From a virus, in IMG/VR virus record IMGVR_UViG_3300047172_000034, positions 1 through 61,318 of that record: a stretch of DNA of 61,318 nt. One strand, given 5' to 3'. The notes under the pieces were generated by a model. That model was not told the origin of the DNA. It searched no databases and saw nothing but the letters and a program-made list of their open reading frames with translations. Both the position numbers and the translations under genes were made by a program. Below are positions 1 to 61,318 of the stretch, one piece after another (the stretch's first letter is position 1; every line of letters begins with the position of its first letter).

Positions 1-398
1 CAGCGATTTCTATAGCGGTAGGAGATGAACAATGTCCAAACGCCGCCCGGCCGGACAAAATCGATGCGGTGAAACGTCTCTGCGTTTGCCGCTCGAGTTT
101 CGCCGTGACCGCGAAAATTCATCTGGCCGAAAACGTCCTCTTCGATGTAATAGCCATCAAGAATGATCGATCGCCAATTCCACGGATGGTCATGGAGTTT
201 AGGATCCTTATCCGGCCTTAAGATATGATGTAGCCGAACGGCGAAGGGTAATCGCCAACTAAAAGGGATCACATGCCAACGTTCCATGTACCCTTCGAGG
301 TGGATGTACGGATGCCGGAATGCCCACCATTTGATCAGTCGAACGATGCGCGGCTGCGCGACGAATCGAGCGATCAGCCACCAGATCAAATCGATCAT
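1..398 (-). CDS. HDHPW-motif phage protein of unknown function, truncated by the window edge
   Basis: This gene reads leftward off the left edge, so only its first 132 residues are visible. The ATG at 398 overlaps the stop of the upstream J-domain gene (ATGA), which suggests translational coupling. An N-terminal stretch rich in Trp, Ile and Arg (MIDLIWWLIARF) is followed by HHILRPDKDPKLHDHPWNW, and later by GGVWTLFIS. This is the signature of a recurrent phage/prophage family with a cupin-like His cluster, probably metal-binding, whose function is not known to me. The visible part ends in YRYRNR followed by TG. Relatives continue with a WGF-like motif at this point, so the next base outside is probably G. 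The gene is real; no function is assigned. Confidence 0.75.
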   Translation of the reverse strand, partial: MIDLIWWLIARFVAQPRIVRLIKWWAFRHPYIHLEGYMERWHVIPFSWRLPFAVRLHHILRPDKDPKLHDHPWNWRSIILDGYYIEEDVFGQMNFRGHGETRAANAETFHRIDFVRPGGVWTLFISYRYRNR

Positions 399-1000
399 TG
401 GAATTGCTCCAAGCCTTGGTCGCGGGCGCGGTTGATGCGGGCCATTTCGCCAGCATCACCGCCGGCGTCCGGGTGATGAATTGAGGCGGCCCGCCGATAG
501 GCCAGCTTGATTTCCTCTTCGGTCGCGCTCGAGCTAACCCCAAGCACCTGCCACCATTGCTCCGGCGCCGGCAGCGCGGCGAACCCGGTAAAGGCACGGT
601 CAAGGATTTCCGCGCCGCCGTGGCGCTCGATAGCGCGCATGGCCGCGATCGTTGCGGCAAGCGCGGCCAGGTTGTCGGCGATGCGATCGTATCGATCCAT
701 CGCCATGCACTGTTCTTTGCCGTTGCGCTTCCAATAGACGGCGACGCCGGGATCTAAACCGGCCGTCGCCTGTTGGGAATAGGGAAGGCCGTCATTGCGG
801 AGTTTAAGATTCGACGAAATCAATATTTGCGATTCGGGAACCCCGAATGTCTTGAGTTCAGCGAGCAGGCGCCGCGTTCCTTTGCCGACGTCGAGCGATT
901 CGCCGGCCGCACTGAAGCGAGACTTCTTCCGAGAGAAGGGCGAAATGCGGCGCCAGCCGGGTGGCCACGTCAGCGGATATTTCGTGCTAGGCGCGCTCAT
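395..1000 (-). CDS. J-domain (DnaJ-like) phage protein
   Basis: The protein is 201 residues from the ATG at 1000, a start that overlaps the upstream stop (ATGA). The C-terminal third reads WWQVLGVSSSATEEEIKLAYRR and then IHHPDAGGD, a canonical J-domain helix II plus HPD loop, which in the family stimulates the ATPase of DnaK. The J-domain is C-terminal and there is no Gly/Phe or zinc region, so this is a type III-like J-protein. The N-terminal half (about residues 1-140) contains YWKRNGKEQCMAMDRYDRIADNLAALA, a pattern common in small phage proteins of unknown role. It may recruit host DnaK for phage replication or assembly. Upstream in-frame ATG/GTG codons exist but would overlap the previous gene extensively. 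Confidence 0.8.
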   Translation of the reverse strand: MSAPSTKYPLTWPPGWRRISPFSRKKSRFSAAGESLDVGKGTRRLLAELKTFGVPESQILISSNLKLRNDGLPYSQQATAGLDPGVAVYWKRNGKEQCMAMDRYDRIADNLAALAATIAAMRAIERHGGAEILDRAFTGFAALPAPEQWWQVLGVSSSATEEEIKLAYRRAASIHHPDAGGDAGEMARINRARDQGLEQFQ

Positions 1001-1221
1001 GGCAGGCGCACCGAATACGCGAGGCCGCAGAAGCCGCGATCCGTCGGCTGCGGCGGCTCGCTCGGCCCGCCGGCTTCCCAACGCCACTGCGAACACCGGG
1101 GACCGACGCATTTCGCGGTCACAGGTCTAACGGCTAAATACGAATTGTATGCCCCAGCGTTCCCGAAAATGCGGATATGAGGACACCACAACGCCGACGC
1201 TTCGGCCTCGGTGACGATCAC
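997..1221 (-). CDS. small Cys/Trp-containing hypothetical protein
   Basis: This 74-residue protein begins with MIVTEAEASALWCPHIRIF. It has Cys residues at about positions 13, 38, 43 and 65, possibly a degenerate zinc site. Its stop overlaps the start of the J-domain gene (ATGA), so the two are likely co-translated. It is the first gene of the leftward group on this side of the attachment-site candidate. I do not recognise a family. The tight coupling is the main evidence that it is expressed. Confidence 0.55.
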   Translation of the reverse strand: MIVTEAEASALWCPHIRIFGNAGAYNSYLAVRPVTAKCVGPRCSQWRWEAGGPSEPPQPTDRGFCGLAYSVRLP

Positions 1222-1238
1222 AGCGCACCGCCAATATC

Positions 1239-1258
1239 TGTGCCCAAATTGTGCCCAA
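1239..1258. repeat. two direct copies of TGTGCCCAA, 11 bp apart
   Basis: TGTGCCCAA occurs at 1239-1247 and again at 1250-1258, one helical turn apart, about 70 bp from the attachment-core candidate. This spacing is typical of arm-type integrase binding sites, but nothing else proves that role. Confidence 0.35.
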
Positions 1259-1293
1259 GCGTAGGGTAATCAGGGGTATTGGAGGGGCGATGG

Positions 1294-1321
1294 GGCGGCT
1301 GAAATCGCTGTTTCAGCCGCC
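1294..1321 (-). terminator. hairpin directly 3' of the tmRNA/tRNA-like sequence
   Basis: GGCGGCTGAAA at 1294-1304 pairs perfectly with 1311-1321 (11 bp, 6-nt loop). On the minus strand it starts only a few bases after the CCA end of the tRNA-like sequence. That fits the factor-independent terminator of the host RNA gene, although no U-run follows. Confidence 0.6.
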
Positions 1322-1325
1322 TAAT

Positions 1326-1371
1326 TGGTGGAGCCGGGGGGAATCGAACCCGCGCCCGTTTCAGTCGAATC
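1326..1371 (-). other. attachment site candidate: 3' end of a tmRNA (ssrA) or tRNA gene
   Basis: The minus strand reads GCGGGTTCGATTCC, then CCCCGGCTCCACCA. This is a T-arm with TTCGATT loop, the 3' acceptor strand and an encoded CCA. The preceding CTGAAACGGGC also resembles the segment before the T-arm of tmRNA, and the acceptor end GCTCCACCA matches the tmRNA type. No 5' half of a tRNA is present, because the integrase gene begins 33 bp away. A bare RNA-gene 3' end beside an integrase is the usual form of an att site. One T-stem pair (C-C) is mismatched. ssrA is preferred but a tRNA is possible. Confidence 0.7.
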
Positions 1372-1403
1372 ATAATGTTACCTCTTTTCGTGCCCGGATC
1401 GTG

Positions 1404-2534
1404 TCATTTCAGCAAGCGCACCGCGAGCTCGCCAGCGTTGGTATTCATGTCCGCAACGAATCGGGTGTAAACCTTCAGCGTCACCGCGAGATCCGCGTGA
1501 CCCATTTGCCTCGAGACCCACAGCGGCGACTCTCCGGCGTTCAACATCCAGGAGGCGTAGGTGTGCCTCAATTGCCGCGGGAAGCGATAGCGAACACCGG
1601 CCGCCTCTAAGGCGGCATGCCAGCGGTTTCGGAGCGGTTTGTCGTGACCCCACGCCTCGCCGGTCGTCGGGCTGAGAAAAATCTCCTTGTGAAGTAGGCG
1701 AGTCAGCGGTTTCTGACGCGCCAGAGCCGCTAGGGCAGGCGCCAGCAGTTTGACTTCCCGAACCCCTGCGCGAGTCTTAGTAGCCTTCAATCGCCCGGCA
1801 CGCGACGCCTTATCGACGCTGATGACGCCCCGGTCCAGATCGACATCACCCCAGCGCAGGGCAAATAGCTCGCCTTCGCGCAGCCCGGTCCACGCCCAGA
1901 ATTCGACCAAATTAGCGACCGCAGGCTCCAAACGGGGCAACGCGGCGTCTATCTCTTTTTTGGTAAACGGGTCAATGACATCCTTGCGCAGCGCCGTCGG
2001 GCGCCGGACCTTCACGCCGGCGATCGGGTCGGCCACCAGCAGCTTCGCTGGGCTCACCGCGTAGCGGCATGCCTGACGCAGCGGCGTCAGCAGATTTAAA
2101 ATTCGCTTCTTGCTCGAGTTCTGCTCACTGATCCAGCACGCGACGTCGGCGAGCGTGAAGTCCGCTAGATTGGTGGAGCCGAATCGTGGTGCCCAAGTCG
2201 TGCGGCAATACTCTGCATAATCGCCATAAGTCTCAGGCTGTAGTTGTGGTCGAACATGGTTTAACCATTCGATTAGCAGCTCACCGACAGTGACTGTTTT
2301 TGCCGGCGTCAATGAAAGACGGCGTGCATGCTTAGAGTTGGGGAAGTGTTTGCCGTAGTCGAATTGCCCGCGGGCGATTTCGTCCTCGATCAGCGCTTTG
2401 CGATTCGCGGCCCATTTCAAATTAGCGGCTGTCGATGGCAGTTTGAACTGCTCGCGACAGCGCGCGCCGCGATATTGGAAGGAGATCATGATGGCTTTAG
2501 CCCCGCGGCGCTGAATGCCTGACCTTGTACCCAT
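1404..2534 (-). CDS. int: tyrosine-type site-specific integrase
   Basis: The 376-residue protein has three regions. Residues 1-65 (start MGTRSGI, then ISFQYRGARCRE and ARGQFDYGKHFP) are an Arm DNA-binding domain of the DUF3596 type. A SAM-like core-binding domain follows at about 80-170. The catalytic domain carries Arg219 (WTGLREGEL), a Lys-containing beta hairpin (LKATKTRAGVREVKL), QLRHTYAS around residue 323, MGH, and the nucleophile Tyr356 (KVYTRF). The first His of the usual HxxR box is Arg here. The chosen ATG gives the complete Arm domain and overlaps the excisionase gene by 49 bp. The att candidate lies just downstream. It catalyses phage integration and, with the excisionase, excision. 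Confidence 0.95.
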   Translation of the reverse strand: MGTRSGIQRRGAKAIMISFQYRGARCREQFKLPSTAANLKWAANRKALIEDEIARGQFDYGKHFPNSKHARRLSLTPAKTVTVGELLIEWLNHVRPQLQPETYGDYAEYCRTTWAPRFGSTNLADFTLADVACWISEQNSSKKRILNLLTPLRQACRYAVSPAKLLVADPIAGVKVRRPTALRKDVIDPFTKKEIDAALPRLEPAVANLVEFWAWTGLREGELFALRWGDVDLDRGVISVDKASRAGRLKATKTRAGVREVKLLAPALAALARQKPLTRLLHKEIFLSPTTGEAWGHDKPLRNRWHAALEAAGVRYRFPRQLRHTYASWMLNAGESPLWVSRQMGHADLAVTLKVYTRFVADMNTNAGELAVRLLK

Positions 2535-2689
2535 GCTTCGACCGCCTCAATGTTGATGAAAATGCAACCGTCTGGCGCTTTCTGCCAAATATCGCCTTGT
2601 AACCAAATACCATCTTGGATCTTCCGACGCACGGCTTTTTCGGTGTACCCCGAAAGTTCGGAAAATTTTGTTATGCGTACCCAGTTCAT
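2486..2689 (-). CDS. xis: excisionase-like protein
   Basis: This 67-residue protein begins MNWVRITKFSELSGYTEKAV and continues with RRKIQDGIW, IWQKAPDGCIFINIE and a final Trp-containing helix. It is the winged-helix, MerR-like fold of phage excisionases, which bind and bend attachment-site DNA to direct the integrase toward excision. It lies directly upstream of int in the same orientation and overlaps it by 49 bp. Its own upstream region is the pentanucleotide array, so any promoter or mRNA element for xis-int lies in or beyond that repeat. Confidence 0.9.
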   Translation of the reverse strand: MNWVRITKFSELSGYTEKAVRRKIQDGIWLQGDIWQKAPDGCIFINIEAVEAWVQGQAFSAAGLKPS

Positions 2690-2696
2690 TTAAGAA

Positions 2697-3035
2697 ACCC
2701 TTGCCTGCCCCGCCTTGCCCCGCCTTGCCCCGCCATGCCATGCCTGCCTCGCCTGCCATGCCTCGCCTTGCCGCGCCCCGCCCCGCCGCGCCTCGCCTGC
2801 CATGCCTCGCCCCGCCGCGCCTTGCCTGCCTTGCCTTGCCTGCCTCGCCTTGCCGTGCCTAGCCGAGCCTTGCCGAGCCTTGCCTCGCCATGCCTCGCCT
2901 GCCATGCCTTGCCCAGCCGTGCCATGCCAAGCCGTGACATGCCTAGCCGTGCCTCGCCTGCCATGCCTAGCCTCGCCATGCCGAGCCTCGCCTCGCCGCG
3001 CCTGGCCCTGCCTGCCATGCCTCGCCTTGCCGCAA
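2697..3035. repeat. imperfect GCCNN pentanucleotide array
   Basis: About 340 bp consist of GCCNN units (GCCTT, GCCTC, GCCAT, GCCCC, GCCGC, GCCTA, GCCGA), with occasional 4-bp GCCT units that shift the phase. Several frames are open through it and encode low-complexity Ala/Pro/Arg or Gly/Lys/Gln peptides, which I regard as artefacts. Leftward mRNA from the RAMP-like operon would carry a GGCNN repeat just before xis. I recall similar arrays beside phage integration genes but know no function. There is no gene in this stretch. Confidence 0.9.
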
Positions 3036-3042
3036 ACTAAAT

Positions 3043-3561
3043 CTAATCGATCGACACATCACCCGACGAATCCTCTGCCGGCTTTTTCAATCTAAGCAAA
3101 GCCGCCTCGATGCGATCCTGTCGAATCTCCATCGCGCGCATGTTCCCGTACAAAGCACCCACCACGAGCAACTGCCCTTGATGAGCCAATCGCTGATTGG
3201 CATCCATTTCGTCCCAGCGAACATGTTGCAGCGTTTGGAGACCACGTTCTAACTGCCGATCGGCTTTGTTCTTTCTATCCGCGGCCAATTGCATGTGCTG
3301 AACGGCCGGAGCCAATCGGTAACCGACATTGCGCACGTTATGCAGAGCGCGCGCCTGTTCCTTAAGCAGACGCGAATAAATGCTGGCACACACTTGGCGC
3401 ACATGTTTCGTGGTGTAAGTGAAGTTGGTCGCGTTCGACAATTCAGCAGCAATCTCTTCGAAGGTGAATACCGTGCCCGGCTGTTTATCTCGAAAGAGAT
3501 CCAACACCACTTGTGCGTTGGAGCGGCCGTCAGCCCGCTTGATCTTGAAAGGGGAACCCAT
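3043..3561 (-). CDS. phage protein with winged-helix-like N-terminus
   Basis: This is a 172-residue protein from the ATG at 3561, whose first base is shared with the last base of the upstream stop (TAATG). A longer upstream start would run antisense to nothing but would overlap the previous gene. Residues 10-80 (AQVVLDLFRDKQPGTVFTFEEIAAEL, TTKHVRQVCASIYSRL, VRNVGYRL) look like a winged helix with a terminal hairpin resembling OmpR-type wings. The second half is a predicted coiled coil (QLERGLQTLQHV to RIEAALLRLKKP). It is probably a DNA-binding regulator or replication accessory protein. No close family is recognised. Confidence 0.7.
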   Translation of the reverse strand: MGSPFKIKRADGRSNAQVVLDLFRDKQPGTVFTFEEIAAELSNATNFTYTTKHVRQVCASIYSRLLKEQARALHNVRNVGYRLAPAVQHMQLAADRKNKADRQLERGLQTLQHVRWDEMDANQRLAHQGQLLVVGALYGNMRAMEIRQDRIEAALLRLKKPAEDSSGDVSID

Positions 3562-4136
3562 TACAGCACCTTCACGGCAGCAGTGAAGCGGCCATAGCCA
3601 ATCGCCCGCGCGTCGCCGACGCCTTCGACTACGCCAGCAAGCTCCAAGATTCGTTCGAATTCGTCGAAATTCAGGCCCGCATCCTCGACAAAAAGGCCGT
3701 TGATCCTCAACGCCCAAGGGAAAAATTGCGGGCGCACGCGCATGACGCGTTTATTGCCGATGCCGACGGATAGGCGCGAATGAAATCGCTTATCCGCGAA
3801 AACTTCGTCAATGTCCTTCGGACCGTCGTAAATCAAAGGGACGTTGAGATCGCCGAAGGATAAGGTACGTTCAACGCCTTTACCCTGTTTGCTAATCTTC
3901 GCCGCGTTGATGAGGCACTTCCTGACCTTCGAGGAAGGCTGAACGATAATGCCGTTCTGTTCATAAAGCCCGCCGTACCATTCGAGACGTTCGATGTGGT
4001 TGAGATCGTCGTCGGTCTTTTTCCGCTTGGATGTAAGGCTTTTGATTTGCCGGTTGAGTTCAAACTCCGGATCCACCATTCTCGGGTTGTGGCACAAGAG
4101 CGGGCTGGTTCCGGTCAATGTAATTGAAATATTCAT
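3561..4136 (-). CDS. conserved phage protein with RAMP-like glycine-rich loop
   Basis: The protein is 191 residues. A good ribosome-binding site (AAAGGAAAT) precedes the ATG. It starts with ITLTGTSPLLCHNPR, has a conserved TSKRKKTDDD segment, and ends with GVVEGVGDARAIGYGRF. Proteins of this pattern are widespread in siphoviruses and carry no known function. The N-terminal SPLL beta strand and the terminal G-x-G...R..GYGRF loop resemble the ferredoxin-like RAMP fold of Cas7/Csm3-type RNA-binding proteins. That resemblance is my inference from motif pattern only. It is the first gene after the leftward promoter at 4250-4278, in an operon with the winged-helix gene. Confidence 0.75.
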   Translation of the reverse strand: MNISITLTGTSPLLCHNPRMVDPEFELNRQIKSLTSKRKKTDDDLNHIERLEWYGGLYEQNGIIVQPSSKVRKCLINAAKISKQGKGVERTLSFGDLNVPLIYDGPKDIDEVFADKRFHSRLSVGIGNKRVMRVRPQFFPWALRINGLFVEDAGLNFDEFERILELAGVVEGVGDARAIGYGRFTAAVKVL

Positions 4137-4249
4137 TTAAATTTCCTTTGGTGTTTGCCGTTTGACCGCAACGGTCTGGCATACCAATTAGCTTTCGCGA
4201 AACAGTCGCGTCTGTGATGCTCGATGCACCGGCGAAAACTTTACCAATC

Positions 4250-4278
4250 AATTACCAAAAGGTAAAGCAATTTTTCAA
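4250..4278 (-). promoter_or_regulatory. leftward sigma70-like promoter overlapped by operator
   Basis: On the minus strand TTGAAA (4278-4273) is separated by 17 bp from GTAATT (4255-4250). The 14-bp operator TTACC-N4-GGTAA at 4252-4265 covers the -10 box. The geometry is identical to the promoter at 12194-12222. It would drive the genes from 4136 leftward, possibly to xis and int. Confidence 0.6.
4252..4265. promoter_or_regulatory. palindromic operator TTACCAAAAGGTAA
   Basis: A perfect pair of half-sites TTACC/GGTAA surrounds AAAA in the 181-bp gap between two leftward genes. A further half-site TTACC lies at 4241-4245. The same palindrome flanks the repressor gene, so the likely ligand is the phage repressor or Cro. 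Confidence 0.75.
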
Positions 4279-4317
4279 GAAAACGCAAAAAATTTTGCGG
4301 CAGAAATTCCGACGTTT

Positions 4318-4866
4318 TTACCCATAGGTGTCAAAACCGATGCAAAACTTGTTAGGCGAATTTGCATATTCTCCCGGCCAGAGAATTGCTATAGGGATTC
4401 GATGTCCTGGCTTGCCTTGAGGCAGTTTGTCGTTTTGTACTCTAACGATGAAACAGTCAAACAACTCCGAGTCCTCAGTGATCGACAAAATGCGCGAGCC
4501 CTCGGGAAGCCGAAGCGCCTGCACCAAAATATCGTGATGGAATTGAACATTGGCCTGCCGATAGCGTTGCTCACCGCCAGCAAGCTGTTCTAAATGTGCC
4601 ATCGAATTGATGTCGGGCTGGCGTAGGTTATATTCCGCCAGAGAATCGAGATCCGGCTCACTCGGCAGATCTGCGGTGCCGAGTTTCACCCCATCGACTC
4701 CTTCCGCCTTGAGCCCGGCAATCAGCGCGTCGAGCTCGGCATCCGCCGGATTGATCGCGTGTAACACCTTGCCCACCCGCGCGCTGGGTGGAAGCACCGA
4801 ATTGCCGGCGCACTGGTGGCCGGCTGTCGGGTCATAATCCGCGTCGCAAAAATTGCAGCGCGTCAT
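4318..4866 (-). CDS. hypothetical protein with N-terminal Cys/His cluster
   Basis: The 182-residue protein starts MTRCNFCDADYDPTAGHQC, a likely CxxC...HxxC zinc finger of the type that opens many small phage proteins. The middle has a conserved-looking acidic segment (LPSEPDLDSLAEYNL). The C-terminal half contains alternating hydrophobic strands (ILSITEDSELFDCFIVRVQ). The start overlaps the end of the upstream coiled-coil gene (ATGA), so it belongs to the leftward early operon. No function can be given. Confidence 0.65.
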   Translation of the reverse strand: MTRCNFCDADYDPTAGHQCAGNSVLPPSARVGKVLHAINPADAELDALIAGLKAEGVDGVKLGTADLPSEPDLDSLAEYNLRQPDINSMAHLEQLAGGEQRYRQANVQFHHDILVQALRLPEGSRILSITEDSELFDCFIVRVQNDKLPQGKPGHRIPIAILWPGEYANSPNKFCIGFDTYG

Positions 4867-5147
4867 GCTTCACGCGTAAAATCGCGCACGGCATTAAGCA
4901 AGGCGATCGCAGCCGCCTCTTTTTCGGCATCCTCGACTCGCTTTTTGACGAATTGCCGTTCGACCTCTGTCGCGTTCGTGCCAAGATCATAACGCAACGC
5001 ATCGACGCGGATCTGTGCCTTGGCAAGTTCGATTTCGTGGTGGCGAACGTCACTCTTTAAACTTTCGAGATACCCGCGTTGCCGCTCGACGGCTCGCAGG
5101 GCATCCGTAAATTCTCTTCGCAAAATCTCAATGGAAATGCTCAACAT
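4863..5147 (-). CDS. small coiled-coil hypothetical protein
   Basis: This 94-residue, highly charged and helical protein has heptad-like spacing from residue 8 to 80 (REFTDALRAVERQRGYLESL, KKRVEDAEKEAAAIALLNAV). It probably forms a coiled coil or helical dimer. It sits one base after the helicase stop and overlaps the next gene by ATGA, so it is embedded in the replication operon. No family is recognised. Confidence 0.65.
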   Translation of the reverse strand: MLSISIEILRREFTDALRAVERQRGYLESLKSDVRHHEIELAKAQIRVDALRYDLGTNATEVERQFVKKRVEDAEKEAAAIALLNAVRDFTREA

Positions 5148-5148
5148 A

Positions 5149-6582
5149 TCAATTTCTCCTTTTCATAGCGCCCATTAACGAATCCTGGAGCGTGCGTTTC
5201 GATTCGCGCCGTTCCATGACGTCTTCTTCGATGGTGTCGCGCGCGACGATGTGATGCACGTACACGCTGCGGTTATGACCCGATTGCGCCTGGCGAGTAG
5301 GGCCGATACGTTCGATGATCTGAAGATATTCCTCGAGGTTCCAGTCGTGGCTGAAGAAGGCGATGATGTTGCCGCCGTCCTGGAGATTCAGCCCGTGACC
5401 CGCCGACTTAGGATGAGCGAGTAGCATCGGGATTCGCCCGGCATTCCACTCCCGGATCGTTCCAGGGTCATTGTCCAAGAGCCGAGCTCGAGGGAATGCC
5501 GCGAGAAGTCGTTCACGGTCGCTGCGAAAATGGAAGGCCACCAGGACGGGCGCACCAGCCGCTTCGGAGACCACAGATTCCAGCGCCTGAATTTTCGCAT
5601 CGTGAACCTCTTTCCAGATTTTGGGGCCGTCTTGTTTCTCGCCTAATTCGGGATCCAGATAGATGGCGCCGGCGGCCAATTGCAGCAGCTTCTGCGTCTT
5701 CGCCGCCGCGTTGAATGCCTCGATCGGCTCGCCTTCGAGCTCTGTGAACAACGTTTTTTCCATGTCGCGGTACATTTGCCGTACGCGGGCCGGGAGTTCC
5801 ACGTAAATCGCGTTAGAGATCAACGGCGGCAGATTGAAGTGATCCTTGGCCTCGACGGAGTAACAGACATCGGCGAGCCGCGCGTCGATCTGCGCCTTGC
5901 CAAATGTGCTCAACTCCCAAGTCCCTGGATAGTCACCGCGCGGGATGCAGGTGAAATAGCGTTGCCTATAGGCCTCAAAATTGCGCCCGAGCCGGACGCC
6001 GCCGTCGATGTACCAAGTCTGGCCCCAAAGATCGAGATAGCCATTCGGCGCCGGCGTGCCGGAGAGATTCATCCACCGATGCGTCTTGCCGCCATGCGCG
6101 ACGCGGCCCAGGGCCTTGGCGCGTTTGCCACCCTGGCCGGTAACGAACATCTTGCCTTGCTTGGAAATCTGAATCGAAACGCGCAGGCTTTTCAGCCGCG
6201 TCGATTCATCCGGCAGCACGTTGATGAAAGGCCATTTACCGTCGAGCGTTTCGATCAGCCACGGTAAATTTTCATAGTTCATCGTGAAAACGTTGGCGTC
6301 TCGCTTCAACGCTTTAACACGTTGCGCGACGTCGCCGACGACGGGCGAAATCTCCAAACCTTTCAAATGCGGCCATTTGGCAAGTTCATCCGGCCAAGTG
6401 GATTGCGCCACGCGCAGCGGCGCAAGCACCAGCGTCGGACCCGCTTCGACGTAGGACAGATGATCGAGCGCGGTCAACGCGGTCAGAGTCTTACCGAGCC
6501 CCATGCCGGCCCACAGCGCGCCGCGAGGCACGTTGAGAATGTGATCCAGCATCGGGTATTGATAGGGCCGCAATTCAAGCAT
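5149..6582 (-). CDS. SNF2-family DEAD/H-box helicase
   Basis: The protein is 477 residues. The N-terminal RecA-like domain has a Q-like motif (LRPYQYPML), Walker A GMGLGKT with Lys31, motif Ia VLAPLRV, and motif II as P-D-E-S-T at 124-128. Motif III is LSGTPAPNG. The C-terminal RecA-like domain carries NLQDGGNIIAFF and IIERIGPTRQAQ (motifs V and VI, the latter with GPTR rather than the usual GRTH-like form). This is the compact phage SNF2-type helicase usually found beside VRR-NUC nuclease and family A polymerase. Its role is probably duplex remodelling during phage replication or recombination. It overlaps the upstream small gene by 8 bp. Confidence 0.92.
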   Translation of the reverse strand: MLELRPYQYPMLDHILNVPRGALWAGMGLGKTLTALTALDHLSYVEAGPTLVLAPLRVAQSTWPDELAKWPHLKGLEISPVVGDVAQRVKALKRDANVFTMNYENLPWLIETLDGKWPFINVLPDESTRLKSLRVSIQISKQGKMFVTGQGGKRAKALGRVAHGGKTHRWMNLSGTPAPNGYLDLWGQTWYIDGGVRLGRNFEAYRQRYFTCIPRGDYPGTWELSTFGKAQIDARLADVCYSVEAKDHFNLPPLISNAIYVELPARVRQMYRDMEKTLFTELEGEPIEAFNAAAKTQKLLQLAAGAIYLDPELGEKQDGPKIWKEVHDAKIQALESVVSEAAGAPVLVAFHFRSDRERLLAAFPRARLLDNDPGTIREWNAGRIPMLLAHPKSAGHGLNLQDGGNIIAFFSHDWNLEEYLQIIERIGPTRQAQSGHNRSVYVHHIVARDTIEEDVMERRESKRTLQDSLMGAMKRRN

Positions 6583-6736
6583 GCGGCTTCGCCAACTCCG
6601 CGATTAACGCGTCCGCATACTGCAACGCCGCCGTGGCGATCTGCTCCGGCGTCTCACGACCGCCGAGCGATCCGATCAACGCCTGCATGCTCAGCGCCGC
6701 GAGCAATGCGCGGAATTCCGGTTCGTTCTCATTCAT
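6575..6736 (-). CDS. small hypothetical phage protein (53 residues)
   Basis: This is a short gene with start ATG at 6736, preceded by the ribosome-binding site AGGAGG a few bases upstream. The product begins MNENEPEFRALLAALSMQAL and ends with ADALIAELAKPHA. The pattern EQIATAALQYADALI is common in small proteins beside phage helicase or nuclease genes. Its end overlaps the helicase start by 8 bp, and its start overlaps the end of the small membrane gene. Function is unknown, but the placement and ribosome-binding site support expression. Confidence 0.65.
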   Translation of the reverse strand: MNENEPEFRALLAALSMQALIGSLGGRETPEQIATAALQYADALIAELAKPHA

Positions 6737-6833
6737 CGTTATCCTCCTGTCCAACTGATTGATCGAAAATTAACCCGAGAAAAAAGCCGATAGACAAACC
6801 GATCAGTGTGCCCAAGGCGAAAATTCCTAACAT
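6729..6833 (-). CDS. small single-span membrane protein (34 residues)
   Basis: The start at 6833 has GGAG seven bases upstream. The product begins MLGIFALGTLIGLSIGFFLG and then LIF, a single glycine-rich membrane span followed by a short acidic tail. It overlaps both neighbours by 5 to 8 bp in a tightly packed operon. Such tiny membrane proteins are frequent in phage early regions and have no assigned role. Confidence 0.55.
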   Translation of the reverse strand: MLGIFALGTLIGLSIGFFLGLIFDQSVGQEDNDE

Positions 6834-7105
6834 AGAAATTTCTCCACTAGCCAATCCACCGTCTTGATGGAGTTCACCCATTCGGCCCTGTGGCCGAGAT
6901 CCTCCAAGCGCAATTGCTCGCGTTGCTGTGCTTGAGTGAGACGCTTACCTGGCCGTTTGACCTCGATCCATAACGTCTTGCCTTGCGGCAATCGCACGAC
7001 GCGATCGAACACCGCGCGTCGGCCAGGACTTTTGAACTTCAGACATTCATAGCCCGCTTCGCGGCATTGCTGACGCAGGTATTTTTCGATGCGCGATTCA
7101 CGCAT
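6827..7105 (-). CDS. VRR-NUC domain nuclease
   Basis: The protein is 92 residues from the ATG at 7105, whose first base is shared with the upstream stop (TAATG). It starts with RESRIEKYLRQQCREAGYEC, then has FKSPGRRAVFDRVV, LWIEVKRPG and LTQAQQREQLRLEDLGH. The DR..(11)..EVK arrangement is the PD-(D/E)xK active site of the VRR-NUC family, with a Gln in the helix. This stand-alone phage version is thought to act on branched DNA during replication or recombination. It sits in the usual context with SNF2 helicase and polymerase. Confidence 0.9.
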   Translation of the reverse strand: MRESRIEKYLRQQCREAGYECLKFKSPGRRAVFDRVVRLPQGKTLWIEVKRPGKRLTQAQQREQLRLEDLGHRAEWVNSIKTVDWLVEKFLC

Positions 7106-7341
7106 TACCAATAGTCCGGTCGTGATTCCGGATCTGAATCGTCGTCGATGTCGTCGCATTCCTCGACGCAGGCGACGTAGAGCTCATGCGACACGGAGCC
7201 GGGGCAGCGGTCGTAAAGCCACGCGACATAGCCGGGGTCGATGTCGGCGATCTGTTCAGGCGTGCGGCCTTTGTGTTTGCCGAATGTCAGCGGAATCGTG
7301 TCGGTCGGGTCGGTCGGGTCGGGCAGTTTTTCAAGCGTCAT
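7105..7341 (-). CDS. small protein with LTFGKHKG motif (exonuclease X C-terminal / DUF3820-like)
   Basis: The protein is 78 residues. The central region LTFGKHKGRTPEQIADIDPG followed by YVAWL matches the short module found at the C-terminus of RNase T/exonuclease X-like proteins and in DUF3820 proteins. The N-terminus holds a PTDPTD repeat produced by a short DNA tandem (GGTCGGTCG). The C-terminus is strongly acidic. It overlaps the polymerase stop by ATGA. It may be an accessory of the polymerase or nuclease; its exact role is unknown. Confidence 0.75.
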   Translation of the reverse strand: MTLEKLPDPTDPTDTIPLTFGKHKGRTPEQIADIDPGYVAWLYDRCPGSVSHELYVACVEECDDIDDDSDPESRPDYW

Positions 7342-9368
7342 TTCCTGTACCTGTATGTTTCAAACCCTTTAGCCGCGAGCGGCAGCCCCGGCGCCCAATG
7401 CACCGGCATCGACATGAGTTCGGCGAGCCCGCTGGCGCTGAAATCCTCGGTGTCCGGCGTCTCGGCCATGATTTCGTCGTGCACGGTGAGTACGATCGGA
7501 TAGTCGGCTTTGTCGGCGCGCAGCATGCCAACGCCCATGACGTCACGGCTCGAGGCCTGTGTAAGATTTTCGGCCAGCTTTCCGCCGTAGGTGGCCGTGC
7601 GGCTGAACTTTTTCGTGTACGGATTCATGCCGAGATAGGTGATCGAATTCTTGCCGCCGTTGCCTTTGCAGGTCTCGCATTCGATTTTCTCGACATAAAT
7701 TTCGTCTTCATGAGTTTCCAGCGACTCCAAATACCCTTTGCCTTTGCAGTCACGGCATTTCATGAACTTGATGGCAGGCGAGGGGTAGGACAGGAATCGC
7801 CCGGAGGGCAATTCGACGCGCATCCATTTGGCGACTCGATCGAAGCGAACGCGACCCACCTCGATACTTGCCGTCGGGTCGTTGATCACTTGGCGCGCTG
7901 CGGTGTCGCACGCGTACCAAAAAACGACGGTGGCCGGATGCGCCTTGCGCCAGGCCTTCACCAATTCTATGATGCGTTTGATATCAAGCTCGACCCCATA
8001 GGCAGCGGCCATGACGCTGAACGCGCCGACTGCCCCCTGGTAACCTAAAGCAAGCTCCATCACCTTGCCGATCTGACGCATTTCGTCGGTCACCTTCTCC
8101 AAAGCGACGCCGAACGCGCGGTGATAGGCCAGCACGTACATATCGGGCCCGACGCCTCGATCAAATGCGGCATAGGCATCGAGCTTCCATTGTTCGCCGG
8201 CAAGGAAGGCGAGCTTGCGGCCTTCTATGTTGGATAGATCCGCGACGCACAGCTTATGGCCGGGCTTGGCTATGATCAGCCCGCGCAAAGCAGAACTGGC
8301 ATGCGCCATGATGTCCGGCAGCACAAGCCGCGCGATGCCGGCCTTGACCGCCTCGATAAAGAATTCGACGGCTTTCTGATTCATTGTCGGCCGTGGGAAG
8401 TTCTGCGGCTGAATGATGCGACCGCCCCATCGTTGCGTCCGGTAAGCCGCGGCGAACTGAAGCGCGCCGCGAATGCGGCCATCGGCATTCACCGACTTCA
8501 ACGCAGTCTTGTATTTCGCCGTGCTGGTGGTCACGGTCGCAAGCCGATTGACGATTAGCTCGCGAACCGGGTCGGGCAAATCCTGATCCTCGAGCCGCCG
8601 TTCGAGCGTTGCCGCCTGCATGTCCGGTAGATCCACGCCGTAGAACGCAAGCAAATAGGCGAGCAATAAATCGCGCTGAGTCGCCGATCGGACTTCGCCG
8701 AACGTCAATTCGCTGGTGGACGCATCAAGCACTCTTTTCTCGGCCGCGATGCACTCAAGCGCTGCTTTGGCGAGTTCGACGTCGATTTCAAAGCCGCGAT
8801 CATTGATCCGCTGATCGAGAAGCCACAACAGGCGCTCGGTCGGCGTCTCACTCCAGCGCGGTATCTTCTTGTAGAGCGTGCGCATGCCGGCGACGTCGAT
8901 GCCGGCGTAACGACGGAATGCTCCCCACTCAATCGGGTGCGTTTCGCGCGTAGCGCGGCGTCCGTCTTTGTCCGGTTTGCAAAATAATTGGATCAGCCGG
9001 CGTCCGTCTTTATCCTTGGCTTGATGGATCGGCAAGCGAAAAATTTCGGATAGTTTGCCTTGCCCGCCGGGCAACCCGTGCGATAACGCAAGCACCATTG
9101 TGTCGCGAATCTTCTCCGGCGGAATGGCGATGCCATGCGCCACTCGAAGCACCGTGCGGTCGAAAAACGAATTCTGAATGACGATCTCCCGCGCGTCGCC
9201 AATCATCTGCGGGACATATTTTTCTATGTCGCAAAATTCATGCACGCGCACCGGCGAATCGTCCTGCGCTTCTTGCAGCAACATCACTTCTGCTTGAGAG
9301 GCGTATTCGTAAGTGCCGTTCTTCATCGGCACCGGCGAATATGTCTCAGTATCAAGATAGAGAATCAT
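7338..9368 (-). CDS. family A DNA polymerase (phage DNA polymerase I type)
   Basis: The 676-residue protein starts MILYLDTETYS, so the 3'-5' exonuclease motif I (D6-E8) lies at the very N-terminus, and I chose this start for that reason. Polymerase motif A is VADLSNIEGRKLAFLAGE (Asp377), motif B is RQIGKVMELALGYQGAVGAF, and motif C is TVHDEIM (His630-Asp631). Between B and C is an insertion with two CxxCxGxG knuckles (Cys538/541 and Cys564/567), like the DnaJ zinc centre. It is the replicative polymerase of the element. A small hairpin (9383-9400) sits just upstream of the start. Confidence 0.95.
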   Translation of the reverse strand: MILYLDTETYSPVPMKNGTYEYASQAEVMLLQEAQDDSPVRVHEFCDIEKYVPQMIGDAREIVIQNSFFDRTVLRVAHGIAIPPEKIRDTMVLALSHGLPGGQGKLSEIFRLPIHQAKDKDGRRLIQLFCKPDKDGRRATRETHPIEWGAFRRYAGIDVAGMRTLYKKIPRWSETPTERLLWLLDQRINDRGFEIDVELAKAALECIAAEKRVLDASTSELTFGEVRSATQRDLLLAYLLAFYGVDLPDMQAATLERRLEDQDLPDPVRELIVNRLATVTTSTAKYKTALKSVNADGRIRGALQFAAAYRTQRWGGRIIQPQNFPRPTMNQKAVEFFIEAVKAGIARLVLPDIMAHASSALRGLIIAKPGHKLCVADLSNIEGRKLAFLAGEQWKLDAYAAFDRGVGPDMYVLAYHRAFGVALEKVTDEMRQIGKVMELALGYQGAVGAFSVMAAAYGVELDIKRIIELVKAWRKAHPATVVFWYACDTAARQVINDPTASIEVGRVRFDRVAKWMRVELPSGRFLSYPSPAIKFMKCRDCKGKGYLESLETHEDEIYVEKIECETCKGNGGKNSITYLGMNPYTKKFSRTATYGGKLAENLTQASSRDVMGVGMLRADKADYPIVLTVHDEIMAETPDTEDFSASGLAELMSMPVHWAPGLPLAAKGFETYRYRK

Positions 9369-9382
9369 AGGGCGCCGAGCCG

Positions 9383-9400
9383 CCGGGCATCTGTGCCCGG
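9383..9400 (-). promoter_or_regulatory. hairpin in the leader of the polymerase gene
   Basis: CCGGGCA at 9383-9389 pairs with TGCCCGG at 9394-9400 around a 4-nt loop, ending 15 bp before the polymerase ATG. It lies where a ribosome-binding site is expected, and no clear site is visible. It could temper translation; this is inference. Confidence 0.4.
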
Positions 9401-9436
9401 CAGTCGATGCAAGCCGCTGAATTCGGCGGCGCGCAT

Positions 9437-9994
9437 TTAGGCAAAATCTTCGGCTTCGTTCTGAACGCTGATATCCTCCCACTCATCGGGGCTGACCGGC
9501 GTGCTGCCGCTAAATCTATCCGAAAGCCTTCGGAATTGGACCCAACGGATAGCGGCGCCGATGCCTTTGCTCAAGTTATCGTAGGCATAGATCTGGATGC
9601 TCGCGTCCACGAAGTCGCCGCCTTTGACCTTGTCGACCTCGGGTCCGATCACCTGGCCGCGCTCGTCGATCACAAACGGCTTGCCTTTGTCCGCGCTGGT
9701 TCGCGCCGAAAGCATCAAATTCCCCGGGAAGCCCTCGTATTCCTTGGTGTCGCCGCTGCGCAGGCAGATTTTGTTCTGCGGCTCCGCGAACTTACGAACG
9801 TTGGGCCATTTGTCTTTGAAAAAAGTGTTGCCGGCCTCTTCGACGCGCGCCTCGACGACGGGAAGATCCGGATGGCCGGGCGGCGCGAGGAAAATGCAGG
9901 AATAGGCGGGCTTCGCCGCGGGATCGGTGGCGAGCCGTTCCGGCACATGCAGCACCGGAAAGGCGATGCGCCAATTCGTCAGTTTTACGATCAT
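9437..9994 (-). CDS. DUF2815 protein, probable single-stranded DNA-binding protein
   Basis: The 185-residue protein from the ATG at 9994 starts MIVKLTNWRIAFPVLHVPER. It contains AYSCIFLAP, the motif LRSGDTKEYEGFPGNLML, and an acidic C-terminus (EDISVQNEAEDFA) like the tails of single-stranded DNA-binding proteins. DUF2815 proteins accompany family A polymerases and DUF2800 nucleases in many phages and are thought to bind single-stranded DNA. The start overlaps the upstream small gene (ATGA). Sixty-eight bp separate it from the polymerase. Confidence 0.88.
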   Translation of the reverse strand: MIVKLTNWRIAFPVLHVPERLATDPAAKPAYSCIFLAPPGHPDLPVVEARVEEAGNTFFKDKWPNVRKFAEPQNKICLRSGDTKEYEGFPGNLMLSARTSADKGKPFVIDERGQVIGPEVDKVKGGDFVDASIQIYAYDNLSKGIGAAIRWVQFRRLSDRFSGSTPVSPDEWEDISVQNEAEDFA

Positions 9995-10188
9995 CGATGT
10001 TTCTCCTTCAGATTGAAATATTCCGGATAGAGCCGGACGACTCGTGCGTGGGCGGAACTCAACACGGTGTCGACCATGTGAAGATCCTCGGGGCACTGGC
10101 TGTAGCGAAACGTCCGCGCGGTGGCGGCCGCTTGCTTCAGAATTTGTTGAGCGCGCCAGGGGAGGCGACCGTTGAATTGGCTATTCAT
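9991..10188 (-). CDS. small hypothetical protein
   Basis: This 65-residue basic protein contains MNSQFNGRLPWRAQQILKQA and later RVVRLYPEYFNLKEKHR. It is sandwiched between the DUF2815 and DUF2800 genes with 4-bp overlaps on both sides, which argues that it is expressed. No domain is recognised. Confidence 0.65.
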   Translation of the reverse strand: MNSQFNGRLPWRAQQILKQAAATARTFRYSQCPEDLHMVDTVLSSAHARVVRLYPEYFNLKEKHR

Positions 10189-11381
10189 GCGAATTGTTCA
10201 TGCGCCGGTTCCGCTTGCTCGATCGGCTTGAATTCACTGGCGATCGAATGCGCTGGGCGCTTATCGGACTCCGGCGCGACTGACATTGAGCCTTCGGAGC
10301 GCGTGATCAGTTTTTGCGCCTTAGCCCATAGGCGAGGCTTTGCCTTCAGCAACTTTTCCGCGGCCGCCGGACTGATCAATTCGAACTTATATCGCTGCTC
10401 CTTTTTGAGCCGTGCCGCGGCGAGAACCTTGTCAGCTTCGGCCTCGTCGCTCCATTCCCGGTTGCCCTGGCGACCTTGGACCAACTTCCATCCAGGAACG
10501 GCCACGCCTGCGACTAGCTGGCGATGCACCTCCGCGCGCACGGCCTTGATCCAATGCTCGACGAATGCCGTCTGCGACATCGCGGCGCCAAGCACCTCGG
10601 CATCGACGACCGGAATCGGCTCGCCGTTCTCGTCCACATCGATGCGCGACCATTCGGCACGCATGGACTCGGTCACATTGTCGCGCGCCGCTTGACAAAA
10701 TGGTAAAGCCTTGCACCAGCGGCATTGCTTTTCGCCCGGCGTGGCAAACTCCTGAAGATTGGCCGGCTGGGTCTCTGCGAGATACAAAGCCTTTTCGGCC
10801 GCGGCCTTCGCACGTTCGCCGAACGCCAATAAATCGGGAATCGAAACCGGGTACTCGCTGATGCCGCCCTTGCGCGGCTGATCGATGATCACGCGCCCAC
10901 TGCTCCAACTTTGCGCGAAGCGCCGCTCAAGGTAAGCACCTAGCAAATAGAGCATTCCCTGCTCATTTTCATAGGCGTCAACCTGCACGCCCATGCCGTA
11001 CTTCAGGTCGATCGCCACGAGCTCGTGGCCGGAGAGAATGACGTCGGCGGTGCCGTAGCAGTGCGGCACCAATTCGCGGCAATCCACGCGCTGTTCGACC
11101 TCGATCTGATCGAAACCGAGACCCATGGTTTTCGCCAAGGCCAATACGCGCCCGACGTAGCCTTGAATATGCTCGACCATGTCGGGTGGCGGGATGAACT
11201 CATCATCGTGCATGTAAATGCCCTGGGACAGTAGATCGCTGGCGAGCGTATGGGCCCGCGTCCCCTCGATCGAATGTGCGCTGTCGGTGTCGGGCAAACC
11301 TTGCTCGAGCGCATGCGACGCCGCGCAGTGCATCCAACGATGCGCCGAAGACGGAGCGAGCGGGGCGTGCTTCCCGCTCAC
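10185..11381 (-). CDS. DUF2800 protein, RecB/Cas4-like PD-(D/E)xK nuclease
   Basis: The 398-residue protein starts with HAPLAPSSAHRWMHCAAS, has EGTRAH, then GTADVIL...LVAIDLKYGMG (Asp, Asp and Lys of the nuclease core) and YENEQGMLYLLGAYLE (the QhxxY-like helix). A Cys cluster CRWCKALPFCQA closes the domain, and with Cys19 it may form the iron-sulfur site of Cas4/AddB-type nucleases. Residues 290-398 form an extra C-terminal region with LIKAVRAEVHRQLVAG. It is likely the recombination or replication exonuclease working with the DUF2815 protein. Confidence 0.9.
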   Translation of the reverse strand: MSGKHAPLAPSSAHRWMHCAASHALEQGLPDTDSAHSIEGTRAHTLASDLLSQGIYMHDDEFIPPPDMVEHIQGYVGRVLALAKTMGLGFDQIEVEQRVDCRELVPHCYGTADVILSGHELVAIDLKYGMGVQVDAYENEQGMLYLLGAYLERRFAQSWSSGRVIIDQPRKGGISEYPVSIPDLLAFGERAKAAAEKALYLAETQPANLQEFATPGEKQCRWCKALPFCQAARDNVTESMRAEWSRIDVDENGEPIPVVDAEVLGAAMSQTAFVEHWIKAVRAEVHRQLVAGVAVPGWKLVQGRQGNREWSDEAEADKVLAAARLKKEQRYKFELISPAAAEKLLKAKPRLWAKAQKLITRSEGSMSVAPESDKRPAHSIASEFKPIEQAEPAHEQFA

Positions 11382-11845
11382 GCCAGTGCCGTTTGAACTT
11401 CCAGATAGAAGTTCGCTAGGGTTGCCGGTTGATCCTTGATCTCAAGCGCGGTCGAAATCTGGAACCGCTGCAGGATGCCGATCAAGGCCTCTTTGTTCTT
11501 TTTGGCGAGCTTCAGCACGGCCGCCTTGACCGTGTCGTATTCGAGCGGGTTGGCGACCGTCGCTTCGGCCGACTTTTCGGCGGGTTTCGTTTCCGCAACG
11601 GGTTTCGCCGTGCCCGCGACTTTCGCCGGCGCCGCTTCTTTCTTGGCCGAAATATCGTCGGTGGCACCGAGCGGCGAAAAACGCGCCTCGGCGTACCACT
11701 TTGCCTCGGGATGCCCGGTGGCCTCGATCGAAAGCGGTTGAATTTGAATGCACGGGGCCTCGTGCAAGTATTCGGCGCGGCCGATTACGGTGCCCTGAAA
11801 TGCGGTAAGACTGTCTTTTACCTTGCTGCCTAGCTCGATCGTCAT
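11378..11845 (-). CDS. hypothetical protein with beta-rich N-terminus and Ala/Lys linker
   Basis: The protein is 155 residues. Residues 1-55 (GSKVKDSLTAFQGTVIGRAE, then RFSPL) resemble the small beta-barrel domains of phage proteins whose consensus is a modified KOW-like turn. A low-complexity Lys/Ala/Pro linker (60-95) follows, then a helical C-terminal domain (KAAVLKLAKKNKEALIGILQ). It overlaps the DUF2800 gene by 4 bp. It is probably a replication accessory protein of unknown role. Confidence 0.65.
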   Translation of the reverse strand: MTIELGSKVKDSLTAFQGTVIGRAEYLHEAPCIQIQPLSIEATGHPEAKWYAEARFSPLGATDDISAKKEAAPAKVAGTAKPVAETKPAEKSAEATVANPLEYDTVKAAVLKLAKKNKEALIGILQRFQISTALEIKDQPATLANFYLEVQTALA

Positions 11846-11848
11846 TGC

Positions 11849-12148
11849 TCAATGCTCCTGCGTGGTGGTTGCGCTCTGGCGGCGCAGATAGTGAGGGATG
11901 AAAAATTCGGGCGGACGCTTGCGGTACTCCAATGTCACGATCGGCGTGGGGCCGCTGGTCTCCACGTGGAGCGAAGCGGCTAAGTCCGGATTCTCGTTCA
12001 GTTTGCGCATTGTCGCGGCAATCTCGCCCAGCGTGATGTGCGACTCCAAATCCAATGAGGCGACGAGAATGTTCGCCAATTCCGGATTATCCCGGTCCGC
12101 GATGCTCGGCCAACTCTCGACCAGTGCCTCCAATGTGCGTGCGGTCAT
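11849..12148 (-). CDS. hypothetical protein, first gene of the main leftward operon
   Basis: The protein is 99 residues from the ATG at 12148, preceded by GGAG. An upstream in-frame extension would run through the promoter and operator, so it is rejected. It contains LEALVESWPSIADRDNPELA and a terminal positive segment with RKRPPEFFIPHYLRR. No family is recognised. Its position immediately downstream of the repressible promoter at 12194-12222 makes it the first early gene expressed leftward. Confidence 0.65.
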   Translation of the reverse strand: MTARTLEALVESWPSIADRDNPELANILVASLDLESHITLGEIAATMRKLNENPDLAASLHVETSGPTPIVTLEYRKRPPEFFIPHYLRRQSATTTQEH

Positions 12149-12193
12149 CGTCGCTCCTATGCGTTTTGTAATATGTTCCGTGTTCGGCAAAAC

Positions 12194-12222
12194 TTTTACC
12201 AAAAGGTCACGCGACGTGTCAA
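12194..12222 (-). promoter_or_regulatory. major leftward early promoter (PL-like) with operator on the -10 box
   Basis: On the minus strand a consensus TTGACA (12222-12217) is followed after 17 bp by GTAAAA (12199-12194). The operator TTACCAAAAGGTCA at 12196-12209 covers the -10. It drives the replication operon from 12148 leftward. The terminator at 12244-12269 isolates it from the immunity operon upstream. Confidence 0.75.
12196..12209. promoter_or_regulatory. operator TTACCAAAAGGTCA (one mismatch)
   Basis: Nine of ten half-site positions match the TTACC/GGTAA palindrome, and it overlaps the -10 box of the leftward early promoter. Occupancy by the repressor would silence replication genes in the lysogen. 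Confidence 0.7.
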
Positions 12223-12243
12223 GAAGATAATGCAACGCGCAAT

Positions 12244-12269
12244 AAAAAAGGCGCACTTAACGTGCGCCT
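12244..12269 (-). terminator. factor-independent terminator of the immunity operon
   Basis: AGGCGCAC at 12249-12256 pairs with GTGCGCCT at 12262-12269 (5-nt loop). On the minus strand the stem is followed by six T. It ends leftward transcripts of the repressor and small membrane gene. Confidence 0.85.
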
Positions 12270-12295
12270 CTTTTCCGTCATCGCTTTAAACCGCT

Positions 12296-12487
12296 CTAGC
12301 GCCCCAAGGTCACCCAGAAGTGGTAGCAGATGGCGATATTCGCCAAAAGAATCGTCGTCAATAGTACGCCGATCACATACAGCAACGTCCTGAGTTCGCT
12401 GTATGCCGGTCGCAGCGGCTTTCCCGTCCTCAATGCGTAGACAATCCGAGCCTTCACAAGATCTTCGTCCGGTAAGGTTGCCGACAT
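12296..12487 (-). CDS. small membrane protein downstream of the repressor
   Basis: This 63-residue protein starts with the ATG at 12487 behind a GAGGGAG ribosome-binding site. A cytoplasmic N-terminus (DEDLVKARIVYALRTGKPLR) is followed by one membrane span LLYVIGVLLTTILLANIAI. It lies 19 bp after the repressor stop and before a strong terminator, so it is co-transcribed with the repressor and likely made in the lysogen. A role in superinfection exclusion is a guess based only on position and topology. Confidence 0.65.
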   Translation of the reverse strand: MSATLPDEDLVKARIVYALRTGKPLRPAYSELRTLLYVIGVLLTTILLANIAICYHFWVTLGR

Positions 12488-12506
12488 TTTGATCTGCCAC
12501 TCCCTC

Positions 12507-12986
12507 TCATTTCGCCATTCGAACTAGCCCCTGCACCAGGTCTCGATCCACCTTGCCATCCTTCAACGCGTGGAAAAAAACCAGTGCGATCAATTGAACA
12601 AGTTTTTCCTCGTTGATAGATGAACCTTTTATTTCAGTAGTGACAACGGCGCTTACTTCAGCTAAGAGCGCGTTGTCAATACTGGGACGCGCTTCACGTT
12701 TTTCGAAATCCGTGTCGAACCAACCTGTGTTAAGGCCCAGCTTTTTCTCCCACGCGCGCGCCGATCGCTCGCCCCAGGTGCGTGCCCTAGTCATGATGTG
12801 CGAAAGCCGCGATTCGCTCACGTTGAGACGCTTGGCTAGAATGCGCGCGCCGCCGTACTCTTCGATCAGCCGACGCAGATTGCGGCGCCTAATCTCGTTT
12901 ATCAGATCGTCCGGTTTAGCCGATACGGTCATATGCTGTACCCAGTTGTTTCGAGCGTCCTCCTGTCGCTGATCGTTGTCCTTCAT
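12507..12986 (-). CDS. CI-like repressor with HTH domain and no peptidase domain
   Basis: The protein is 159 residues. After an N-terminal extension of about 25 residues comes DDLINEIRRRNLRRLIEEYG, then GARILAKRLNVSESRLSHIM, a helix-turn-helix, then WGERSARAWEKKLGLNTGWFD, the usual end of phage CI/Cro-type DNA-binding domains. The C-terminal 60 residues (SAVVTTEIKGSSINEEKLVQ, then LIALVFFHALKDGK) are helical and probably mediate dimerisation. No S24 autoprotease motif is present, so induction cannot use LexA-type cleavage. It is divergent from the Cro-like gene with operators on both sides, hence probably the immunity repressor. Confidence 0.85.
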   Translation of the reverse strand: MKDNDQRQEDARNNWVQHMTVSAKPDDLINEIRRRNLRRLIEEYGGARILAKRLNVSESRLSHIMTRARTWGERSARAWEKKLGLNTGWFDTDFEKREARPSIDNALLAEVSAVVTTEIKGSSINEEKLVQLIALVFFHALKDGKVDRDLVQGLVRMAK

Positions 12987-13014
12987 GCCTAGCCCCCTGC
13001 TTCACGGTGATAAT

Positions 13015-13028
13015 TTACCTGAAGGTAA
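13015..13028. promoter_or_regulatory. operator TTACCTGAAGGTAA upstream of the repressor gene
   Basis: This full palindromic half-site pair lies 29 bp upstream of the repressor ATG, on its promoter side. The -10-like AAATTAT on the minus strand overlaps it. It would allow autoregulation of the repressor. Confidence 0.75.
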
Positions 13029-13144
13029 CACTCGACGCCAGAAAAGTTATGTGCGGCGGCGTACATAGGCCAAAACAAATCTTTGCGTTCCGGCGTTTGT
13101 GTCGCGAAGCGGCGACGCGTTCTCACCGCGGTCGTTTGAATAAG

Positions 13145-13173
13145 TTGCATGAAGTAGTTACCAATTGGTAAAG
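13145..13173 (+). promoter_or_regulatory. rightward early promoter (PR-like), weak match
   Basis: TTGCAT (13145-13150), 17 bp, then GTAAAG (13168-13173) reproduces the geometry of the other operator-covered promoters. The boxes are weak matches, so the call rests on that geometry and on the downstream Cro-like gene. Confidence 0.45.
13158..13171. promoter_or_regulatory. operator TTACCAATTGGTAA upstream of the cro-like gene
   Basis: This perfectly symmetric 14-bp palindrome ends 12 bp before the ATG of the Cro-like gene, overlapping its promoter -10 region and leader. It is the most symmetric copy in the window. Confidence 0.8.
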
Positions 13174-13183
13174 TCCCCGGCCC

Positions 13184-13441
13184 ATGAAGAGACAAATCAA
13201 CGCCTGGATGGGGCAAGCCACCACCCAACAAAAGGCCGCATTGGCGCGGCTCGCCGGCACCTCCGTCGGCTATCTTTACCATCTTGCCGCGGGCCGCAAG
13301 ATCGCCGGGCCGGAGCTCGCCGAGAAAATCGCCAACGCGTCAAAAGCCAAACAATTCGAGGGCTTACCGAAACTTCTCAAGGAAAATATCTGCCCGGCTT
13401 GCGCCGGGTGCGACTTTGTGAAGCGCGCCACCGGCGCATGA
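13184..13441 (+). CDS. Cro-like HTH transcriptional regulator
   Basis: The 85-residue protein starts MKRQINAWMGQATTQQKAAL. The helix-turn-helix ARLAGTSVGYLYHLAAGRKI is followed by GPELAEKIANAS, the pattern of Cro/YdaS-type proteins. The C-terminus carries CPACAGC, a possible metal site. It is transcribed divergently from the repressor behind a symmetric operator and overlaps the primase-helicase start (ATGA). It is therefore the probable Cro equivalent that commits to lytic growth. Confidence 0.85.
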   Translation: MKRQINAWMGQATTQQKAALARLAGTSVGYLYHLAAGRKIAGPELAEKIANASKAKQFEGLPKLLKENICPACAGCDFVKRATGA

Positions 13442-15525
13442 GCCCTCGCCGCCCTAAAACGACTGCCGAGTGGGCGATCGAATACGTTCGCGCCGGCTTG
13501 GTGCTGACGCAATTTGCCGTCGGCCAGAAGGGGCCGCTCTGGAAAGGCTGGAACGATCTCGCATTTGCAATACGCACTGAAGAGGATGCCTCGGTCATCG
13601 GCGGCAACATCGGGCTCTTGCATGCCTATTGCGGCATCGTTTGCATAGATATCGACGACAAGGACAAGGCGATCGCTTGGTTTCTTGAGCACAACATCGA
13701 CCTTCAGGCGCTGCTCGACGCGGGCGATGCCGTTTTGATTCATCGCGGGCACAGCAACAAGACGAAAATCCTGTTTCGCTGCGACGTTAAACTGCCGACC
13801 CGCATGTTCTCCAAGTTTGGTTTCGAACTGCGCTGCGCCTCGGCCAAGGGTCGCTCAATGCAGGACGTTTTACCTCCGTCCGTGCACCCCAGCGGTGCAG
13901 TCTATGAATGGGGCGGCAAGGGCCACTGGTCGAGGATACCGACGATTCCGGCCGACGTGCTCGCTTTATGGCTCAAATTGACGGCCGTTGCCGAACAGCC
14001 GGAAAAGCGACCGCTCGGAGTAGGACGCCGGGATCTGGAAGAACTGCTCGAGCGAATCGACCCGTCGGAATTGGACTACGACGGCTGGCTGCATGTCGGC
14101 ATGGCGCTTCACTTCGAGACCGGCGGCGGCCCCGACGGCGAACAATTGTGGGATCAGTGGAGCTCGCGGTCGCCGAAATACGACCCGGACTATGGCGGCC
14201 CGAAATACGCATCCTTCTCGCTCGATTACCCGAACCCGCGCACAATCGCCACGCTCCAGCGCATGGCGGATGCCGACATGACGTCGGAATTCCAGCCGAT
14301 CGTGCCGGTCGATGAATGTTACGCGGCGGTGCCGGCCACCGCTGCGGCCAATGAGCCGCCGCCGCCGGCGGACAGCAAACCCGCCGGGCCATTGCGGGTT
14401 CAGCCGGTCAATCTCTTCGATCTGCAGCGACCGCCGCCGGAGCCCGACATCATCGTCGACCAACTATTGCTGATGGACGCCTGCGGCTTCGTGGCTCCCG
14501 GAGGCACCGGCAAAACGACTTTAGCCATTTTCGAGGCGATTCACATCATTCTCGGTCGCCCGCTTTGGGGCCGACTCGTCAAAAAACCCGGCAAAGTCTT
14601 GTTTCTCACCGCGGAGGATTCTCGGCAGATCGTCGAATCGCGCCTCAATCTGATCTGCGCCGCCATGGGCCTATCGCTGGCGGAATTGGAGATCGTCGCC
14701 GATGGCTTTTACATCGAGGACTTGTCGATGATCAATGCGCGTTTGGTCGGCATTGACCCGAAGGGCGCGGTGCGCTCGACCAAACTCGTGGTGGAGATAA
14801 TAGAGCGCTATTCGGGACTCGGCATCAGCCTCTGTCACTTGGACCCGGCGAGTCTTCTCGGGCCCGGCGAGGCTTCCGGCAATGACGGCATGTCGGAGCT
14901 GATGCGGGTGTCTCGACGGATCGCCATGTCACTGCGCGCGGCGGCGCAGATCGTCCATCACGTATCGCAGGCCGTCGCGCGGGGCGGCATCGTCGACCAA
15001 TACGCGGCTCGAGGCGGTACGGCGTTCGCCGACAACTCCCGCGGGCAACGGCAGTTGGTGCGGATTCGGGACCGGGAGTATGAATTCAACGGGGTTCGCT
15101 ATCGGATCCCGCCGGCGGTCAGCGACGAGGATTTGTCGAAAGGCCGGTTGCTTGCCATTCTCGTGCATAAACTATCCTATATCGAATTGGACCCGACGCC
15201 GATCTTCATTCTGCGTAACGGCTTCCTGTTCACGCAGATTCAGGCCGACCCACTGGGCCAACGGCAAGCGGCGACGTTGGATGAGGAACTCGAGCGAGTC
15301 GTCGGTTTCGTAGAGCTGGAATTGGTCGCCGACCGGAAGCACACGCCACGGTCGTTGGAATTACGCAACAAGGAAATCGGGGTCACTCGGGCACGCCTTC
15401 GCGACCTGATTGGTGAGGCGCAGCGGGTGGGTCGATTGATACTGACGGATCTGCCAGCACATGAGCGGATCGGCCAGAAGAAGCAATATCTGGCCGTGAA
15501 TGACGGCGGCGATGGCAATTTGTAA
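13438..15525 (+). CDS. primase-polymerase / RepA-like helicase fusion
   Basis: The protein is 695 residues; the ATG at 13438 overlaps the Cro-like stop. The N-terminal prim-pol domain has WAIEYVRAGLVLTQF, LWKGWND, GGNIGLLHAYCGIVCIDIDD (metal-binding DxD) and a later HRGHSNK. A PriCT-like segment follows (ELLERIDPSELDYDGWLHVG). Residues about 330-560 are a RecA-like ATPase with Walker A PGGTGKTT (Lys359), VLFLTAEDS and HLDPASLLG, like RepA helicases. The last 100 residues look winged-helix-like (GVTRARLRDLIGEAQRVGRL). It probably primes and unwinds at the phage origin, which may be the iteron cluster just downstream. Confidence 0.9.
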   Translation: MSPRRPKTTAEWAIEYVRAGLVLTQFAVGQKGPLWKGWNDLAFAIRTEEDASVIGGNIGLLHAYCGIVCIDIDDKDKAIAWFLEHNIDLQALLDAGDAVLIHRGHSNKTKILFRCDVKLPTRMFSKFGFELRCASAKGRSMQDVLPPSVHPSGAVYEWGGKGHWSRIPTIPADVLALWLKLTAVAEQPEKRPLGVGRRDLEELLERIDPSELDYDGWLHVGMALHFETGGGPDGEQLWDQWSSRSPKYDPDYGGPKYASFSLDYPNPRTIATLQRMADADMTSEFQPIVPVDECYAAVPATAAANEPPPPADSKPAGPLRVQPVNLFDLQRPPPEPDIIVDQLLLMDACGFVAPGGTGKTTLAIFEAIHIILGRPLWGRLVKKPGKVLFLTAEDSRQIVESRLNLICAAMGLSLAELEIVADGFYIEDLSMINARLVGIDPKGAVRSTKLVVEIIERYSGLGISLCHLDPASLLGPGEASGNDGMSELMRVSRRIAMSLRAAAQIVHHVSQAVARGGIVDQYAARGGTAFADNSRGQRQLVRIRDREYEFNGVRYRIPPAVSDEDLSKGRLLAILVHKLSYIELDPTPIFILRNGFLFTQIQADPLGQRQAATLDEELERVVGFVELELVADRKHTPRSLELRNKEIGVTRARLRDLIGEAQRVGRLILTDLPAHERIGQKKQYLAVNDGGDGNL

Positions 15526-15538
15526 TTTTCTGCAGCCA

Positions 15539-15712
15539 ATTGCGCCGAATTGCGCCGAATTGCGCCGGCCGCATAGTCGTGGCGGGAGGCAAAATGGCGC
15601 GCTCTATTGCGCCATTGCGCCGACCCCTTAAGGCGGCGCAATAGAAAACGGCGCAATGGGCATTTGTAAGTTTTTGCAATTGCAGTTTTTAGCAAAATAG
15701 TGACGGCGCAAT
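15539..15712. repeat. iteron cluster of ATTGCGCC, candidate replication origin
   Basis: The octamer occurs eight times in 174 bp. Direct copies lie at 15539, 15549 and 15559 (10-bp period) and at 15606 and 15614. Inverted copies GGCGCAAT lie at 15635, 15650 and 15705. An AT-rich stretch (15661-15700) separates the last two copies. It lies directly behind the primase-helicase gene in a 213-bp gap without genes. This layout resembles iteron origins bound by a cognate initiator. Confidence 0.65.
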
Positions 15713-15738
15713 GGATCAACCCTCTGGAGGTGGAATCG

Positions 15739-16350
15739 ATGAATCCGGAAGTTCTCACAAGTTTGACCGCGGCCAAGGGTGCGCCGATGGATGGCAAGGG
15801 GGCGACGGCGCGCGAACTGGCCGAACAGGCTAGATGGTTCCGACCTGGTGTCGGTTTGAAGGATGGCCGAGTCCGGTGGGGTGGTGCGAAAAGCACACAC
15901 AGTTCCAAGAAGGCCGAATGGACGTTGGCTGAATGCGCGATGGCGTGCCGCGGTTTGGACAATCGATACTTCCTCGCTTTGCGATTCAGCTACGCCCTCG
16001 ACGATCTGGCCCTCTGGCCATTGCGCGCGGCGTTGCTTCAGTTCGCCAACCGGCAGAAGAATCTTGAGGATTGGCCGGATACGGTGCCGACGGTCTTCGG
16101 GACCCGACCGTTTCTCGAAGGCCTGGTCGATATGACGCTGGTGGAAGATCGACAACCCTGGCGATTTCAACAAGCGGCCGGCAACGGCAAGACGGTGCCG
16201 ATGGGCCAAATTCTCATGGGCGTCGAGCGGCACAATTGGACGCGGAAGTTGCAACCGATCTACGAGATCATCGGACAGGAATACAGAATTTGGCTTTCCG
16301 TCGGCGCAGGGCACATGCGTAAATGGCTTGGCGAAGGGCCTTCGACTTGA
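15739..16350 (+). CDS. hypothetical protein downstream of the origin candidate
   Basis: The protein is 203 residues from the ATG at 15739, chosen because GGAGGTGG precedes it by a suitable distance. A GTG start at 15700 would place coding sequence over the last iteron. It contains ELAEQARWFRPGVGLKDGRV, a conserved-looking FSYALDDLALWPLRAALLQF and GQEYRIWLSVGAGHMRKWLG. It is followed by a strong terminator. I recognise no domain. Candidates by position are a replication accessory protein or an antiterminator, neither supported by motifs. Confidence 0.65.
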   Translation: MNPEVLTSLTAAKGAPMDGKGATARELAEQARWFRPGVGLKDGRVRWGGAKSTHSSKKAEWTLAECAMACRGLDNRYFLALRFSYALDDLALWPLRAALLQFANRQKNLEDWPDTVPTVFGTRPFLEGLVDMTLVEDRQPWRFQQAAGNGKTVPMGQILMGVERHNWTRKLQPIYEIIGQEYRIWLSVGAGHMRKWLGEGPST

Positions 16351-16434
16351 CCAATTGGGCAAACAGCGGCCCTTTACTTGACTTTGCCCGTGGGATCGGG
16401 CCAAATTACCACGCTCGGGTTTCTCACCCCAGCC

Positions 16435-16465
16435 AAAAGGCCGGACATTCGTCGCGGCCTTTTTT
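16435..16465 (+). terminator. strong factor-independent terminator
   Basis: AAAAGGCCG (16435-16443) pairs with CGGCCTTTT (16455-16463), the stem extending inward with GAC/GTC, and is followed by a T-run to 16465. It ends the rightward early transcript after the origin-adjacent gene. The rest of the 215-bp gap contains a second inverted repeat, GAATTGGC at 16484-16491 with its complement at 16497-16504. Confidence 0.88.
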
Positions 16466-16565
16466 GTTCGTGCGTGGTTCCGCGAATTGGCGCGCGGCCA
16501 ATTCGCCTTGTGGCCCAGTGTCACCCGCGGCCCCCCATACCCCGCCGCAGTCTGGAGCTCGCGCG

Positions 16566-17285
16566 ATGATCAAGCTCACTTTCAAGATCGAAGACCAAAA
16601 GGCCTATCGCAAGATCGAGGAAGTGCGCAAGCAGATCCCCTTTGCGACGGCGTTGGCTTTGACGAAGACGGCGCAGGCGATCAAGGAAGATCTGGTCGCC
16701 GGCATGTCGTCAGCGTTTTCGAATCCGACGACTTACACGCTGCGATCGATGTACGTGAAGCGTGCGGAGAAGACCGAACTGGTGGCCAGTGTCGGCGTCA
16801 AAGGCGGCGACACAGGCGAGGGTGCCGTGCGATGGCTGCGGCCAGAGATCTACGGTGGTAGCCGTCAGTATGCGCTTGAGGCGATCCTCGAGCCGCTAGG
16901 CCTACCACCAGCAGGCATGTATGCCGTGCCAGGCAAGGCAGCTAAGCTCAGCAACGGTCACATCGATATCAATTGGGTGCGGGCATTGGTGTCCGACATT
17001 GCCGAGCAAGGCATCGGTCAGGCACGCGGCATTCTCACCTCCAAGTTCAAACGGCGCAAAGGCAAGACGTTGAACTACGTGGTTCTGATGACGAAATGGG
17101 GAAAGCTCTTGCCCGGCATTTACGGTAAGCGGGGCGGCTCGCTGTTTCCGTTTATCATCTTCGTGCGGCAACCGAAATACGGCGCGCGATTTAATTTCTA
17201 CGGCATTGCCGAGGCTACGGCGCAACGGCAATTCCCGATTGAGTTTGCCAAAGCGGTTGAGCGCTCATTGTCAACGGCTAGATAG
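16566..17285 (+). CDS. minor tail protein Z-like / tail completion-like protein
   Basis: The protein is 239 residues from the ATG at 16566. A longer upstream reading would cross the terminator, so I reject it. It begins MIKLTFKIEDQKAYRKIEEV, then IPFATALALTKTAQAIKEDL and FSNPTTYTLRSMYVKRA. This pattern is shared by phage proteins related to lambda gpZ-like tail completion proteins. The remaining region (YGARFNFYGIAEATAQRQFP) also fits. It is stranded far from the structural operon, between the replication module and the leftward accessory block, which is unusual. Confidence 0.7.
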   Translation: MIKLTFKIEDQKAYRKIEEVRKQIPFATALALTKTAQAIKEDLVAGMSSAFSNPTTYTLRSMYVKRAEKTELVASVGVKGGDTGEGAVRWLRPEIYGGSRQYALEAILEPLGLPPAGMYAVPGKAAKLSNGHIDINWVRALVSDIAEQGIGQARGILTSKFKRRKGKTLNYVVLMTKWGKLLPGIYGKRGGSLFPFIIFVRQPKYGARFNFYGIAEATAQRQFPIEFAKAVERSLSTAR

Positions 17286-17482
17286 GTAGGCACATGGATT
17301 GGCGGCGCCGGCGGCAGGCGGCGGCACCAGGCCCAAAGGAAAAAGGACCGCGCCCCCGCGGCGGCGGGGGGTCCCCCCCACCGCCAACCGCCCGGGGGTA
17401 GCTGCGCGCGCCCGCTGTGGCTAGGCAGCAGCAAATGACGGTGGATTTTACTATCTGCGCCCCTGACGTCAGGGGCGCGCGA
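17286..17482. other. gene-free convergent gap with GC-rich inverted repeats
   Basis: No gene is seen here. The gap separates convergent genes and contains long C and G runs around 17360-17400 that can pair with each other, plus the perfect palindrome at 17457-17478. It probably acts in transcription termination from both sides. Confidence 0.6.
17457..17478. repeat. perfect 22-bp palindrome
   Basis: GCGCCCCTGAC at 17457-17467 is followed immediately by its exact reverse complement to 17478, with no spacer. The centre TGACGTCA is the classic 8-bp symmetric box of bZIP sites, here probably coincidental. It begins 5 bp beyond the end of the first leftward accessory gene, so it may be a terminator stem or a dimer-binding site. 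Confidence 0.7.
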
Positions 17483-17779
17483 TTAAACGCAATCTAGCGC
17501 GATCCTGAACGCAATCATCAGGGCATCAGGGCTAACGTCGCGATAGATCTCGAGATCGCCCATGGTGCATGCCTCGTGCGTCTGAACTTCGACAATGACG
17601 CCATGCAGCCGATTGAATCGACCATAGCCGCGTGAGAGCGTCACGCGACGCCCCACGCGCACTTGATCGACGTTCCATTGTCGTCGCATGAGCCGATGCT
17701 CCCATTGCTTGGAGCCATCGGCGAATGCATCGAACCATTTGCCAAGAAGCGGGACGAATAGCGGTTTCTGCTCGGTCAT
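17483..17779 (-). CDS. ASCH/PUA-like domain protein
   Basis: This 98-residue protein shows LFVPLLGKWFDAFADGSKQW, then EHRL and a later VGRRVTLSRGYGRFNRLHGV. The order K-W-F-x5-G-x-K-x-x-E-x-R and the following G-x-x-V strand match the ASCH beta-barrel, an RNA- or nucleotide-binding fold common in phage accessory regions. It is the last gene of the leftward accessory block and overlaps the upstream gene by 4 bp (ATGA). Confidence 0.65.
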   Translation of the reverse strand: MTEQKPLFVPLLGKWFDAFADGSKQWEHRLMRRQWNVDQVRVGRRVTLSRGYGRFNRLHGVIVEVQTHEACTMGDLEIYRDVSPDALMIAFRIALDCV

Positions 17780-18063
17780 TGTTTAGCTTTCTTCAAATGT
17801 CGATAAACGATTGCGGCAACTTCAAGCGGCTCAATGCCGTCGGGTTCCGAATACCTTCGATTTAGTTTGACCCACAGCGAGCGCATTCGGCGCACGTCGG
17901 CTAACCCCTGGCGTGCCGCGGCGATCTCCGCATCGAACTGCGCAAGTCGTTCGTCCTCTTCGCGCATGCTGGTTTCGTCGCCGTAATTGCCGGTGAGGCT
18001 GCCGCGCCACGCGGCCGCCTCCCGTACAGCTTTGGCTAAAGCCGCGTAGTTTTTAAGTTTCAT
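17776..18063 (-). CDS. hypothetical helical protein
   Basis: This 95-residue protein has charged helices (REEDERLAQFDAEIAAARQG) and ends LEVAAIVYRHLKKAKQ. It overlaps both neighbours by 4 bp. No domain is recognised; it is a member of the co-translated accessory block. Confidence 0.6.
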   Translation of the reverse strand: MKLKNYAALAKAVREAAAWRGSLTGNYGDETSMREEDERLAQFDAEIAAARQGLADVRRMRSLWVKLNRRYSEPDGIEPLEVAAIVYRHLKKAKQ

Positions 18064-18254
18064 GCCGGCACCTCTTCGATGTCATCGACCCAAACGAACG
18101 TGATGCCCTGCGCATCACATTCGCCGCAGGAACCCTGCGTTGAATCGACGCCGTCGGATATTTCCCAGCCGTCGTTCCAATAGATCGTCGCATCGCAGAC
18201 GACGAAACTACTGCCGCATTTCGGGCACGTCGGCTTTTGATTGAAGAAGGTCAT
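18060..18254 (-). CDS. small zinc-ribbon protein
   Basis: The protein is 64 residues from the ATG at 18254, which overlaps the stop of the preceding tiny gene. It has CPKCGSSFVVCDA and, 25-30 residues later, GSCGECDAQG, two CxxC pairs that should bind one zinc. The C-terminus is acidic (WVDDIEEVPA). The start is chosen over an in-frame upstream codon because of the ATGA junction and intact operon spacing. Confidence 0.65.
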   Translation of the reverse strand: MTFFNQKPTCPKCGSSFVVCDATIYWNDGWEISDGVDSTQGSCGECDAQGITFVWVDDIEEVPA

Positions 18255-18316
18255 TTCGACACCGCTTCGATGTCTACGAACGCGTACAGACGCACGCCAA
18301 ATTTGAACGTACTCAT
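18251..18316 (-). CDS. putative 21-residue peptide gene
   Basis: An ATG at 18316 overlaps the stop of the upstream gene (ATGA). The product, starting MSTFKFGVRLYAFVDIE, ends in a stop that overlaps the next start (ATGA). The double coupling suggests it is translated. The beta-strand-like sequence resembles N-termini of small phage proteins, so it could also be a truncated remnant. Confidence 0.45.
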   Translation of the reverse strand: MSTFKFGVRLYAFVDIEAVSK

Positions 18317-18522
18317 GCTGACGTCCTCTGATTCTCGGTCGATTCGACTGCGTAATGCGCGCGTGCAACGCGCAAAGCGTTGTCAAAATTGACGCCGACG
18401 GCTTGGGCGTAATGCTGGAGATCGGACAGAATGTCGATCATCGCGCTGCCGTGATCATCGACGTCGGTGTAAGGTGCCATCGCTCGAGCGATTCGCACCA
18501 TGCGGTTGGGCATGAAGTTCAT
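18313..18522 (-). CDS. small hypothetical protein
   Basis: This 69-residue protein is predicted helical, containing MVRIARAMAPYTDVDDHGSA and DILSDLQHYAQAVGVNFDNA. Proteins with this DLxHYAxxxGxDFxxAL pattern are common in phage accessory regions and have no known role. It overlaps both neighbours by 4 bp. Confidence 0.65.
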   Translation of the reverse strand: MNFMPNRMVRIARAMAPYTDVDDHGSAMIDILSDLQHYAQAVGVNFDNALRVARAHYAVESTENQRTSA

Positions 18523-18761
18523 TGCAAGTCCTCCTGAGTGTTTCGAGTGGGAGATTCGTCGCCGGATTCGTCGCAGTCATTGCAAACCCAAGCGCCCTGT
18601 TCGGCGTCTTCGTCATATGTCGATAGACGTGCGATGTCTTCGATGCGCGTTCTGCCGTTGACCATTGGGATCTGACGTTCAAAAACGTAGAACCATGCGG
18701 GGAGAAGCACCTCGACGTTGGTCGAGCCGCAGTTTGGGCAAAGCCATTTGGCGCGGCTCAT
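18519..18761 (-). CDS. small zinc-ribbon protein
   Basis: This 80-residue protein begins MSRAKWLCPNCGSTNVEVLL and has a second pair VCNDCDESGDE near the C-terminus. The two CxxC knuckles frame a beta-rich middle, like a rubredoxin-type or transcript-binding zinc ribbon. It is encoded between hypothetical genes with ATGA overlaps. Its partner and role are unknown. Confidence 0.65.
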   Translation of the reverse strand: MSRAKWLCPNCGSTNVEVLLPAWFYVFERQIPMVNGRTRIEDIARLSTYDEDAEQGAWVCNDCDESGDESPTRNTQEDLQ

Positions 18762-19090
18762 GAGGCCGCCTTGGCCAGCACAGCGGCCACTCGAATATGC
18801 ACCGCGTCGAGGTGGGCACCGGCCGCACCGTGGAAGTCTTCCCGCATATCCTGCAATTCGAGATCACACGACTGGAGCGCGGCGACTAGGTCGTCGTGCG
18901 CGTTGCAAGCGCGCACGATGAACTCTAAATTGGGCCGATCGATCTCCAACTGTTCGGCAGTACCGAACTCTTCGACCTCTGGCGATCGGACCACCACGTT
19001 CGTGTCGGCCGCGACGACGATTAGTTGTGCGCCGTGCGTCGGTTGGTCAGGCACGACTGTCCAAGGCAACGGGTTGAAAGGGCGGCTCAT
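18758..19090 (-). CDS. hypothetical protein with PWTV motif
   Basis: This 110-residue protein opens MSRPFNPLPWTVVPDQPTHG. A later ANTDANVVV-like strand region and the helix EFIVRACNAHDDLVAALQSC follow. This N-terminal PW motif plus a VRACNAHDDLVAAL helix is shared with the phage family that also includes the MSAHTPGPW protein at 19972-20241, so the two are probably distant paralogs. Function is unknown. Confidence 0.65.
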   Translation of the reverse strand: MSRPFNPLPWTVVPDQPTHGAQLIVVAADTNVVVRSPEVEEFGTAEQLEIDRPNLEFIVRACNAHDDLVAALQSCDLELQDMREDFHGAAGAHLDAVHIRVAAVLAKAAS

Positions 19091-19860
19091 GCCGCCACCT
19101 TTCCCTTGATCTGTTCGGCCGTGAGAATGCCGACGCGTTCAAGCAGTTCGCGCGACCTGACAAGCACTTGGTCGACTGATTTCGGCAAAATGCCAGCCGC
19201 GTTGCAGTCGTATAGATCGCGCAGCGCGACCGCAAGGTCTAGCGCGTTGTCTTTCAGCACGGTGGGTTTGATGGTCGATGCGACCCAACTCGGAACGACG
19301 TTTATGTCTTTACGCATCGGCATCAGAAGCCCGGCAAAATCGTGGCGTAAAACAATCAGCGCCGCATCGGTCGGCCCGTTCTGTATCAATGTGCCGCCGT
19401 ATTTGACGCCCAATAGTTTGCATGCTTTGCCGATGTCGGCTAGGTATTCCGGATCGTATTGTCCGGCTTCGCCAGAAACTGTGCGCGGCCAGACGCGATC
19501 GATGTCGGGGAATTTCCCGTCGATCAGTTTTCCGCCGCGCTCGCCGTCGTTCACGTCATATCGCCAGGCAACAGTGTCGACACACAACACGATGCGGTCG
19601 GCTTTTATGCCCTTGACTACGTCGCGCGGGATAATCCCGCCGCAAGGGAAACTCTCTTCGGGGCTGGTCAGTTCAAACGGGCCCACCTCGGAAATGCGGT
19701 GGCGCATTATACGGTGGCCGTCTGAGACAGTGATCTGCGCTGTGCTCGCATCTAGTGCTTCGACATGCAAGCCGTTGAGGTAGTAGCGCACGTCATTGTC
19801 GCCCGCGAACAGTTCAAGCGCGCGGATGAGCTTGGGGTCTAACATGAGTTGGATCTTCAT
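19087..19860 (-). CDS. shortened beta-clamp (DnaN)-like protein, domains 2 and part of 3
   Basis: The protein is 257 residues. Residues 21-55 read DNDVRYYLNGLHVEAL...VSDGHRIM, matching the start of DnaN domain 2 (DVRYYLNG, TDGHR). LIDGKFPDIDRVWP near 112-125 matches the end of domain 2. LLMPMR at about 178-181 corresponds to the extreme C-terminus of DnaN, part of the pocket that binds clamp-binding motifs. Domain 1 is absent, domain 3 is about half length, and about 75 extra residues follow MPMR. E. coli DnaN is 366 residues. It may sequester or replace the host clamp. It lies in the leftward accessory block, not with the polymerase. Confidence 0.8.
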   Translation of the reverse strand: MKIQLMLDPKLIRALELFAGDNDVRYYLNGLHVEALDASTAQITVSDGHRIMRHRISEVGPFELTSPEESFPCGGIIPRDVVKGIKADRIVLCVDTVAWRYDVNDGERGGKLIDGKFPDIDRVWPRTVSGEAGQYDPEYLADIGKACKLLGVKYGGTLIQNGPTDAALIVLRHDFAGLLMPMRKDINVVPSWVASTIKPTVLKDNALDLAVALRDLYDCNAAGILPKSVDQVLVRSRELLERVGILTAEQIKGKVAA

Positions 19861-19864
19861 TGCG

Positions 19865-19975
19865 TCAATCTCCTGTGGTGAATAAGAATTTCAGTGCATC
19901 GATCAGATAGCAGGCGCCGGCGCCGACGATGCCAACGGCGAACAGGGCGAGCCAAAACAGTTCGTAAAGATTCAT
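19865..19975 (-). CDS. small single-span membrane protein (36 residues)
   Basis: The ATG at 19975 overlaps the stop of the upstream gene (ATGA). The product starts MNLYELFWLALFAVGIVGAG and ends in ALKFLFTTGD, one hydrophobic span with a short tail. Its end carries the GGAGATTGACGCA that forms the ribosome-binding site of the clamp-like gene. Function is unknown. Confidence 0.6.
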   Translation of the reverse strand: MNLYELFWLALFAVGIVGAGACYLIDALKFLFTTGD

Positions 19976-20241
19976 GGTCCCTCCGCGGCGGCGACCGCTT
20001 CGCGCAGTAACCACTCGACTTCATCGACCCTGTGGTGGTCGAAATAGTCGTCGTGGTCGGGGTCTTCGAAAAGCGCGAGTGCTGCCTTCGCGGCGGCGAG
20101 CAGGGCGGGCGCCTGCGCGATTAGGCGGGCGTCTGCCCACGTCATCAGTGCGCCTTGTACGACGGCGCCGCTATTGGCTTCAACGGTGATGCCGTCGGTG
20201 CGGTTCATTGCCTGCCAAGGTCCCGGCGTATGCGCGCTCAT
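19972..20241 (-). CDS. MSAHTPGPW-family phage protein
   Basis: The protein is 89 residues from the ATG at 20241 (ATGA overlap with the upstream stop). It opens MSAHTPGPWQAMNRTDGITV and continues with ADARLIAQAPALLAAAKAAL and an acidic FEDPDHDDYFD. This is a very common small phage family, always with HTPGPW near the start and a LIAxAPxLLAAxxxAL helix. No function is established that I know of. Confidence 0.8.
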   Translation of the reverse strand: MSAHTPGPWQAMNRTDGITVEANSGAVVQGALMTWADARLIAQAPALLAAAKAALALFEDPDHDDYFDHHRVDEVEWLLREAVAAAEGP

Positions 20242-20459
20242 TGCCGCACCTTGACGATGCGCGATGTCCGACGATCGACGAACGCGAACCATAGCCCGCG
20301 ACTTGACCATATCGACAAGTCGGTGGCGCGACAATGTTTAGACGCCTCGATCAAAGCTGCCTCGGCGGCTTCAAACGTCTGCCGATGAGCTATCGCAACA
20401 TCGTCGCCTTCGACCGATTGCATGACGTGGAACGTTTCCGGTTTTATCGGCCCATTCAT
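20238..20459 (-). CDS. small hypothetical protein
   Basis: This 73-residue protein contains GDDVAIAHRQTFEAAEAALI and SSRGLWFAFVDRRTSRIVKV. The alternating strand-helix-strand pattern suggests a small alpha-beta fold. It is coupled to both neighbours by 4-bp overlaps. No family is recognised. Confidence 0.6.
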   Translation of the reverse strand: MNGPIKPETFHVMQSVEGDDVAIAHRQTFEAAEAALIEASKHCRATDLSIWSSRGLWFAFVDRRTSRIVKVRQ

Positions 20460-20740
20460 GACGCCACCGCCTTGTCGTCCAGGATTCCGGCGACCGACGC
20501 GGCTTCCAAAAGTAAATTTTCCTCCGCGTCGCTTGCGCGAACGCGTTTCACGGCAAGATCGCGCAATTCGACGACGCGCGCCGGGGTCGGCGGTATGTAA
20601 CCGTCGAATTCGGACAGCACCAGATCGCGGTTGTAATTCACGATCGCTTTACTGTCCACGCGTCGATAGTGGCGGATTACTTGCAACCGAGCATCAAGCG
20701 AGCGCATCAGAGCGCAACGTTGCTTCTCGTTGAGGCTCAT
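20456..20740 (-). CDS. small hypothetical protein
   Basis: This 94-residue protein starts MSLNEKQRCALMRSLDARLQ and contains YIPPTPARVVELRDLAVKRV. It is mostly helical and charged, coupled by 4-bp overlaps at both ends. No motif gives a function. Confidence 0.6.
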   Translation of the reverse strand: MSLNEKQRCALMRSLDARLQVIRHYRRVDSKAIVNYNRDLVLSEFDGYIPPTPARVVELRDLAVKRVRASDAEENLLLEAASVAGILDDKAVAS

Positions 20741-21156
20741 GATTGCACCATGTCAAACAGTCGCGCAGCGCCCGACGGTGCGATCGGCGTCGGGGTGGGC
20801 TGCGCGTCTACCCCCAAGCCGCCATCCGTGTCGTCAGACCCCCCGCGATCGGCCCCGAAGGTCGAGCCCGTGGCGATTGCGGCCGCCAGGAACTTGATCT
20901 GGTCGACGTGCGGGTTCCGTCGGTCGTCCCAATCGAGCGCGATGGCCTCAAGAGAGCCACGGACCCAGCAGGGGATCGCGTAGTCAAACGCGAACCCGAA
21001 CGCGAAGCGGTGCGCAGCCAGCCGCGCGGAGTCGGACTCCCGCTTGCTTGCGACCCGTAGGCGATCGTTTAGCGCGGCGAGCCCGATATCGTCGAGGATG
21101 TGAACCTCGGGCGCGCGCACGTGCGATATGCACAGGAATTGGCCTTTAATCGACAT
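20737..21156 (-). CDS. hypothetical protein with C-terminal Gly/Asp-rich tail
   Basis: This 139-residue protein has GQFLCISHVRAPEVHILDDI at the start, an aromatic HRFAFGFAFDYAIPCWVRGS segment and LDWDDRRNPHVDQIKFLAAA, followed by a low-complexity acidic tail. It is the first gene after the hairpin at 21194-21219 behind the DUF932 gene. No domain is recognised. Confidence 0.6.
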   Translation of the reverse strand: MSIKGQFLCISHVRAPEVHILDDIGLAALNDRLRVASKRESDSARLAAHRFAFGFAFDYAIPCWVRGSLEAIALDWDDRRNPHVDQIKFLAAAIATGSTFGADRGGSDDTDGGLGVDAQPTPTPIAPSGAARLFDMVQS

Positions 21157-21193
21157 TGCAGTCTCCTTATGTTCAGTGCGTGAACTCTTCGCG

Positions 21194-21219
21194 ATGCCCC
21201 CTCACGATCGAGGGGGCAT
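21194..21219 (-). terminator. 10-bp hairpin downstream of the DUF932 gene
   Basis: ATGCCCCCTC (21194-21203) pairs perfectly with 21210-21219 around a 6-nt loop, 11 bp after the DUF932 stop. There is no U-run, so it may attenuate transcription or protect the upstream message rather than terminate fully. Confidence 0.6.
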
Positions 21220-21229
21220 GACGCAGGGC

Positions 21230-22222
21230 TTACGCGGCAATCGCCATTAGTTCGGGATCCTTCGTCAAGGCGAGGGCGAGGCGTTGCGCCTTGTCTTTCA
21301 CCTTGGCGCCCGTCCCGAACCACGCAGACGTGAGGCGCGCGGAGTCTTTGCCTTCGCCGTCCATGTCGAGCGTCGTCGCTTCGTGGTCGACGTAGTAGGT
21401 CACCGCGTTGAGCAACCCGAACGCAGTGTCCTTGGCAGACTTCGCGTCGGCGCCCGGGCCCTTCTTGTAAGCGGTCAGGAGCGAGCGCATTTTGTTTTCG
21501 GTGCGTGTCGCCACGAGCTTCTTGCCTTCCTTGTCGACCTTGCCGAAGTCTTCGGCATTGACGTCGAGCAGATCGCAGAAGAACTGGGCGGCTTCGGCGT
21601 CGGTCACCTGCGTCTTGGCGAGGGCGTTCCAAATCTTCGCGCTGGTCTGGTGCTGTTGGCCCAAGAGCCCAAACGCGCTCTGGAGAGCCTTGGCATCGAA
21701 CTGCGTCGAGTGACTGACGCGGTAGCCGTCGCGATCGGCGTCTGCGTCGCACAGGCGCATCGTGTTGGCGCACACTTGACGCGTGACTGTCGCGACGAGG
21801 TCAGTCGCGCGCGTCCCGTCGAAAGACGTCTGGAGGCGCACGTAAGAGTCCATGCGACCCCCGCGCACGCCACCCGCGGTGGAGATCGAGAGCCCATTCT
21901 CGGAGAGAAAGTCGCGGAAGAATTCCATGATCTCGCGCGGCTGGACGATGCTGTAGCGATTGTCTGAGACAGTGCCGAGCGCGTGGCCCGTGTCGTCGCG
22001 GTAGATCACAGACGTATTCTTGAAGGACTTCATCGACCCGCCGGCAACGGCGTACTGAACGGGCGCCTTGACGGCGTTCCAGTCGAGGCCCGCTTTCTTC
22101 AAAATCACGTCTATGGAGTCGGTCGGCAGGATCTCTTGGCCGAGTCCGTGCCAGATGGAATCGCGATCGCCCGTGAAGGCGAAAGAGGCGATGCCTTTAC
22201 TAAAGTCTAATTCGTGAGCCAT
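21230..22222 (-). CDS. DUF932 phage/plasmid-like protein
   Basis: The protein is 330 residues. It shows SIWHGLGQEI, NTSVIYRDDTGHALGTVSDN and YSIVQPREIMEFFRDF, then VTRQVCANTM and a C-terminal WFGTGAKVKDKAQRLAL. This is the DUF932 (TIGR03299-like) family, found on plasmids and phages, abundant in early regions and of unknown function. It is the first gene of the leftward accessory block and lies downstream of an operator at 22305-22318. Confidence 0.88.
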   Translation of the reverse strand: MAHELDFSKGIASFAFTGDRDSIWHGLGQEILPTDSIDVILKKAGLDWNAVKAPVQYAVAGGSMKSFKNTSVIYRDDTGHALGTVSDNRYSIVQPREIMEFFRDFLSENGLSISTAGGVRGGRMDSYVRLQTSFDGTRATDLVATVTRQVCANTMRLCDADADRDGYRVSHSTQFDAKALQSAFGLLGQQHQTSAKIWNALAKTQVTDAEAAQFFCDLLDVNAEDFGKVDKEGKKLVATRTENKMRSLLTAYKKGPGADAKSAKDTAFGLLNAVTYYVDHEATTLDMDGEGKDSARLTSAWFGTGAKVKDKAQRLALALTKDPELMAIAA

Positions 22223-22304
22223 GTCCCTAATCTCCTGTTTGCGTTTAATGAATCGTTCTAGTCAGTTCGTTTAATCAATCTCTTTACCGTGAAGTCATTC
22301 TAAG

Positions 22305-22318
22305 TTACCAAAAGGTAA
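22305..22318. promoter_or_regulatory. operator TTACCAAAAGGTAA upstream of the accessory block
   Basis: It is an exact copy of the 4252 and 58531 sites, 83 bp upstream of the DUF932 start. On the minus strand a TAGAAT -10-like box follows the operator by two bases, so the site would lie between -35 and -10. A weaker copy, TTACC with a degenerate partner, is at 22284-22297. Confidence 0.75.
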
Positions 22319-22320
22319 AT

Positions 22321-22345
22321 AAAAAGCCCCCCGAATGGGTTTTTT
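22321..22345. terminator. bidirectional terminator between divergent genes
   Basis: AAAAAGCCC (22321-22329) pairs with GGGTTTTTT (22337-22345), 9 pairs with one G-T, and a 7-nt loop. T-runs occur on both strands. It insulates the leftward accessory block from the rightward modification and late genes. Confidence 0.75.
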
Positions 22346-22364
22346 GGAACTAAATGCCTTTAAT

Positions 22365-22428
22365 AATCAATGACTTAGGCCAGTCGACGCCAAACGACGG
22401 AAAACGTCGCTAAATCAACGACTTAGGC
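22365..22428. repeat. two direct 16-bp repeats AATCAAYGACTTAGGC upstream of the ParB-like gene
   Basis: Copies lie at 22365-22380 and 22413-22428, 48 bp apart, the second ending 7 bp before the ParB-like ATG. Between them CGACG and CGTCG form a short inverted repeat. They are candidate binding sites for a regulator of the modification and late genes. Confidence 0.6.
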
Positions 22429-22435
22429 ATGGAAA

Positions 22436-23011
22436 ATGACGCAAAAAGACGCAAAAGGCCCTGGATTTCAGGTCGAAAAACGATCACTTGACAAATTGGT
22501 CCCTTACGCGAGGAATTCGCGCACGCACTCGGACGCGCAGGTCGCTCAGGTCGCCGCGTCGATCCGGGAGTGGGGCTTCACTTCGCCGGTGCTGATCGAC
22601 GAACACGATACGATCCTTGCCGGTCACGGCCGCACAATGGCCGCCAAGAAACTCGGCTGGTCGGAAGTGCCAGTGATCGTCGCGCGTGGTTGGACCGAGG
22701 CGCAGAAACGCGCCTACGTGATCGCGGACAATAAACTCGCGCTTAACGCCGGGTGGGATCACGAATTGCTGGCCGTGGAACTTCAAGATCTTTCCAAGGA
22801 AGGTTATGACGTTCAATCGACCGGCTTTGAAGGCGCGGAACTCGCCGCGCTGCTAGGCGACATCCAGCCCGGCGACGTTAACAGCGACGAGGCGCCCTCG
22901 GCGTTCGCCGATAAGTACCTCGTCCTGGTGGAGTTCGCCGACGAAACGGCTCAAGCGGCTTTGTTCGACGAACTCCAAACGCGCGGCCTGAAGGTCAAGG
23001 TGATGAACTGA
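22436..23011 (+). CDS. ParB/Srx-like nuclease domain protein
   Basis: The protein is 191 residues. VEKRSLDKLVPYARNSRTHS, then QVAQVAASIREWGFTSPVLI, DTILAGHGRTMAAKKLG and EVPVIVARGWTEAQKRAYVI are the complete ParB N-terminal domain (GHGR box), in the version found in phage DNA-modification loci. No HTH or dimerisation domain of true partition ParB follows. The C-terminal FADETAQAALFDELQTRGLK segment is typical of phage members. It shares one base with the start of the ABC-acetyltransferase gene, so the two act together. Confidence 0.9.
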   Translation: MTQKDAKGPGFQVEKRSLDKLVPYARNSRTHSDAQVAQVAASIREWGFTSPVLIDEHDTILAGHGRTMAAKKLGWSEVPVIVARGWTEAQKRAYVIADNKLALNAGWDHELLAVELQDLSKEGYDVQSTGFEGAELAALLGDIQPGDVNSDEAPSAFADKYLVLVEFADETAQAALFDELQTRGLKVKVMN

Positions 23012-24147
23012 TGCGCTACGAACTGACGCTTCAGTCGGCTGTCGCCACCAGTTTTCGCTGCGTCAAAGCGGCGAACTCTCTCGACATCGACGCCGAGAAG
23101 AAAAGCATCCATCATTTCGCTGTGGACGCGGACCTCGAGACGCCCTACAGCGTCGGACTGATCGTCGGCGCCTCCGGCTCTGGCAAGACGACCTTGGCGC
23201 AGCACATATTCGGCTCAGATTGCTTCGCGACGTTGCTTGACCCGGCGCGGCCGGTGATCGAACAATTTCCCGAGGCGTTCTCATACGACGAATGCGCGGC
23301 GATCCTGTCTGGGGTCGGCCTGACGGCGGTGCCGTGTTGGATCCGCCCCGCGTACACGCTGTCCAACGGCCAGAAAGCCCGGGCCGAATGCGCGTTGCAG
23401 ATGGCGGCGCAGCGCGACGGCGTCACTGTGATTGACGAATGGACTTCGGTCGTCGATCGCACCGTGGCGAAAGTCATGTCGCATTGTATTCAGAAGCACG
23501 CGCGCAAAACCGGCAAACGGGTGGTGCTCAATTCTTGCCATTACGATGTCATCGATTGGCTGAATCCCGATTGGGTGATCGACTGCAATAAGCAGACGTT
23601 CATCGATCGGAGGTCTCTTTGTCGAGACTTTCGCCGCGCAGAGCGACTTGAATTCGGAATCCGGGAGATCGATCGATATTCCTGGCGGTACTTTAGCCGT
23701 TATCACTATCTGACCGATTCGGTTCCGGGTGGGTTAGTCCGCTTCTATGGTGTGTTCCACGGTAAAGAGCAGATCGGCTTTCAATGCTTTGCGAACTACG
23801 TTCCGCAAAAACCGGGGATGGCGAAACTGATGCATAGCAATCGCACAGTGATTCATCCGGACTATGCGGGCTTCGGTCTCGGCATCAAGGTGATCAACGC
23901 GACGAGCCTGCTGATGTCGCGCAAGGGATACGATGTGCGGGCAAAGTTCTCAAGCACGCCGGTCTATCTCGCGATGAAACGGCAAGCAGCCTGGCAGTTG
24001 GAGAACATCCAACGGGATACGCCGAAGCCGGGCGGGAACATGGATCGCAAAGTCGGGTTCCGCCGGCACGTAAAGACCTATTCATTCTCGTTCAAGCCGT
24101 CGGCCTACGATCCGGCATCTGACTCGGTTCGATTCCTCAATGGCTGA
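23011..24147 (+). CDS. ABC-type ATPase fused to a GNAT/Mom-like acetyltransferase
   Basis: The protein is 378 residues. The first half is a complete ABC ATPase: Walker A GASGSGKTT (Lys59), signature LSNGQKARAE (117-126), Walker B VIDEW (Asp142-Glu143) and the H-loop His177. It has no membrane partner. The second half begins near 215 with WRYFSRYHYLTDSVPGG (His232-Tyr233) and continues GVFHGKEQIGFQCFAN, NRTVIHPDYAGFGLGIKVIN and YDVRAKFSSTPVYLAMKR, a GNAT-fold pattern. The HY motif and context with a ParB-like protein recall Mu Mom, which makes modified adenine. Biochemical role is inferred; the domain fusion is seen. Confidence 0.8.
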   Translation: MRYELTLQSAVATSFRCVKAANSLDIDAEKKSIHHFAVDADLETPYSVGLIVGASGSGKTTLAQHIFGSDCFATLLDPARPVIEQFPEAFSYDECAAILSGVGLTAVPCWIRPAYTLSNGQKARAECALQMAAQRDGVTVIDEWTSVVDRTVAKVMSHCIQKHARKTGKRVVLNSCHYDVIDWLNPDWVIDCNKQTFIDRRSLCRDFRRAERLEFGIREIDRYSWRYFSRYHYLTDSVPGGLVRFYGVFHGKEQIGFQCFANYVPQKPGMAKLMHSNRTVIHPDYAGFGLGIKVINATSLLMSRKGYDVRAKFSSTPVYLAMKRQAAWQLENIQRDTPKPGGNMDRKVGFRRHVKTYSFSFKPSAYDPASDSVRFLNG

Positions 24148-24697
24148 CATCACCGCGGTCTCCAAGGCGTTGAATCTCACGCCGCAACGCGTGCACCAAC
24201 TCACGCGCGAAGGTTTGCCAAAGGTTGCTCGAGGCGAATACGAGCTCGGCCCCTGCATGGCGTGGTACATCCGCTATCTGCAAAAGGTGATTGAGACGCG
24301 CGGCGGCCCAGCGAGCACCGCAGCAAGTTCTGATCTCCAGACCGAACGGCGCAGACTTGTTACCGCTCAACGCGAAAAAGTCGAGATGGAAAACGCGGTG
24401 CGCCGCGGCGATCTGACCGAATGCCGCAAGGTGGCCGAGACTTGGGCCAAGAACATCGCCATTGCCAAGTCGTTATTGCGCGTGATCGCGTCCAAAATCG
24501 GCCCGCAACTTACCAACATCAGCGATGCGGCGGTGATCGTCGATCGCATACAAACAGAGATCGATGCAGTCCTTACCGAACTCGCTGGCGCCGATGACGG
24601 ATCCGGCAGTGATCTATCAAGACGTGCGCCTAGCGTGGGCGCCGCCGCCGAAACAGACGACCAGCCAGTGGGCGGACCAATACCGAAGGCTGAGTAG
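24140..24697 (+). CDS. terminase small subunit-like protein (Nu1 type)
   Basis: The protein is 185 residues. The N-terminal winged HTH (ADITAVSKALNLTPQRVHQL, then GLPKVARGEYELG) resembles the DNA-recognition domain of lambda Nu1. A dimerising helix region EKVEMENAVRRGDLTECRKV follows. It overlaps the preceding stop by 8 bp and the large subunit start by about 100 bp. It would bind the packaging initiation site and recruit the large subunit. Confidence 0.85.
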   Translation: MADITAVSKALNLTPQRVHQLTREGLPKVARGEYELGPCMAWYIRYLQKVIETRGGPASTAASSDLQTERRRLVTAQREKVEMENAVRRGDLTECRKVAETWAKNIAIAKSLLRVIASKIGPQLTNISDAAVIVDRIQTEIDAVLTELAGADDGSGSDLSRRAPSVGAAAETDDQPVGGPIPKAE

Positions 24698-26540
24698 CGA
24701 GGCCTCGGCAGAGCCGGGACAATGGCGCACATCTCGAGCCGAGTATCAGCGCGGCATCATGGATGCCTATGACGACCCGTCGGTCCAGGACGTCGTCATC
24801 ATGTCGAGCGCCCAGGTGGGCAAGTCGGAGATCTTGCTCAACATCATTGGGCACATCATCACGAATCAGCCCGGGCCGATCCTATCGCTGAACCCGACGC
24901 TCGATATGGCCGAGACCTTCAGCAAGGATCGCGTCGCGCCGATGTTGCGCGACACGCCGATCCTGGCCGAGCGATCTGCCGCGGTTGCTTCGCGCGATCA
25001 CGGCAATACGATTCTCTATAAGCAGTTCATCGGCGGTCAATTGACCATGGCCGGCGCTAATTCGCCAGCGAGTTTGGCGTCGCGCCCGATTCGCGTGGTA
25101 CTGGCCGACGAGGTCGATCGATACCCGATCAGTGCCGGCACCGAGGGCGACCCACTGGCGCTGGCCGAAAAGCGCACCGTCAACTTTTGGAATCGTAAGC
25201 GCGTGAAAGTCTCGACGCCGACCGTGAAGGGTGCGAGCCGAATTGAGAAGGCTTACAACCAGTCGGATAAACGGCGCTTCTATGTGCCGTGCCCGCATTG
25301 CGGCGAGATGCAGACGTTGGTCTGGGCGCAAGTGAAGTGGGACGTCGACCCGAGCAAGGCCTGGTATGTCTGCCCGCATTGCGGGTGCATCATCGACGAG
25401 GGCCAGAAGCGCGAGGCGGTTTCGAAAGGCGAGTGGATCGGATCAGCGCCGTTTACCGGCGTCGCTGGTTTCCATATTAACGAACTCTATTCACCGTGGC
25501 GCACGCTGGGCGATGTCGCCAAGGCATTCCTCGCGGCCAAAGACAACCCGCACGAGCTCAAGACTTGGGTTAACATCAGCCTGGGCGAACTGTGGGAGGA
25601 TTCCAAGGACACGCTCGAGGCGACCAAACTTGCCGAACGTGCCGAGGATTACCGACTCGCGACGGCGCCGGCCGAAGCGTTGTTGATCACCGGCGGCGCC
25701 GACGTCCAGAAGGATCGCATCGAGGCCTATCTCTGGGGTTTCGGCCCCGGCGAGGAATCTTGGGTGCTCGATCGCCAGGTGTTTTCCGGCAACCCGTCGG
25801 AGCCCGAAGTCTGGGCGGCTTTGCTGGAGTATTTTGAACAGCCGATCCAACACGCGCGCGGCGCGCAGATCGTCGCGCGCTGTGTCGCGATTGACTCCGG
25901 CCACGCGACGCAAGAGGTTTATCACTTCTGCCGCCGGCACTCCTATCGCCGCCTCGCGCACGGCCTGCAGCAGTTCATCGCGATTAAGGGGCAGGGCGAC
26001 GCCAAGGCGGTGATCAGCAAGCCGTCGCCGCAGGACATCGACCGCCGCGGCGAGAAGATCAAGAAAGGCGTCCAGCTTTTCATGGTCGGCGTCAGCATCG
26101 TCAAAGACACGCTGTATGGGCGGCTAGAAATTGTGAAGCCGGGCCCGGGCTACGTTCACTTCTCAACCGATCTGGCCGAAGACTTCTACGATCAATTAAC
26201 GGCCGAGCGCAACGTCACCAAGTACGTCAAGGGCTTCCCAAAACGGGAGTGGATCTTGCCGGAAGGTCGGCGCAACGAGGCGTTGGATTGCGCGGTATAT
26301 GCCTACGCGGCCGCCTCGCTCGTAGGGCTGAATCGCGCCAAGGATCCGTTCTGGGATTCGCGCCGGCGGCAGATGACGACCTCAAACGCGCCGCCGACGA
26401 GTAGCACGCCTTCGACACCGACGCCGGCCGCGGCGCCGGAACCCGTAACACCGAATCCTCCGATGCCGCCACCGGCACCGCCTGCGGCACGCCGGAGACC
26501 GCAATCACCGCCCAGAAGCAATTGGGTCAAGACTTGGTAG
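24594..26540 (+). CDS. terminase large subunit (gpA/GpA family)
   Basis: The 648-residue protein starts MTDPAVIYQDVRLAWAPPPK, the usual gpA opening; an ATG 30 bp earlier is also possible. Walker A SSAQVGKSE is at 72-80, Walker B VLADEVDR with Asp172-Glu173. A zinc knuckle (CPHCGE, CPHCGC near 235-265) precedes the C-terminal nuclease (GGADVQKDRIEAYLWG, then CVAIDSGH and a later ALDCAVYAY). The C-terminal 60 residues are Pro/Thr-rich. It cuts and packages DNA through the portal, so cos-type ends are expected. Confidence 0.96.
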   Translation: MTDPAVIYQDVRLAWAPPPKQTTSQWADQYRRLSSEASAEPGQWRTSRAEYQRGIMDAYDDPSVQDVVIMSSAQVGKSEILLNIIGHIITNQPGPILSLNPTLDMAETFSKDRVAPMLRDTPILAERSAAVASRDHGNTILYKQFIGGQLTMAGANSPASLASRPIRVVLADEVDRYPISAGTEGDPLALAEKRTVNFWNRKRVKVSTPTVKGASRIEKAYNQSDKRRFYVPCPHCGEMQTLVWAQVKWDVDPSKAWYVCPHCGCIIDEGQKREAVSKGEWIGSAPFTGVAGFHINELYSPWRTLGDVAKAFLAAKDNPHELKTWVNISLGELWEDSKDTLEATKLAERAEDYRLATAPAEALLITGGADVQKDRIEAYLWGFGPGEESWVLDRQVFSGNPSEPEVWAALLEYFEQPIQHARGAQIVARCVAIDSGHATQEVYHFCRRHSYRRLAHGLQQFIAIKGQGDAKAVISKPSPQDIDRRGEKIKKGVQLFMVGVSIVKDTLYGRLEIVKPGPGYVHFSTDLAEDFYDQLTAERNVTKYVKGFPKREWILPEGRRNEALDCAVYAYAAASLVGLNRAKDPFWDSRRRQMTTSNAPPTSSTPSTPTPAAAPEPVTPNPPMPPPAPPAARRRPQSPPRSNWVKTW

Positions 26541-26547
26541 GACATTC

Positions 26548-27138
26548 ATGATCACATCGCTCGTACAAGGGGACACGCCCTCGTGGCTGCAAGGCCCTTA
26601 TACGGATCCAGATGGGATCGTCTACGACAGCAGCGCCTACGGCTTGACAACGACAATCGTGGGGCCCAGCGCACCCGTCGTTTTGACCGGAGTGCCGACG
26701 CAAGGCGTGGTGACCGAAGGCTATTGGAGTGAGCCGGGCCCGGGTTGGGAGACCACAATCTCTCAGGCGCAGAGCAGCGCACTCCTGGTCGGCCTGTACT
26801 TCTACACCGCGACGCTCACGGCGAGCGGTTTCTCGCTGACGATTGACAACGGCGAGCTTACCGTTCTTCAAAACCTTGCGAATGCTCCGGCGGGCTATGA
26901 CGGCCGCACGCAGGCCGAGAAGATCGTGGCGCAATACGAGCAAGCGTTTACGCAATGGCAAGCCACCGGCGGCCGCGTGCAGGCGTATACGATCGGCAAT
27001 CGTGAGATGCGATTCCAAGCTGAGAAGGACATCCTCGACGGCCTTCGTTACTGGCGCGCTCGAGTCTTTACCGAAAAATCCCTGAACAAGAATTCCGTCG
27101 ATCGCAATATTCTTGTGAGATTTCAACGTGCCAGATAG
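26548..27138 (+). CDS. head-tail connector-position protein with beta-rich N-terminus
   Basis: This 196-residue protein occupies the gpW slot between terminase and portal. Its C-terminal 90 residues (DGRTQAEKIVAQYEQAFTQW, then REMRFQAEKDILDGLRYWRA) are helical, like head-tail completion proteins. The first 110 residues (SLVQGDTPSWLQGPYTDPDG) look like a small beta-sandwich as seen in phage baseplate or Ig-like modules. It overlaps the portal start by 11 bp. The exact family is not recognised. Confidence 0.65.
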   Translation: MITSLVQGDTPSWLQGPYTDPDGIVYDSSAYGLTTTIVGPSAPVVLTGVPTQGVVTEGYWSEPGPGWETTISQAQSSALLVGLYFYTATLTASGFSLTIDNGELTVLQNLANAPAGYDGRTQAEKIVAQYEQAFTQWQATGGRVQAYTIGNREMRFQAEKDILDGLRYWRARVFTEKSLNKNSVDRNILVRFQRAR

Positions 27139-28378
27139 CTTCCCGAAACGCGTCTGGAATTGGTTTCGCGGCGTAAAGCCGGCCCAGCCGCGTCCGTTCG
27201 GCCCGACAATGGCGCAACAGCGTATGTACGCGAGCGCGATCCCATCGCGCCTGAACATCGGCACCACGGTCGGTTTCAACAATTCGGCCGATGCCGAGCT
27301 CGTCGCTTCGTTGCGCAATCTGCGGACGCGTTCGCGCCAATTGGTGCGCGATGCCGCGTTCGCCAAAAGCGCCAAGCGGATCATCGTCAACAACGTGATC
27401 GGGACCGGCATTCGGCTTGATGGCCGCGTGCTGACGGCGAAGAACACTAGTAACGATTCCGTCAATGAAGGGATTGAAAACGGTTGGGAAACTTGGTGCA
27501 AGGCGGATTCTTGCCATACCGGCGGCGAACTTCACTTCGCAGATCTTGAGCGGCTGATGATGGGTCAGGTTTTCGAAGCCGGCGAAATCTTCATCCGCGT
27601 TCATCGTAGCAAGTTCGGCAGTTCTCAAGTGCCCCTCGCGCTTGAGGTCGTGGAAGCCGAACGGATCCTCGAAGGCTATCAGCAGCCGGGGGACGGCATC
27701 GCACCTGGCAATCAGGTCCGCATGGGTGTCGAATGCGACAAGTTCCAACGGCCGATCGCTTATTGGATTCGCGATCAGCACCCGGGCGACATTCGAGTCG
27801 GCTTTGAGCAGACGGAGAAGATCTCGCGCGTGCCCGCCGCGGACATGTTTCATCTGCGCATCATCGACCGCTGGCCGCAGACGCGAGGCGAGCCGTGGAT
27901 GCACGCTATCGCTCGCAAATTGACCGACATGGACGGCTACAGCGAGGCCGAAATCATTGCCGCGCGCGGCTCCGCGTCCTATCTCGGCACGATCACCACG
28001 CCGGAGGATCCGGAGAGCTTGGGCGACGCTCAGGAAGATGGCACGATTCAACAGCCGGTCGAGCCCGGCATGTGGATGCGCCTACAACCTGGTGAAACGG
28101 CTAATTTCGTGGCGCCGAACCGGCCAAACTCTGCGCTCGACCCGTTTATGCGGTTCATGTTGCGCGAAGTGGCCGCGGGCCTAGGCACTTCTTATGAATC
28201 GCTGAGCCGCGACTATTCACAATCGAATTATTCGAGCAGCCGTCTGGCGCTCCTGGATGATCGCGACGTTTGGCGCGTCGTCCAACAGTGGTTTATCCGT
28301 TCGTTCCGCGAGCCGTTGCATGTTCCGCCCCCGCGGCTGGAGTTGGATCGACCCGACCAAGGAAGTTGCTGCCTATAA
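27128..28378 (+). CDS. portal protein (lambda gpB type), N-terminal part, frame-disrupted
   Basis: The protein begins at GTG 27128 and is recognisable as portal by NSADAELVASLRNLRTRSRQ, AKRIIVNNVIGTG, GIENGWETWCK and GLGTSYESLSRDYSQSNYSS. The reading frame stays true to the family up to FIRSFREPLH near 28320, then runs into unrelated residues and stops at 28378. The family continues there with about 35-40 further residues before the PRGWSWIDP motif, which is found in the next frame. A deletion plus frame change is therefore inferred. An intact portal is essential for packaging. Confidence 0.85.
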   Translation: MPDSFPKRVWNWFRGVKPAQPRPFGPTMAQQRMYASAIPSRLNIGTTVGFNNSADAELVASLRNLRTRSRQLVRDAAFAKSAKRIIVNNVIGTGIRLDGRVLTAKNTSNDSVNEGIENGWETWCKADSCHTGGELHFADLERLMMGQVFEAGEIFIRVHRSKFGSSQVPLALEVVEAERILEGYQQPGDGIAPGNQVRMGVECDKFQRPIAYWIRDQHPGDIRVGFEQTEKISRVPAADMFHLRIIDRWPQTRGEPWMHAIARKLTDMDGYSEAEIIAARGSASYLGTITTPEDPESLGDAQEDGTIQQPVEPGMWMRLQPGETANFVAPNRPNSALDPFMRFMLREVAAGLGTSYESLSRDYSQSNYSSSRLALLDDRDVWRVVQQWFIRSFREPLHVPPPRLELDRPDQGSCCL

Positions 28379-29297
28379 GCAGGCTGTCGTTGCCGGCTTC
28401 ATGACGCAATCGGATGTCATCGCGGCCACCAGCGGCGGTCAAGACCTCGAAGACATCGCTGAGAAGCGCGCCGAGGAATTGAAATACTTCAAGGATAAAG
28501 GCCTCGTATTCGACACCTCGCCGGATGTGTTTGTGCCGGCGGAAACGCGCGGCCAGATCATTGTCGATCCGGACACCGGCGATTTAGAACCCGCCAGCGT
28601 GGTGGCCGCCCAAGCGCAGGCCGAAGGTCAAATCAAAGTCAACGAAGCCAAGCCAGAGCCGCCGGCGCCGGTTGTGGTCGCGCACCCGGGCGGCGCCGCG
28701 GCGCCCGATGCGGCGAACGCGGCGGCGACCGATGCCAAAGTTAAATCGCTGTCTCACGATGTCGCCGACGCGTTTGCGCAAATTCGGCAAATCAAGAGCC
28801 GCGAACGAGAGTTTGGTGATCAGATAGTCGAACATCTGGACGTCTCGCGCACCTTGATCGAACAACAGAAAAAGCAGGTGGCCGAATTGGCGAAGGCGTT
28901 GACGCGGGCCAATGCGCAGGCGGAACAACACGCCAAGGCGATCCGCGAATTCCAAGCCGACAAAACGCAACTCGATGCCGACATTGCGAAACGGTTCGAA
29001 GCCTTGCAAGCGTTGGACGATCGCCGACTGGGCGAGATTCGTGATATCGGCGAACGGCTTGGCACGATCGACGAAAGAATTCTTGAAGCCGCGCAGCAGA
29101 CGCGATCTGAAATGGAATTCCGTACTTCGCTCGTGGAAGAGATCCAACAGTTGCAGTCCCTATCGACCGGCGCTCAGCAGAGCGTTCGCACGCTCGAGAA
29201 GCGGTTAGACGAGGCCACTCAAACGGTCGCCGACCTGACGTCGCGAACGCGCGCCGCCGAACGCTTCGTCGAACGCCTCACCGCCAAGAAGGAATAA
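28320..29297 (+). CDS. portal C-terminal part with long coiled-coil extension, shifted frame
   Basis: Open from before 28257, but the portal-like sequence starts at ATG 28320: FRPRGWSWIDPTKEVAAYKQ, then VAGFMTQSDVIAAT and DLEDIAEKRAEELKYFKDKG, the usual end of gpB-type portals. Beyond about residue 125 a Pro/Ala linker leads to a 200-residue predicted coiled coil (QIVEHLDVSRTLIEQQKKQV to RTRAAERFVERLTAKKE) that ordinary portals lack. ATG 28320 could restart translation, but no good ribosome-binding site precedes it. It ends 3 bp before the protease-capsid gene. Confidence 0.75.
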   Translation: MFRPRGWSWIDPTKEVAAYKQAVVAGFMTQSDVIAATSGGQDLEDIAEKRAEELKYFKDKGLVFDTSPDVFVPAETRGQIIVDPDTGDLEPASVVAAQAQAEGQIKVNEAKPEPPAPVVVAHPGGAAAPDAANAAATDAKVKSLSHDVADAFAQIRQIKSREREFGDQIVEHLDVSRTLIEQQKKQVAELAKALTRANAQAEQHAKAIREFQADKTQLDADIAKRFEALQALDDRRLGEIRDIGERLGTIDERILEAAQQTRSEMEFRTSLVEEIQQLQSLSTGAQQSVRTLEKRLDEATQTVADLTSRTRAAERFVERLTAKKE

Positions 29298-29300
29298 TCC

Positions 29301-31538
29301 ATGGCCGATCATAAAGAACTCCCGCGAATGAAGCGGGAGCTGCGCAATTGCACGCTTGAAGTTCGCAAGGGTGCCGATGGCCGCACGCGGCTGAAACTCT
29401 CGGCGTCGTCCGAATACCCCGTCGACCGCTGGGGTATGACGGAAATCCTTTCACATGACCCAGGCGCCGTGCGTTTGGATCGCGCGAAGGGCGGCAACAT
29501 GCCTATTCTGTTCAACCACAATTGGGATGACCCGGTCGGAATGGTGAACGGCGCCACGGTCGCGGACGGCCGTTTGCAGCTCGAAGGCGGATTGTTCGAT
29601 ACGGATCGCGCTGCCGACATCGCCAAGATGATCGACGGCGGCCTTCACAATGTATCGATCGGCTATCAGATCCACGAGATCACCGAAAACCGGGACAACG
29701 ATACCTATACGGCGACCGATTGGGAGCCTTACGAGGTTTCGATCGTCACGGTCCCGGCAGACCCCACGGTCGGCGTGGGCCGCGATGCGGCCGGCATCAA
29801 GTTTCCCGTTCGCGTGAAGGCCATGCCCGACACGACGGTCACCACTGACGATAACGATGAATCGAACGATGACGGCGAGGACGTCGTCGGAGATGACCCG
29901 GATGCGGGCTCTATCGCTGCGGCGCTGCCGCCTGATCCGGTCGATTCCGTCGCCCCGATGTTGACAGGTGATGAGGGCGACAACGGCGACGATGAGGATA
30001 GCGGCGACGACGTCACGCCGGAGCTCGACGAGAACAGTCAGCCGCGTTCCAAGGACGATGACGACGACGAAGACGAGGACCGCGATAAGAACGAGCCCGA
30101 CGACGACGGCGATGGTGATTCAGAAGACGATGACGACGACGACAAAGAAGAAAAGTCGGCGTCCAAGATTTCAATCCCGGCGGCTTCCGCCAAAACGCTC
30201 AAGGAGCATTCAATGTCCGATGTCAAGAAGCCGGCGGGTGGCGCGAATCCCGAGTCTCAGTCTGCGCTCAGCATGGAAGCGGATCGCAAGCGCGCGATTG
30301 AGAATCTGTGCAAGGCCAATCAGATCCAGGATTCAATCCGCGATCTGTGGATCACCTCCGGTCGCTCGGTCGATAAGGTGTCCGACGAATTGCTCACGAT
30401 CATGGAGGAACGGGGCAAGAAGAATCCGAGCTCGGGTCTCGGCTCTTTGGGCTTGAGCCCGCAGGAAGCGAATCGTTTCAGCATCACGAAAGCGATCCGC
30501 GCCGTGGCCGACAAGACATGGCAGGCCGCGGGTTTCGAAGCCGAATGCTCGCGCGAAATTGGTGCGCGTCTGAATCGCGCTCCGGACCCCAACAAGTTCT
30601 ACGTCCCGCTCGAGGTCCAGCAGCGTTCGATCGATGGGCGCTCCATTGCGGCTCGCGATGCGATGCGCGGCGTTCGCACGCCGGAAACGGTCGGCACGGC
30701 GAACCAGGGCGGCTATTTGGTTGCGACGATCAATCAGTCCTTCATCGAAGTGCTGCGCAATCGCGCAGTGGCGTATCGCATGGGCGCGCGCACGTTGTCG
30801 GGTTTGGTCGGTAACGTCACGGTCCCTCGCCAGACGGCGGCCGGCTCGGCCTACTGGCTGGCGTCGGAAAGTACGCAATTGACCCCGACCAATCAGGCGT
30901 TCGGCCAGATGGCGTTGACGCCGAAGAATGTCGGCGCCTACACCGAGATCAGCCGGTTGCTGTTGCTGCAGTCGTCTCCGGACGCGGAAGGCATCATCAA
31001 TGCGGACTTGGCCGCGATCACCGCCTTGGCGGTCGACGAAGGCGTGCTCAACGGCCCCGGCACCTCTGGCCAGCCCACCGGCATCGTGAACACCACGGGT
31101 GTCGGCAATCTGACGGACTCCAGCATCACCACGATGAACTACGCGGGCTGTCTGGAATTCCAGAGCACCGTGGCCGCGGCGAACGTCATCCCGACTTCGG
31201 GCGGCTACGTCACGACTCCGCAGCAGGCGAAGAACCTGATGACGCGCGTCAAGTTCACCAACACGGCGACGCCGCTGTGGGACGGCAACTTGTGGGATGC
31301 GGTGTGTTGCGGCTATCCGGCCATGAACAGCAACCAGTTGTCCTACAGCGCGGGCAACAGCCAGATGATTTTCGGCGACTGGAGCCAAGTTATCGTCGGC
31401 GAGTGGGGTGTGCTCGAGATCGAGGTCAACCCGTATGCGAACTTCCAGGCCGGCATCATCGGCGTCCGCGCCCTGATGACTCTCGACGTCGGTCTGCGAT
31501 ATCCGCAGGCGTTCGTCCAGACGTCTGTCGCGGCCTAA
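29301..31538 (+). CDS. prohead protease / HK97-type major capsid fusion with acidic linker
   Basis: The protein is 745 residues. Residues 1-165 are an S78 prohead protease: NMPILFNHNWDDPVG (His) and GGLHNVSIGYQ (Ser). Residues about 175-290 are a very acidic Asp/Glu linker. From Met305 the chain is an HK97-type major capsid: a delta-like helical segment, then SFIEVLRNRAVAYRMGART, GSAYWLASES, TEISRLLLLQSSPDAEG and VDEGVLNGPGTSGQPTG. Met305 (30213) has AAGGAG six bases upstream and is in frame, so a free 441-residue capsid can be made beside the fusion, which would act as protease-scaffold. Confidence 0.93.
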   Translation: MADHKELPRMKRELRNCTLEVRKGADGRTRLKLSASSEYPVDRWGMTEILSHDPGAVRLDRAKGGNMPILFNHNWDDPVGMVNGATVADGRLQLEGGLFDTDRAADIAKMIDGGLHNVSIGYQIHEITENRDNDTYTATDWEPYEVSIVTVPADPTVGVGRDAAGIKFPVRVKAMPDTTVTTDDNDESNDDGEDVVGDDPDAGSIAAALPPDPVDSVAPMLTGDEGDNGDDEDSGDDVTPELDENSQPRSKDDDDDEDEDRDKNEPDDDGDGDSEDDDDDDKEEKSASKISIPAASAKTLKEHSMSDVKKPAGGANPESQSALSMEADRKRAIENLCKANQIQDSIRDLWITSGRSVDKVSDELLTIMEERGKKNPSSGLGSLGLSPQEANRFSITKAIRAVADKTWQAAGFEAECSREIGARLNRAPDPNKFYVPLEVQQRSIDGRSIAARDAMRGVRTPETVGTANQGGYLVATINQSFIEVLRNRAVAYRMGARTLSGLVGNVTVPRQTAAGSAYWLASESTQLTPTNQAFGQMALTPKNVGAYTEISRLLLLQSSPDAEGIINADLAAITALAVDEGVLNGPGTSGQPTGIVNTTGVGNLTDSSITTMNYAGCLEFQSTVAAANVIPTSGGYVTTPQQAKNLMTRVKFTNTATPLWDGNLWDAVCCGYPAMNSNQLSYSAGNSQMIFGDWSQVIVGEWGVLEIEVNPYANFQAGIIGVRALMTLDVGLRYPQAFVQTSVAA

Positions 31539-31544
31539 AACATT

Positions 31545-31558
31545 ACCAATCGGTAAAG
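31545..31558. promoter_or_regulatory. operator TTACCAATCGGTAA inside the late operon
   Basis: A full half-site pair sits 7 bp after the capsid stop. Neither strand shows a sigma70-like promoter in the geometry of the other sites, so this copy may block elongation rather than initiation. Confidence 0.65.
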
Positions 31559-31567
31559 GAGAAGGGC

Positions 31568-31591
31568 TCTCCGGCTCGCAAGAGCCGGAGA
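31568..31591 (+). terminator. hairpin after the capsid gene
   Basis: TCTCCGGCTC (31568-31577) pairs with 31582-31591 around a GCAA tetraloop. The following sequence lacks a U-run. It could stabilise the abundant capsid message or attenuate read-through into later genes. Confidence 0.65.
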
Positions 31592-31601
31592 CTAAATCGC
31601 T

Positions 31602-31880
31602 ATGACTCAAAAGACTCTACACATCAAGGTCACGCGTGGCTTTGTGGTGGCGCCCGGCAAAGCCGCGGCTCCTGACGAAGTTCACGAACTGCCGGAACCG
31701 TTCGCGCGCGAAATGATCGCGTCGGGCAAAGCCTTGCTGCATACGCCGCAGGCCAAACCGATCGAGCCTCCCGCGCCGCCTGCACCCCCGGCCGCCCCGA
31801 CACCCGCTCCGGTCGCGGAATCAGCGGCAGCGAAGACAAAAATTTCGCTGCCGCCGAAAGCCGCGCCTCAACCGTCTTAA
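31602..31880 (+). CDS. small head-region protein with Pro/Ala-rich tail
   Basis: This 92-residue protein has a first half (HIKVTRGFVVAPGKAAAPDE, then REMIASGKALLH) with the pattern of small proteins that follow capsid genes and begin with a beta hairpin and a helix. The second half is Pro/Ala-rich. It could be a head decoration or connector factor; the family is not recognised with certainty. Confidence 0.6.
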   Translation: MTQKTLHIKVTRGFVVAPGKAAAPDEVHELPEPFAREMIASGKALLHTPQAKPIEPPAPPAPPAAPTPAPVAESAAAKTKISLPPKAAPQPS

Positions 31881-31898
31881 TTTTCAGGAGAACATCAC

Positions 31899-32294
31899 AT
31901 GTTGAATTCAGCAGAAGCCGGCAACGTGGTTGCCAATTCGCTTCTTGATCCCGTTTCTGCGACCAGCACTGCAGGCGCCACCACGGCTTCGGGTAACTGG
32001 GTCGATTCCGAAGTGTTCGAAGGCTACTTGATCGCCGTCCAGCAAGTGGGCGTGGTGACAGGCACCGGGTCTCTCACCGGCGCTATTAACACCTCGGCGG
32101 CGAACACGGGCGCGACGCCCGCGGCCGTCGCTGTCGGCGGGTTCGCGGCCGTCACCGCCTCGAGCAGCATCCAGAGCGTCGTGATTCCGAAGACTGCTCT
32201 GACGAACCGTTATGTCGGCTACGTCGGCACGATCGCGGGCATCACCGGCGCGCTCGTCGGGGTCTCATTGCTCGCGGCCAAGAAATACGCCTAA
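31899..32294 (+). CDS. putative virion protein in the decoration-protein position
   Basis: The protein is 131 residues, preceded by CAGGAG. It is rich in Ala, Ser, Thr and Gly (NWVDSEVFEGYLIAVQQVGV, then VIPKTALTNRYVGYVGTIAG). The position between capsid and head-tail joining genes fits a head decoration or stabilisation protein. I cannot name the family. Confidence 0.6.
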   Translation: MLNSAEAGNVVANSLLDPVSATSTAGATTASGNWVDSEVFEGYLIAVQQVGVVTGTGSLTGAINTSAANTGATPAAVAVGGFAAVTASSSIQSVVIPKTALTNRYVGYVGTIAGITGALVGVSLLAAKKYA

Positions 32295-32303
32295 GAGGGC
32301 GTC

Positions 32304-32675
32304 ATGACATTCGCCGAAAATCTTGGAACGTTCTTTCAAGATTTCGGCGTAACTGCGGTATGGAACGGGGGTTCAGGCGGCGCCTGGACCCTCGATTCTG
32401 CCGCCCCTATTTTCAGCAGCGGCACCTATCTTCTTGATGGGTCGCCGATGTCGTCCGGCGCGGTCACCGCGCAGGTCATTTTCGATCAGGTCGACAGCGA
32501 CTTGCTGACGCATCAAGTGCAAAGCCGCAATTATAAGATCGGCTATGTGGCGTCCGACTTCGTCGGCCTATCGTTCGGCGATTCAATCACCGTAAACGAC
32601 GTTGCCTATAGCGTGATCCAGGTCAACAGCATCGACGACGGCCAGATATTCGAAGCGATCTTGGAGCGCACGTGA
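32304..32675 (+). CDS. head-tail joining protein (gpFII-like)
   Basis: The protein is 123 residues. MTFAENLGTFFQDFGVTAVW, then VIFDQVDSDLLTHQVQSRNY and GDSITVNDVAYSVIQVNSID are the hallmarks of phage head-tail joining proteins of the lambda FII type: an N-terminal strand-helix, then a beta barrel with the Y-x-V-x-x-I/V-D-D-G turn. It overlaps the next gene by 4 bp. It completes the connector below the portal. Confidence 0.8.
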   Translation: MTFAENLGTFFQDFGVTAVWNGGSGGAWTLDSAAPIFSSGTYLLDGSPMSSGAVTAQVIFDQVDSDLLTHQVQSRNYKIGYVASDFVGLSFGDSITVNDVAYSVIQVNSIDDGQIFEAILERT

Positions 32676-33097
32676 CGACCAGTGCGCGCGAAAACATCAT
32701 GCTCTATTTAGTCGCACGGCTGGGCACCGTGACCGGCGTGACGGTCTATCGATCGCGCGAGGCGCCGGTCGATCGCTCGGAAGGCGTCGTCATCATTCTG
32801 CGACCGATCGAGGAAAAAATCGTCAAGTATTGGAACGAAGGCGCGATCCGCGACATGACGGTGGGCATCACCGCCGTTGTGCGAGCAGCCGTGCCGGACG
32901 CGGTCGCGGACGCGACGCTGCAGCAAGTTCAGACGGCCATCATGAGCGACACCACGCTAACCGGCCTGGCGGCTCGCTGCATCGAATTGGACACCCGCTG
33001 GAATTTCGAAGTGGCGGACCAAACCGCATTGGCGGCCGAAGTTCGCTACGTCATCCGGTATCTGACGCCGGTCGGCTCCTTCTCAACTCTCGCTTAA
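32672..33097 (+). CDS. minor tail protein U-like tail terminator
   Basis: This 141-residue protein begins SARENIMLYLVARLGTVTGV and includes EGVVIILRPIEEKIVKYWNE, then TVGITAVVRAA and a final ELDTRWNFEVADQTALAAEV. The strand order and the DQxxAxxxxxYxIxY end fit the tail terminator or completion protein family (lambda gpU). It follows the joining protein, as usual. Confidence 0.75.
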   Translation: MTTSARENIMLYLVARLGTVTGVTVYRSREAPVDRSEGVVIILRPIEEKIVKYWNEGAIRDMTVGITAVVRAAVPDAVADATLQQVQTAIMSDTTLTGLAARCIELDTRWNFEVADQTALAAEVRYVIRYLTPVGSFSTLA

Positions 33098-33107
33098 AGG
33101 ACGAACC

Positions 33108-33653
33108 GTGTCGCAGATTCTCATCGACAATGCGGCGCGCGGCACGACAAGCTTGTTGGCGACCTGTGTTCCGGCGGCGACGAGCTCGCAATTGCTCGAC
33201 GGCAGCGCGGTCGGCGACGGCACTGGTGATACCGGCTTTAATGCGGCTCGGAAATTGAAACAATGGGCTGCCGACATCAATGCGAACACTGCGCTGATTC
33301 TCGGCAACTATCTCGCCGCCGTGCCGGCGGCCGGTCAGACCAACAATTGGGATCCGACTGGCGGCGCGACTGGCGGGCTCTTGGCCGTTTCCCGCCTCGA
33401 TATCAACCCGTCGGCCGGCAACGCCGTGATCACTGGTTTGTTGGCGACGGCGCTCACCGATGAAAAGTCGATCACCATTCGAAACATTAGCACCAGCAAT
33501 TTAGTAACGCTTTCCCATCAGAACACAAGCTCAAGCGCGGCCAATCAGTTTTACGGCCCTGGTGAGGATCTCATTCTAAACCCCGGCATGGCGGTCAAGG
33601 CCGTCTATTACCTCATCATCAGCGGCCCTAACTATTGGGTCCTCCTGCCGTGA
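33108..33653 (+). CDS. virion or fibre protein with DINPSAG C-terminal module
   Basis: The protein is 181 residues. It has GDGTGDTGFNAARKLKQWAA, typical of phage proteins that declare an element grid, and a C-terminal module INPSAGNAVITGLLATALTD followed by SAANQFYGPGEDLILNPGMA. The same module ends the protein at 39528-40562, so the two share a duplicated domain. Likely an adhesion or structural accessory. This gene opens the non-canonical insertion in the head-tail operon. Confidence 0.65.
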   Translation: MSQILIDNAARGTTSLLATCVPAATSSQLLDGSAVGDGTGDTGFNAARKLKQWAADINANTALILGNYLAAVPAAGQTNNWDPTGGATGGLLAVSRLDINPSAGNAVITGLLATALTDEKSITIRNISTSNLVTLSHQNTSSSAANQFYGPGEDLILNPGMAVKAVYYLIISGPNYWVLLP

Positions 33654-33676
33654 TGATCACTTCATAAAGGATTGCC

Positions 33677-34417
33677 ATGAGCGGATCAGGCTTACAACTC
33701 AATGCAGGCAGCGGCGGCGCTCAATTGTTGGTCGACACCGATTCAGCGACAAGCATCGATGCCCAGGTCGTCAAGATAGGATTTTCGGCGACCACGGCCA
33801 CACCGATTCAGGTTTCCACGGCGAACCCGCTGCCGGTCACTCAGCCGACGCAAGCCGACGGCGCGACCTTTACGCGGTCGACCACGACCGAGGTGGTGGT
33901 CGCCGGCGCCGTTGATTCCAGCGCGCCGAGTTTGACCGCAGGGAAATCTGCCGCTGTGTCTTTGGATACTGCCGGCAATCTGCGTGTCAACGTGGCGGCC
34001 GGCGCCGCCGCTTCTGGGACGGTTTCCGCGCCTTCGGCTGCGCTTCTTTCCAACACGCCAATCCTTAGCACCGCGCCGGGAACGAGCCGCGCCCGCGTCT
34101 ATTCCGCAGCGAGCACGAACGCCACGAGCGTCAAAGGCAGCGGCGGAATTCTGGCGTCCTACACGCTCAGCAACAGCGGTACGACCGGCGCCTGGGTAAA
34201 GTTCTATGACACCGCGTCGGCGCCCACTGCCGGCAGCGGCACGCCGGCGTTCGACGTTTATCTTGCGCCGGGAGCGACAGTTCCTGACGACAAAGGCGCA
34301 TCGGGAGGCATTCCGTTCACGACAGGCATCGGATACACCATCACCGGCGTCGCGACTGACGCCGACACGACGGCCGTCGCCGCGGCCCAAGTCCAAGGCG
34401 TGTTGGTCTACAAGTAA
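33677..34417 (+). CDS. virion structural protein, beta-rich
   Basis: This 246-residue protein is low in charge and rich in Ala, Ser, Thr and Gly, with AGKSAAVSLDTAGNLRVNVA, then YTLSNSGTTGAWVKFYDTAS and GIPFTTGIGYTITGVATDAD. The pattern matches phage virion proteins with a beta-sandwich in which the GIGYTITG turn is conserved. Its stop shares one base with the start of the giant enzyme gene (TAATG). Confidence 0.65.
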   Translation: MSGSGLQLNAGSGGAQLLVDTDSATSIDAQVVKIGFSATTATPIQVSTANPLPVTQPTQADGATFTRSTTTEVVVAGAVDSSAPSLTAGKSAAVSLDTAGNLRVNVAAGAAASGTVSAPSAALLSNTPILSTAPGTSRARVYSAASTNATSVKGSGGILASYTLSNSGTTGAWVKFYDTASAPTAGSGTPAFDVYLAPGATVPDDKGASGGIPFTTGIGYTITGVATDADTTAVAAAQVQGVLVYK

Positions 34418-37400
34418 TGTCGCCATTTTTCATTTTTCTCGCGCCCCAAGTTTCAACGCCGAACGACCCAATCGGCGCGCAATTGCCGTTTACCGGCATT
34501 CTCCTTCGTCAAGGAAATCAGCTATCAAACGGCACTCAAGTCGGCACTTTGCAGGGAACGAATGTCAGCGGCCTGGAATATGCGCGCGCTCAAGGGGATT
34601 CAACAGACTGGTCCGATGGTAGTCCGCCAAATCATAATGTCCTGCGCACTTGGATGGGCAACGTCGAACGCATCGCGATCAACGTCCAATCTTGGCTTGG
34701 GTACACATGCGGCAATCTTGTCGCCACTACCGCGATTGCATTTACACCGACTGCACCGACTTTCGGCTCGACGGGCGGAACTCTGACGACGCCGTTCGCG
34801 CTCGCAAGCGGAACCTATCCAATCTATTTCAACGGCACTAGCGGCGCTACGCCCTACACCGTTGGCACGTTTATGAATGGCTCGACTACGGTCACTTGGC
34901 CAACGCTCGATATGTCGGGCAGCAACTCAAACGCGCCGAGCGTCAATGCAGTCATCGGTACAATTGGAAGCACCAGAAACCTAGATCCTGCTGGAACTTA
35001 TCGCGCGTCAGTAATTGCGGAAGTTGCTGCGGCTCAAGCGGACGGAAGCTATGTCATCATCGACCAGCATTGGTCTGGTATTGATGTGGTGATCGGCGCA
35101 ACAACCTATCATCTCCTGCAGCGCGGCCAGCCGCAGTTCGCGAACACGAGCGATGCGATCCTTTATTGGACAAGCATTTCGGGCGTATTCGGAAATGCAG
35201 TTCAGCCGCAGCCTGGGATCAACAACAATGCGATCGCCTTTGAACTGTTCAATGAGCCGTTCATTGAACCAAATAGCTACAAGCTGACAACGACCGCTGG
35301 CGGATCGACGACGATAAGTGATCGCAGCGCCGCGTTGAACATGGCATCCGCGTTTTGCTCAGTCTTTGTCTGCGGCGGTACGCCGTCGCTCATTCCGTTC
35401 AATTGGCAACTCGCAAGCTATCAGAGCATGGTGAATGCCGCGACCGCGAACGGATCGACAAATCTGTGCATCATCAATGGCAACAACTATGCGCAAAACG
35501 TCCAAGACTTCTTGGCGTACATGCCGACTCACCCGACCGGAAATCTTGCGGTTGGCGTTCATGATTACGCGAGCGGCACGCCACCGTCTTATTCCGATGG
35601 CGACATCTATGGAAAGAACGGTTCCGATGGGGGTTACGGAACGAGCGCGGCGATCAACGGCCAACTCTATGCGTTGAGTCAAGGCTATCCAGTCATTTCG
35701 ACGGAAAGCGGCGGCGGCGACGGTACAACGTGCGCGGCCAACGAACTCTATATGCGGTATACGAATTTGATGTCGGACGTTCATGGCATCTCGCGCGTGC
35801 GCTATCGATTCACGCAAACGCGATCCAATGGTTATGCTGGGCCAACCTCAAGCGATGGACCTTTCCAAACCGTTTTTGATACCGATGGATCGACAATTCT
35901 CCCCATTGGCGGGACTGGACAAGCGTCTTTCGATTGGCAAAGAGGTCATCGGGGCGCGTTGCTGATCAACGGCACCGACTGCATTAGTCCGGCGATTCCG
36001 CACACCTCGAGCGGCGGCACGAGCGGGCTCGGTGTATTTGGCTCGCAATGGCGTTCAAGTCAGGGCGTTCCTTCGCCGACAAACGTCGTCACGCTGGCGT
36101 ATGACATCAGCTATCAAACCGCGGGCGGCTGCACTCAGGTCAAACATTTTTGGAACAGCGATGGTCAGCCAAATTACGATTCGTACACCAGTGCGCCGAG
36201 CACGCCTTACTACAACAATCCAGGCGCTTATCTGATTCAGACCAACACGGCTGCCGGCGGAACCTACCCGACAACTGGATGGGTGACGGTTGGCTCTCGT
36301 GGTGCCCCGTATTCGGCGGCGACTCTCATCGTTCAAAACAACGCGGATGACATCATTGATGTCGGTGGTGGCGTGAATTGGGTACAGCTTGCGTTCACCG
36401 CAGGCAATGGTAGCAGCGCGAATTCCGATATAGGAATCAGTTCGTTTCTTTTCGACACGACGAATTGCGAGAGCAACGGCGGGATAGCCCCCGACAACGG
36501 CTTCTTTTTCATGGGTGACTCGATCACCGAGCATGCCATGCATTACAACAATCCGGCGGATGATTCCGGACCCAATTCTGGCGTTCAGATACCCTGCGCT
36601 CCCTTCCCTACGATCGTCCGAACAGGCGGTTTCATAACCGCCGGATCGCTCACGACCGCTGGCAGCGGGTATACGCCTGGGACCTACAAAACGGTGCTGT
36701 TAACCGGCGGCACTGGATCTTGCGCGATCGCGAATGTTTTCGTGAATTCAAGCGGTAACGTAGTTAGCGTAAAGCCATCTGCGATCATTGGCATGGGCTT
36801 CGGGTTTAAGGTCGGCGATGTGCTTTCGGTCCCTTTCACGCAAATCGGAGGAAGCGGAACTCAGGCCACTTGGACCGTTACCGCGTTACAAAAGCCCTCA
36901 AAACTGCAAGGCTACTACGTCGAACAGGCTCCGGGCGGCAGCGGTGGTTGGAATATTGGGGGGGGGAATTCGGTCGATTGGGCGACCTATCTCACCACTC
37001 AGTACACAAACCTTTTTTCGGCAAATTTCGCTGGCAACAATGTTTGCATTCAGCTCGGCACGAATGGCGTCGGCGCTACGTCTAACTTCGTCAACGGCAT
37101 GAACACGGTGATTGCCCTCCTCCAGGCTGCGGGCAAACAAGTGTTTATCGAATCGCCGCCGCCGTCACCGTATAGCAATTCTTGGCTACCAGGGTATGTG
37201 GCGGCGATACCGGGAATAATCTCGGCAAATCCCGGTGTGCTGCAAGGATTCAACGCCAATGTGATGTCATTTAATTATTTGGATTCCGGACTCCATCCGG
37301 ACGGTCATGGAAGTGTCGCTTTGAGAGTCGGTAAGGCTCAGTTCTATAGCGGTCAATTCAGCGATCAGGAGGTTTACGCTCCGCCTATCTGGACGACGTT

Positions 37401-39498
37401 GAAAGTCGGGGCCGGCGGTTTTGTCAGAGGCCTCAACATTGCTCCCGATGGGACGATGGTCGCACGCACGGATACGAATGGCGCGTATCTATACAACGGC
37501 TTTAATTGGGTTCAGCTTTTCACAACGAATTCACTGCCTTCGTCATTCGTCACTGCCGCTACCGTTTTGGCTTTTCCGCAAGGGTGTTTTGAGATTCAGA
37601 TCGCCCCAAGCAACACGCAGATCTTCTATGCGGTGTTCGATGGCTACGTGTGGGTAAGTTCCAATCAGGGCACGACCTGGACTCAAACCGCGTTCGCGCA
37701 AAACACCGGCGGCATGAACCCAAATGACAACTATGGCCAAGTCAGCCAGCGCATGGCGGTGGACCCGTATAATTCGAACATCGTTTTCGTCGGCACTGAA
37801 AACAACGGTCTGTATTTGACGACCAACGGCGGAACTTCTTTCACGCAGATACCGACCTCAAGCCTCCCGGCGGGCACTGGCGCGGGCATTTGCGGTCTCC
37901 TGTTCAACGCCAACGGAACCGTCACCGGCGGCGTCACGCAGACGATCTATGCCTTTGTGTATGGTACGGGCCTGTACGTCAGCAACAATGCGGGCGCCAC
38001 ATGGACTGCGACCACTGGTGGCCCAACCACGATGAATGGCGCGGCCATCGATGGGTCGGGCCATTACTTTGTCGCCAACAGCGCGGGCCTCTATAAGTAC
38101 AGCGGCGGTACTTGGTCTACGTTGTACACAGACGGAAACGGCGTGCAGACGGTAGCCATCAATCCGTTCAACAACAGCGAAATCGCTGCGCTTCGCGGCA
38201 GCGGCTGGATCAGTTTGAGCTACGATGGTGGCGCGACATGGAGTGGTGCGAACTACCAGACCACGACGGTAGCCAAACAAATCCCCTGGCTAGTGGCGGC
38301 AAACTATAATGGGTCGGCCACAAACATCTTCATCGACGCCGGAGCCTGCGCGTTTTCGCCGACGACAAACGGCGAATTGATCTGTTCGGCGGGTACGGGC
38401 GTATGGCAAACGACCCTTCCTTCTTCCGGTTTCACTGCAACGACCGCTACCTCGTGGAATGATTTTTCGGTCGGCATCGAGCAATTGGTGGCGAATGAAA
38501 TCATCATCGCGCCGACGACTGGCTCGACGCCTTTGCTGGTTTCTTGGGATCGCCCGTTCTTTGACATAACGAATCAGGCGGCTTACCCCGCAACCTACGG
38601 GCCGACCAATTCGGACGCGATCATTGCGGGGTGGTCGGCCGATTACGCCTCTTCCAGCCCAGGCACGATTGCAGGCATCGCCAATTTCGGCACTGAAGAA
38701 AGCGGCATCACAACCAATAACGGCGCGAGTTGGACGGCCTTTGCAGCTTCACCCGCAGGGCATACGCAAAGTTTCGGAATCGGCGGCGGCAGCATCGCCG
38801 CGAGCACTCCATCAAATATCCTTTGGTCGCCAGCCGGAGGCGTCGCGCCGTCTTATACGACTAACGGCGGGACAAGTTGGACGCAGATTTCGATATCCGG
38901 AATATCGAGCTGGGCGGGCTATCAAGCGCAGTATTACAACAACCAACGGGCTGTGTGCGCGGATCGCGTCACCGCGAATACGTTTTATCTCTATTGGGGC
39001 GGTAAGGGCGTGTACGTCAGCACCAATAGCGGTGCGACTTGGACGCAGCAGCTATCGGGCTATATCGAAAGCAACAGCACCTGGGCGGGGTACGGCTCAA
39101 CGATTCGATCGGTGCCGGGAAATGCGGGCCATCTGTTCTACACGCCAGGGAATGTCGGCTCTCAGACCTTCAACAATTCGCAATCCGTACCTTTCTATCG
39201 ATCGACCAACAGCGGAGTGACGTGGACAACGGTTTCCGGGGTCAACGGTGTCCAATGCTTCAATTTTGGCGCGATCGCTCCGGGCGCTTCTTACCCGAGC
39301 ATTTATGTTGTGGGTTATGTGAACAACGTCTACGGCGTCTATTACTCCACGGACAATGCGACTACCTGGAACAGTCTTGGCGATCCGAACACGACGTTGC
39401 AGACGTTTGGGTGCGCGGGTTGCATTGCCGCAGATCCCAACAATTTTGGAAAAGTTTATGTGGGTCTCGGTGGGGCGGGTTATGCACATTACGGATAA
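34417..39498 (+). CDS. giant multi-enzyme adhesin: GH5-like cellulase + SGNH hydrolase + GH74-like propeller
   Basis: The protein is 1693 residues. Residues about 45-440 resemble GH5: TNVSGLEY, SYVIIDQHW, FELFNEP (acid/base Glu280) and VISTESGG (nucleophile Glu430). About 690-975 is an SGNH/GDSL hydrolase: FMGDSITEH (Ser702), LGTNG (Asn883) and DSGLHPDGHG (Asp956, His960). From about 1000 the chain is a GH74-like beta-propeller, opening VGAGGFVRGLNIAPDGTMVA with at least eight Asp-box-like repeats (S-x-N-x-G-x-T-W). It probably clears cellulose-like or acylated exopolysaccharide at the host surface. No signal peptide is clear. Confidence 0.8.
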   Translation: MSPFFIFLAPQVSTPNDPIGAQLPFTGILLRQGNQLSNGTQVGTLQGTNVSGLEYARAQGDSTDWSDGSPPNHNVLRTWMGNVERIAINVQSWLGYTCGNLVATTAIAFTPTAPTFGSTGGTLTTPFALASGTYPIYFNGTSGATPYTVGTFMNGSTTVTWPTLDMSGSNSNAPSVNAVIGTIGSTRNLDPAGTYRASVIAEVAAAQADGSYVIIDQHWSGIDVVIGATTYHLLQRGQPQFANTSDAILYWTSISGVFGNAVQPQPGINNNAIAFELFNEPFIEPNSYKLTTTAGGSTTISDRSAALNMASAFCSVFVCGGTPSLIPFNWQLASYQSMVNAATANGSTNLCIINGNNYAQNVQDFLAYMPTHPTGNLAVGVHDYASGTPPSYSDGDIYGKNGSDGGYGTSAAINGQLYALSQGYPVISTESGGGDGTTCAANELYMRYTNLMSDVHGISRVRYRFTQTRSNGYAGPTSSDGPFQTVFDTDGSTILPIGGTGQASFDWQRGHRGALLINGTDCISPAIPHTSSGGTSGLGVFGSQWRSSQGVPSPTNVVTLAYDISYQTAGGCTQVKHFWNSDGQPNYDSYTSAPSTPYYNNPGAYLIQTNTAAGGTYPTTGWVTVGSRGAPYSAATLIVQNNADDIIDVGGGVNWVQLAFTAGNGSSANSDIGISSFLFDTTNCESNGGIAPDNGFFFMGDSITEHAMHYNNPADDSGPNSGVQIPCAPFPTIVRTGGFITAGSLTTAGSGYTPGTYKTVLLTGGTGSCAIANVFVNSSGNVVSVKPSAIIGMGFGFKVGDVLSVPFTQIGGSGTQATWTVTALQKPSKLQGYYVEQAPGGSGGWNIGGGNSVDWATYLTTQYTNLFSANFAGNNVCIQLGTNGVGATSNFVNGMNTVIALLQAAGKQVFIESPPPSPYSNSWLPGYVAAIPGIISANPGVLQGFNANVMSFNYLDSGLHPDGHGSVALRVGKAQFYSGQFSDQEVYAPPIWTTLKVGAGGFVRGLNIAPDGTMVARTDTNGAYLYNGFNWVQLFTTNSLPSSFVTAATVLAFPQGCFEIQIAPSNTQIFYAVFDGYVWVSSNQGTTWTQTAFAQNTGGMNPNDNYGQVSQRMAVDPYNSNIVFVGTENNGLYLTTNGGTSFTQIPTSSLPAGTGAGICGLLFNANGTVTGGVTQTIYAFVYGTGLYVSNNAGATWTATTGGPTTMNGAAIDGSGHYFVANSAGLYKYSGGTWSTLYTDGNGVQTVAINPFNNSEIAALRGSGWISLSYDGGATWSGANYQTTTVAKQIPWLVAANYNGSATNIFIDAGACAFSPTTNGELICSAGTGVWQTTLPSSGFTATTATSWNDFSVGIEQLVANEIIIAPTTGSTPLLVSWDRPFFDITNQAAYPATYGPTNSDAIIAGWSADYASSSPGTIAGIANFGTEESGITTNNGASWTAFAASPAGHTQSFGIGGGSIAASTPSNILWSPAGGVAPSYTTNGGTSWTQISISGISSWAGYQAQYYNNQRAVCADRVTANTFYLYWGGKGVYVSTNSGATWTQQLSGYIESNSTWAGYGSTIRSVPGNAGHLFYTPGNVGSQTFNNSQSVPFYRSTNSGVTWTTVSGVNGVQCFNFGAIAPGASYPSIYVVGYVNNVYGVYYSTDNATTWNSLGDPNTTLQTFGCAGCIAADPNNFGKVYVGLGGAGYAHYG

Positions 39499-39527
39499 GA
39501 AGTTAAACCCATGGGGGCTTTAATTAC

Positions 39528-40562
39528 ATGCTCCCAATACTCGTTCAGCTTGCCATGCTCGGCGGCGGATCATCTGGAGAAGATATGACAACCGCATTGA
39601 ATCCGATTGCGATCGGAACGACTCCGGGCGATGGCACCGGCGACATACCGCGCGCAGGTTTCACGAAGGTCAAATCGGATCACGCTCACTTCCTATCCGC
39701 GATCGGATATCGGGCAACGAATCCCGGGACATTCGGAGTCTCAAGCAGCGCGGGTTCGACCACGGTTCTTAACGATGCGACGAATAGCTGGAACACTTCG
39801 GCGAACGGCGGGTTAGGGCAGTTCGCCGGTCAAACGCTGACGCTATTGACCGGCGCGAACGCCGGCGATTCGCAGACGATCCAAAGCAACACTTCGAATT
39901 CAATTACGGTAAGCACCGCGTTCGGCGCTGTGATCGCGTCAGGCGTCGGCTATCAGATTTCGCCGACCGTCGTGAATGCGGGTTCCGATGGGTTCGCAAA
40001 TCTTGCCGGTTCAACGAATCCCGGCAGCATCATCGACGGCAACCAAAGTTGGACCGCGAATCAGTGGACCGACTTTGGCGTGACGTTGCTTGCGGGCCCC
40101 TATGCCGGACAGACCTTCGGCATCAAGTCAAACATCGGCAACACCCTGGTATTGCGGACCAATCTATCGACGGCGATCGCCGCCGGCACGCCCTACGTCA
40201 TCGGGGCGCTACCGCTTACAGGGAATTTTAATTCGGTGGTCTCCGCGGCGCTCTCTGCGAACCAAAACGATTACGCGCCGACTGGCTGGGGGCCTTCGGT
40301 CAACAAACTAAAACTGAATCCGTCGGCCGGCGTCCAGATAACCGGCTTGAGTGCAACGGGGTTTGCCGACGGCGCGCGTGTGTTGCTCGAGAATCGAGAC
40401 ACGACGATCACCAACAATATTACTCTCCTGCACGCCTCGTCCTCATCGGCGAGCGCGAATCAGTTTCTTTTGCCTGGCGGTGCCAGTTATTCGCTGGTCC
40501 CGTTCCAAAAGGCGTTGCTCGTTTACGATTTGGCTACAACCTCCTGGGGCATCTTGTCATGA
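39528..40562 (+). CDS. fibre-type virion protein with repeated beta modules
   Basis: The protein is 344 residues. It has PGDGTGDIPRAGFTKVKSDH near the start, two related repeats (LTLLTGANAGDSQTIQSNTS and VTLLAGPYAGQTFGIKSNIG, each ending in a YQI/YVI strand), and the C-terminal LNPSAGVQITGLSATGFADG module shared with the protein at 33108-33653. A second start at 39585 has GGAGA upstream and would remove a hydrophobic leader, so the true start is uncertain. It is probably a tail fibre or adhesion subunit. Confidence 0.65.
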   Translation: MLPILVQLAMLGGGSSGEDMTTALNPIAIGTTPGDGTGDIPRAGFTKVKSDHAHFLSAIGYRATNPGTFGVSSSAGSTTVLNDATNSWNTSANGGLGQFAGQTLTLLTGANAGDSQTIQSNTSNSITVSTAFGAVIASGVGYQISPTVVNAGSDGFANLAGSTNPGSIIDGNQSWTANQWTDFGVTLLAGPYAGQTFGIKSNIGNTLVLRTNLSTAIAAGTPYVIGALPLTGNFNSVVSAALSANQNDYAPTGWGPSVNKLKLNPSAGVQITGLSATGFADGARVLLENRDTTITNNITLLHASSSSASANQFLLPGGASYSLVPFQKALLVYDLATTSWGILS

Positions 40563-41974
40563 AGAAAATTGCTGCGATCCTTCTGTCGGCGCTGCTACCG
40601 GCGTTCGCTTTCTCGCAGGCGTATGGCGTCTTTCAACCGGGCGGCGATCTTACCGGCACCTGGAACAGCCAACAGATTGCGACGAATGCCATTACGCTCT
40701 CAAAGATGGCGACGGTCGTTGGCACGGCGGGCTCAACAAGCACTCCGGCGTTGATCGGCAATAACACCAGCACCGCAACAACGCCGATCGCGCTCACGCC
40801 GCTGCAGGTCAATGCGATGCTTGGCACATCGATGGCGGTCTCGGCAATCTGCGACTCGTACTGCCTAAATACGATTTTCGGCGGCGGCGGGTCTACGGGT
40901 ACAACCCTGCCGAGCGGTGGCGCGACTGTCGATGGCGTCGTGATGGTGCAAGGCCAGACCGTGTTGATCACGGGCTATATTATCAACACCTATTTAAATG
41001 GCATTTACATTGTCAACACGAGCAGCACATGGACGCGCTCTAACAATTTCGTCGGGACATTGCCGCAAAACTGTGATGTCGCGGTCTTTGTCAGAAGCGG
41101 GAACGTCTACGGCGGCGATATTTTTAGCCTTGCCACGACGAGCGGCGCGATCACGATCGGCTCGACCGCGCAAACATGGACACTTTCAAACTCTGTCGGC
41201 GCGCTGCCAGGTGCGTCAACGATCACACTAAACCCACCGACTGGCAGCGCCACGGTAACGGTCCAGGCCGTCAGCCCTAACAGCAGCACCGGAGAAGTTT
41301 TAAACATTCAAAGTGGTGTGGGCACGGAAAGCAGTGGTGGCACGATCAACATCACAGTCCCAACCTCAGTCACGCAGGGAACTACTCCGCACGCGGGCGG
41401 CGGCCTTAATTTTGCGGCAGGCAGTGGCATCGGGGTAGGCGCGGCGAACGGCGGCAGCCTGTTTCTCAGCGCGGGTAATGGCGCACCTTCGGCGGCTGGC
41501 GTTACGGGACGAGGTGGGAATGTCACGCTAACGTCAGGGACTGCTTTTGAGGGTAACGGCGGCACGATGGCACTTACCGCCACCAACGGCGCATCGACGC
41601 TCGGAACCGCGCGCAACGGCGGCACCGTCACGATCACGTCGGGCACTGCGGTCAACTCCGGCGTACCGGGCTCCATCGCGCTTGCTGGTCCGGTGCTGAA
41701 TCAAGGCACGCAGGCGACCCCATCCGGCTGTTCGATTTCCGCAAGTTCTGGCGGTGTGGCGGTGGGCCAGTACACCTCTGGGACTAGCGGCACCTGCACG
41801 GTCACAATCGCATTGCCGACGGTCGCCAACATCCACGGCTATTTTTGCTCGGCGCATGACGAGACGACCGCCGCCGACTATGCACAGATTGCCACAGCAA
41901 CGACCTCGACGCTCACTGTGTCCGGAACCACGGTCAGCGGCGATATCGTCAAGTATTTCTGCGAGGGGTACTAA
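40559..41974 (+). CDS. fibre-like protein with N-terminal signal peptide
   Basis: The protein is 471 residues. The first 20 (MKKIAAILLSALLPAFAFSQ) form a textbook Sec signal with a probable cleavage after FSQA. Then come GVFQPGGDLTGTWNSQQIAT (a common phage fibre opening), VLITGYIINTYLNGIYIV...STWTRSNNF (the fibre module also found in stiff tail fibres), and a long Gly/Thr-rich repeat region. A signal peptide on a fibre-like phage protein is odd and suggests export from the lysogen or late infection. It overlaps the preceding stop by 4 bp. Confidence 0.65.
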   Translation: MKKIAAILLSALLPAFAFSQAYGVFQPGGDLTGTWNSQQIATNAITLSKMATVVGTAGSTSTPALIGNNTSTATTPIALTPLQVNAMLGTSMAVSAICDSYCLNTIFGGGGSTGTTLPSGGATVDGVVMVQGQTVLITGYIINTYLNGIYIVNTSSTWTRSNNFVGTLPQNCDVAVFVRSGNVYGGDIFSLATTSGAITIGSTAQTWTLSNSVGALPGASTITLNPPTGSATVTVQAVSPNSSTGEVLNIQSGVGTESSGGTINITVPTSVTQGTTPHAGGGLNFAAGSGIGVGAANGGSLFLSAGNGAPSAAGVTGRGGNVTLTSGTAFEGNGGTMALTATNGASTLGTARNGGTVTITSGTAVNSGVPGSIALAGPVLNQGTQATPSGCSISASSGGVAVGQYTSGTSGTCTVTIALPTVANIHGYFCSAHDETTAADYAQIATATTSTLTVSGTTVSGDIVKYFCEGY

Positions 41975-41977
41975 GCA

Positions 41978-43267
41978 ATGCGTTTTTTGCTCGCGTTCCT
42001 TTTTCTGTTTGCTACGTCGGCTTGGGCTGCAAACCAGCCTAGTGTTCTCAATAATTCCGATCACATCAGCGGAGCCTTATCGAATGCCCTGACTGCGATC
42101 GGACTCTCGTATTCCACAACAACAGGCCCTTCCGCTGGATCTGTTTCTCTGAATCAAACGTGTGCGAGCGGACTGACCGGAGGAACGGGATGCCTAAATT
42201 CTGTAGGTAGCACGAACTTCTTGTACGACGGTACCGCAATTTCTAATGCCGCCAACACCGGCCAGACCGAGTTCGCGCTCGGATCTACAAGCGTTGTGAC
42301 GCCATCGGTTCCGTATCAAATTATCAATCGCTCATCGAGCTCGGGTTCCAGCATCACTGCTCTCGACCAGCAGTTCTATCAATCGCTTGAGTCAAACGGA
42401 ATTTTATACTCGGTCGCCTATTGCGGGACTCCTGCAGCAAACGACTATCCGCCGATCGCGTATATCACCGCGCTTCCGAACATCGCCTCGAGTGCCGGGT
42501 CGTCCGGCGGGTGCGGGTATCAGAACGGAATCGAATTCAGTGTGAATGCGGGAGGTCCGGGTCAAACCTGTGTTGTCGGCACGAATTGCCAATGGAGTAT
42601 TTGCGCCAGCGGTTTTCTCGGATGCACTGGAACTCCGGTCGATGCCAGTTCGCCATCCGCGACTCAGGAAGCGGTCACGGCGGTTCTAACGGCGATTAAG
42701 TCTGCGCATCCAACCTGGACCTGGGGCGATATAAAGGCCGCACTCAGGCAAAGTGCGAGCAACTGGTCAACGGGATATGCGGCGTCCACCGGCAGCGGAG
42801 CATCGACGTCATTCGGTTTTGGCAACATTAATTACACGACAGCGGTCGGCTATACAAACCCGGCGACGTTTTATCTCCAGCCGCCGGGCTTTGTCGCGAA
42901 TGGCTACGGGCAATATGCCGTGTTCGTGCTTTATCCGTTTCAACAAACTCGCCGAGTCGGCGAGGTTATTTATGAATTCACTAGCAACCCAACGAGCGCA
43001 CTGGCGACGCTGACGGCTACTAACAACAATTTGACCTATTCGCAGGTGTCTGCGCTTGGCGGGAGTCTGATCTATCAATCATCGGGAAGTCCGACGAATG
43101 CTCAGACTTTTTCTTGGTCGCCGTCAAGCGGATCGAATGTGCAGTATTGGTTCGTGGCTTTCACCACAGACAACGCGACGCTTGCCTCGTCGAATTTCTC
43201 GCGCGGTGAGTCGTTCACGATTCTGACCGAAACGCTCAGCGTCTCGTATTCCTGCCTGCGCCAGTAA
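41978..43267 (+). CDS. exported protein with degenerate subtilase-like C-terminal half
   Basis: The protein is 429 residues. MRFLLAFLFLFATSAWAANQ is a clear signal peptide. The middle has SSPSATQEAVTAVLTAIKSA then HPTWTWGDIKAALRQSA and FGFGNINYTTA, matching the end of S8 peptidases (serine loop, then a PxW-xWxDIKxAL helix and GFGxxN). The Asp and His motifs of the triad are not visible, so it is probably catalytically dead or a distant relative. The C-terminal 140 residues are a beta-rich module. It may be a surface or virion protein. Confidence 0.6.
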   Translation: MRFLLAFLFLFATSAWAANQPSVLNNSDHISGALSNALTAIGLSYSTTTGPSAGSVSLNQTCASGLTGGTGCLNSVGSTNFLYDGTAISNAANTGQTEFALGSTSVVTPSVPYQIINRSSSSGSSITALDQQFYQSLESNGILYSVAYCGTPAANDYPPIAYITALPNIASSAGSSGGCGYQNGIEFSVNAGGPGQTCVVGTNCQWSICASGFLGCTGTPVDASSPSATQEAVTAVLTAIKSAHPTWTWGDIKAALRQSASNWSTGYAASTGSGASTSFGFGNINYTTAVGYTNPATFYLQPPGFVANGYGQYAVFVLYPFQQTRRVGEVIYEFTSNPTSALATLTATNNNLTYSQVSALGGSLIYQSSGSPTNAQTFSWSPSSGSNVQYWFVAFTTDNATLASSNFSRGESFTILTETLSVSYSCLRQ

Positions 43268-43285
43268 CGTTAAAAGGGGTATTCG

Positions 43286-43690
43286 ATGACCATTCAATAC
43301 GATGCGACGCATCGAGCGAACAACATGGGTGATCTCGTGTCTCGCGCGGGCGCCACGGCGTTCATTCTCCTGTACTCCGCGGCGGCAGCCAACTGCGCCG
43401 CGGCCGCCTCAGGCACTTTGCTCGCTTCCATTCCCTGCAACAACCCGATCGGCACCGTGGCTTCCGGCGTCCTCACGTTTAACGTATCGGGGATGTCGGT
43501 GTCGTCGGGTGTCGTCGCGGGTACGGCCGTCCAATGGCGTTTGTGCACCTCGTCGGGCGGCACGACCTGCATTGCCCAAGGCGATGTCGGCACCACGGGC
43601 GCAAGCATTGATTTTGCAGGCGGCCCCACCTTCGCGGCAGGGCAAACGGTCCAGATCACCGGATTGACGATCACCGCAGCGGGAGCGTAA
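43286..43690 (+). CDS. virion protein preceding the tail tube gene
   Basis: This 134-residue protein starts MTIQYDATHRANNMGDLVSR and contains GTLLASIPCNNPIGTVASGV and a final FAAGQTVQITGLTITAAGA. The sequence is beta-rich and low in charge, as in small virion proteins that accompany tail tube genes. It precedes the tail tube gene by one base. No defined domain is recognised. Confidence 0.65.
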   Translation: MTIQYDATHRANNMGDLVSRAGATAFILLYSAAAANCAAAASGTLLASIPCNNPIGTVASGVLTFNVSGMSVSSGVVAGTAVQWRLCTSSGGTTCIAQGDVGTTGASIDFAGGPTFAAGQTVQITGLTITAAGA

Positions 43691-43691
43691 C

Positions 43692-45296
43692 GTGACGTGG
43701 ACGTTTGACGGCACCGCCCCGACATTCGATCGGGGTGCGTCAGGCGGGTTTACCTTCGACGGCGCCGGCGGCAGCGGGTCCTCCGCGTCCGGTTCCGGGG
43801 CGATCACGGACCCGTCAGACGCGGTTGTGGGTTCGGGCGTTGCGGTCATCTCTGGTGCGGGCGCGGGTAGCATTACGGATCCGCCGGATACGGTCGCGGG
43901 CACCGGCGCGCTTCTGCCGCTCGTCATCGCCAACCCGTCGAACCTAACGACGGGCGCCGGCGGTATGGCTACCTTCATCGCCTCGGCGATCGGATCACCG
44001 GCACCAACCGTCCAGTGGCAACTATCGACGAATTCCGGCTCGACCTGGTCGAATATCTCGGGCGCGACAAACACGAGCTACACGACCGCCACGCTGACGA
44101 CGGCGAACAACGGTTACCAATATCTCGCGGTCTTTACCAATAGCGCCGGCAGCGCGACGACCAGCGCGGCGACGCTCGCTGTTTACGCGGCGCCGGCTTG
44201 GGCTGGTGCCGACGGGATCAGCGATTCCGGCGTCGGTTCGACCTACGCGATGATTAGTTGGTCGCCGGCAACGGCGGGATCGCCGGTCGCCTACTACGAA
44301 CTTCAGGTTACTCCCATGGGCGGGTCGGCCATTCCGGTCAACACCGGCAGTTCGGCCACTTCGTTCGGTTTGAGTGGGCTCGCCCCTAATACGCCCTATG
44401 TAGTTCAGGTCGGCGCTTATGACGCGGAAGGCAACTTCTCCGGCTATCAGGCTGCCACAGCATCGTTCACCACTTCCGCAACCATCATCACCGGCACATC
44501 AGGAGGCCGCATGTCTCAATATCAATTTGGCGCTGGTGTTCTTTTCGGAACGCCTCTCACCAACGCGCAAGGCCAGGCCGTTCAGGCGTCGCCGGTTCAA
44601 TTCGGTGCGCTGCAGGACGTCAGCCTTGACATCTCGTTTGACACGAAGATGCTATACGGCTCGAACCAGTTCCCGCTCGCCGTCGGCCGCGGCAAGGGCA
44701 AGATCAGCGGCAAGGCAGCGTTCGCGCAGATGAACGGATCGTTGCTGAACAATTTGCTTTTCGGGCAAACGCTGAATCCGAACGTGATCAACGATTATTA
44801 CGACACGACCGGCACCGCGATTCCCGGTACGCCGTACACGATTACGCCGGTCACCTCTTACGCCTCGCTATTGTCCGGCGGCACTACACCGACCTTCGTG
44901 GCGGATCTCGGCGTCAGAAATTCGAGCGGCGTCCCGTTGACCGTCGTGGCGAGCGGCCCGACCACGGGTCAATACTCTGTTTCCGGAGGCGTCTACACGT
45001 TCGCAGCAGCGGATACCGGCACCACCGTATTCATCTCGTTCCAATACACCGCCACCAGTGCCACCGCGCGGCAAAGCACGGTGCAGAACGTGTTGATGGG
45101 GTACGCGCCCTCTTTCGCGTGCGATCTGTATATGCCTTATAACGGCAAACAGTTGATCGTCCATCTGTTCAATTGTTTGTCCACCAAGCTGACCATCGCG
45201 ACGAAGCTTGACGACTTTACCATTCCGTCATTCGACTTTGAGGCGTTCGCCAACGGCGCCGGCCAGGTCATGACCTATAGCACGTCGGATAACTAA
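43692..45296 (+). CDS. tail tube protein with N-terminal Ig-like and FN3-like domains and internal start
   Basis: The protein is 534 residues from GTG 43692. Residues 80-165 are an Ig-like domain (IANPSNLTTGAGGMATFIAS, VQWQLSTNSGSTWSNISGAT) and 175-262 an FN3-like domain (SWSPATAGSPVAYYELQVTP). From Met274 (44511), preceded by a perfect AGGAGG, begins the tube domain: FGAGVLFGTPLTNAQGQAVQ, LQDVSLDISFDTKMLYGSNQ and a late LTIATKLDDFTIPSFDFEAF. So a 261-residue tube protein and a decorated long form can come from one gene. Lambda gpV carries its Ig domain at the other end. Confidence 0.82.
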   Translation: MTWTFDGTAPTFDRGASGGFTFDGAGGSGSSASGSGAITDPSDAVVGSGVAVISGAGAGSITDPPDTVAGTGALLPLVIANPSNLTTGAGGMATFIASAIGSPAPTVQWQLSTNSGSTWSNISGATNTSYTTATLTTANNGYQYLAVFTNSAGSATTSAATLAVYAAPAWAGADGISDSGVGSTYAMISWSPATAGSPVAYYELQVTPMGGSAIPVNTGSSATSFGLSGLAPNTPYVVQVGAYDAEGNFSGYQAATASFTTSATIITGTSGGRMSQYQFGAGVLFGTPLTNAQGQAVQASPVQFGALQDVSLDISFDTKMLYGSNQFPLAVGRGKGKISGKAAFAQMNGSLLNNLLFGQTLNPNVINDYYDTTGTAIPGTPYTITPVTSYASLLSGGTTPTFVADLGVRNSSGVPLTVVASGPTTGQYSVSGGVYTFAAADTGTTVFISFQYTATSATARQSTVQNVLMGYAPSFACDLYMPYNGKQLIVHLFNCLSTKLTIATKLDDFTIPSFDFEAFANGAGQVMTYSTSDN

Positions 45297-45299
45297 TCC

Positions 45300-45662
45300 A
45301 TGGTTCCAGGCGTAGAGCTCACGCTGGCGGATGGGCAGGCGTATATCTTCCCACCGTTGGCGCTCGGGTCCCTTGAGTTGCTTCAGAAACGACTGACGAA
45401 CTACAAGGGTGGAATGGATGCCGAGTCGATTGAGACGGTCATCACGGCGGCGTTGCATTCGTTAAATCGCAACTATCCGGCGATAACGCGCCGCGATATC
45501 AAGGGCGTGTTTCACGAAAATGAGGACGGCGACCTGATCTGGGATCGTCCGCCGTTGCTTGACATCGGCAACATGATCGACGTCATGAACGCGATCATGG
45601 ATGTGTCGGGCATTCAGCGGAAGACACAAGAAGCAAAAAAAGCGACGGCGGGGAGTTCCTAG
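45300..45662 (+). CDS. tail assembly chaperone (gpG-like)
   Basis: The protein is 120 residues. It begins VPGVELTLADGQAYIFPPLA and has LELLQKRLTNYKGGMDAESI and DIKGVFHENEDGDLIWDRPP. The position between tube and tape measure genes is that of lambda G. Near its end seven A (45635-45641) sit as A AAA AAA in frame, a -1 slippery heptamer, so most ribosomes finish here and a fraction continue into the next frame. Confidence 0.85.
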   Translation: MVPGVELTLADGQAYIFPPLALGSLELLQKRLTNYKGGMDAESIETVITAALHSLNRNYPAITRRDIKGVFHENEDGDLIWDRPPLLDIGNMIDVMNAIMDVSGIQRKTQEAKKATAGSS

Positions 45663-45904
45663 ACTGGGACCAACTCTATTGTCATCTGATCGGGACCACG
45701 GGGCATACGTGGGATCAGGTGCGCAATGACTGGGATCTGCCTCGCCTCAATTCCTGGACCGACTACCTCACGTTGCGCCCGCCGGTTCAGGCGATGGTGC
45801 AGGCATATCTAAAGATTAAGTCGGGCGCCGTGAAGAGTAAGCCAGAAGAGACGCCGGACATCATGCACATGCTTTCCGTTTTCCCGGGCGCCATTCCGAA
45901 GTAG
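45641..45904 (+). CDS. gpT-like extension of the tail chaperone by -1 frameshift
   Basis: After slippage at 45635-45641 the reading continues SDGGEFLDWDQLYCHLIGTT and on to the stop at 45904, adding 87 residues, total about 201. The frame has no sensible start codon of its own before residue 27 of the extension. The WDLPRLNSWTDYLTLRPPV motif is typical of such T regions. The extended protein binds the tape measure during tail assembly. Confidence 0.82.
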   Translation, partial: SDGGEFLDWDQLYCHLIGTTGHTWDQVRNDWDLPRLNSWTDYLTLRPPVQAMVQAYLKIKSGAVKSKPEETPDIMHMLSVFPGAIPK

Positions 45905-45910
45905 AGATCT

Positions 45911-48343
45911 ATGAGCAACGAAGACGTCAAATTTCAGGTTGGCGCTGAGGATACCGGCGTCGGCGCGAAGATGGCCGAGGTGCAGGGGCAGATCTCCGAA
46001 TCCGTCGAACAAATCCGCGGCAAACTTGAGACGTTGCAGGGCGCGTTCGAGAAGATCACCGGCGTCTTCATCGCGTTCCAAGCGGCACTTGCCGGCGGCG
46101 AAGCGTTCAAAGAGATGATCGAATCGACGGTCAATCTCTCCGTCAACGCGCAGAAACTCGGTCGCCAACTCGGCATATCGGCGACCGATGCCTCCGTCCT
46201 GAACGTCGCCCTGGCGTCCGTGTTCGTTACGCAGGATGAATTCTCTGCGGGCGCGTCCAAGATCACGCAGACGCTAAATAAGAACGAGGATGCGTTCAAG
46301 AAGTTAGGCGTGGCGACGCGCGATCAGGACGGAAACTTCCGTTCGACCGCCGATATCATGATGGATACGAACGAACGGCTACTTGAGTTCAAAGAGGGCA
46401 CCGATCGCAACGTCGAGGGCGTGAAAATCTACGGCCGCGCCTGGAAGGACATCGCGCCGACCCTGCGCGTGACCAAAGAGGTGATGGAAGAAGCCCGTCA
46501 GAAGGCCAGCGAACTCGGTCTCGTCGTCGGCGCGGAGAGCGTCGCCCAGACTAAGGCCTATCGAAGTGCCATGAATGGCGTGCACGAGGTCATCGAGGGT
46601 GTCGGCAATGTGATCGGCAACGCGTTGCTTCCGATCCTCACGAGTCTGGGCCAGTGGTTCGAAGATATCGGTCCGCAAGTGGTCAACGGCTTTAAGGCCG
46701 TGATCTTTTCCCTGGGTGCCGTCTTTATCCAAACCTCCAACGTCGTCAATCAGGTGATCGACAGCATTAAAGGGGCTTTCAACATCCTGGTGCAGTCGGT
46801 CAAGGGCGGCGTGGCCATCCTGCGCGCTGCCATGACGCCCGGCGAATCGGTTTCGAAGGCTTGGGACGACACCAGCGCCAATGTCAAAGCGGCAACGCAT
46901 GACATGTTCGCTGAAATGGAGAAGGATTCTCAGGAGGCCGACAAGGCGACCAGCGAATTTTTTGAACATATGGCCGCGCAGCAGACGGCCATCGCGAAGC
47001 CGAAAGGGGGTGAAACCTCCGAGGGCGGCGCGCTCAAAAGTCAGATGGCCGCGCTCCAAGCGGGGCTTGAGGCACAGAAGGAGGCGTTCGGCGAAGAGAC
47101 TCGGCTCAAGGGCCAGTTCATCGAATTTTCCATTCAGCAGGAAATCGAATATTGGAAGAAGATTCTCGCCACCAAAAAGCTGAACGAAGAGGACGCCGTT
47201 CACGTTCAGAGCGAAATCCACAAACTGGAATACGCCGCCGACAAGCAGGGCTACGAAGAACAACTTGCCGGCATGAAGGCGCAGGAAGCGCAGTACAAAA
47301 ATAATCTCCAAGCGAAGCTCGCCATCGCGCAGGAGATGGCGGCCAAGATTGCGGCGGCCGAGGGCGGCGATAGTTCCCACGCCAAGGAAGCGCAGGGCGA
47401 GGTGCTCGCGATCCAACGCGAAATAAACGCGCAGGAACTTGAGCTCGCCAAGATCAATCAGGACGCCATCGACAAAGTGCGTTTAGGCGGGGTCGATGCG
47501 GAGGAAAAAGCCGCTCAGAACCGCGTCGCGAATCACCAGCAGACAGAGGCGCAGTTGCTTGCCCAAGAGCGGCAGTTCGAAGCCGAGCGGCTGGCCATCA
47601 CGGTCGACGGCATCAATGCGCAGATCGCCGCGGCGAGCAAGAATCCGGAAGAGAACGTCAAACTGCTCGAGCAACTGAACGCGCAGAAGATCGCGGCCGC
47701 GCAAAAGTATGAACAACAATTGGCCGCGCTTAACATCAAAGCGGCCAACGAACAGACCAAGGATTGGAAAAAAGCGTTCGACGCGCTGTCATCTGGTTTC
47801 GCCAGCGTCATCCAAGGCATGTTGAATGGCACCGAAACTTGGAAGCAGGCCGTCCAGCAGATGTACAAGACGATCACGAACATCATAACCAGCACCATTT
47901 CGAACATGGTCACGACCTGGCTCGAAGGTCAGATTCAGAATTTGCTGGCCAGCAAAACTACCGCGCTGGGGTCCGTCACCGATAACGCCGCAGTGGCCGG
48001 CTCCGCGGCGTTCGCCTCGACCGCTGCTATCCCTTACGTGGGGCCGGAACTCGCGCCAGCGGCCGCCGCAGCGGCCTTCGCGGGTGCCATGTCCTTTGCA
48101 GCCGGGCTCTCGGCAGAAGGCGGATACGACATCCCTGGCGGCATGAACCCCGTCGTCCAGACGCACCAACGCGAAATGATCCTTCCCGAAGAACACGCCA
48201 ACACCATTCGCGGCCTCGCCGGCAAAAACACCCCCGGCGGGGTTGATCCCAAGACGATGGACAAACTGCTCGCCAAGAATCTTCGCAGCAACAGCAGCGC
48301 GATTACAAAAGCGATCAAGCGTACAGGCGCCCGGTTCTCCTAA
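45911..48343 (+). CDS. tape measure protein
   Basis: The protein is 810 residues. Mainly helical, it has coiled-coil N-terminal (SVEQIRGKLETLQGAFEKIT) and long charged middle regions, hydrophobic segments (VVNGFKAVIFSLGAVFIQTS), and a C-terminal Gly/Ala region with GYDIPGGMNPVVQTHQREMI. It follows the G/T chaperone genes, as expected. At 0.15 nm per residue, a textbook ratio, its length implies a tail of roughly 120 nm. The C-terminus overlaps the next start by 1 bp. Confidence 0.9.
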   Translation: MSNEDVKFQVGAEDTGVGAKMAEVQGQISESVEQIRGKLETLQGAFEKITGVFIAFQAALAGGEAFKEMIESTVNLSVNAQKLGRQLGISATDASVLNVALASVFVTQDEFSAGASKITQTLNKNEDAFKKLGVATRDQDGNFRSTADIMMDTNERLLEFKEGTDRNVEGVKIYGRAWKDIAPTLRVTKEVMEEARQKASELGLVVGAESVAQTKAYRSAMNGVHEVIEGVGNVIGNALLPILTSLGQWFEDIGPQVVNGFKAVIFSLGAVFIQTSNVVNQVIDSIKGAFNILVQSVKGGVAILRAAMTPGESVSKAWDDTSANVKAATHDMFAEMEKDSQEADKATSEFFEHMAAQQTAIAKPKGGETSEGGALKSQMAALQAGLEAQKEAFGEETRLKGQFIEFSIQQEIEYWKKILATKKLNEEDAVHVQSEIHKLEYAADKQGYEEQLAGMKAQEAQYKNNLQAKLAIAQEMAAKIAAAEGGDSSHAKEAQGEVLAIQREINAQELELAKINQDAIDKVRLGGVDAEEKAAQNRVANHQQTEAQLLAQERQFEAERLAITVDGINAQIAAASKNPEENVKLLEQLNAQKIAAAQKYEQQLAALNIKAANEQTKDWKKAFDALSSGFASVIQGMLNGTETWKQAVQQMYKTITNIITSTISNMVTTWLEGQIQNLLASKTTALGSVTDNAAVAGSAAFASTAAIPYVGPELAPAAAAAAFAGAMSFAAGLSAEGGYDIPGGMNPVVQTHQREMILPEEHANTIRGLAGKNTPGGVDPKTMDKLLAKNLRSNSSAITKAIKRTGARFS

Positions 48344-48978
48344 TGGCCGATCAAATCTACCCGACCCTGCCGGGAATTCAATACGAAAGCACCCGCACGC
48401 CGATGTTCAATACGCAGGTGCAGCAGGCGTTGAGCGGTAAGGAATCGCGGATTGCATACCAGCAATACCCGTTGATGCAATTCGAATTGGCCTATGAATT
48501 CCTGCGAAACGGGGCGAGTTACGCCGAACTTCAGACGCTCGTTGGTCTCTATATGCAGATGATGGGCAAGTTCGGCACGTTTCTTTATGACGACCCGGTT
48601 TTCAATTCGGTTACGGCCCAACAATTTGCCATCGTCGGCAGCAGCGACACCACGGCAACCACGTATCAGATCACGGCAACCTATCAGGCTTCCGGCGGCC
48701 CCGGCACGCCCGAACTAATCCAGAATTTCAACGGCACGCCGCAGATATACGTGAACGGCGCGCTGCAGACGCTGGGCACGCAGTACGTTTTTAGCAGCGC
48801 GGTGGCAGGCGGCATCAATTTCCTTGGCGGTCATTTCCCGACCGCCGCGGCCGTGTTGACTTGGACGGGATCGTTTTACTATCGCTGCCGGTTTGACGAT
48901 GACGCCATGACCGCGACTCAGTTCATGCAGAATCTTTGGTCGACCGGCTCGATTAAATTTCGCCAGGTGAAACTGTGA
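48343..48978 (+). CDS. DUF2460 tail tip protein (gene transfer agent gp12-like)
   Basis: The protein is 211 residues. It opens with IYPTLPGIQYESTRTPMFNT, then YPLMQFELAYEFLRN, GLYMQMMGKFGTFLYDDP and ends SGSIKFRQVKL-like. This is the DUF2460 family of distal tail proteins seen in RcGTA and in many proteobacterial siphophages. It overlaps the following gene by 4 bp. It forms part of the baseplate hub with the next two proteins. Confidence 0.9.
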   Translation: MADQIYPTLPGIQYESTRTPMFNTQVQQALSGKESRIAYQQYPLMQFELAYEFLRNGASYAELQTLVGLYMQMMGKFGTFLYDDPVFNSVTAQQFAIVGSSDTTATTYQITATYQASGGPGTPELIQNFNGTPQIYVNGALQTLGTQYVFSSAVAGGINFLGGHFPTAAAVLTWTGSFYYRCRFDDDAMTATQFMQNLWSTGSIKFRQVKL

Positions 48979-50066
48979 AGGCCGCGAGCAATGCGACGCT
49001 GGCCATTCTCGCCGGCGGGCAGTACATCAAGATCGAATGCTACAAGTTCGCGCTCGCGAACGGGTCGAATTACTATTTCAGCGCCGGGGATGGTCCCATT
49101 ACCGTCGCCGGCATCACCTATGTCGGCGGGCTGACTTTCATTCGCGGCTCCCTGACTCAGAAAGTCGGCTTGGATTCTCAATCGGTAGATCTGACGATCG
49201 CGCCTCAGTTGGATAACCCCGCGGGCGCGGTCACTTTCAACGGTCAAGGTTTCCTGAGCGCCTGCCGATCTGGTGCGCTCGATGGGTGCCGCATCACGAT
49301 GTATAAGGGATTCTTCGTGCCGTCGGGCACGAACGCCATCACGATTCAGATTGCCGGTAGCGCGTACACATACACGCCGCCGGCGGCCGGCTACCCGATG
49401 GATACCACCCCCGGCCTCGTACCCTGGTTCCAAGGGACTGTGAACGAGCTCCAAACGGGTCGGTTCTCGGTCGATATAACGGTCAATGACGACATTGAGT
49501 TGATGCGGGTGCAAATGCCGCGCAATGTGCTGTGCGCTGGCTGCGTACATACGCTATTCGACGCTGGGTGTACGTTGAACAAGTCGCAGAACACCTACAC
49601 GGGAAAGATCGCCACCGTGGTTTCCGCGAATACGATCGACGCGACATATACGACCGGAATCGCCTTTGCACAGGCGGATGACTATTTCGATCTCGGCGTC
49701 GTCACATTCACGTCCGGAGTCTTGAACGGCGGCACCTACCCGATCGGCAAGTATTTGAACAGTGGCGGGTCGTTTCAGTCGATCATTCCTTGGGCGGCGA
49801 CTCCGTCCGTGGGCGACACCTTCAGCGTGGTGCCCGGGTGCGACAAACAGCAGGCGACGTGCTCGAGCAACAAGTTTGTGTTGCCGAGCGGGTCCGCCGG
49901 TTCCAACTTGCTGCACTTCCGCGGCGCTCCTTATGTTCCGCAACCGGAGACGCTCTACGACGGCGGCACGATTTCACCCGCTGGAGTCCAAACCCCCGGC
50001 AGCCAAGGCGGCGTAGGCGCGGGCTCCACGCCTTCTAGCGGGAATAGCAGAAACTATGCTAGCTGA
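48975..50066 (+). CDS. DUF2163 tail tip protein (gene transfer agent gp13-like)
   Basis: The protein is 363 residues from GTG. It has IKIECYKFALANGSNYYFSA, TQKVGLDSQSVDLTIAPQLD and a Cys-rich centre (NVLCAGCVHTLFDAGC and a later CDKQQATCSSNKF). DUF2163 proteins of RcGTA bind an iron-sulfur cluster through conserved Cys; these Cys are present. The N-terminal domain docks on DUF2460. The protein overlaps the NlpC/P60 gene by 11 bp. Confidence 0.9.
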   Translation: MKAASNATLAILAGGQYIKIECYKFALANGSNYYFSAGDGPITVAGITYVGGLTFIRGSLTQKVGLDSQSVDLTIAPQLDNPAGAVTFNGQGFLSACRSGALDGCRITMYKGFFVPSGTNAITIQIAGSAYTYTPPAAGYPMDTTPGLVPWFQGTVNELQTGRFSVDITVNDDIELMRVQMPRNVLCAGCVHTLFDAGCTLNKSQNTYTGKIATVVSANTIDATYTTGIAFAQADDYFDLGVVTFTSGVLNGGTYPIGKYLNSGGSFQSIIPWAATPSVGDTFSVVPGCDKQQATCSSNKFVLPSGSAGSNLLHFRGAPYVPQPETLYDGGTISPAGVQTPGSQGGVGAGSTPSSGNSRNYAS

Positions 50067-50478
50067 TCTTCGACCGCAAATTGTTGCGGAAGCGATGACG
50101 TGGTTGGGCACTCCGTATCACCATCAAGCGCACGTCAAGGGTCACGGTGTCGACTGCGTCTGGTTGCTTATAGAAGTCTACAAAAAAGTCGGCATTGTCG
50201 ATGCGGACTTGGACCCCGGCAACTATTCGCGCGAATGGTACTTCCATCGGTCGGAAGAGATCTATATGGGGGGCGTTGAGCGTTATGCTCACCGCATCGA
50301 AACGCCGCGGCCTGGCGATGTGGCGTTGTATAAGTACGGCCGCTGCGTTTCCCACGGCGCAATTCTGCTAGGCGACGGATTTTTGATTCACGCCAACCGG
50401 CGCGTGGGCAAAGTGGAACGCTGCGACCTCGCCACGATGGCGCCACACCTGCATTCGTATTGGAGTTGCATCAAATGA
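50056..50478 (+). CDS. NlpC/P60 tail peptidase
   Basis: The protein is 140 residues. The catalytic Cys is in GHGVDCVWLLIE, the His in VSHGAILL and a further polar residue in FLIHANR. This is the NlpC/P60 papain-like fold that cuts D-Glu-mesoDAP peptide bonds in peptidoglycan at infection. It follows DUF2163 as in RcGTA and shares its end with the host-specificity gene (ATGA). Confidence 0.92.
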   Translation: MLADLRPQIVAEAMTWLGTPYHHQAHVKGHGVDCVWLLIEVYKKVGIVDADLDPGNYSREWYFHRSEEIYMGGVERYAHRIETPRPGDVALYKYGRCVSHGAILLGDGFLIHANRRVGKVERCDLATMAPHLHSYWSCIK

Positions 50479-53400
50479 GTTTCGGTGGTGGGTCGAACGG
50501 AACAACGGCGCAGGTTCTCAACGGCATTCCGATCAATTCTGCCACTTACGGCACCTGCATTCCGCTTGTGTACGGGACGAATCGCGTTCCGATCATGCTA
50601 TTGTGGTATGACGATTTCCAGGCCGCGCAAGGTGGCGGCGGCTCCAAGGGCGGTAGCAACGGGAGCGGCAGCTATTCCTACAGCGCCTCTTGTATTCTCG
50701 GGCTTTGCGAGGGGCCAATCACGTCGATTGGAACCGTCTGGCAAGACAAAGACGTCACGACGATCACGGATCTCGGTTTAACGGTCGCTTACGGCACCGC
50801 GACGCAAGCGCCTTGGGTCTACCTCACCGATTATCACTCCGCGCAGGCAGTGCCCTACAATCTGACGGCATACGTCGCGAAAGCCGGCTTGAATCTCGGC
50901 GGTTCGGCGGCATTGCCGAATTACACGTTTCAAATTACCGGATTGTTGCCCTACACGAGCGGTATCAGCGATGCGGAGCCGTCGGCGATTCTGGTCGATT
51001 ACTGCACGGACCCGAACCACGGCGCAAATTTCCCGTATCTGAATACTTCGCAGTTTCAAGGGACCGGCGTCACCACCTGGCAAAGCTATTGCATCGCCAT
51101 GGGGTTCCTGTTTAGCCCTTTCGAAAACACGCAACGTGCGGCCGTCGAATTCATCAAAGATCTGATGACGATGACGAATTCGAATGCTGTTTGGTCGGCC
51201 GGGCTTTTGAATATCATCCCCTACGCTGATACCAGCGTGGCCGGGAACGGTCGTACTTTTACGCCAAATCTTGAGCCGATCTACGAATTCTTCGACGACG
51301 ACTTCCTGCCGAACGGGAACAGCAATTCGGGCGGCAATGATCCGGTTATTGTCACGCGGACGCCGACCACAGATACCTACAACGTCGTCAGGGTCGAATT
51401 CCAAGACGCAGGCAACGCCTACAACACAGGCGTAGCCGAAGCGAGTGACGCGCGCGATATCGCCCTGAATGGCGTGCGCGTGATGTCGACAGTTTCGCTC
51501 CACGCAATCACCCAGGTTTCGGTCGCGCGCCAAGTGGCGCAGCTAATTCTCCAACGACAGTTGTATATTCGAAACACCTTCCAATTCTCGGTCCGTTCCG
51601 ACTATTGTTTGCTCGAGCCGATGGACCTCGTGTCGATCAACGATACGACGCTCGGCATCGTTGATAAGCTGGTGCGAATCACCGAAATAGACGATGACGA
51701 AAATGACGTCATCACGATCACGGCGGAAGATGTGCTGGTTGGATCTGCCAGCGCCCCGCTGTATAACTGGGTCTCCGCGCAAGGGTATGCGGCAAACTTC
51801 GCCGCCGCGCCTGCGTCCGTTGCGGCACCTCTCATATTCACGACACCGCCGAATCTGGTGAGTGCCGTCGGCGGTTACGAACTTTGCATCGCCGTGGGGC
51901 CTGCGACCGGGGATCCCTGGGGCGGGTGCGATGTCTACATGTCGATGGACAACGCGACTTATATCTTCGCGGGCACGATCGCAGGCAACGCGCGATACGG
52001 CACTTTGACGGCGAATTTGCCGTCGGTGCCGGACCCTGACTCCTCGAGCACGCTGGCTATCGCGTTCGAAAACAACTATTTTGCGAACAACCAGATTCTC
52101 CCGGGCAGTGCGGCGGACTATGCGAATCTGCGAACGCTTATGTTCGTCGACGGCGAGATCATCGCCTATGAAAACGCAACGCAAACTTCGACCGGGCACT
52201 ATAATCTCGGCGTTCTTCGTCGCGGCCAGTACGGTTCGCAACCCGCAGCACACGCCAGCGGTTGTAGTTGGGCGCGTATAGACGAACAGCTATTTCGCGT
52301 AGCGATTGACCCGGGGCTCGCCGGGCAGACGATTTATTTCAAGTTCTGTAGTTGGAACGCCGTGGGGCGCGCGACGCAATCGCAAGCGGTGGCTACAGCT
52401 TATAGCCACGTCATATCTCTGAACAACGGACAACCAACAGCGGAGATCCTGATCGGAGTGGGCGTGGCTTGCATCGGCACGACGGCCTATAAGAGCGCCG
52501 CGACCACAGCTTGGGACAGCCACGTTTATAGTCAACAGGCGTATACCAACGGCGCGTACGTGACATTCTATCCGGCGCAAAATACTCTGGCGTTTTTCAT
52601 GGGCTTGAATAACGCGCCGAGCACCGACGGCAACTATACCGGATTGGACTATGCCTTCTACTGCACCAATGGCGGCACGCTGCAGATGTATGAAGGCGGG
52701 ACCGGCACCACCACGACTTACGGAACTTACGCCGCGGGCGACGCGTTGACGATTACATATGATGGGTTCTATGTTAGGTATTCACAAAACGGCGCAATCA
52801 TTCGCCAGATTGCGGCGCCGAGCAATCAAACCTTCGTGTTGGACTCCGCGTTCTATCAGCCGCAAGCCACCGCGGCTCGAATCGATTTCGGCCCCTTCGG
52901 CTCGGCCACTCCGGCTTTGTATACCGTACGCGGCAACGCCGTGGTGTCGGATAGCGGCGCGCAAAAGATCGGCGGCACGAACTCGTGGGATTCGGACGCC
53001 ATCAGCATTACGGCTTATAAGACCTGCAACTTTGTTTTCAAGCCGAACGATACGACCGGCTATGTCCTCGCCGGACTGACGACGGCGCCAATCTCTGCCG
53101 CCAGTCTGAGCGGCGGCAGCGGCAACACGGAAATCAGTTACGCGTTTTATTTCGACGCGGGTTCGCTGGTCATCAACGAGAGCGGAACGAACGTAACCAC
53201 CGTTGGTACATATACAGGTGCGGACCGCTTCGCAATTGTCTATGACGGATCGACCGTCACGTTCCTCAAGAACGGAAATTCCGTGTACACGGTTTCCGCG
53301 AGCGGTTTGAATATGTTTGCCGCTGTCTCTCTTTATAGCCCGGGCACAGGAGTCAATTCTTTGGATTTTGGCCCAGGCACTACGATCCCTGTCATTGACA

Positions 53401-53882
53401 CTGGGCAGATCAATTCGAACGCAGCCACCGATATCGTTTCAACCACGGTTTCAAGCGCAACACTGACGAGTGCTGAAGGATCGACCTATCTATCGTGGGT
53501 GAGTTTTCCCGGTGGGTGGGTCGCCTCCGTAACCGTTCCGGCGCAATTGACCGATTGCGTCGTTACGATCATCGCGGATTTCCAGGCTCGAGATACGAAC
53601 TTCGCCACGCCATCGACCCCGTTCGGTATGGGCTATTCGCTGGTGCTCGCGCAGTCTGGCAATAATCAAGGCATCGATTACTGCTACGAACTGCCCTACA
53701 ACACGTCCTCATTGTATCCGTATCTCAGTTTTTCTTGCTCGCGAACTTTTTCGATCAACGCGGGTGCGGTCGCAACTGGGTATCTCTACGCGAATTGGGA
53801 CGGCGGCAATGGCGCCGGCGGGGCCGGTACTTCCCCGGAGTTTCAGAATATTAGATTGCGTGCTGAGATCATCAAGCGATGA
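50475..53882 (+). CDS. host-specificity tail tip protein with tandem lectin-like domains
   Basis: The protein is 1135 residues from the ATG at 50475. The N-terminal 640 follow the RcGTA gp15-type core: SFGGGSNGTTAQVLNGIPIN, CILGLCEGPITSIGTVWQDK, YIRNTFQFSVRSDYCLLEPM and LVRITEIDDDENDVITITAE. Two tandem repeats follow at about 656-810 and 819-970, each with a VGTY or YGTYAAGD turn and ending RIDFGPFG or SLDFGPG. They resemble concanavalin/SPRY-type lectin sandwiches. It should contact the receptor and trigger DNA ejection. Confidence 0.88.
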   Translation: MSFGGGSNGTTAQVLNGIPINSATYGTCIPLVYGTNRVPIMLLWYDDFQAAQGGGGSKGGSNGSGSYSYSASCILGLCEGPITSIGTVWQDKDVTTITDLGLTVAYGTATQAPWVYLTDYHSAQAVPYNLTAYVAKAGLNLGGSAALPNYTFQITGLLPYTSGISDAEPSAILVDYCTDPNHGANFPYLNTSQFQGTGVTTWQSYCIAMGFLFSPFENTQRAAVEFIKDLMTMTNSNAVWSAGLLNIIPYADTSVAGNGRTFTPNLEPIYEFFDDDFLPNGNSNSGGNDPVIVTRTPTTDTYNVVRVEFQDAGNAYNTGVAEASDARDIALNGVRVMSTVSLHAITQVSVARQVAQLILQRQLYIRNTFQFSVRSDYCLLEPMDLVSINDTTLGIVDKLVRITEIDDDENDVITITAEDVLVGSASAPLYNWVSAQGYAANFAAAPASVAAPLIFTTPPNLVSAVGGYELCIAVGPATGDPWGGCDVYMSMDNATYIFAGTIAGNARYGTLTANLPSVPDPDSSSTLAIAFENNYFANNQILPGSAADYANLRTLMFVDGEIIAYENATQTSTGHYNLGVLRRGQYGSQPAAHASGCSWARIDEQLFRVAIDPGLAGQTIYFKFCSWNAVGRATQSQAVATAYSHVISLNNGQPTAEILIGVGVACIGTTAYKSAATTAWDSHVYSQQAYTNGAYVTFYPAQNTLAFFMGLNNAPSTDGNYTGLDYAFYCTNGGTLQMYEGGTGTTTTYGTYAAGDALTITYDGFYVRYSQNGAIIRQIAAPSNQTFVLDSAFYQPQATAARIDFGPFGSATPALYTVRGNAVVSDSGAQKIGGTNSWDSDAISITAYKTCNFVFKPNDTTGYVLAGLTTAPISAASLSGGSGNTEISYAFYFDAGSLVINESGTNVTTVGTYTGADRFAIVYDGSTVTFLKNGNSVYTVSASGLNMFAAVSLYSPGTGVNSLDFGPGTTIPVIDTGQINSNAATDIVSTTVSSATLTSAEGSTYLSWVSFPGGWVASVTVPAQLTDCVVTIIADFQARDTNFATPSTPFGMGYSLVLAQSGNNQGIDYCYELPYNTSSLYPYLSFSCSRTFSINAGAVATGYLYANWDGGNGAGGAGTSPEFQNIRLRAEIIKR

Positions 53883-54214
53883 AGACTCATACCATTTACA
53901 ACGTCGCGACCGGCGAAATCGCCGGAACGATTCAGACGACAAACAGCGAGGCGCTGGCACTCAACACGCCGGAAGGACATGCCTCGATCGAAGGTCTGTT
54001 CGACGGATCGCGATTCAGTATTCAAAACGGCAAGGCGGTTGCAAAAACACTGCCGAGCGTCGATCCAAAAACCGTCGCGCGGAATCAAATCGCCCGCTTA
54101 GAGTCCTCGCAGGCGCGCGCAATCCGAGAGCATCTTCTCGGCAACCCCAAAGGCCTGGTCTATCTGCAGCAGATTGATGCGCAGATCGAACAGCTTCGTA
54201 AAACCCTAACGTGA
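53879..54214 (+). CDS. phage tail accessory protein
   Basis: The protein is 111 residues, coupled to the tail tip gene by 4 bp overlap. It contains IYNVATGEIAGTIQTTNSEA and, near the C-terminus, ARLESSQARAIREHLLGNPK, then LQQIDAQIEQLRKTL. This beta-then-coiled pattern is typical of small proteins after the tip gene (tail fibre assembly-like). The family is uncertain. Confidence 0.65.
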   Translation: MKTHTIYNVATGEIAGTIQTTNSEALALNTPEGHASIEGLFDGSRFSIQNGKAVAKTLPSVDPKTVARNQIARLESSQARAIREHLLGNPKGLVYLQQIDAQIEQLRKTLT

Positions 54215-54224
54215 GGTCATTCTA

Positions 54225-54422
54225 ATGACGACTGAAACTCAAACCCCTGCCAGCAAATCGACGGCGGCCACTGTGGCGGCCAAGGTCGAAACCGCTGTTT
54301 CGAACGAACTGACTTCGGTCGAGCTCTCGCTCGCCGCGGCCGTCTCGGCCAACCCCAAAAAGGCGTTGCTGATCGCAGCCGCGCTCTTTGTTGCAGGCCT
54401 TCTTGTCGGGAAGATTTTCTAA
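54225..54422 (+). CDS. small membrane protein of the lysis region (holin or antiholin candidate)
   Basis: This 65-residue protein has a polar Ala/Thr/Glu-rich N-terminus (TVAAKVETAVSNELTSVELS) and one C-terminal span, ALLIAAALFVAGLLVGKIF. A single-span protein ahead of the endolysin could be a type III holin or antiholin, but many such proteins have other roles. Confidence 0.55.
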   Translation: MTTETQTPASKSTAATVAAKVETAVSNELTSVELSLAAAVSANPKKALLIAAALFVAGLLVGKIF

Positions 54423-54437
54423 CCGAGGGAAGCGGAT

Positions 54438-54620
54438 ATGGATCATTCGTCTAAACCGGCGGTGGTAATGACTGCTCTAAGTTGGTTTTTCAGTTTGGGC
54501 ACCTGGTTCATGAAGAACATCATTGAGATCAATCAGGTGTTACAGTTCATCGCCTTTGTGTTTGCCATCGCCTCGGCGTGGTATGCCATCCAATACTACA
54601 ACCGAAGCAATCGTAAGTGA
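54438..54620 (+). CDS. small two-span membrane protein, holin candidate
   Basis: This 60-residue protein has two hydrophobic segments (VVMTALSWFFSLGTWFM and VLQFIAFVFAIASAWYAI) and a basic tail YNRSNRK. The small size, two spans and basic C-terminus immediately upstream of the endolysin (4 bp overlap) match a class II holin. Confidence 0.65.
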   Translation: MDHSSKPAVVMTALSWFFSLGTWFMKNIIEINQVLQFIAFVFAIASAWYAIQYYNRSNRK

Positions 54621-55069
54621 CCACAGCGGTCGATTACGCCCTCGTTCGCCTTCCACGTGAGGAAGGCGACGAGGCGTTTGCCTATAACGATGCGAATGGT
54701 CGCCGCGTTAGCTGCAGGACGATGACGCCGCCGGGCAATCTGACGATCGCCGACGGCATCAATCTCGAAACGGGACTCGACAAGACCGAGCGTCAGTGGC
54801 TACTGACCTATCGGCTGGGGAAAGTGCTCACCGCGCTTCAGGCTTTCTGGTGGTTCAAGGACCTGGATGCGCCGCGCGCGTCTGTGCTGCTTGATCTGGG
54901 CTTTAACGACGGCGTGCAGTCGCTTCTGCATTTCCCGAAGATGCTCGCCGCGATCGGAGCGAAAAACTGGCCCGTGGCGGCCGCCGAACTGCTCGATTCC
55001 GACGCTGCGCGCCAACTCGAATCACGATACCAACCGTTGAGCAAGATACTTCTCACCGGCAATCCATAG
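54617..55069 (+). CDS. endolysin, GH24 (T4 lysozyme-like)
   Basis: The protein is 150 residues. It opens ALVRLPREEGDEAFAYNDAN with the catalytic Glu and, about ten residues later, Asp, the GH24 spacing. The C-terminal half has ARASVLLDLGFNDGVQSLLH, FPKMLAAI and AAELLDSDAARQLESRYQ, characteristic of phage lysozymes. It lacks a signal peptide, so it needs the holin. It would cut peptidoglycan glycan strands. Confidence 0.85.
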   Translation: MTTAVDYALVRLPREEGDEAFAYNDANGRRVSCRTMTPPGNLTIADGINLETGLDKTERQWLLTYRLGKVLTALQAFWWFKDLDAPRASVLLDLGFNDGVQSLLHFPKMLAAIGAKNWPVAAAELLDSDAARQLESRYQPLSKILLTGNP

Positions 55070-55077
55070 GGGATTTC

Positions 55078-55296
55078 ATGGACAAGATTCTTTCGGGTAT
55101 TCAAGCGTGGTGGACGCGGCATAAGTTGAAAACGCTCGGGCTGCTCGCCACGATCGTCGGCGCCGCGCAAGCGAACTTTGATCAAGTGCGCGCCTATCTC
55201 AAGCCGGAACACCAGGGCTGGCTGCTGTTTGCGTTTGGAATTCTCGCCGCGCTATTCGGCTTCCTGCATCGGGACAGCGACGACAAAGGCAATTAG
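55078..55296 (+). CDS. small membrane protein downstream of endolysin
   Basis: This 72-residue protein has two hydrophobic segments (LKTLGLLATIVGAAQANF, GWLLFAFGILAALFGFLH) joined by a charged loop and a polar tail. It follows the endolysin and probably acts as second holin or antiholin. Positional inference only. Confidence 0.6.
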   Translation: MDKILSGIQAWWTRHKLKTLGLLATIVGAAQANFDQVRAYLKPEHQGWLLFAFGILAALFGFLHRDSDDKGN

Positions 55297-55330
55297 CAGA
55301 CGTCAAGGTTCGATTCAAGAAGGAGTAGGC

Positions 55331-55657
55331 ATGCGAATCCCTTCTCGGGTGCAGATGTTCGGCCGCTGGGTGCAAGTACGGGTGATACCGTTAGCCAGCT
55401 GGCCTCATGACGTCGGCGATCTAGGCATGTGGGATCCGCAGAACAACACGATCGATATCCGCGGCGATCAAGCGCAGGTCGGCCTCGAGACGACGTACCT
55501 CCACGAATTGACGCATGCGCTTTTGGACGGCTTGAGCAACAAACTCACCGAAGATGAGGCCTTCGTCGATCAGTTTGCCCATTTGCTGCATCAGGCTTTG
55601 ACCTCGGCCAAGTACCCTCGCAAGAAACGTGTTAGGCAACCGACGGAGAAACTGTGA
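55331..55657 (+). CDS. HExxH zinc metallopeptidase-like phage protein
   Basis: The protein is 108 residues from the ATG at 55331, which has AAGGAG upstream. An in-frame ORF reading further upstream lacks a ribosome-binding site. It has YLHELTHALLDGL with the HExxH zinc motif and EDEAFVDQFAHLLHQAL, where the Glu in EDEAFV is the likely third ligand, as in small gluzincin-type phage peptidases. Such genes sit between lysis genes in many phages, substrate unknown. Confidence 0.75.
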   Translation: MRIPSRVQMFGRWVQVRVIPLASWPHDVGDLGMWDPQNNTIDIRGDQAQVGLETTYLHELTHALLDGLSNKLTEDEAFVDQFAHLLHQALTSAKYPRKKRVRQPTEKL

Positions 55658-55953
55658 GCACAACTACCAAGACGAAGCCAAAAACCCTTAGCGATTGGCA
55701 AGCCGCGCACGATAAGAACGTGCTCGTTCCCAACAGAATTCGCGCGGCCTTCGAGAAAATGAAAGCCGCAGGGGAGGATTGGCACTACGAACAAGATTTC
55801 GAACGTTTAGCCGATGTTGGTCATCTCGACATGGTGAAATTTCGCGAACAGTTCGCAAAGCACATCGTGCAATCTACGGCGGTGCGCGGCAAGGCCGTGA
55901 AGATCGGCTGGTTCGCGGACCCCAAAGTGGCCGCAAAAGCGCGCGGAGAATAA
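55654..55953 (+). CDS. hypothetical protein
   Basis: This 99-residue, basic, helical protein starts at GTG 55654, overlapping the preceding stop by 4 bp. It contains TLSDWQAAHDKNVLVPNRIR, the acidic-aromatic AGEDWHYEQDFERLADVGHL and a terminal VKIGWFADPKVAAKARGE. I recognise no family. The gene is co-transcribed with the metallopeptidase and phosphoesterase. Confidence 0.6.
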   Translation: MSTTTKTKPKTLSDWQAAHDKNVLVPNRIRAAFEKMKAAGEDWHYEQDFERLADVGHLDMVKFREQFAKHIVQSTAVRGKAVKIGWFADPKVAAKARGE

Positions 55954-55954
55954 C

Positions 55955-57022
55955 ATGCCTAAAAAGATCGAGGACTGGAATAAAAACCACGATCCCGCCA
56001 CGATCATCAACAATCTGCGCGCGGAGCTCGCCGAGGCCAAGAGTCGGGCAGATACCGCCGAAGTGGTGCGCGAGTGGATCGGCGCGGCAAAGTCCAGTCT
56101 GGAAAAGATCGAACCCCCAAAATGGCTCAGCGTGCCTAAAAAGGCCGGTGTGCCAGGCGTGCCGACCATCCAACTAAGTGATCTTCATTGGGGTGAAGTC
56201 GTAAAACCGGAGCAGATTGGCCATGTGAACGCGTACAACCTGGCCATCGCGCGACGTCGTCTAGAACATGTGGTGCAAAGCGCTATCAAGCTGTCCAGAA
56301 TTCTTAGCCCCGATATGGAGTACCCCGGCGTGGTCGTGCCGCTGCTTGGCGATATGATCTCCGGGAATCTCCACGACGAGCTCACGGCCACCAACGAATT
56401 CAACACCATGCCAACGGTGCTTGATCTGTATCGGCACTTGGTCGCGGCGATTCGCATCTTGGCGGACGCTTTCGGGCATGTGTTCCTGCCTTGCGTCGGC
56501 GGCAATCACGGGCGCGACACTAAGAAAACATGGGCGAAGGATCGCAACCACACATCCTTCGATTGGCTGCTTTATCAATTCCTCGCCGTCGCATTTGCTG
56601 ACGACGCGCGCGTCACCTTTTATATTCCTGAAGGCTCGGACGTGCTTTATAGAATTTACGGCGTCCGATATTTAGGCACGCACGGCGATCAGTTCAAGTC
56701 AGGCGATTCGATTATCGGGCCGATTGGCCCGATTACTCGAGGCGCGCAGAAAAAGTTGGCGCGCAACGTAGCCGTGGATCAATCGTTCGACGTCATGATA
56801 TTCGGCCACTGGCACCAGCGTATGCTGTCTTCGACGTTGCGCGGTAACAGTTCGCTCAAAGGGCTAGACGAATACGCCTACCAAGGCAATTTCAAATTCG
56901 AACCGCCGTCGCAGAACTTCTGGATGACGCATCCGGATCACGGCATCACGTTTGATGCACCGCTGTTCGCGGATGCATCCGTGAAGACGATCAAGGCCCC
57001 CTGGACCAGTTGGGCCAGCTGA
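55955..57022 (+). CDS. metallophosphoesterase, calcineurin-like
   Basis: The protein is 355 residues. After a helical N-terminus (LRAELAEAKSRADTAEVVRE) come SDLHWGE, LLGDMIS, GGNHGR, LGTHGDQF and GHWHQR, the complete set of calcineurin-like motifs (DxH, GD, GNH, GHxH with an extra GTHGDQ). It binds two metals and should cut phosphodiesters. Phage members sit in lysis or replication cassettes with unknown substrates. The next gene begins directly at its stop. Confidence 0.88.
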   Translation: MPKKIEDWNKNHDPATIINNLRAELAEAKSRADTAEVVREWIGAAKSSLEKIEPPKWLSVPKKAGVPGVPTIQLSDLHWGEVVKPEQIGHVNAYNLAIARRRLEHVVQSAIKLSRILSPDMEYPGVVVPLLGDMISGNLHDELTATNEFNTMPTVLDLYRHLVAAIRILADAFGHVFLPCVGGNHGRDTKKTWAKDRNHTSFDWLLYQFLAVAFADDARVTFYIPEGSDVLYRIYGVRYLGTHGDQFKSGDSIIGPIGPITRGAQKKLARNVAVDQSFDVMIFGHWHQRMLSSTLRGNSSLKGLDEYAYQGNFKFEPPSQNFWMTHPDHGITFDAPLFADASVKTIKAPWTSWAS

Positions 57023-57527
57023 TGTTTGCCGCGCTATTAGCCAACTGGAAAACGATCGCCTGGGGCGTCGTGATCGCGACGTTCCTCGCCAGCATCGCCG
57101 CCGGCGTCCTTGAGCACAAGCACCTGGTCGCCGACGTGACCAAAACGGCCGACGCCGCCGGCTACGCTCGAGCCGTCGCCGAAGATAAGGCGGCGCTCGC
57201 CGCACATCTGGCACACGATGCGGCCGACAAAGCCGCCCAAGTCAATTGGCGCAGAGCGCGACGGTTATTGCTGCTCAGCGGCTACAGTTTAGCCATCTGC
57301 GGGTGTGCAACGGTGCCGCTGCCGGCGCGAATCATAGTGGCCCCGTGTCAGACGCCGGACAGCCCGCCACCGGAATTGATGACACCGCCGGCGCCGCCGG
57401 GGGCAGCATGCCGAGTCTTGATGTCGCTGGGGCAGAACTGTCCCGATGCGACGCCCAAGCCACCCAACTAGCCGCACTCCAGCAGTGGGTCGCGGCTCAC
57501 TTCGCAAAGAGCCAAGATTCGAAATGA
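57022..57527 (+). pseudogene. i-spanin (Rz) with probable one-base loss, overlapping o-spanin (Rz1)
   Basis: From ATG 57022 the first 75 residues form a membrane anchor (WKTIAWGVVIATFLASIAAG) and a periplasmic helix (AHDAADKAAQV), typical Rz. The rest of Rz (SATVIAAQRLQFSHLRV, then AGAELSRCDAQATQLAALQQ) is in the next frame up to 57527. A single base lost near 57242 would explain the break. In the first frame the chain instead reads RRLLLLSGYSLAICGCATVP, a lipobox plus Pro-rich tail (to 57471), which is the Rz1 lipoprotein normally in a different frame. Hence spanin function is in doubt. Confidence 0.7.
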
Positions 57528-57820
57528 CTAAACGCGACGGAAAAGATCATAAACGCGAGAAGGCTGAAGATCAGACGCCGGCGCAGACTTCGCGGGGGTT
57601 TCCCAGTCTCCGCGAGGCTCTCGCTGACGCCTACCGCGTGGCGACTGAGATGAGTCGAGCTAAGACCAGTGCCGGGTATACCGACCGTGGTCCGCGTGCC
57701 GTTGGGTCCAAGGGTAACGTGCGCGCCGCGGCCACCAAGACTGAGTGAGGCGCTTTTCTTACCGACGTTGATTCGAAGGCCGGGAAAGATCTTGATCGAT
57801 CGACGGAATCGGATTGTCAT
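57497..57820 (-). CDS. DUF4236 protein with C-terminal membrane span
   Basis: The 107-residue protein starts at the ATG at 57820, chosen as the family opening TIRFRRSIKIFPGLRINVGK. It continues SASLSLGGRGAHVTLGPNGT, then RTTVGIPGTGLS, the DUF4236 core, and a terminal span LIFSLLAFMIFSVAFSHF. DUF4236 is a common beta-rich domain of unknown role in phage accessory regions. It is antisense to the end of the spanin gene. It is co-oriented with the PagL-like gene. Confidence 0.8.
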   Translation of the reverse strand: MTIRFRRSIKIFPGLRINVGKKSASLSLGGRGAHVTLGPNGTRTTVGIPGTGLSSTHLSRHAVGVSESLAETGKPPRSLRRRLIFSLLAFMIFSVAFSHFESWLFAK

Positions 57821-57953
57821 GGCATGGTCCTCGGATGATCTGTTCTTGTTCACGGAGCAATCGTTCGTGCTTCGCGATTAGAACGGGATCGGCCGGCCGT
57901 GTCCAGTACGACGGCGCGCCGGGCTGGCGCGGATGTGCAAACGGATCAGTCAT
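57759..57953 (-). CDS. small hypothetical protein
   Basis: This 64-residue protein contains MTDPFAHPRQPGAPSYWTRP and ADPVLIAKHERLLREQEQII. It overlaps the PagL-like gene by 8 bp and the DUF4236 gene by about 60 bp. The helix LIAKHERLLREQEQI is typical of short phage accessory proteins. Moderately supported. Confidence 0.5.
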   Translation of the reverse strand: MTDPFAHPRQPGAPSYWTRPADPVLIAKHERLLREQEQIIRGPCHDNPIPSIDQDLSRPSNQRR

Positions 57954-58512
57954 GCTTGAATCTGTAACCGATTAGTAATAAATCGCGCCCGTAATTCGGC
58001 GAACATGCACCGCCGCATGAAAAGTGATCCCACCAGACCGTCACCGGCCACCGTTGGAAGCGATATCCGATCATGAGATTGAAATTCACGCGGCTGCCGT
58101 TGTACGGGTAGGGGTTTTCCATCCATGACGGCCCGATGCCGATGTCGAAATTCTTGAGCCCCGTAATGTACTGCATGCTGAAGGCGTAGTTATTCGGCGC
58201 TTGCACACCCATATAGGTCGATGAACCGATCAGCGTCGCCGACGTCTGGATGATGTCGCCACGGTCGAATGGACTCGGCAACGCGAAAGCTAGATTGAGC
58301 GCACTGGTGGGGCCGCGCAGCACGGCGGCGCCTGAAGAGACTTGGATGTAGCCGATCTCCGCGACGTCGGCGCCATACGCGCGTTTGCCGAGTGCGAAGC
58401 ACAAAATTAGAAACGCGACGAACGCCCCCAACACCACCATGGTCTTCGCATTGTTGCCGAGCGGTAACACTTTGCGGATCCAATTGCCAAGCGTGTTCAG
58501 GAAATTATTCAT
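57946..58512 (-). CDS. PagL-like outer-membrane beta-barrel protein with signal/anchor
   Basis: The protein is 188 residues. A basic N-terminus and hydrophobic stretch (AKTMVVLGAFVAFLILCFAL) end in KRAYGAD, a plausible cleavage site. The mature part has alternating aromatic strands, INPYPYNGSR-like loops and the late motif WWDHFSCGGACSPNYGRDLL with terminal IGYRF. The HFS...G...N.G order resembles the active-site strand of lipid A deacylase PagL (His-Ser), and IGYRF the last barrel strand. It could alter lipid A or block phage receptors. The operator at 58531 lies 19 bp upstream of its start. Confidence 0.65.
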   Translation of the reverse strand: MNNFLNTLGNWIRKVLPLGNNAKTMVVLGAFVAFLILCFALGKRAYGADVAEIGYIQVSSGAAVLRGPTSALNLAFALPSPFDRGDIIQTSATLIGSSTYMGVQAPNNYAFSMQYITGLKNFDIGIGPSWMENPYPYNGSRVNFNLMIGYRFQRWPVTVWWDHFSCGGACSPNYGRDLLLIGYRFKHD

Positions 58513-58524
58513 TAACTCATCCTC

Positions 58525-58553
58525 GTGACATTACCAAAAGGTAAAGGCATAAT
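58525..58553 (+). promoter_or_regulatory. rightward promoter with operator filling the spacer
   Basis: GTGACA (58525-58530), a 17-bp spacer and CATAAT (58548-58553). The operator occupies 58531-58544, that is, almost the whole spacer. It precedes the FN3-like gene at 58599 by about 45 bp. Confidence 0.75.
58531..58544. promoter_or_regulatory. operator TTACCAAAAGGTAA between divergent conversion-type genes
   Basis: It is identical to the sites at 4252 and 22305. It lies 18 bp upstream of the PagL-like start (leftward) and inside the promoter for the rightward FN3-like genes, so one protein could control both. Confidence 0.8.
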
Positions 58554-58598
58554 GCCCAAGCCGAAAAATCGAGTCAACCAATCAATTTAGGAGACCTA

Positions 58599-58976
58599 AT
58601 GGGAACCCCCAATCCGACATCCCCTGTGAATCCGCAAAATGCGATCTTCACGCCGCCCACCACCAACGTCGATGGCTCGCCGATCGCCGCAGGTGAAATT
58701 GCCAGTTACTTGCTCCAAGTCGGTCTCGTTGCGTCGGCTGGCCAGCCGCAAACTTTCCCGACTACGTTCTCGGATCTTGTCGTGACGCCCGCTGCGAACG
58801 GGACCATTTCCGTTCCGGTCAGCGATCTTGGCACTCTCGCTCCGGGCAACTATGTCGGCACCGTGTCGGCAGTCACTGCGGGTGGGGTGATCTCGGCGCC
58901 TTCGAACGTCGCCAATTTCTCAATCGGCGCCACGGTCGTTACGCCAAACCCTCCCACCGGGCTCACTTTTGCCTAA
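58599..58976 (+). CDS. small FN3-like protein (copy 1)
   Basis: The protein is 125 residues. FTPPTTNVDGSPIAAGEIAS leads into a beta sandwich with GNYVGTVSAVTAGGVISAPS and a terminal NPPTGLTFA. This is the pattern of a single fibronectin type III domain. The protein at 59487-59819 shares the TTNVDGS-x-I-x-x-GEI opening and PNxPTxxTxA end, so the two are paralogs. No signal peptide is visible. Probably a virion-decoration or adhesion accessory. Confidence 0.7.
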   Translation: MGTPNPTSPVNPQNAIFTPPTTNVDGSPIAAGEIASYLLQVGLVASAGQPQTFPTTFSDLVVTPAANGTISVPVSDLGTLAPGNYVGTVSAVTAGGVISAPSNVANFSIGATVVTPNPPTGLTFA

Positions 58977-59430
58977 CGAGGCAGGAGTTAGCCCGGATCA
59001 AAGCGAAAGCCTTTCTAAAGGGTTTCGGGGAGGCGTTTCGCCTCTTCGGGAAACACTGACCTATCGCGCCGCCTTCGACGCTTTTGCGCATCGATATTGG
59101 GGGAGCATTCTTGCCTCGGCCGATGGCAAACCCTCGAAGGCGGCGCATATCGCTCAGGTAAATAGAACCGACTTCCACAAAATTCTCAGGCGTCATGAGG
59201 TAGCTCGAACCGAAAGAGACGTAGCGTTTACGAACTTAGCTTGGGCCAAAGCCAAACAAGAATTTATGCGCGGTTATTGGAGCGATCTGCTCGCCCAGAC
59301 TGGCCGGAATATTTCGGCGGCGGCGCGTCTTAGCGGGTGCAATCGCACTGATCTCCACAAAAGACTGAAAAAACTTAACATCATCACGCCCAAAGCAAAA
59401 CGCGGAAATTGGGGCAGCCTCACGCACTGA
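58969..59430 (+). CDS. protein with two tandem Fis-type helix-turn-helix modules
   Basis: The protein is 153 residues, starting at TTG 58969 overlapping the previous gene (the only plausible start; an ATG is absent). Module 1 reads YWGSILASADGKPSKAAHIA then QVNRTDFHKILRRHEVAR, module 2 YWSDLLAQTGRNISAAARLS then GCNRTDLHKRLKKLNI. Each matches the C-terminal Fis/NtrC DNA-binding helix pair (xxAAxxxGxNRTxLHKxLKxxx). A region of about 35 residues links them. It lies between the two FN3-like paralogs and is downstream of the repressible promoter. It likely regulates phage or host genes. Confidence 0.75.
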   Translation: MPNEAGVSPDQSESLSKGFRGGVSPLRETLTYRAAFDAFAHRYWGSILASADGKPSKAAHIAQVNRTDFHKILRRHEVARTERDVAFTNLAWAKAKQEFMRGYWSDLLAQTGRNISAAARLSGCNRTDLHKRLKKLNIITPKAKRGNWGSLTH

Positions 59431-59486
59431 CGGAACCGGATATGCTGCCATTCATACTTGACGATTTATCACTCAAGGGGGACAAA

Positions 59487-59819
59487 ATGACGAACCCAAC
59501 CAAATTTACTTGGACCGATCCGACAACCAATGTTGATGGATCCGCAATCTCGACGGGCGAAATTACCGGCTACAATGTCGGCGTTCGTCTTACGACAGCG
59601 ACTGGCAGCGTGGCCGGCACGTATCCGATTATGGCCGCGGTTTCCGGCGCTGCCGCGGCGAACGAACTGATTTCCGCATTAGGTACGGTATTGATTCCTG
59701 GCGCTTATGCAGCGGCTGTTCAAGCAGTGGGCCCGGTCAATTCTGCTTGGAGCGCGGAAGCCACCTTTACGATCGCGCCGCCGGTGCCCAATTCTCCGAC
59801 AAATTTTACCGTTGCGTAG
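59487..59819 (+). CDS. small FN3-like protein (copy 2)
   Basis: The protein is 110 residues from the ATG at 59487, behind GGGGGAC. It starts MTNPTKFTWTDPTTNVDGSA, and ends VPNSPTNFTVA. It matches copy 1 in length, opening and end, and has an FN3-like strand pattern (AYAAAVQAVGPVNSAWSAEA). The pair flanks the tandem HTH gene. Function unknown. Confidence 0.7.
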   Translation: MTNPTKFTWTDPTTNVDGSAISTGEITGYNVGVRLTTATGSVAGTYPIMAAVSGAAAANELISALGTVLIPGAYAAAVQAVGPVNSAWSAEATFTIAPPVPNSPTNFTVA

Positions 59820-59832
59820 AACGGTGGCTCGA

Positions 59833-59862
59833 GTGGTCTTGGGGCATCGGCCCCAAGCCCAC
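59833..59862. terminator. hairpin downstream of the FN3-like copy 2
   Basis: CTTGGGGC (59838-59845) pairs with GCCCCAAG (59850-59857) around ATCG, and the stem extends by GTGG/CCAC across a single mismatch. It lies between convergent genes without a U-run. Confidence 0.65.
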
Positions 59863-59895
59863 CGATAACCCGGGAGACTACGCGTGATTGATCGA

Positions 59896-59919
59896 TCGGC
59901 GCTTTACGGGAAGCGCCGA
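59896..59919 (-). terminator. 9-bp hairpin at the end of the leftward small membrane gene
   Basis: TCGGCGCTT (59896-59904) pairs with 59911-59919 around 6 nt and overlaps the stop of the gene. It probably closes the leftward dNMP kinase transcript. Confidence 0.5.
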
Positions 59920-60062
59920 ACCGTTTCGTGGATCGACCAGTGAATAAATCCCCAGCTAAGAGGGACCCACAGCGGCGCCGTTGCGGTAATCCAACTGAAA
60001 TGCCCAATGCCGTGCACCTTCAATCCGATCAGCAAGAGTGATATCGCGGCGAACCATCTCAC
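59904..60062 (-). CDS. small membrane protein, GTG start (52 residues)
   Basis: The GTG at 60062 overlaps the kinase stop (GTGA). The product reads RWFAAISLLLIGLKVHGIGH, then WITATAPLWVPLSWGFIHW, two hydrophobic spans with a basic tail RRFP. This length, the leading RWF and the PLW turn are common in tiny phage membrane proteins. Function unknown. It was too short to appear in larger ORF scans. Confidence 0.6.
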   Translation of the reverse strand: MRWFAAISLLLIGLKVHGIGHFSWITATAPLWVPLSWGFIHWSIHETVRRFP

Positions 60063-60664
60063 GGTAACTTGTCCAAAAGGTAAAGTTCGTGCGCAAGCGC
60101 AAGCTCAAAGTCTTGGATATCGCCATCGTTGTGGACTATTGCGTTGATGTAATGCGGGGCGACGCCGTTCTCGGATGAATGTTTCGCGATTGTCGGAATG
60201 TTCGGTTGCGGTCGAACGATCTTCGCCAAAGTGCCGCCTAAAGATTGAATGTATAGCGCTTCGTTATTGAAGCGCACATCGGACACCACCATTCGAACGT
60301 TCGGATTCTCGGCCCGCAAGGCGTCCCATTTCACCCCTAGCAGGCGCACCCAGCAATCGGGGTCCAAGCGTCTGCCCACTTCGGTTCCGAGCCATTGTGC
60401 CCACGTCCTGGGGCTGTGCCGCTCAAGCAACCAGTCACCGTCTTTGTGAATCAAACGCGATCCGTGCACCGGATCGACGCCTTCTTTCCAATCTCGGTTA
60501 TCCCACCATTCGGGGAACCAACCAAAACGATCGTTAAGCAGTTCTTTGATCGGGCCCGCCAAACTGACTTTTACAAAGCCGTGGTGGCGCACAAGATAAT
60601 CGGCGGCCGTATCCTTCCCAGAACCCGCGGCGCCTGTAAAACCGACTAACAGGGATTCTTTCAT
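60059..60664 (-). CDS. deoxynucleoside monophosphate kinase
   Basis: The protein is 201 residues. P-loop GAAGSGKDTAADYL at residues 10-23, the acceptor region VSLAGPIKELLNDRFGWF, TWAQWLGTEVGRRLDPDCWV and MVVSDVRFNNEA fit phage dNMP kinases of the T4 gene 1-like family. It phosphorylates dNMPs to dNDPs for phage DNA synthesis, possibly including modified nucleotides. It precedes a GTG-coupled membrane gene. Confidence 0.88.
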   Translation of the reverse strand: MKESLLVGFTGAAGSGKDTAADYLVRHHGFVKVSLAGPIKELLNDRFGWFPEWWDNRDWKEGVDPVHGSRLIHKDGDWLLERHSPRTWAQWLGTEVGRRLDPDCWVRLLGVKWDALRAENPNVRMVVSDVRFNNEALYIQSLGGTLAKIVRPQPNIPTIAKHSSENGVAPHYINAIVHNDGDIQDFELALAHELYLLDKLP

Positions 60665-60686
60665 TTAACCTCCATTTAATTGTTAT

Positions 60687-60884
60687 TCATCGCTTGCCCT
60701 CAGTATTACCGCTGGCGAGGGCGGCATCAATGCGCAGCAATGTATCGTCGTTCCAAAATCCTCGGACGTATTCCGCTCGAACAAATTCAAGCGCCGCCTC
60801 CAACGCTTCCCGCCGCGTGCGCTCGGCGGTGAGGGCGGATTCAAGCTCGGCGATGCGAGCGCGACATGCCGCTAAAGAGAACAT
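60687..60884 (-). CDS. small helical hypothetical protein
   Basis: This 65-residue protein is a coiled-coil (ARIAELESALTAERTRREAL) followed by EFVRAEYVRGFWNDDTLLRI. The ATG at 60884 was chosen over an in-frame upstream reading of pure Gly/Val repeats that runs antisense to the Ala-rich gene frame. It overlaps that gene by 13 bp. Small EAL-type coiled coils like this are common between early phage genes. Confidence 0.65.
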   Translation of the reverse strand: MFSLAACRARIAELESALTAERTRREALEAALEFVRAEYVRGFWNDDTLLRIDAALASGNTEGKR

Positions 60885-61318
60885 TCTGATCCTCCGCTGT
60901 TCGTAGAGCCAACCGCAATCAAGTCGGCGAGCAGCTGGCAGGGATTGATGGTCGCCCACGCCGCCGCCGCCGATCCCGCCGCTGCCGCTTTCGCCGGCGC
61001 CGCTTTCGCCGCCGCTTTCGCCGCCAACGCCGCCGCCTCCCGCGCCGCCTCCGCCGCCCACGCTGCCGTCTCCGCCGCCCACGCCGCCGTCTCCGCCGCC
61101 CACGCCGCCTCCGCCACCCACGCTGCCGCCTCCGCCGCTTTCGCCGCCGATCCAGTCTTTTCCTTAAGCATTGTTCGCCACTCAGTGCCGAAACCACGAG
61201 CATCGGCTGTCGGCTGCAACAGCGGCAGGGCTACCGTCCACATATGGTTTAATAGCACGTTAAGCCGTTCTTTTTCGTGGTCGCGGCCAGTGCCCGCAGC
61301 AAGCGGTAGCAGGCGCTT
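60872..61318 (-). CDS. Ala/Trp-repeat phage protein, truncated by the window edge
   Basis: Open from the right edge (KRLLPLAAGTGRDHEKERLN) with an internal GTG at 61258, then HMWTVALPLLQPTADARGFG and TEWRTMLKEKTGSAAKAA. It continues into at least eight approximately 7-residue repeats of the type AAETAAW, and ends CQLLADLIAVGSTNSGGSEC. The repeats appear in the DNA as GCC/GCG-rich tandem (60955-61150). Such Ala-Trp repeat proteins recur in phages and prophages without known function. Sequence before the right edge is not visible. Confidence 0.65.
   Translation of the reverse strand, partial: KRLLPLAAGTGRDHEKERLNVLLNHMWTVALPLLQPTADARGFGTEWRTMLKEKTGSAAKAAEAAAWVAEAAWAAETAAWAAETAAWAAEAAREAAALAAKAAAKAAPAKAAAAGSAAAAWATINPCQLLADLIAVGSTNSGGSECSL

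Follow-up and report, generated by a model that had tools for sequence, protein, structure and literature searches.

A candidate virion-borne polysaccharide-processing protein joining GH5, SGNH esterase and GH74 domains in a temperate tailed phage

Why should a phage carry three unrelated catalytic domains in a single chain, and would such a protein act on the virus particle or apart from it? GH5 and GH74 are glycoside hydrolase families active mainly on beta-1,4-glucans, GH5 more widely, and GH74 acts on xyloglucan. Both families occur, together with an SGNH esterase, in P0001, a protein encoded in the window, that is, the whole 61,318-nucleotide stretch of DNA analysed here (IMG/VR record IMGVR_UViG_3300047172_000034). 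The 61-kb record represents a temperate tailed phage with integrase, terminase, portal, capsid, tape measure and tail-tip genes. The source phage is described as soil-type. TerL resembles that of Roseobacter/Paracoccus phages and the capsid that of Roseomonas (36%), hints that point weakly to an alphaproteobacterium as the probable host. Neither megablast nor scans of viral contigs with whole proteins recovered close relatives, and the whole P0001 chain was without a match in PHROGs. An initial annotation had read P0001 as a virion enzyme that clears a capsule or biofilm, an interpretation that is plausible and unproven at its decisive step, the virion location. Polysaccharide-degrading phage enzymes as such are already known, and the novelty lies in the domain combination and in the viral lineage of GH74.

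The ATG of the P0001 gene overlaps the stop codon of the upstream gene by one base (TAATG), which indicates that the start is translationally coupled and hence credible. The features of the gene and its domains are as follows.

33677..34417, plus strand: low-complexity structural-type protein, directly 5' of P0001 and coupled to it
34417..39498, plus strand: P0001, 1693 aa, with GH5, beta-rich linker domain, SGNH esterase and GH74 in a single unbroken ORF from ATG to stop
34480..36030, plus strand: GH5 region, residues 22-538 (Pfam core 191-449; PF00150, E=3.7e-15)
35254-35256 and 35704-35706, plus strand: GH5 catalytic codons of E280 and E430
36037..36486, plus strand: beta-rich domain before the SGNH core, putatively jelly-roll-like, residues 541-690 (aligns with phage protein G001 and bacterial protein L145)
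36487..37356, plus strand: SGNH/GDSL esterase core, residues 691-980 (alignment with G001 and L145)
36520-36522, 37063-37065, 37282-37287 and 37294-37296, plus strand: SGNH codons of S702, N883, D956-S957 and H960
36619..36906, plus strand: virion-structural repeat domain within the SGNH core, residues 735-830 (PHROG 6005 and 5342; S-PM2 match)
37378..39495, plus strand: GH74 double beta-propeller, residues 988-1693 (PDB phmmer, AlphaFold model, structure alignment)
37471-37473 and 38641-38643, plus strand: GH74 catalytic codons of D1019 and D1409

The GH74 part is the firmest, the GH5 part is firm by Pfam, and the SGNH assignment rests on a bacterial homologue. A phmmer search of the PDB matched 13 solved GH74 enzymes to P0001, the best with E=1.1e-41 across residues 988-1689. 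The AlphaFold model of this part, built with 19 homologues, reached a pLDDT of 87.5 and consists of tandem seven-bladed propellers throughout; its 17 best structure matches were all GH74 or near relatives, and VIA-align placed it on 2cn2, a xyloglucanase of C. thermocellum, over 644 residues with Z 41.6 and rmsd 3.1, an agreement well beyond chance. The propeller of the initial annotation therefore stands, and only its wording, "GH74-like", was too cautious for what these values identify as a full GH74. D1019 and D1409 align with the ARTD and SxDYA motifs that hold the catalytic Asp residues of solved GH74 enzymes, named as D70 and D477 in PoXEG74 (PMC10317168), and an Asp occupies the column of D1019 in 18 of the 19 other viral GH74 rows. 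A BFVD structure search returned low-TM propeller matches only, among them a protein of Achromobacter phage Motura with the annotation 'xyloglucan hydrolase'.

The GH5-type glycosidase, with E280 within NEP and E430 within ESG, was likewise borne out by the Pfam match and by both Glu residues being in place. A homologue was found by motif scan in phage G001 (IMGVR_UViG_3300047462_000148, 47.8 kb). This protein of 1262 aa and residues 22-980 of P0001 share 46-48% identity, and R85, H218, N279, E280, H382, Y384 and E430 are invariant between the two. When the two-sequence GH5 profile was compared with the PDB, the best match was a xyloglucan-specific endoglucanase at E=0.03, a weak hint as to the substrate. 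Searched against the phage collection with E up to 1, the GH5 part matched nothing; among plasmids it had a weak match only, and the profile found no convincing donor in 297 Acidobacteriota genomes (the phylum of G014) or 241 Verrucomicrobiota genomes (the phylum of G012), empty answers that prove little. In the two-sequence alignment the expected end of GH5 strand 8 reads RYRF in P0001 versus NWEW in G001, so the active-site aromatic residue (the strand-8 Trp) of P0001 may have changed.

Direct comparison of the P0001 SGNH part with Pfam gave E=0.14. A joint profile of P0001 and G001 matched L145 (E=4e-11), a lipoprotein-like Thermosporothrix esterase of 410 aa. Pfam identifies L145 itself as a GDSL hydrolase (PF13472, E=2.8e-14), and it aligns with both phage proteins across the preceding beta-rich domain and the entire SGNH core. 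The block I Ser, block III Asn and block V His (in P0001, S702 in GDSIT, N883 in GTNG and H960 in HPDGHG) are aligned in all three proteins. Despite the poor direct value, this homology confirms the SGNH domain of P0001 that had been proposed from Ser702, Asn883 and His960. The SGNH profile (A6) had E. coli thioesterase I as its top PDB match (1jrl, E=0.0042); in phage records the SGNH part of P0001 matched nothing beyond the insert and, weakly, an esterase, and in plasmids it matched nothing. At the DxxH motif P0001 reads D956-S-G-L-H960, with Ser957 at the position of the Asp and Asp956 one residue further from H960, whereas G001 (DGTH) and L145 (DGIH) are regular. The P0001 esterase could possibly work through a Ser-His dyad, or through a triad completed by the shifted Asp956.

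Ser957 and RYRF, the latter in place of the strand-8 Trp that G001 keeps, are two points that would speak against an enzyme. They would suit a polysaccharide-binding adhesin with residual or lost catalysis that holds the phage on EPS, and Asp-box propellers are also common among non-enzymatic proteins. We nevertheless regard such an adhesin as improbable: E280, E430, S702, N883, H960, D1019 and D1409 are all retained together, the five of them named in the initial annotation at exactly the numbers given, and the catalytic residues of GH5 and SGNH are conserved in G001 at its 46-48% identity. P0001 is thus read as an enzyme with three unrelated catalytic domains in one phage-encoded chain, as had been proposed, with the domains found and their catalytic residues conserved.

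The history of the chain is modular. Like P0001, the G001 protein has a GH5 part, a beta-rich domain and an SGNH part with the same insert; unlike P0001, it bears two N-terminal CHB_HEX_C domains and is without GH74, and G001 is an unrelated phage of a different type. A second motif scan (QGVPSPTN) gave no additional homologue. GH74, for its part, occurs in about 19 other IMG/VR contigs, mostly as a stand-alone gene, and the copy nearest to P0001 is a stand-alone one in phage G002 (51% identical). Since GH5-SGNH occurs alone in G001 and GH74 alone in other phages, these sequences are best explained if two modules that circulate among phages were fused in P0001. The description of the chain as uncommon accordingly holds for the combination and not for its halves, both of which circulate separately in other phages.

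The same facts could be put down to an assembly chimera, with GH5-SGNH and GH74 of different phages joined in the metagenome: the halves match different phages on either side of a junction near residue 985, the contig is metagenomic, and its portal gene and that of a near-identical contig differ by a deletion of about 95 bp. Yet the junction is in-frame within one 5 kb ORF, G+C is even along that ORF (0.54-0.58), and multidomain GH74 fusions exist elsewhere, for example L099 of 1815 aa. The two parents are 48% and 51% identical and neither is near-identical, so that no donor sequence is evident. A chimera is therefore highly improbable, and fusion of phage modules is retained.

The phylogeny of GH74 was reconstructed from 65 domains, with sampling that was pattern-based and with bacterial enzymes being those among the matches listed. 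In this tree the viral rows cluster with a few bacterial ones, apart from 40 other bacterial enzymes among the matches listed, and the split between the two groups received an SH-aLRT of 100 once long branches were removed. The bacterial GH74 closest to the viral rows, among the matches listed, were two from Bdellovibrionales and one from Verrucomicrobia. Strict viral monophyly was rejected (AU p=0.002), these three bacterial sequences falling inside; with this result and the sampling, the clade is virus-dominated in what was sampled, not virus-only.

Where would the protein act? The insert at residues 735-830 splits the SGNH core in both P0001 and G001, whereas the bacterial L145 is without it. 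It matched PHROG 6005 (virion structural, E=1.9e-7), 5342 (tail fiber, E=1.2e-4) and 438 (baseplate wedge, E=1.4e-3), as well as a virion structural protein of S-PM2 (E=1e-4). This insert is the best sequence evidence, not proof, that P0001 may be destined for the particle. The surroundings of the gene were examined through the distance from the end of the capsid gene (MCP) to the start of the tape measure gene (TMP), which is 14.4 kb here versus 2.8-5.3 kb in nine relatives, these nine being used from 43 capsid relatives fetched, with TMP called in most by length and position. The difference marks 33108-43267 as an accessory cassette within the head-tail operon, and the nine relatives appear to be without it; in one, L164, capsid, tail tube, tape measure, NlpC and tip follow in order with the cassette missing. 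Besides P0001 and the low-complexity gene, the cassette is made up as follows.

33108..43267, plus strand: accessory cassette holding P0001, about 10 kb, between the tail terminator and tail-tube genes
33108..33653, plus strand: small virion-like protein sharing a domain with 39528-40562 (40% identity over 93 aa)
39528..40562, plus strand: fibre-like protein with Phage_BR0599 motif and a 194-aa domain shared with the gene that follows the GH5-SGNH gene in G001
40559..41974, plus strand: fibre-like protein (weak DUF5907 match) with a Sec signal peptide-like N-terminus
41978..43267, plus strand: protein with a Sec signal peptide-like N-terminus

P0001 is thus encoded amid structural genes and bears a virion-type repeat, features expected of a virion depolymerase. 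The structural-type flanking genes, the fibre domain shared beside the G001 gene, the coupling within a late operon, the insert and the lack of a signal peptide would all favour a place in the virion, and we judge it somewhat more probable than not that P0001 is carried there. On the other side, the position of the cassette is upstream of the tape measure and away from the tail tip, which host-range fibre genes usually adjoin. A virion-attachment domain or trimerisation region of known type was not found in P0001.

Alternatively, P0001 may be an auxiliary metabolic or lysogenic-conversion enzyme that an infected or lysogenic cell produces, that is released at lysis or exported, and that degrades a plant hemicellulose (acetylated xyloglucan) or loosens biofilm so that the progeny can spread, off the virion. 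The phage encodes an integrase, and xyloglucan is the substrate of GH74. Both a viral GH74, from cold-seep viruses (PMC8319345), and a soil-virus GH5 with mannanase activity (PMC6786970) have been described as auxiliary metabolic genes, and in Xanthomonas GH74 is partnered by an insert-bearing acetylesterase of family CE20 (PMC8245568). By a simple home-made heuristic applied to crude gene calls, export signals (Sec/Tat/lipoprotein) were seen in 7-8 of 20 viral GH74 proteins (about 40%), and signal-bearing genes were enriched beside viral GH74 (14/179 neighbours versus 4/204 other genes, p=0.008). These signals, with those on the two neighbours of P0001, would fit secretion better than a virion and keep a secreted role open. 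However, no signal peptide was seen on reading the N-terminus of P0001, nor in its nearest relatives L007, L097 and G001; its gene is coupled inside the late structural operon and is not a separate moron; and the chain contains the virion-structural repeat. An auxiliary enzyme is for these reasons considered unlikely, and a virion protein is preferred.

Beyond the domains, conserved catalytic residues, modular history, cassette insertion and embedded repeat observed, we infer that P0001 resides in the virion, that it is active, on which substrate, and in what order its domains act. In the virion it would process polysaccharide and would most likely belong to an adsorption (fibre) cassette; it would have originated when a phage GH5-SGNH protein was fused to a phage GH74 protein. 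The SGNH domain would strip acyl groups from the host polysaccharide, GH5 would cleave the exposed beta-1,4-glucan stretches, and GH74 would cleave at glucose units whose branching (substitution) makes them poor sites for GH5. Jointly the three activities could open an acylated, side-chain-bearing, cellulose-like exopolysaccharide so that the particle reaches the cell surface, and the GH74 propeller and beta-rich domain may additionally anchor the particle to the polymer. Taken as a whole, the reading that P0001 arose by module fusion, is carried on the virion and processes a host coat of acylated, branched beta-1,4-glucan has in our estimate an even chance of being right. A wider proposal, offered tentatively and as less likely than not, is that phages of soil bacteria share the virus-dominated GH74 lineage in exchangeable structural-gene cassettes aimed at bacterial cellulose-like EPS and not at plant xyloglucan, P0001 being the three-activity version on the particle, and that in some phages the host instead exports such enzymes ahead of lysis, so that the matrix is dissolved.

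If true, three activities that complement each other within one chain would make P0001 an enzyme of a new kind against biofilm matrix, and one of practical use. The dominance of viruses in the GH74 clade suggests that the GH74 genes of viruses, interpreted in viromes until now as auxiliary genes for plant carbon, may for the most part serve infection, in which case the viral share in soil carbon turnover would be counted differently. In the literature searched, no paper was found in which GH74 is presented as an enzyme of phage infection.

Among known systems, the solved GH74 xyloglucanases (2cn2, 6mgj and 6p2m) share with P0001 the whole double propeller and both catalytic Asp residues at 25-29% identity by structure alignment, but the clade into which the P0001 domain falls is virus-dominated and separate from the bacterial enzymes among the matches listed. 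The xyloglucan system of Xanthomonas combines GH74 with the CE20 acetylesterase XacXaeA, in which a domain is inserted in the catalytic core (PMC8245568). It resembles P0001 in pairing GH74 with an insert-bearing esterase core, a CE20 parallel drawn by description only, and differs in its separate genes, its bacterial utilisation locus and its different insert. Classical capsule depolymerase tailspikes are trimeric beta-helices, usually with one activity. They digest host surface polysaccharide for access, as is proposed for P0001, but no PHROG or Pfam match to a beta-helix or trimer region was detected in P0001, for which structure was modelled in the GH74 part; the model of residues 22-985 (GH5-SGNH), made from two sequences, had a pLDDT of 29. 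To our knowledge very few phages that cut cellulose-type matrices have been recorded, phage S6 among them. In Erwinia phage S6 cellulose is the first receptor, and the phage encodes gp094, a predicted GH48, and gp095, a GH5 cellulase of proven activity (PMC9544554). S6 differs in having two separate proteins, without SGNH or GH74, and in being a podovirus of a gammaproteobacterial host. Like P0001, whose activity is predicted, it supplies beta-1,4-glucan hydrolases of more than one family, GH5 included, and its use of an exopolysaccharide as first receptor provides a good precedent, by analogy, for the capsule or biofilm clearing that P0001 may perform (PMC9544554).

Within phage structural modules, runs of Sec, Tat or lipoprotein signal-like N-termini were observed in genes adjoining GH74, both in the compared sequences L006, L008, L010, L016, L099, L108, L113 and L114 and in two genes of the accessory cassette of the window:

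40559-41974, window gene with signal-like N-terminus
41978-43267, window gene with signal-like N-terminus

In L008 (5000-14878), the signal was found on the GH74 gene itself and five further signal-like genes were present. Export signals on fibre-like proteins are unexpected if assembly is cytoplasmic. A viral protein of 1815 aa (L099, 2583-8030) carries a signal peptide and ends in GH74 as its C-terminus, and about 1100 of its residues hold a single Ig-like domain as the sole Pfam family. The viral contig G010 (C1) has a GH74 gene at each end (1-2070 and 42910-44982), 41% and 40% identical to the giant GH5-SGNH-GH74 protein P0001 and about equally distant from it, and the pair represents either terminal redundancy or two copies.

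GH5-like proteins with NEP motifs were also found in two more viral contigs, showing no close-range kinship to P0001:

L116 2326-3354, minus strand, GH5-like protein
L118 7024-8253, GH5-like protein

The product of window 43692-45296 is probably the tail-tube protein; it bears an Ig/FN3 extension at the N-terminus and comprises 534 aa, whereas that of L164, a capsid relative without the cassette, has 251 aa. About 95 bp of the portal gene present in the near-identical contig L154, where the portal is a single 754-aa frame, are missing from the window, which has two overlapping frames:

27128-28378, window portal frame
28257-29297, window portal frame
28313-28322, window, against L154 3760-3846, portal gap with a 10-bp overlap at its ends

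This difference reflects either assembly collapse or a genuine deletion.

Among bacteria, the GH74 gene of a Bradyrhizobium barranii plasmid (L002, 18142-20289) adjoins type I secretion and polysaccharide-biosynthesis genes, which suggests that its substrate is a bacterial glycan rather than a plant one.
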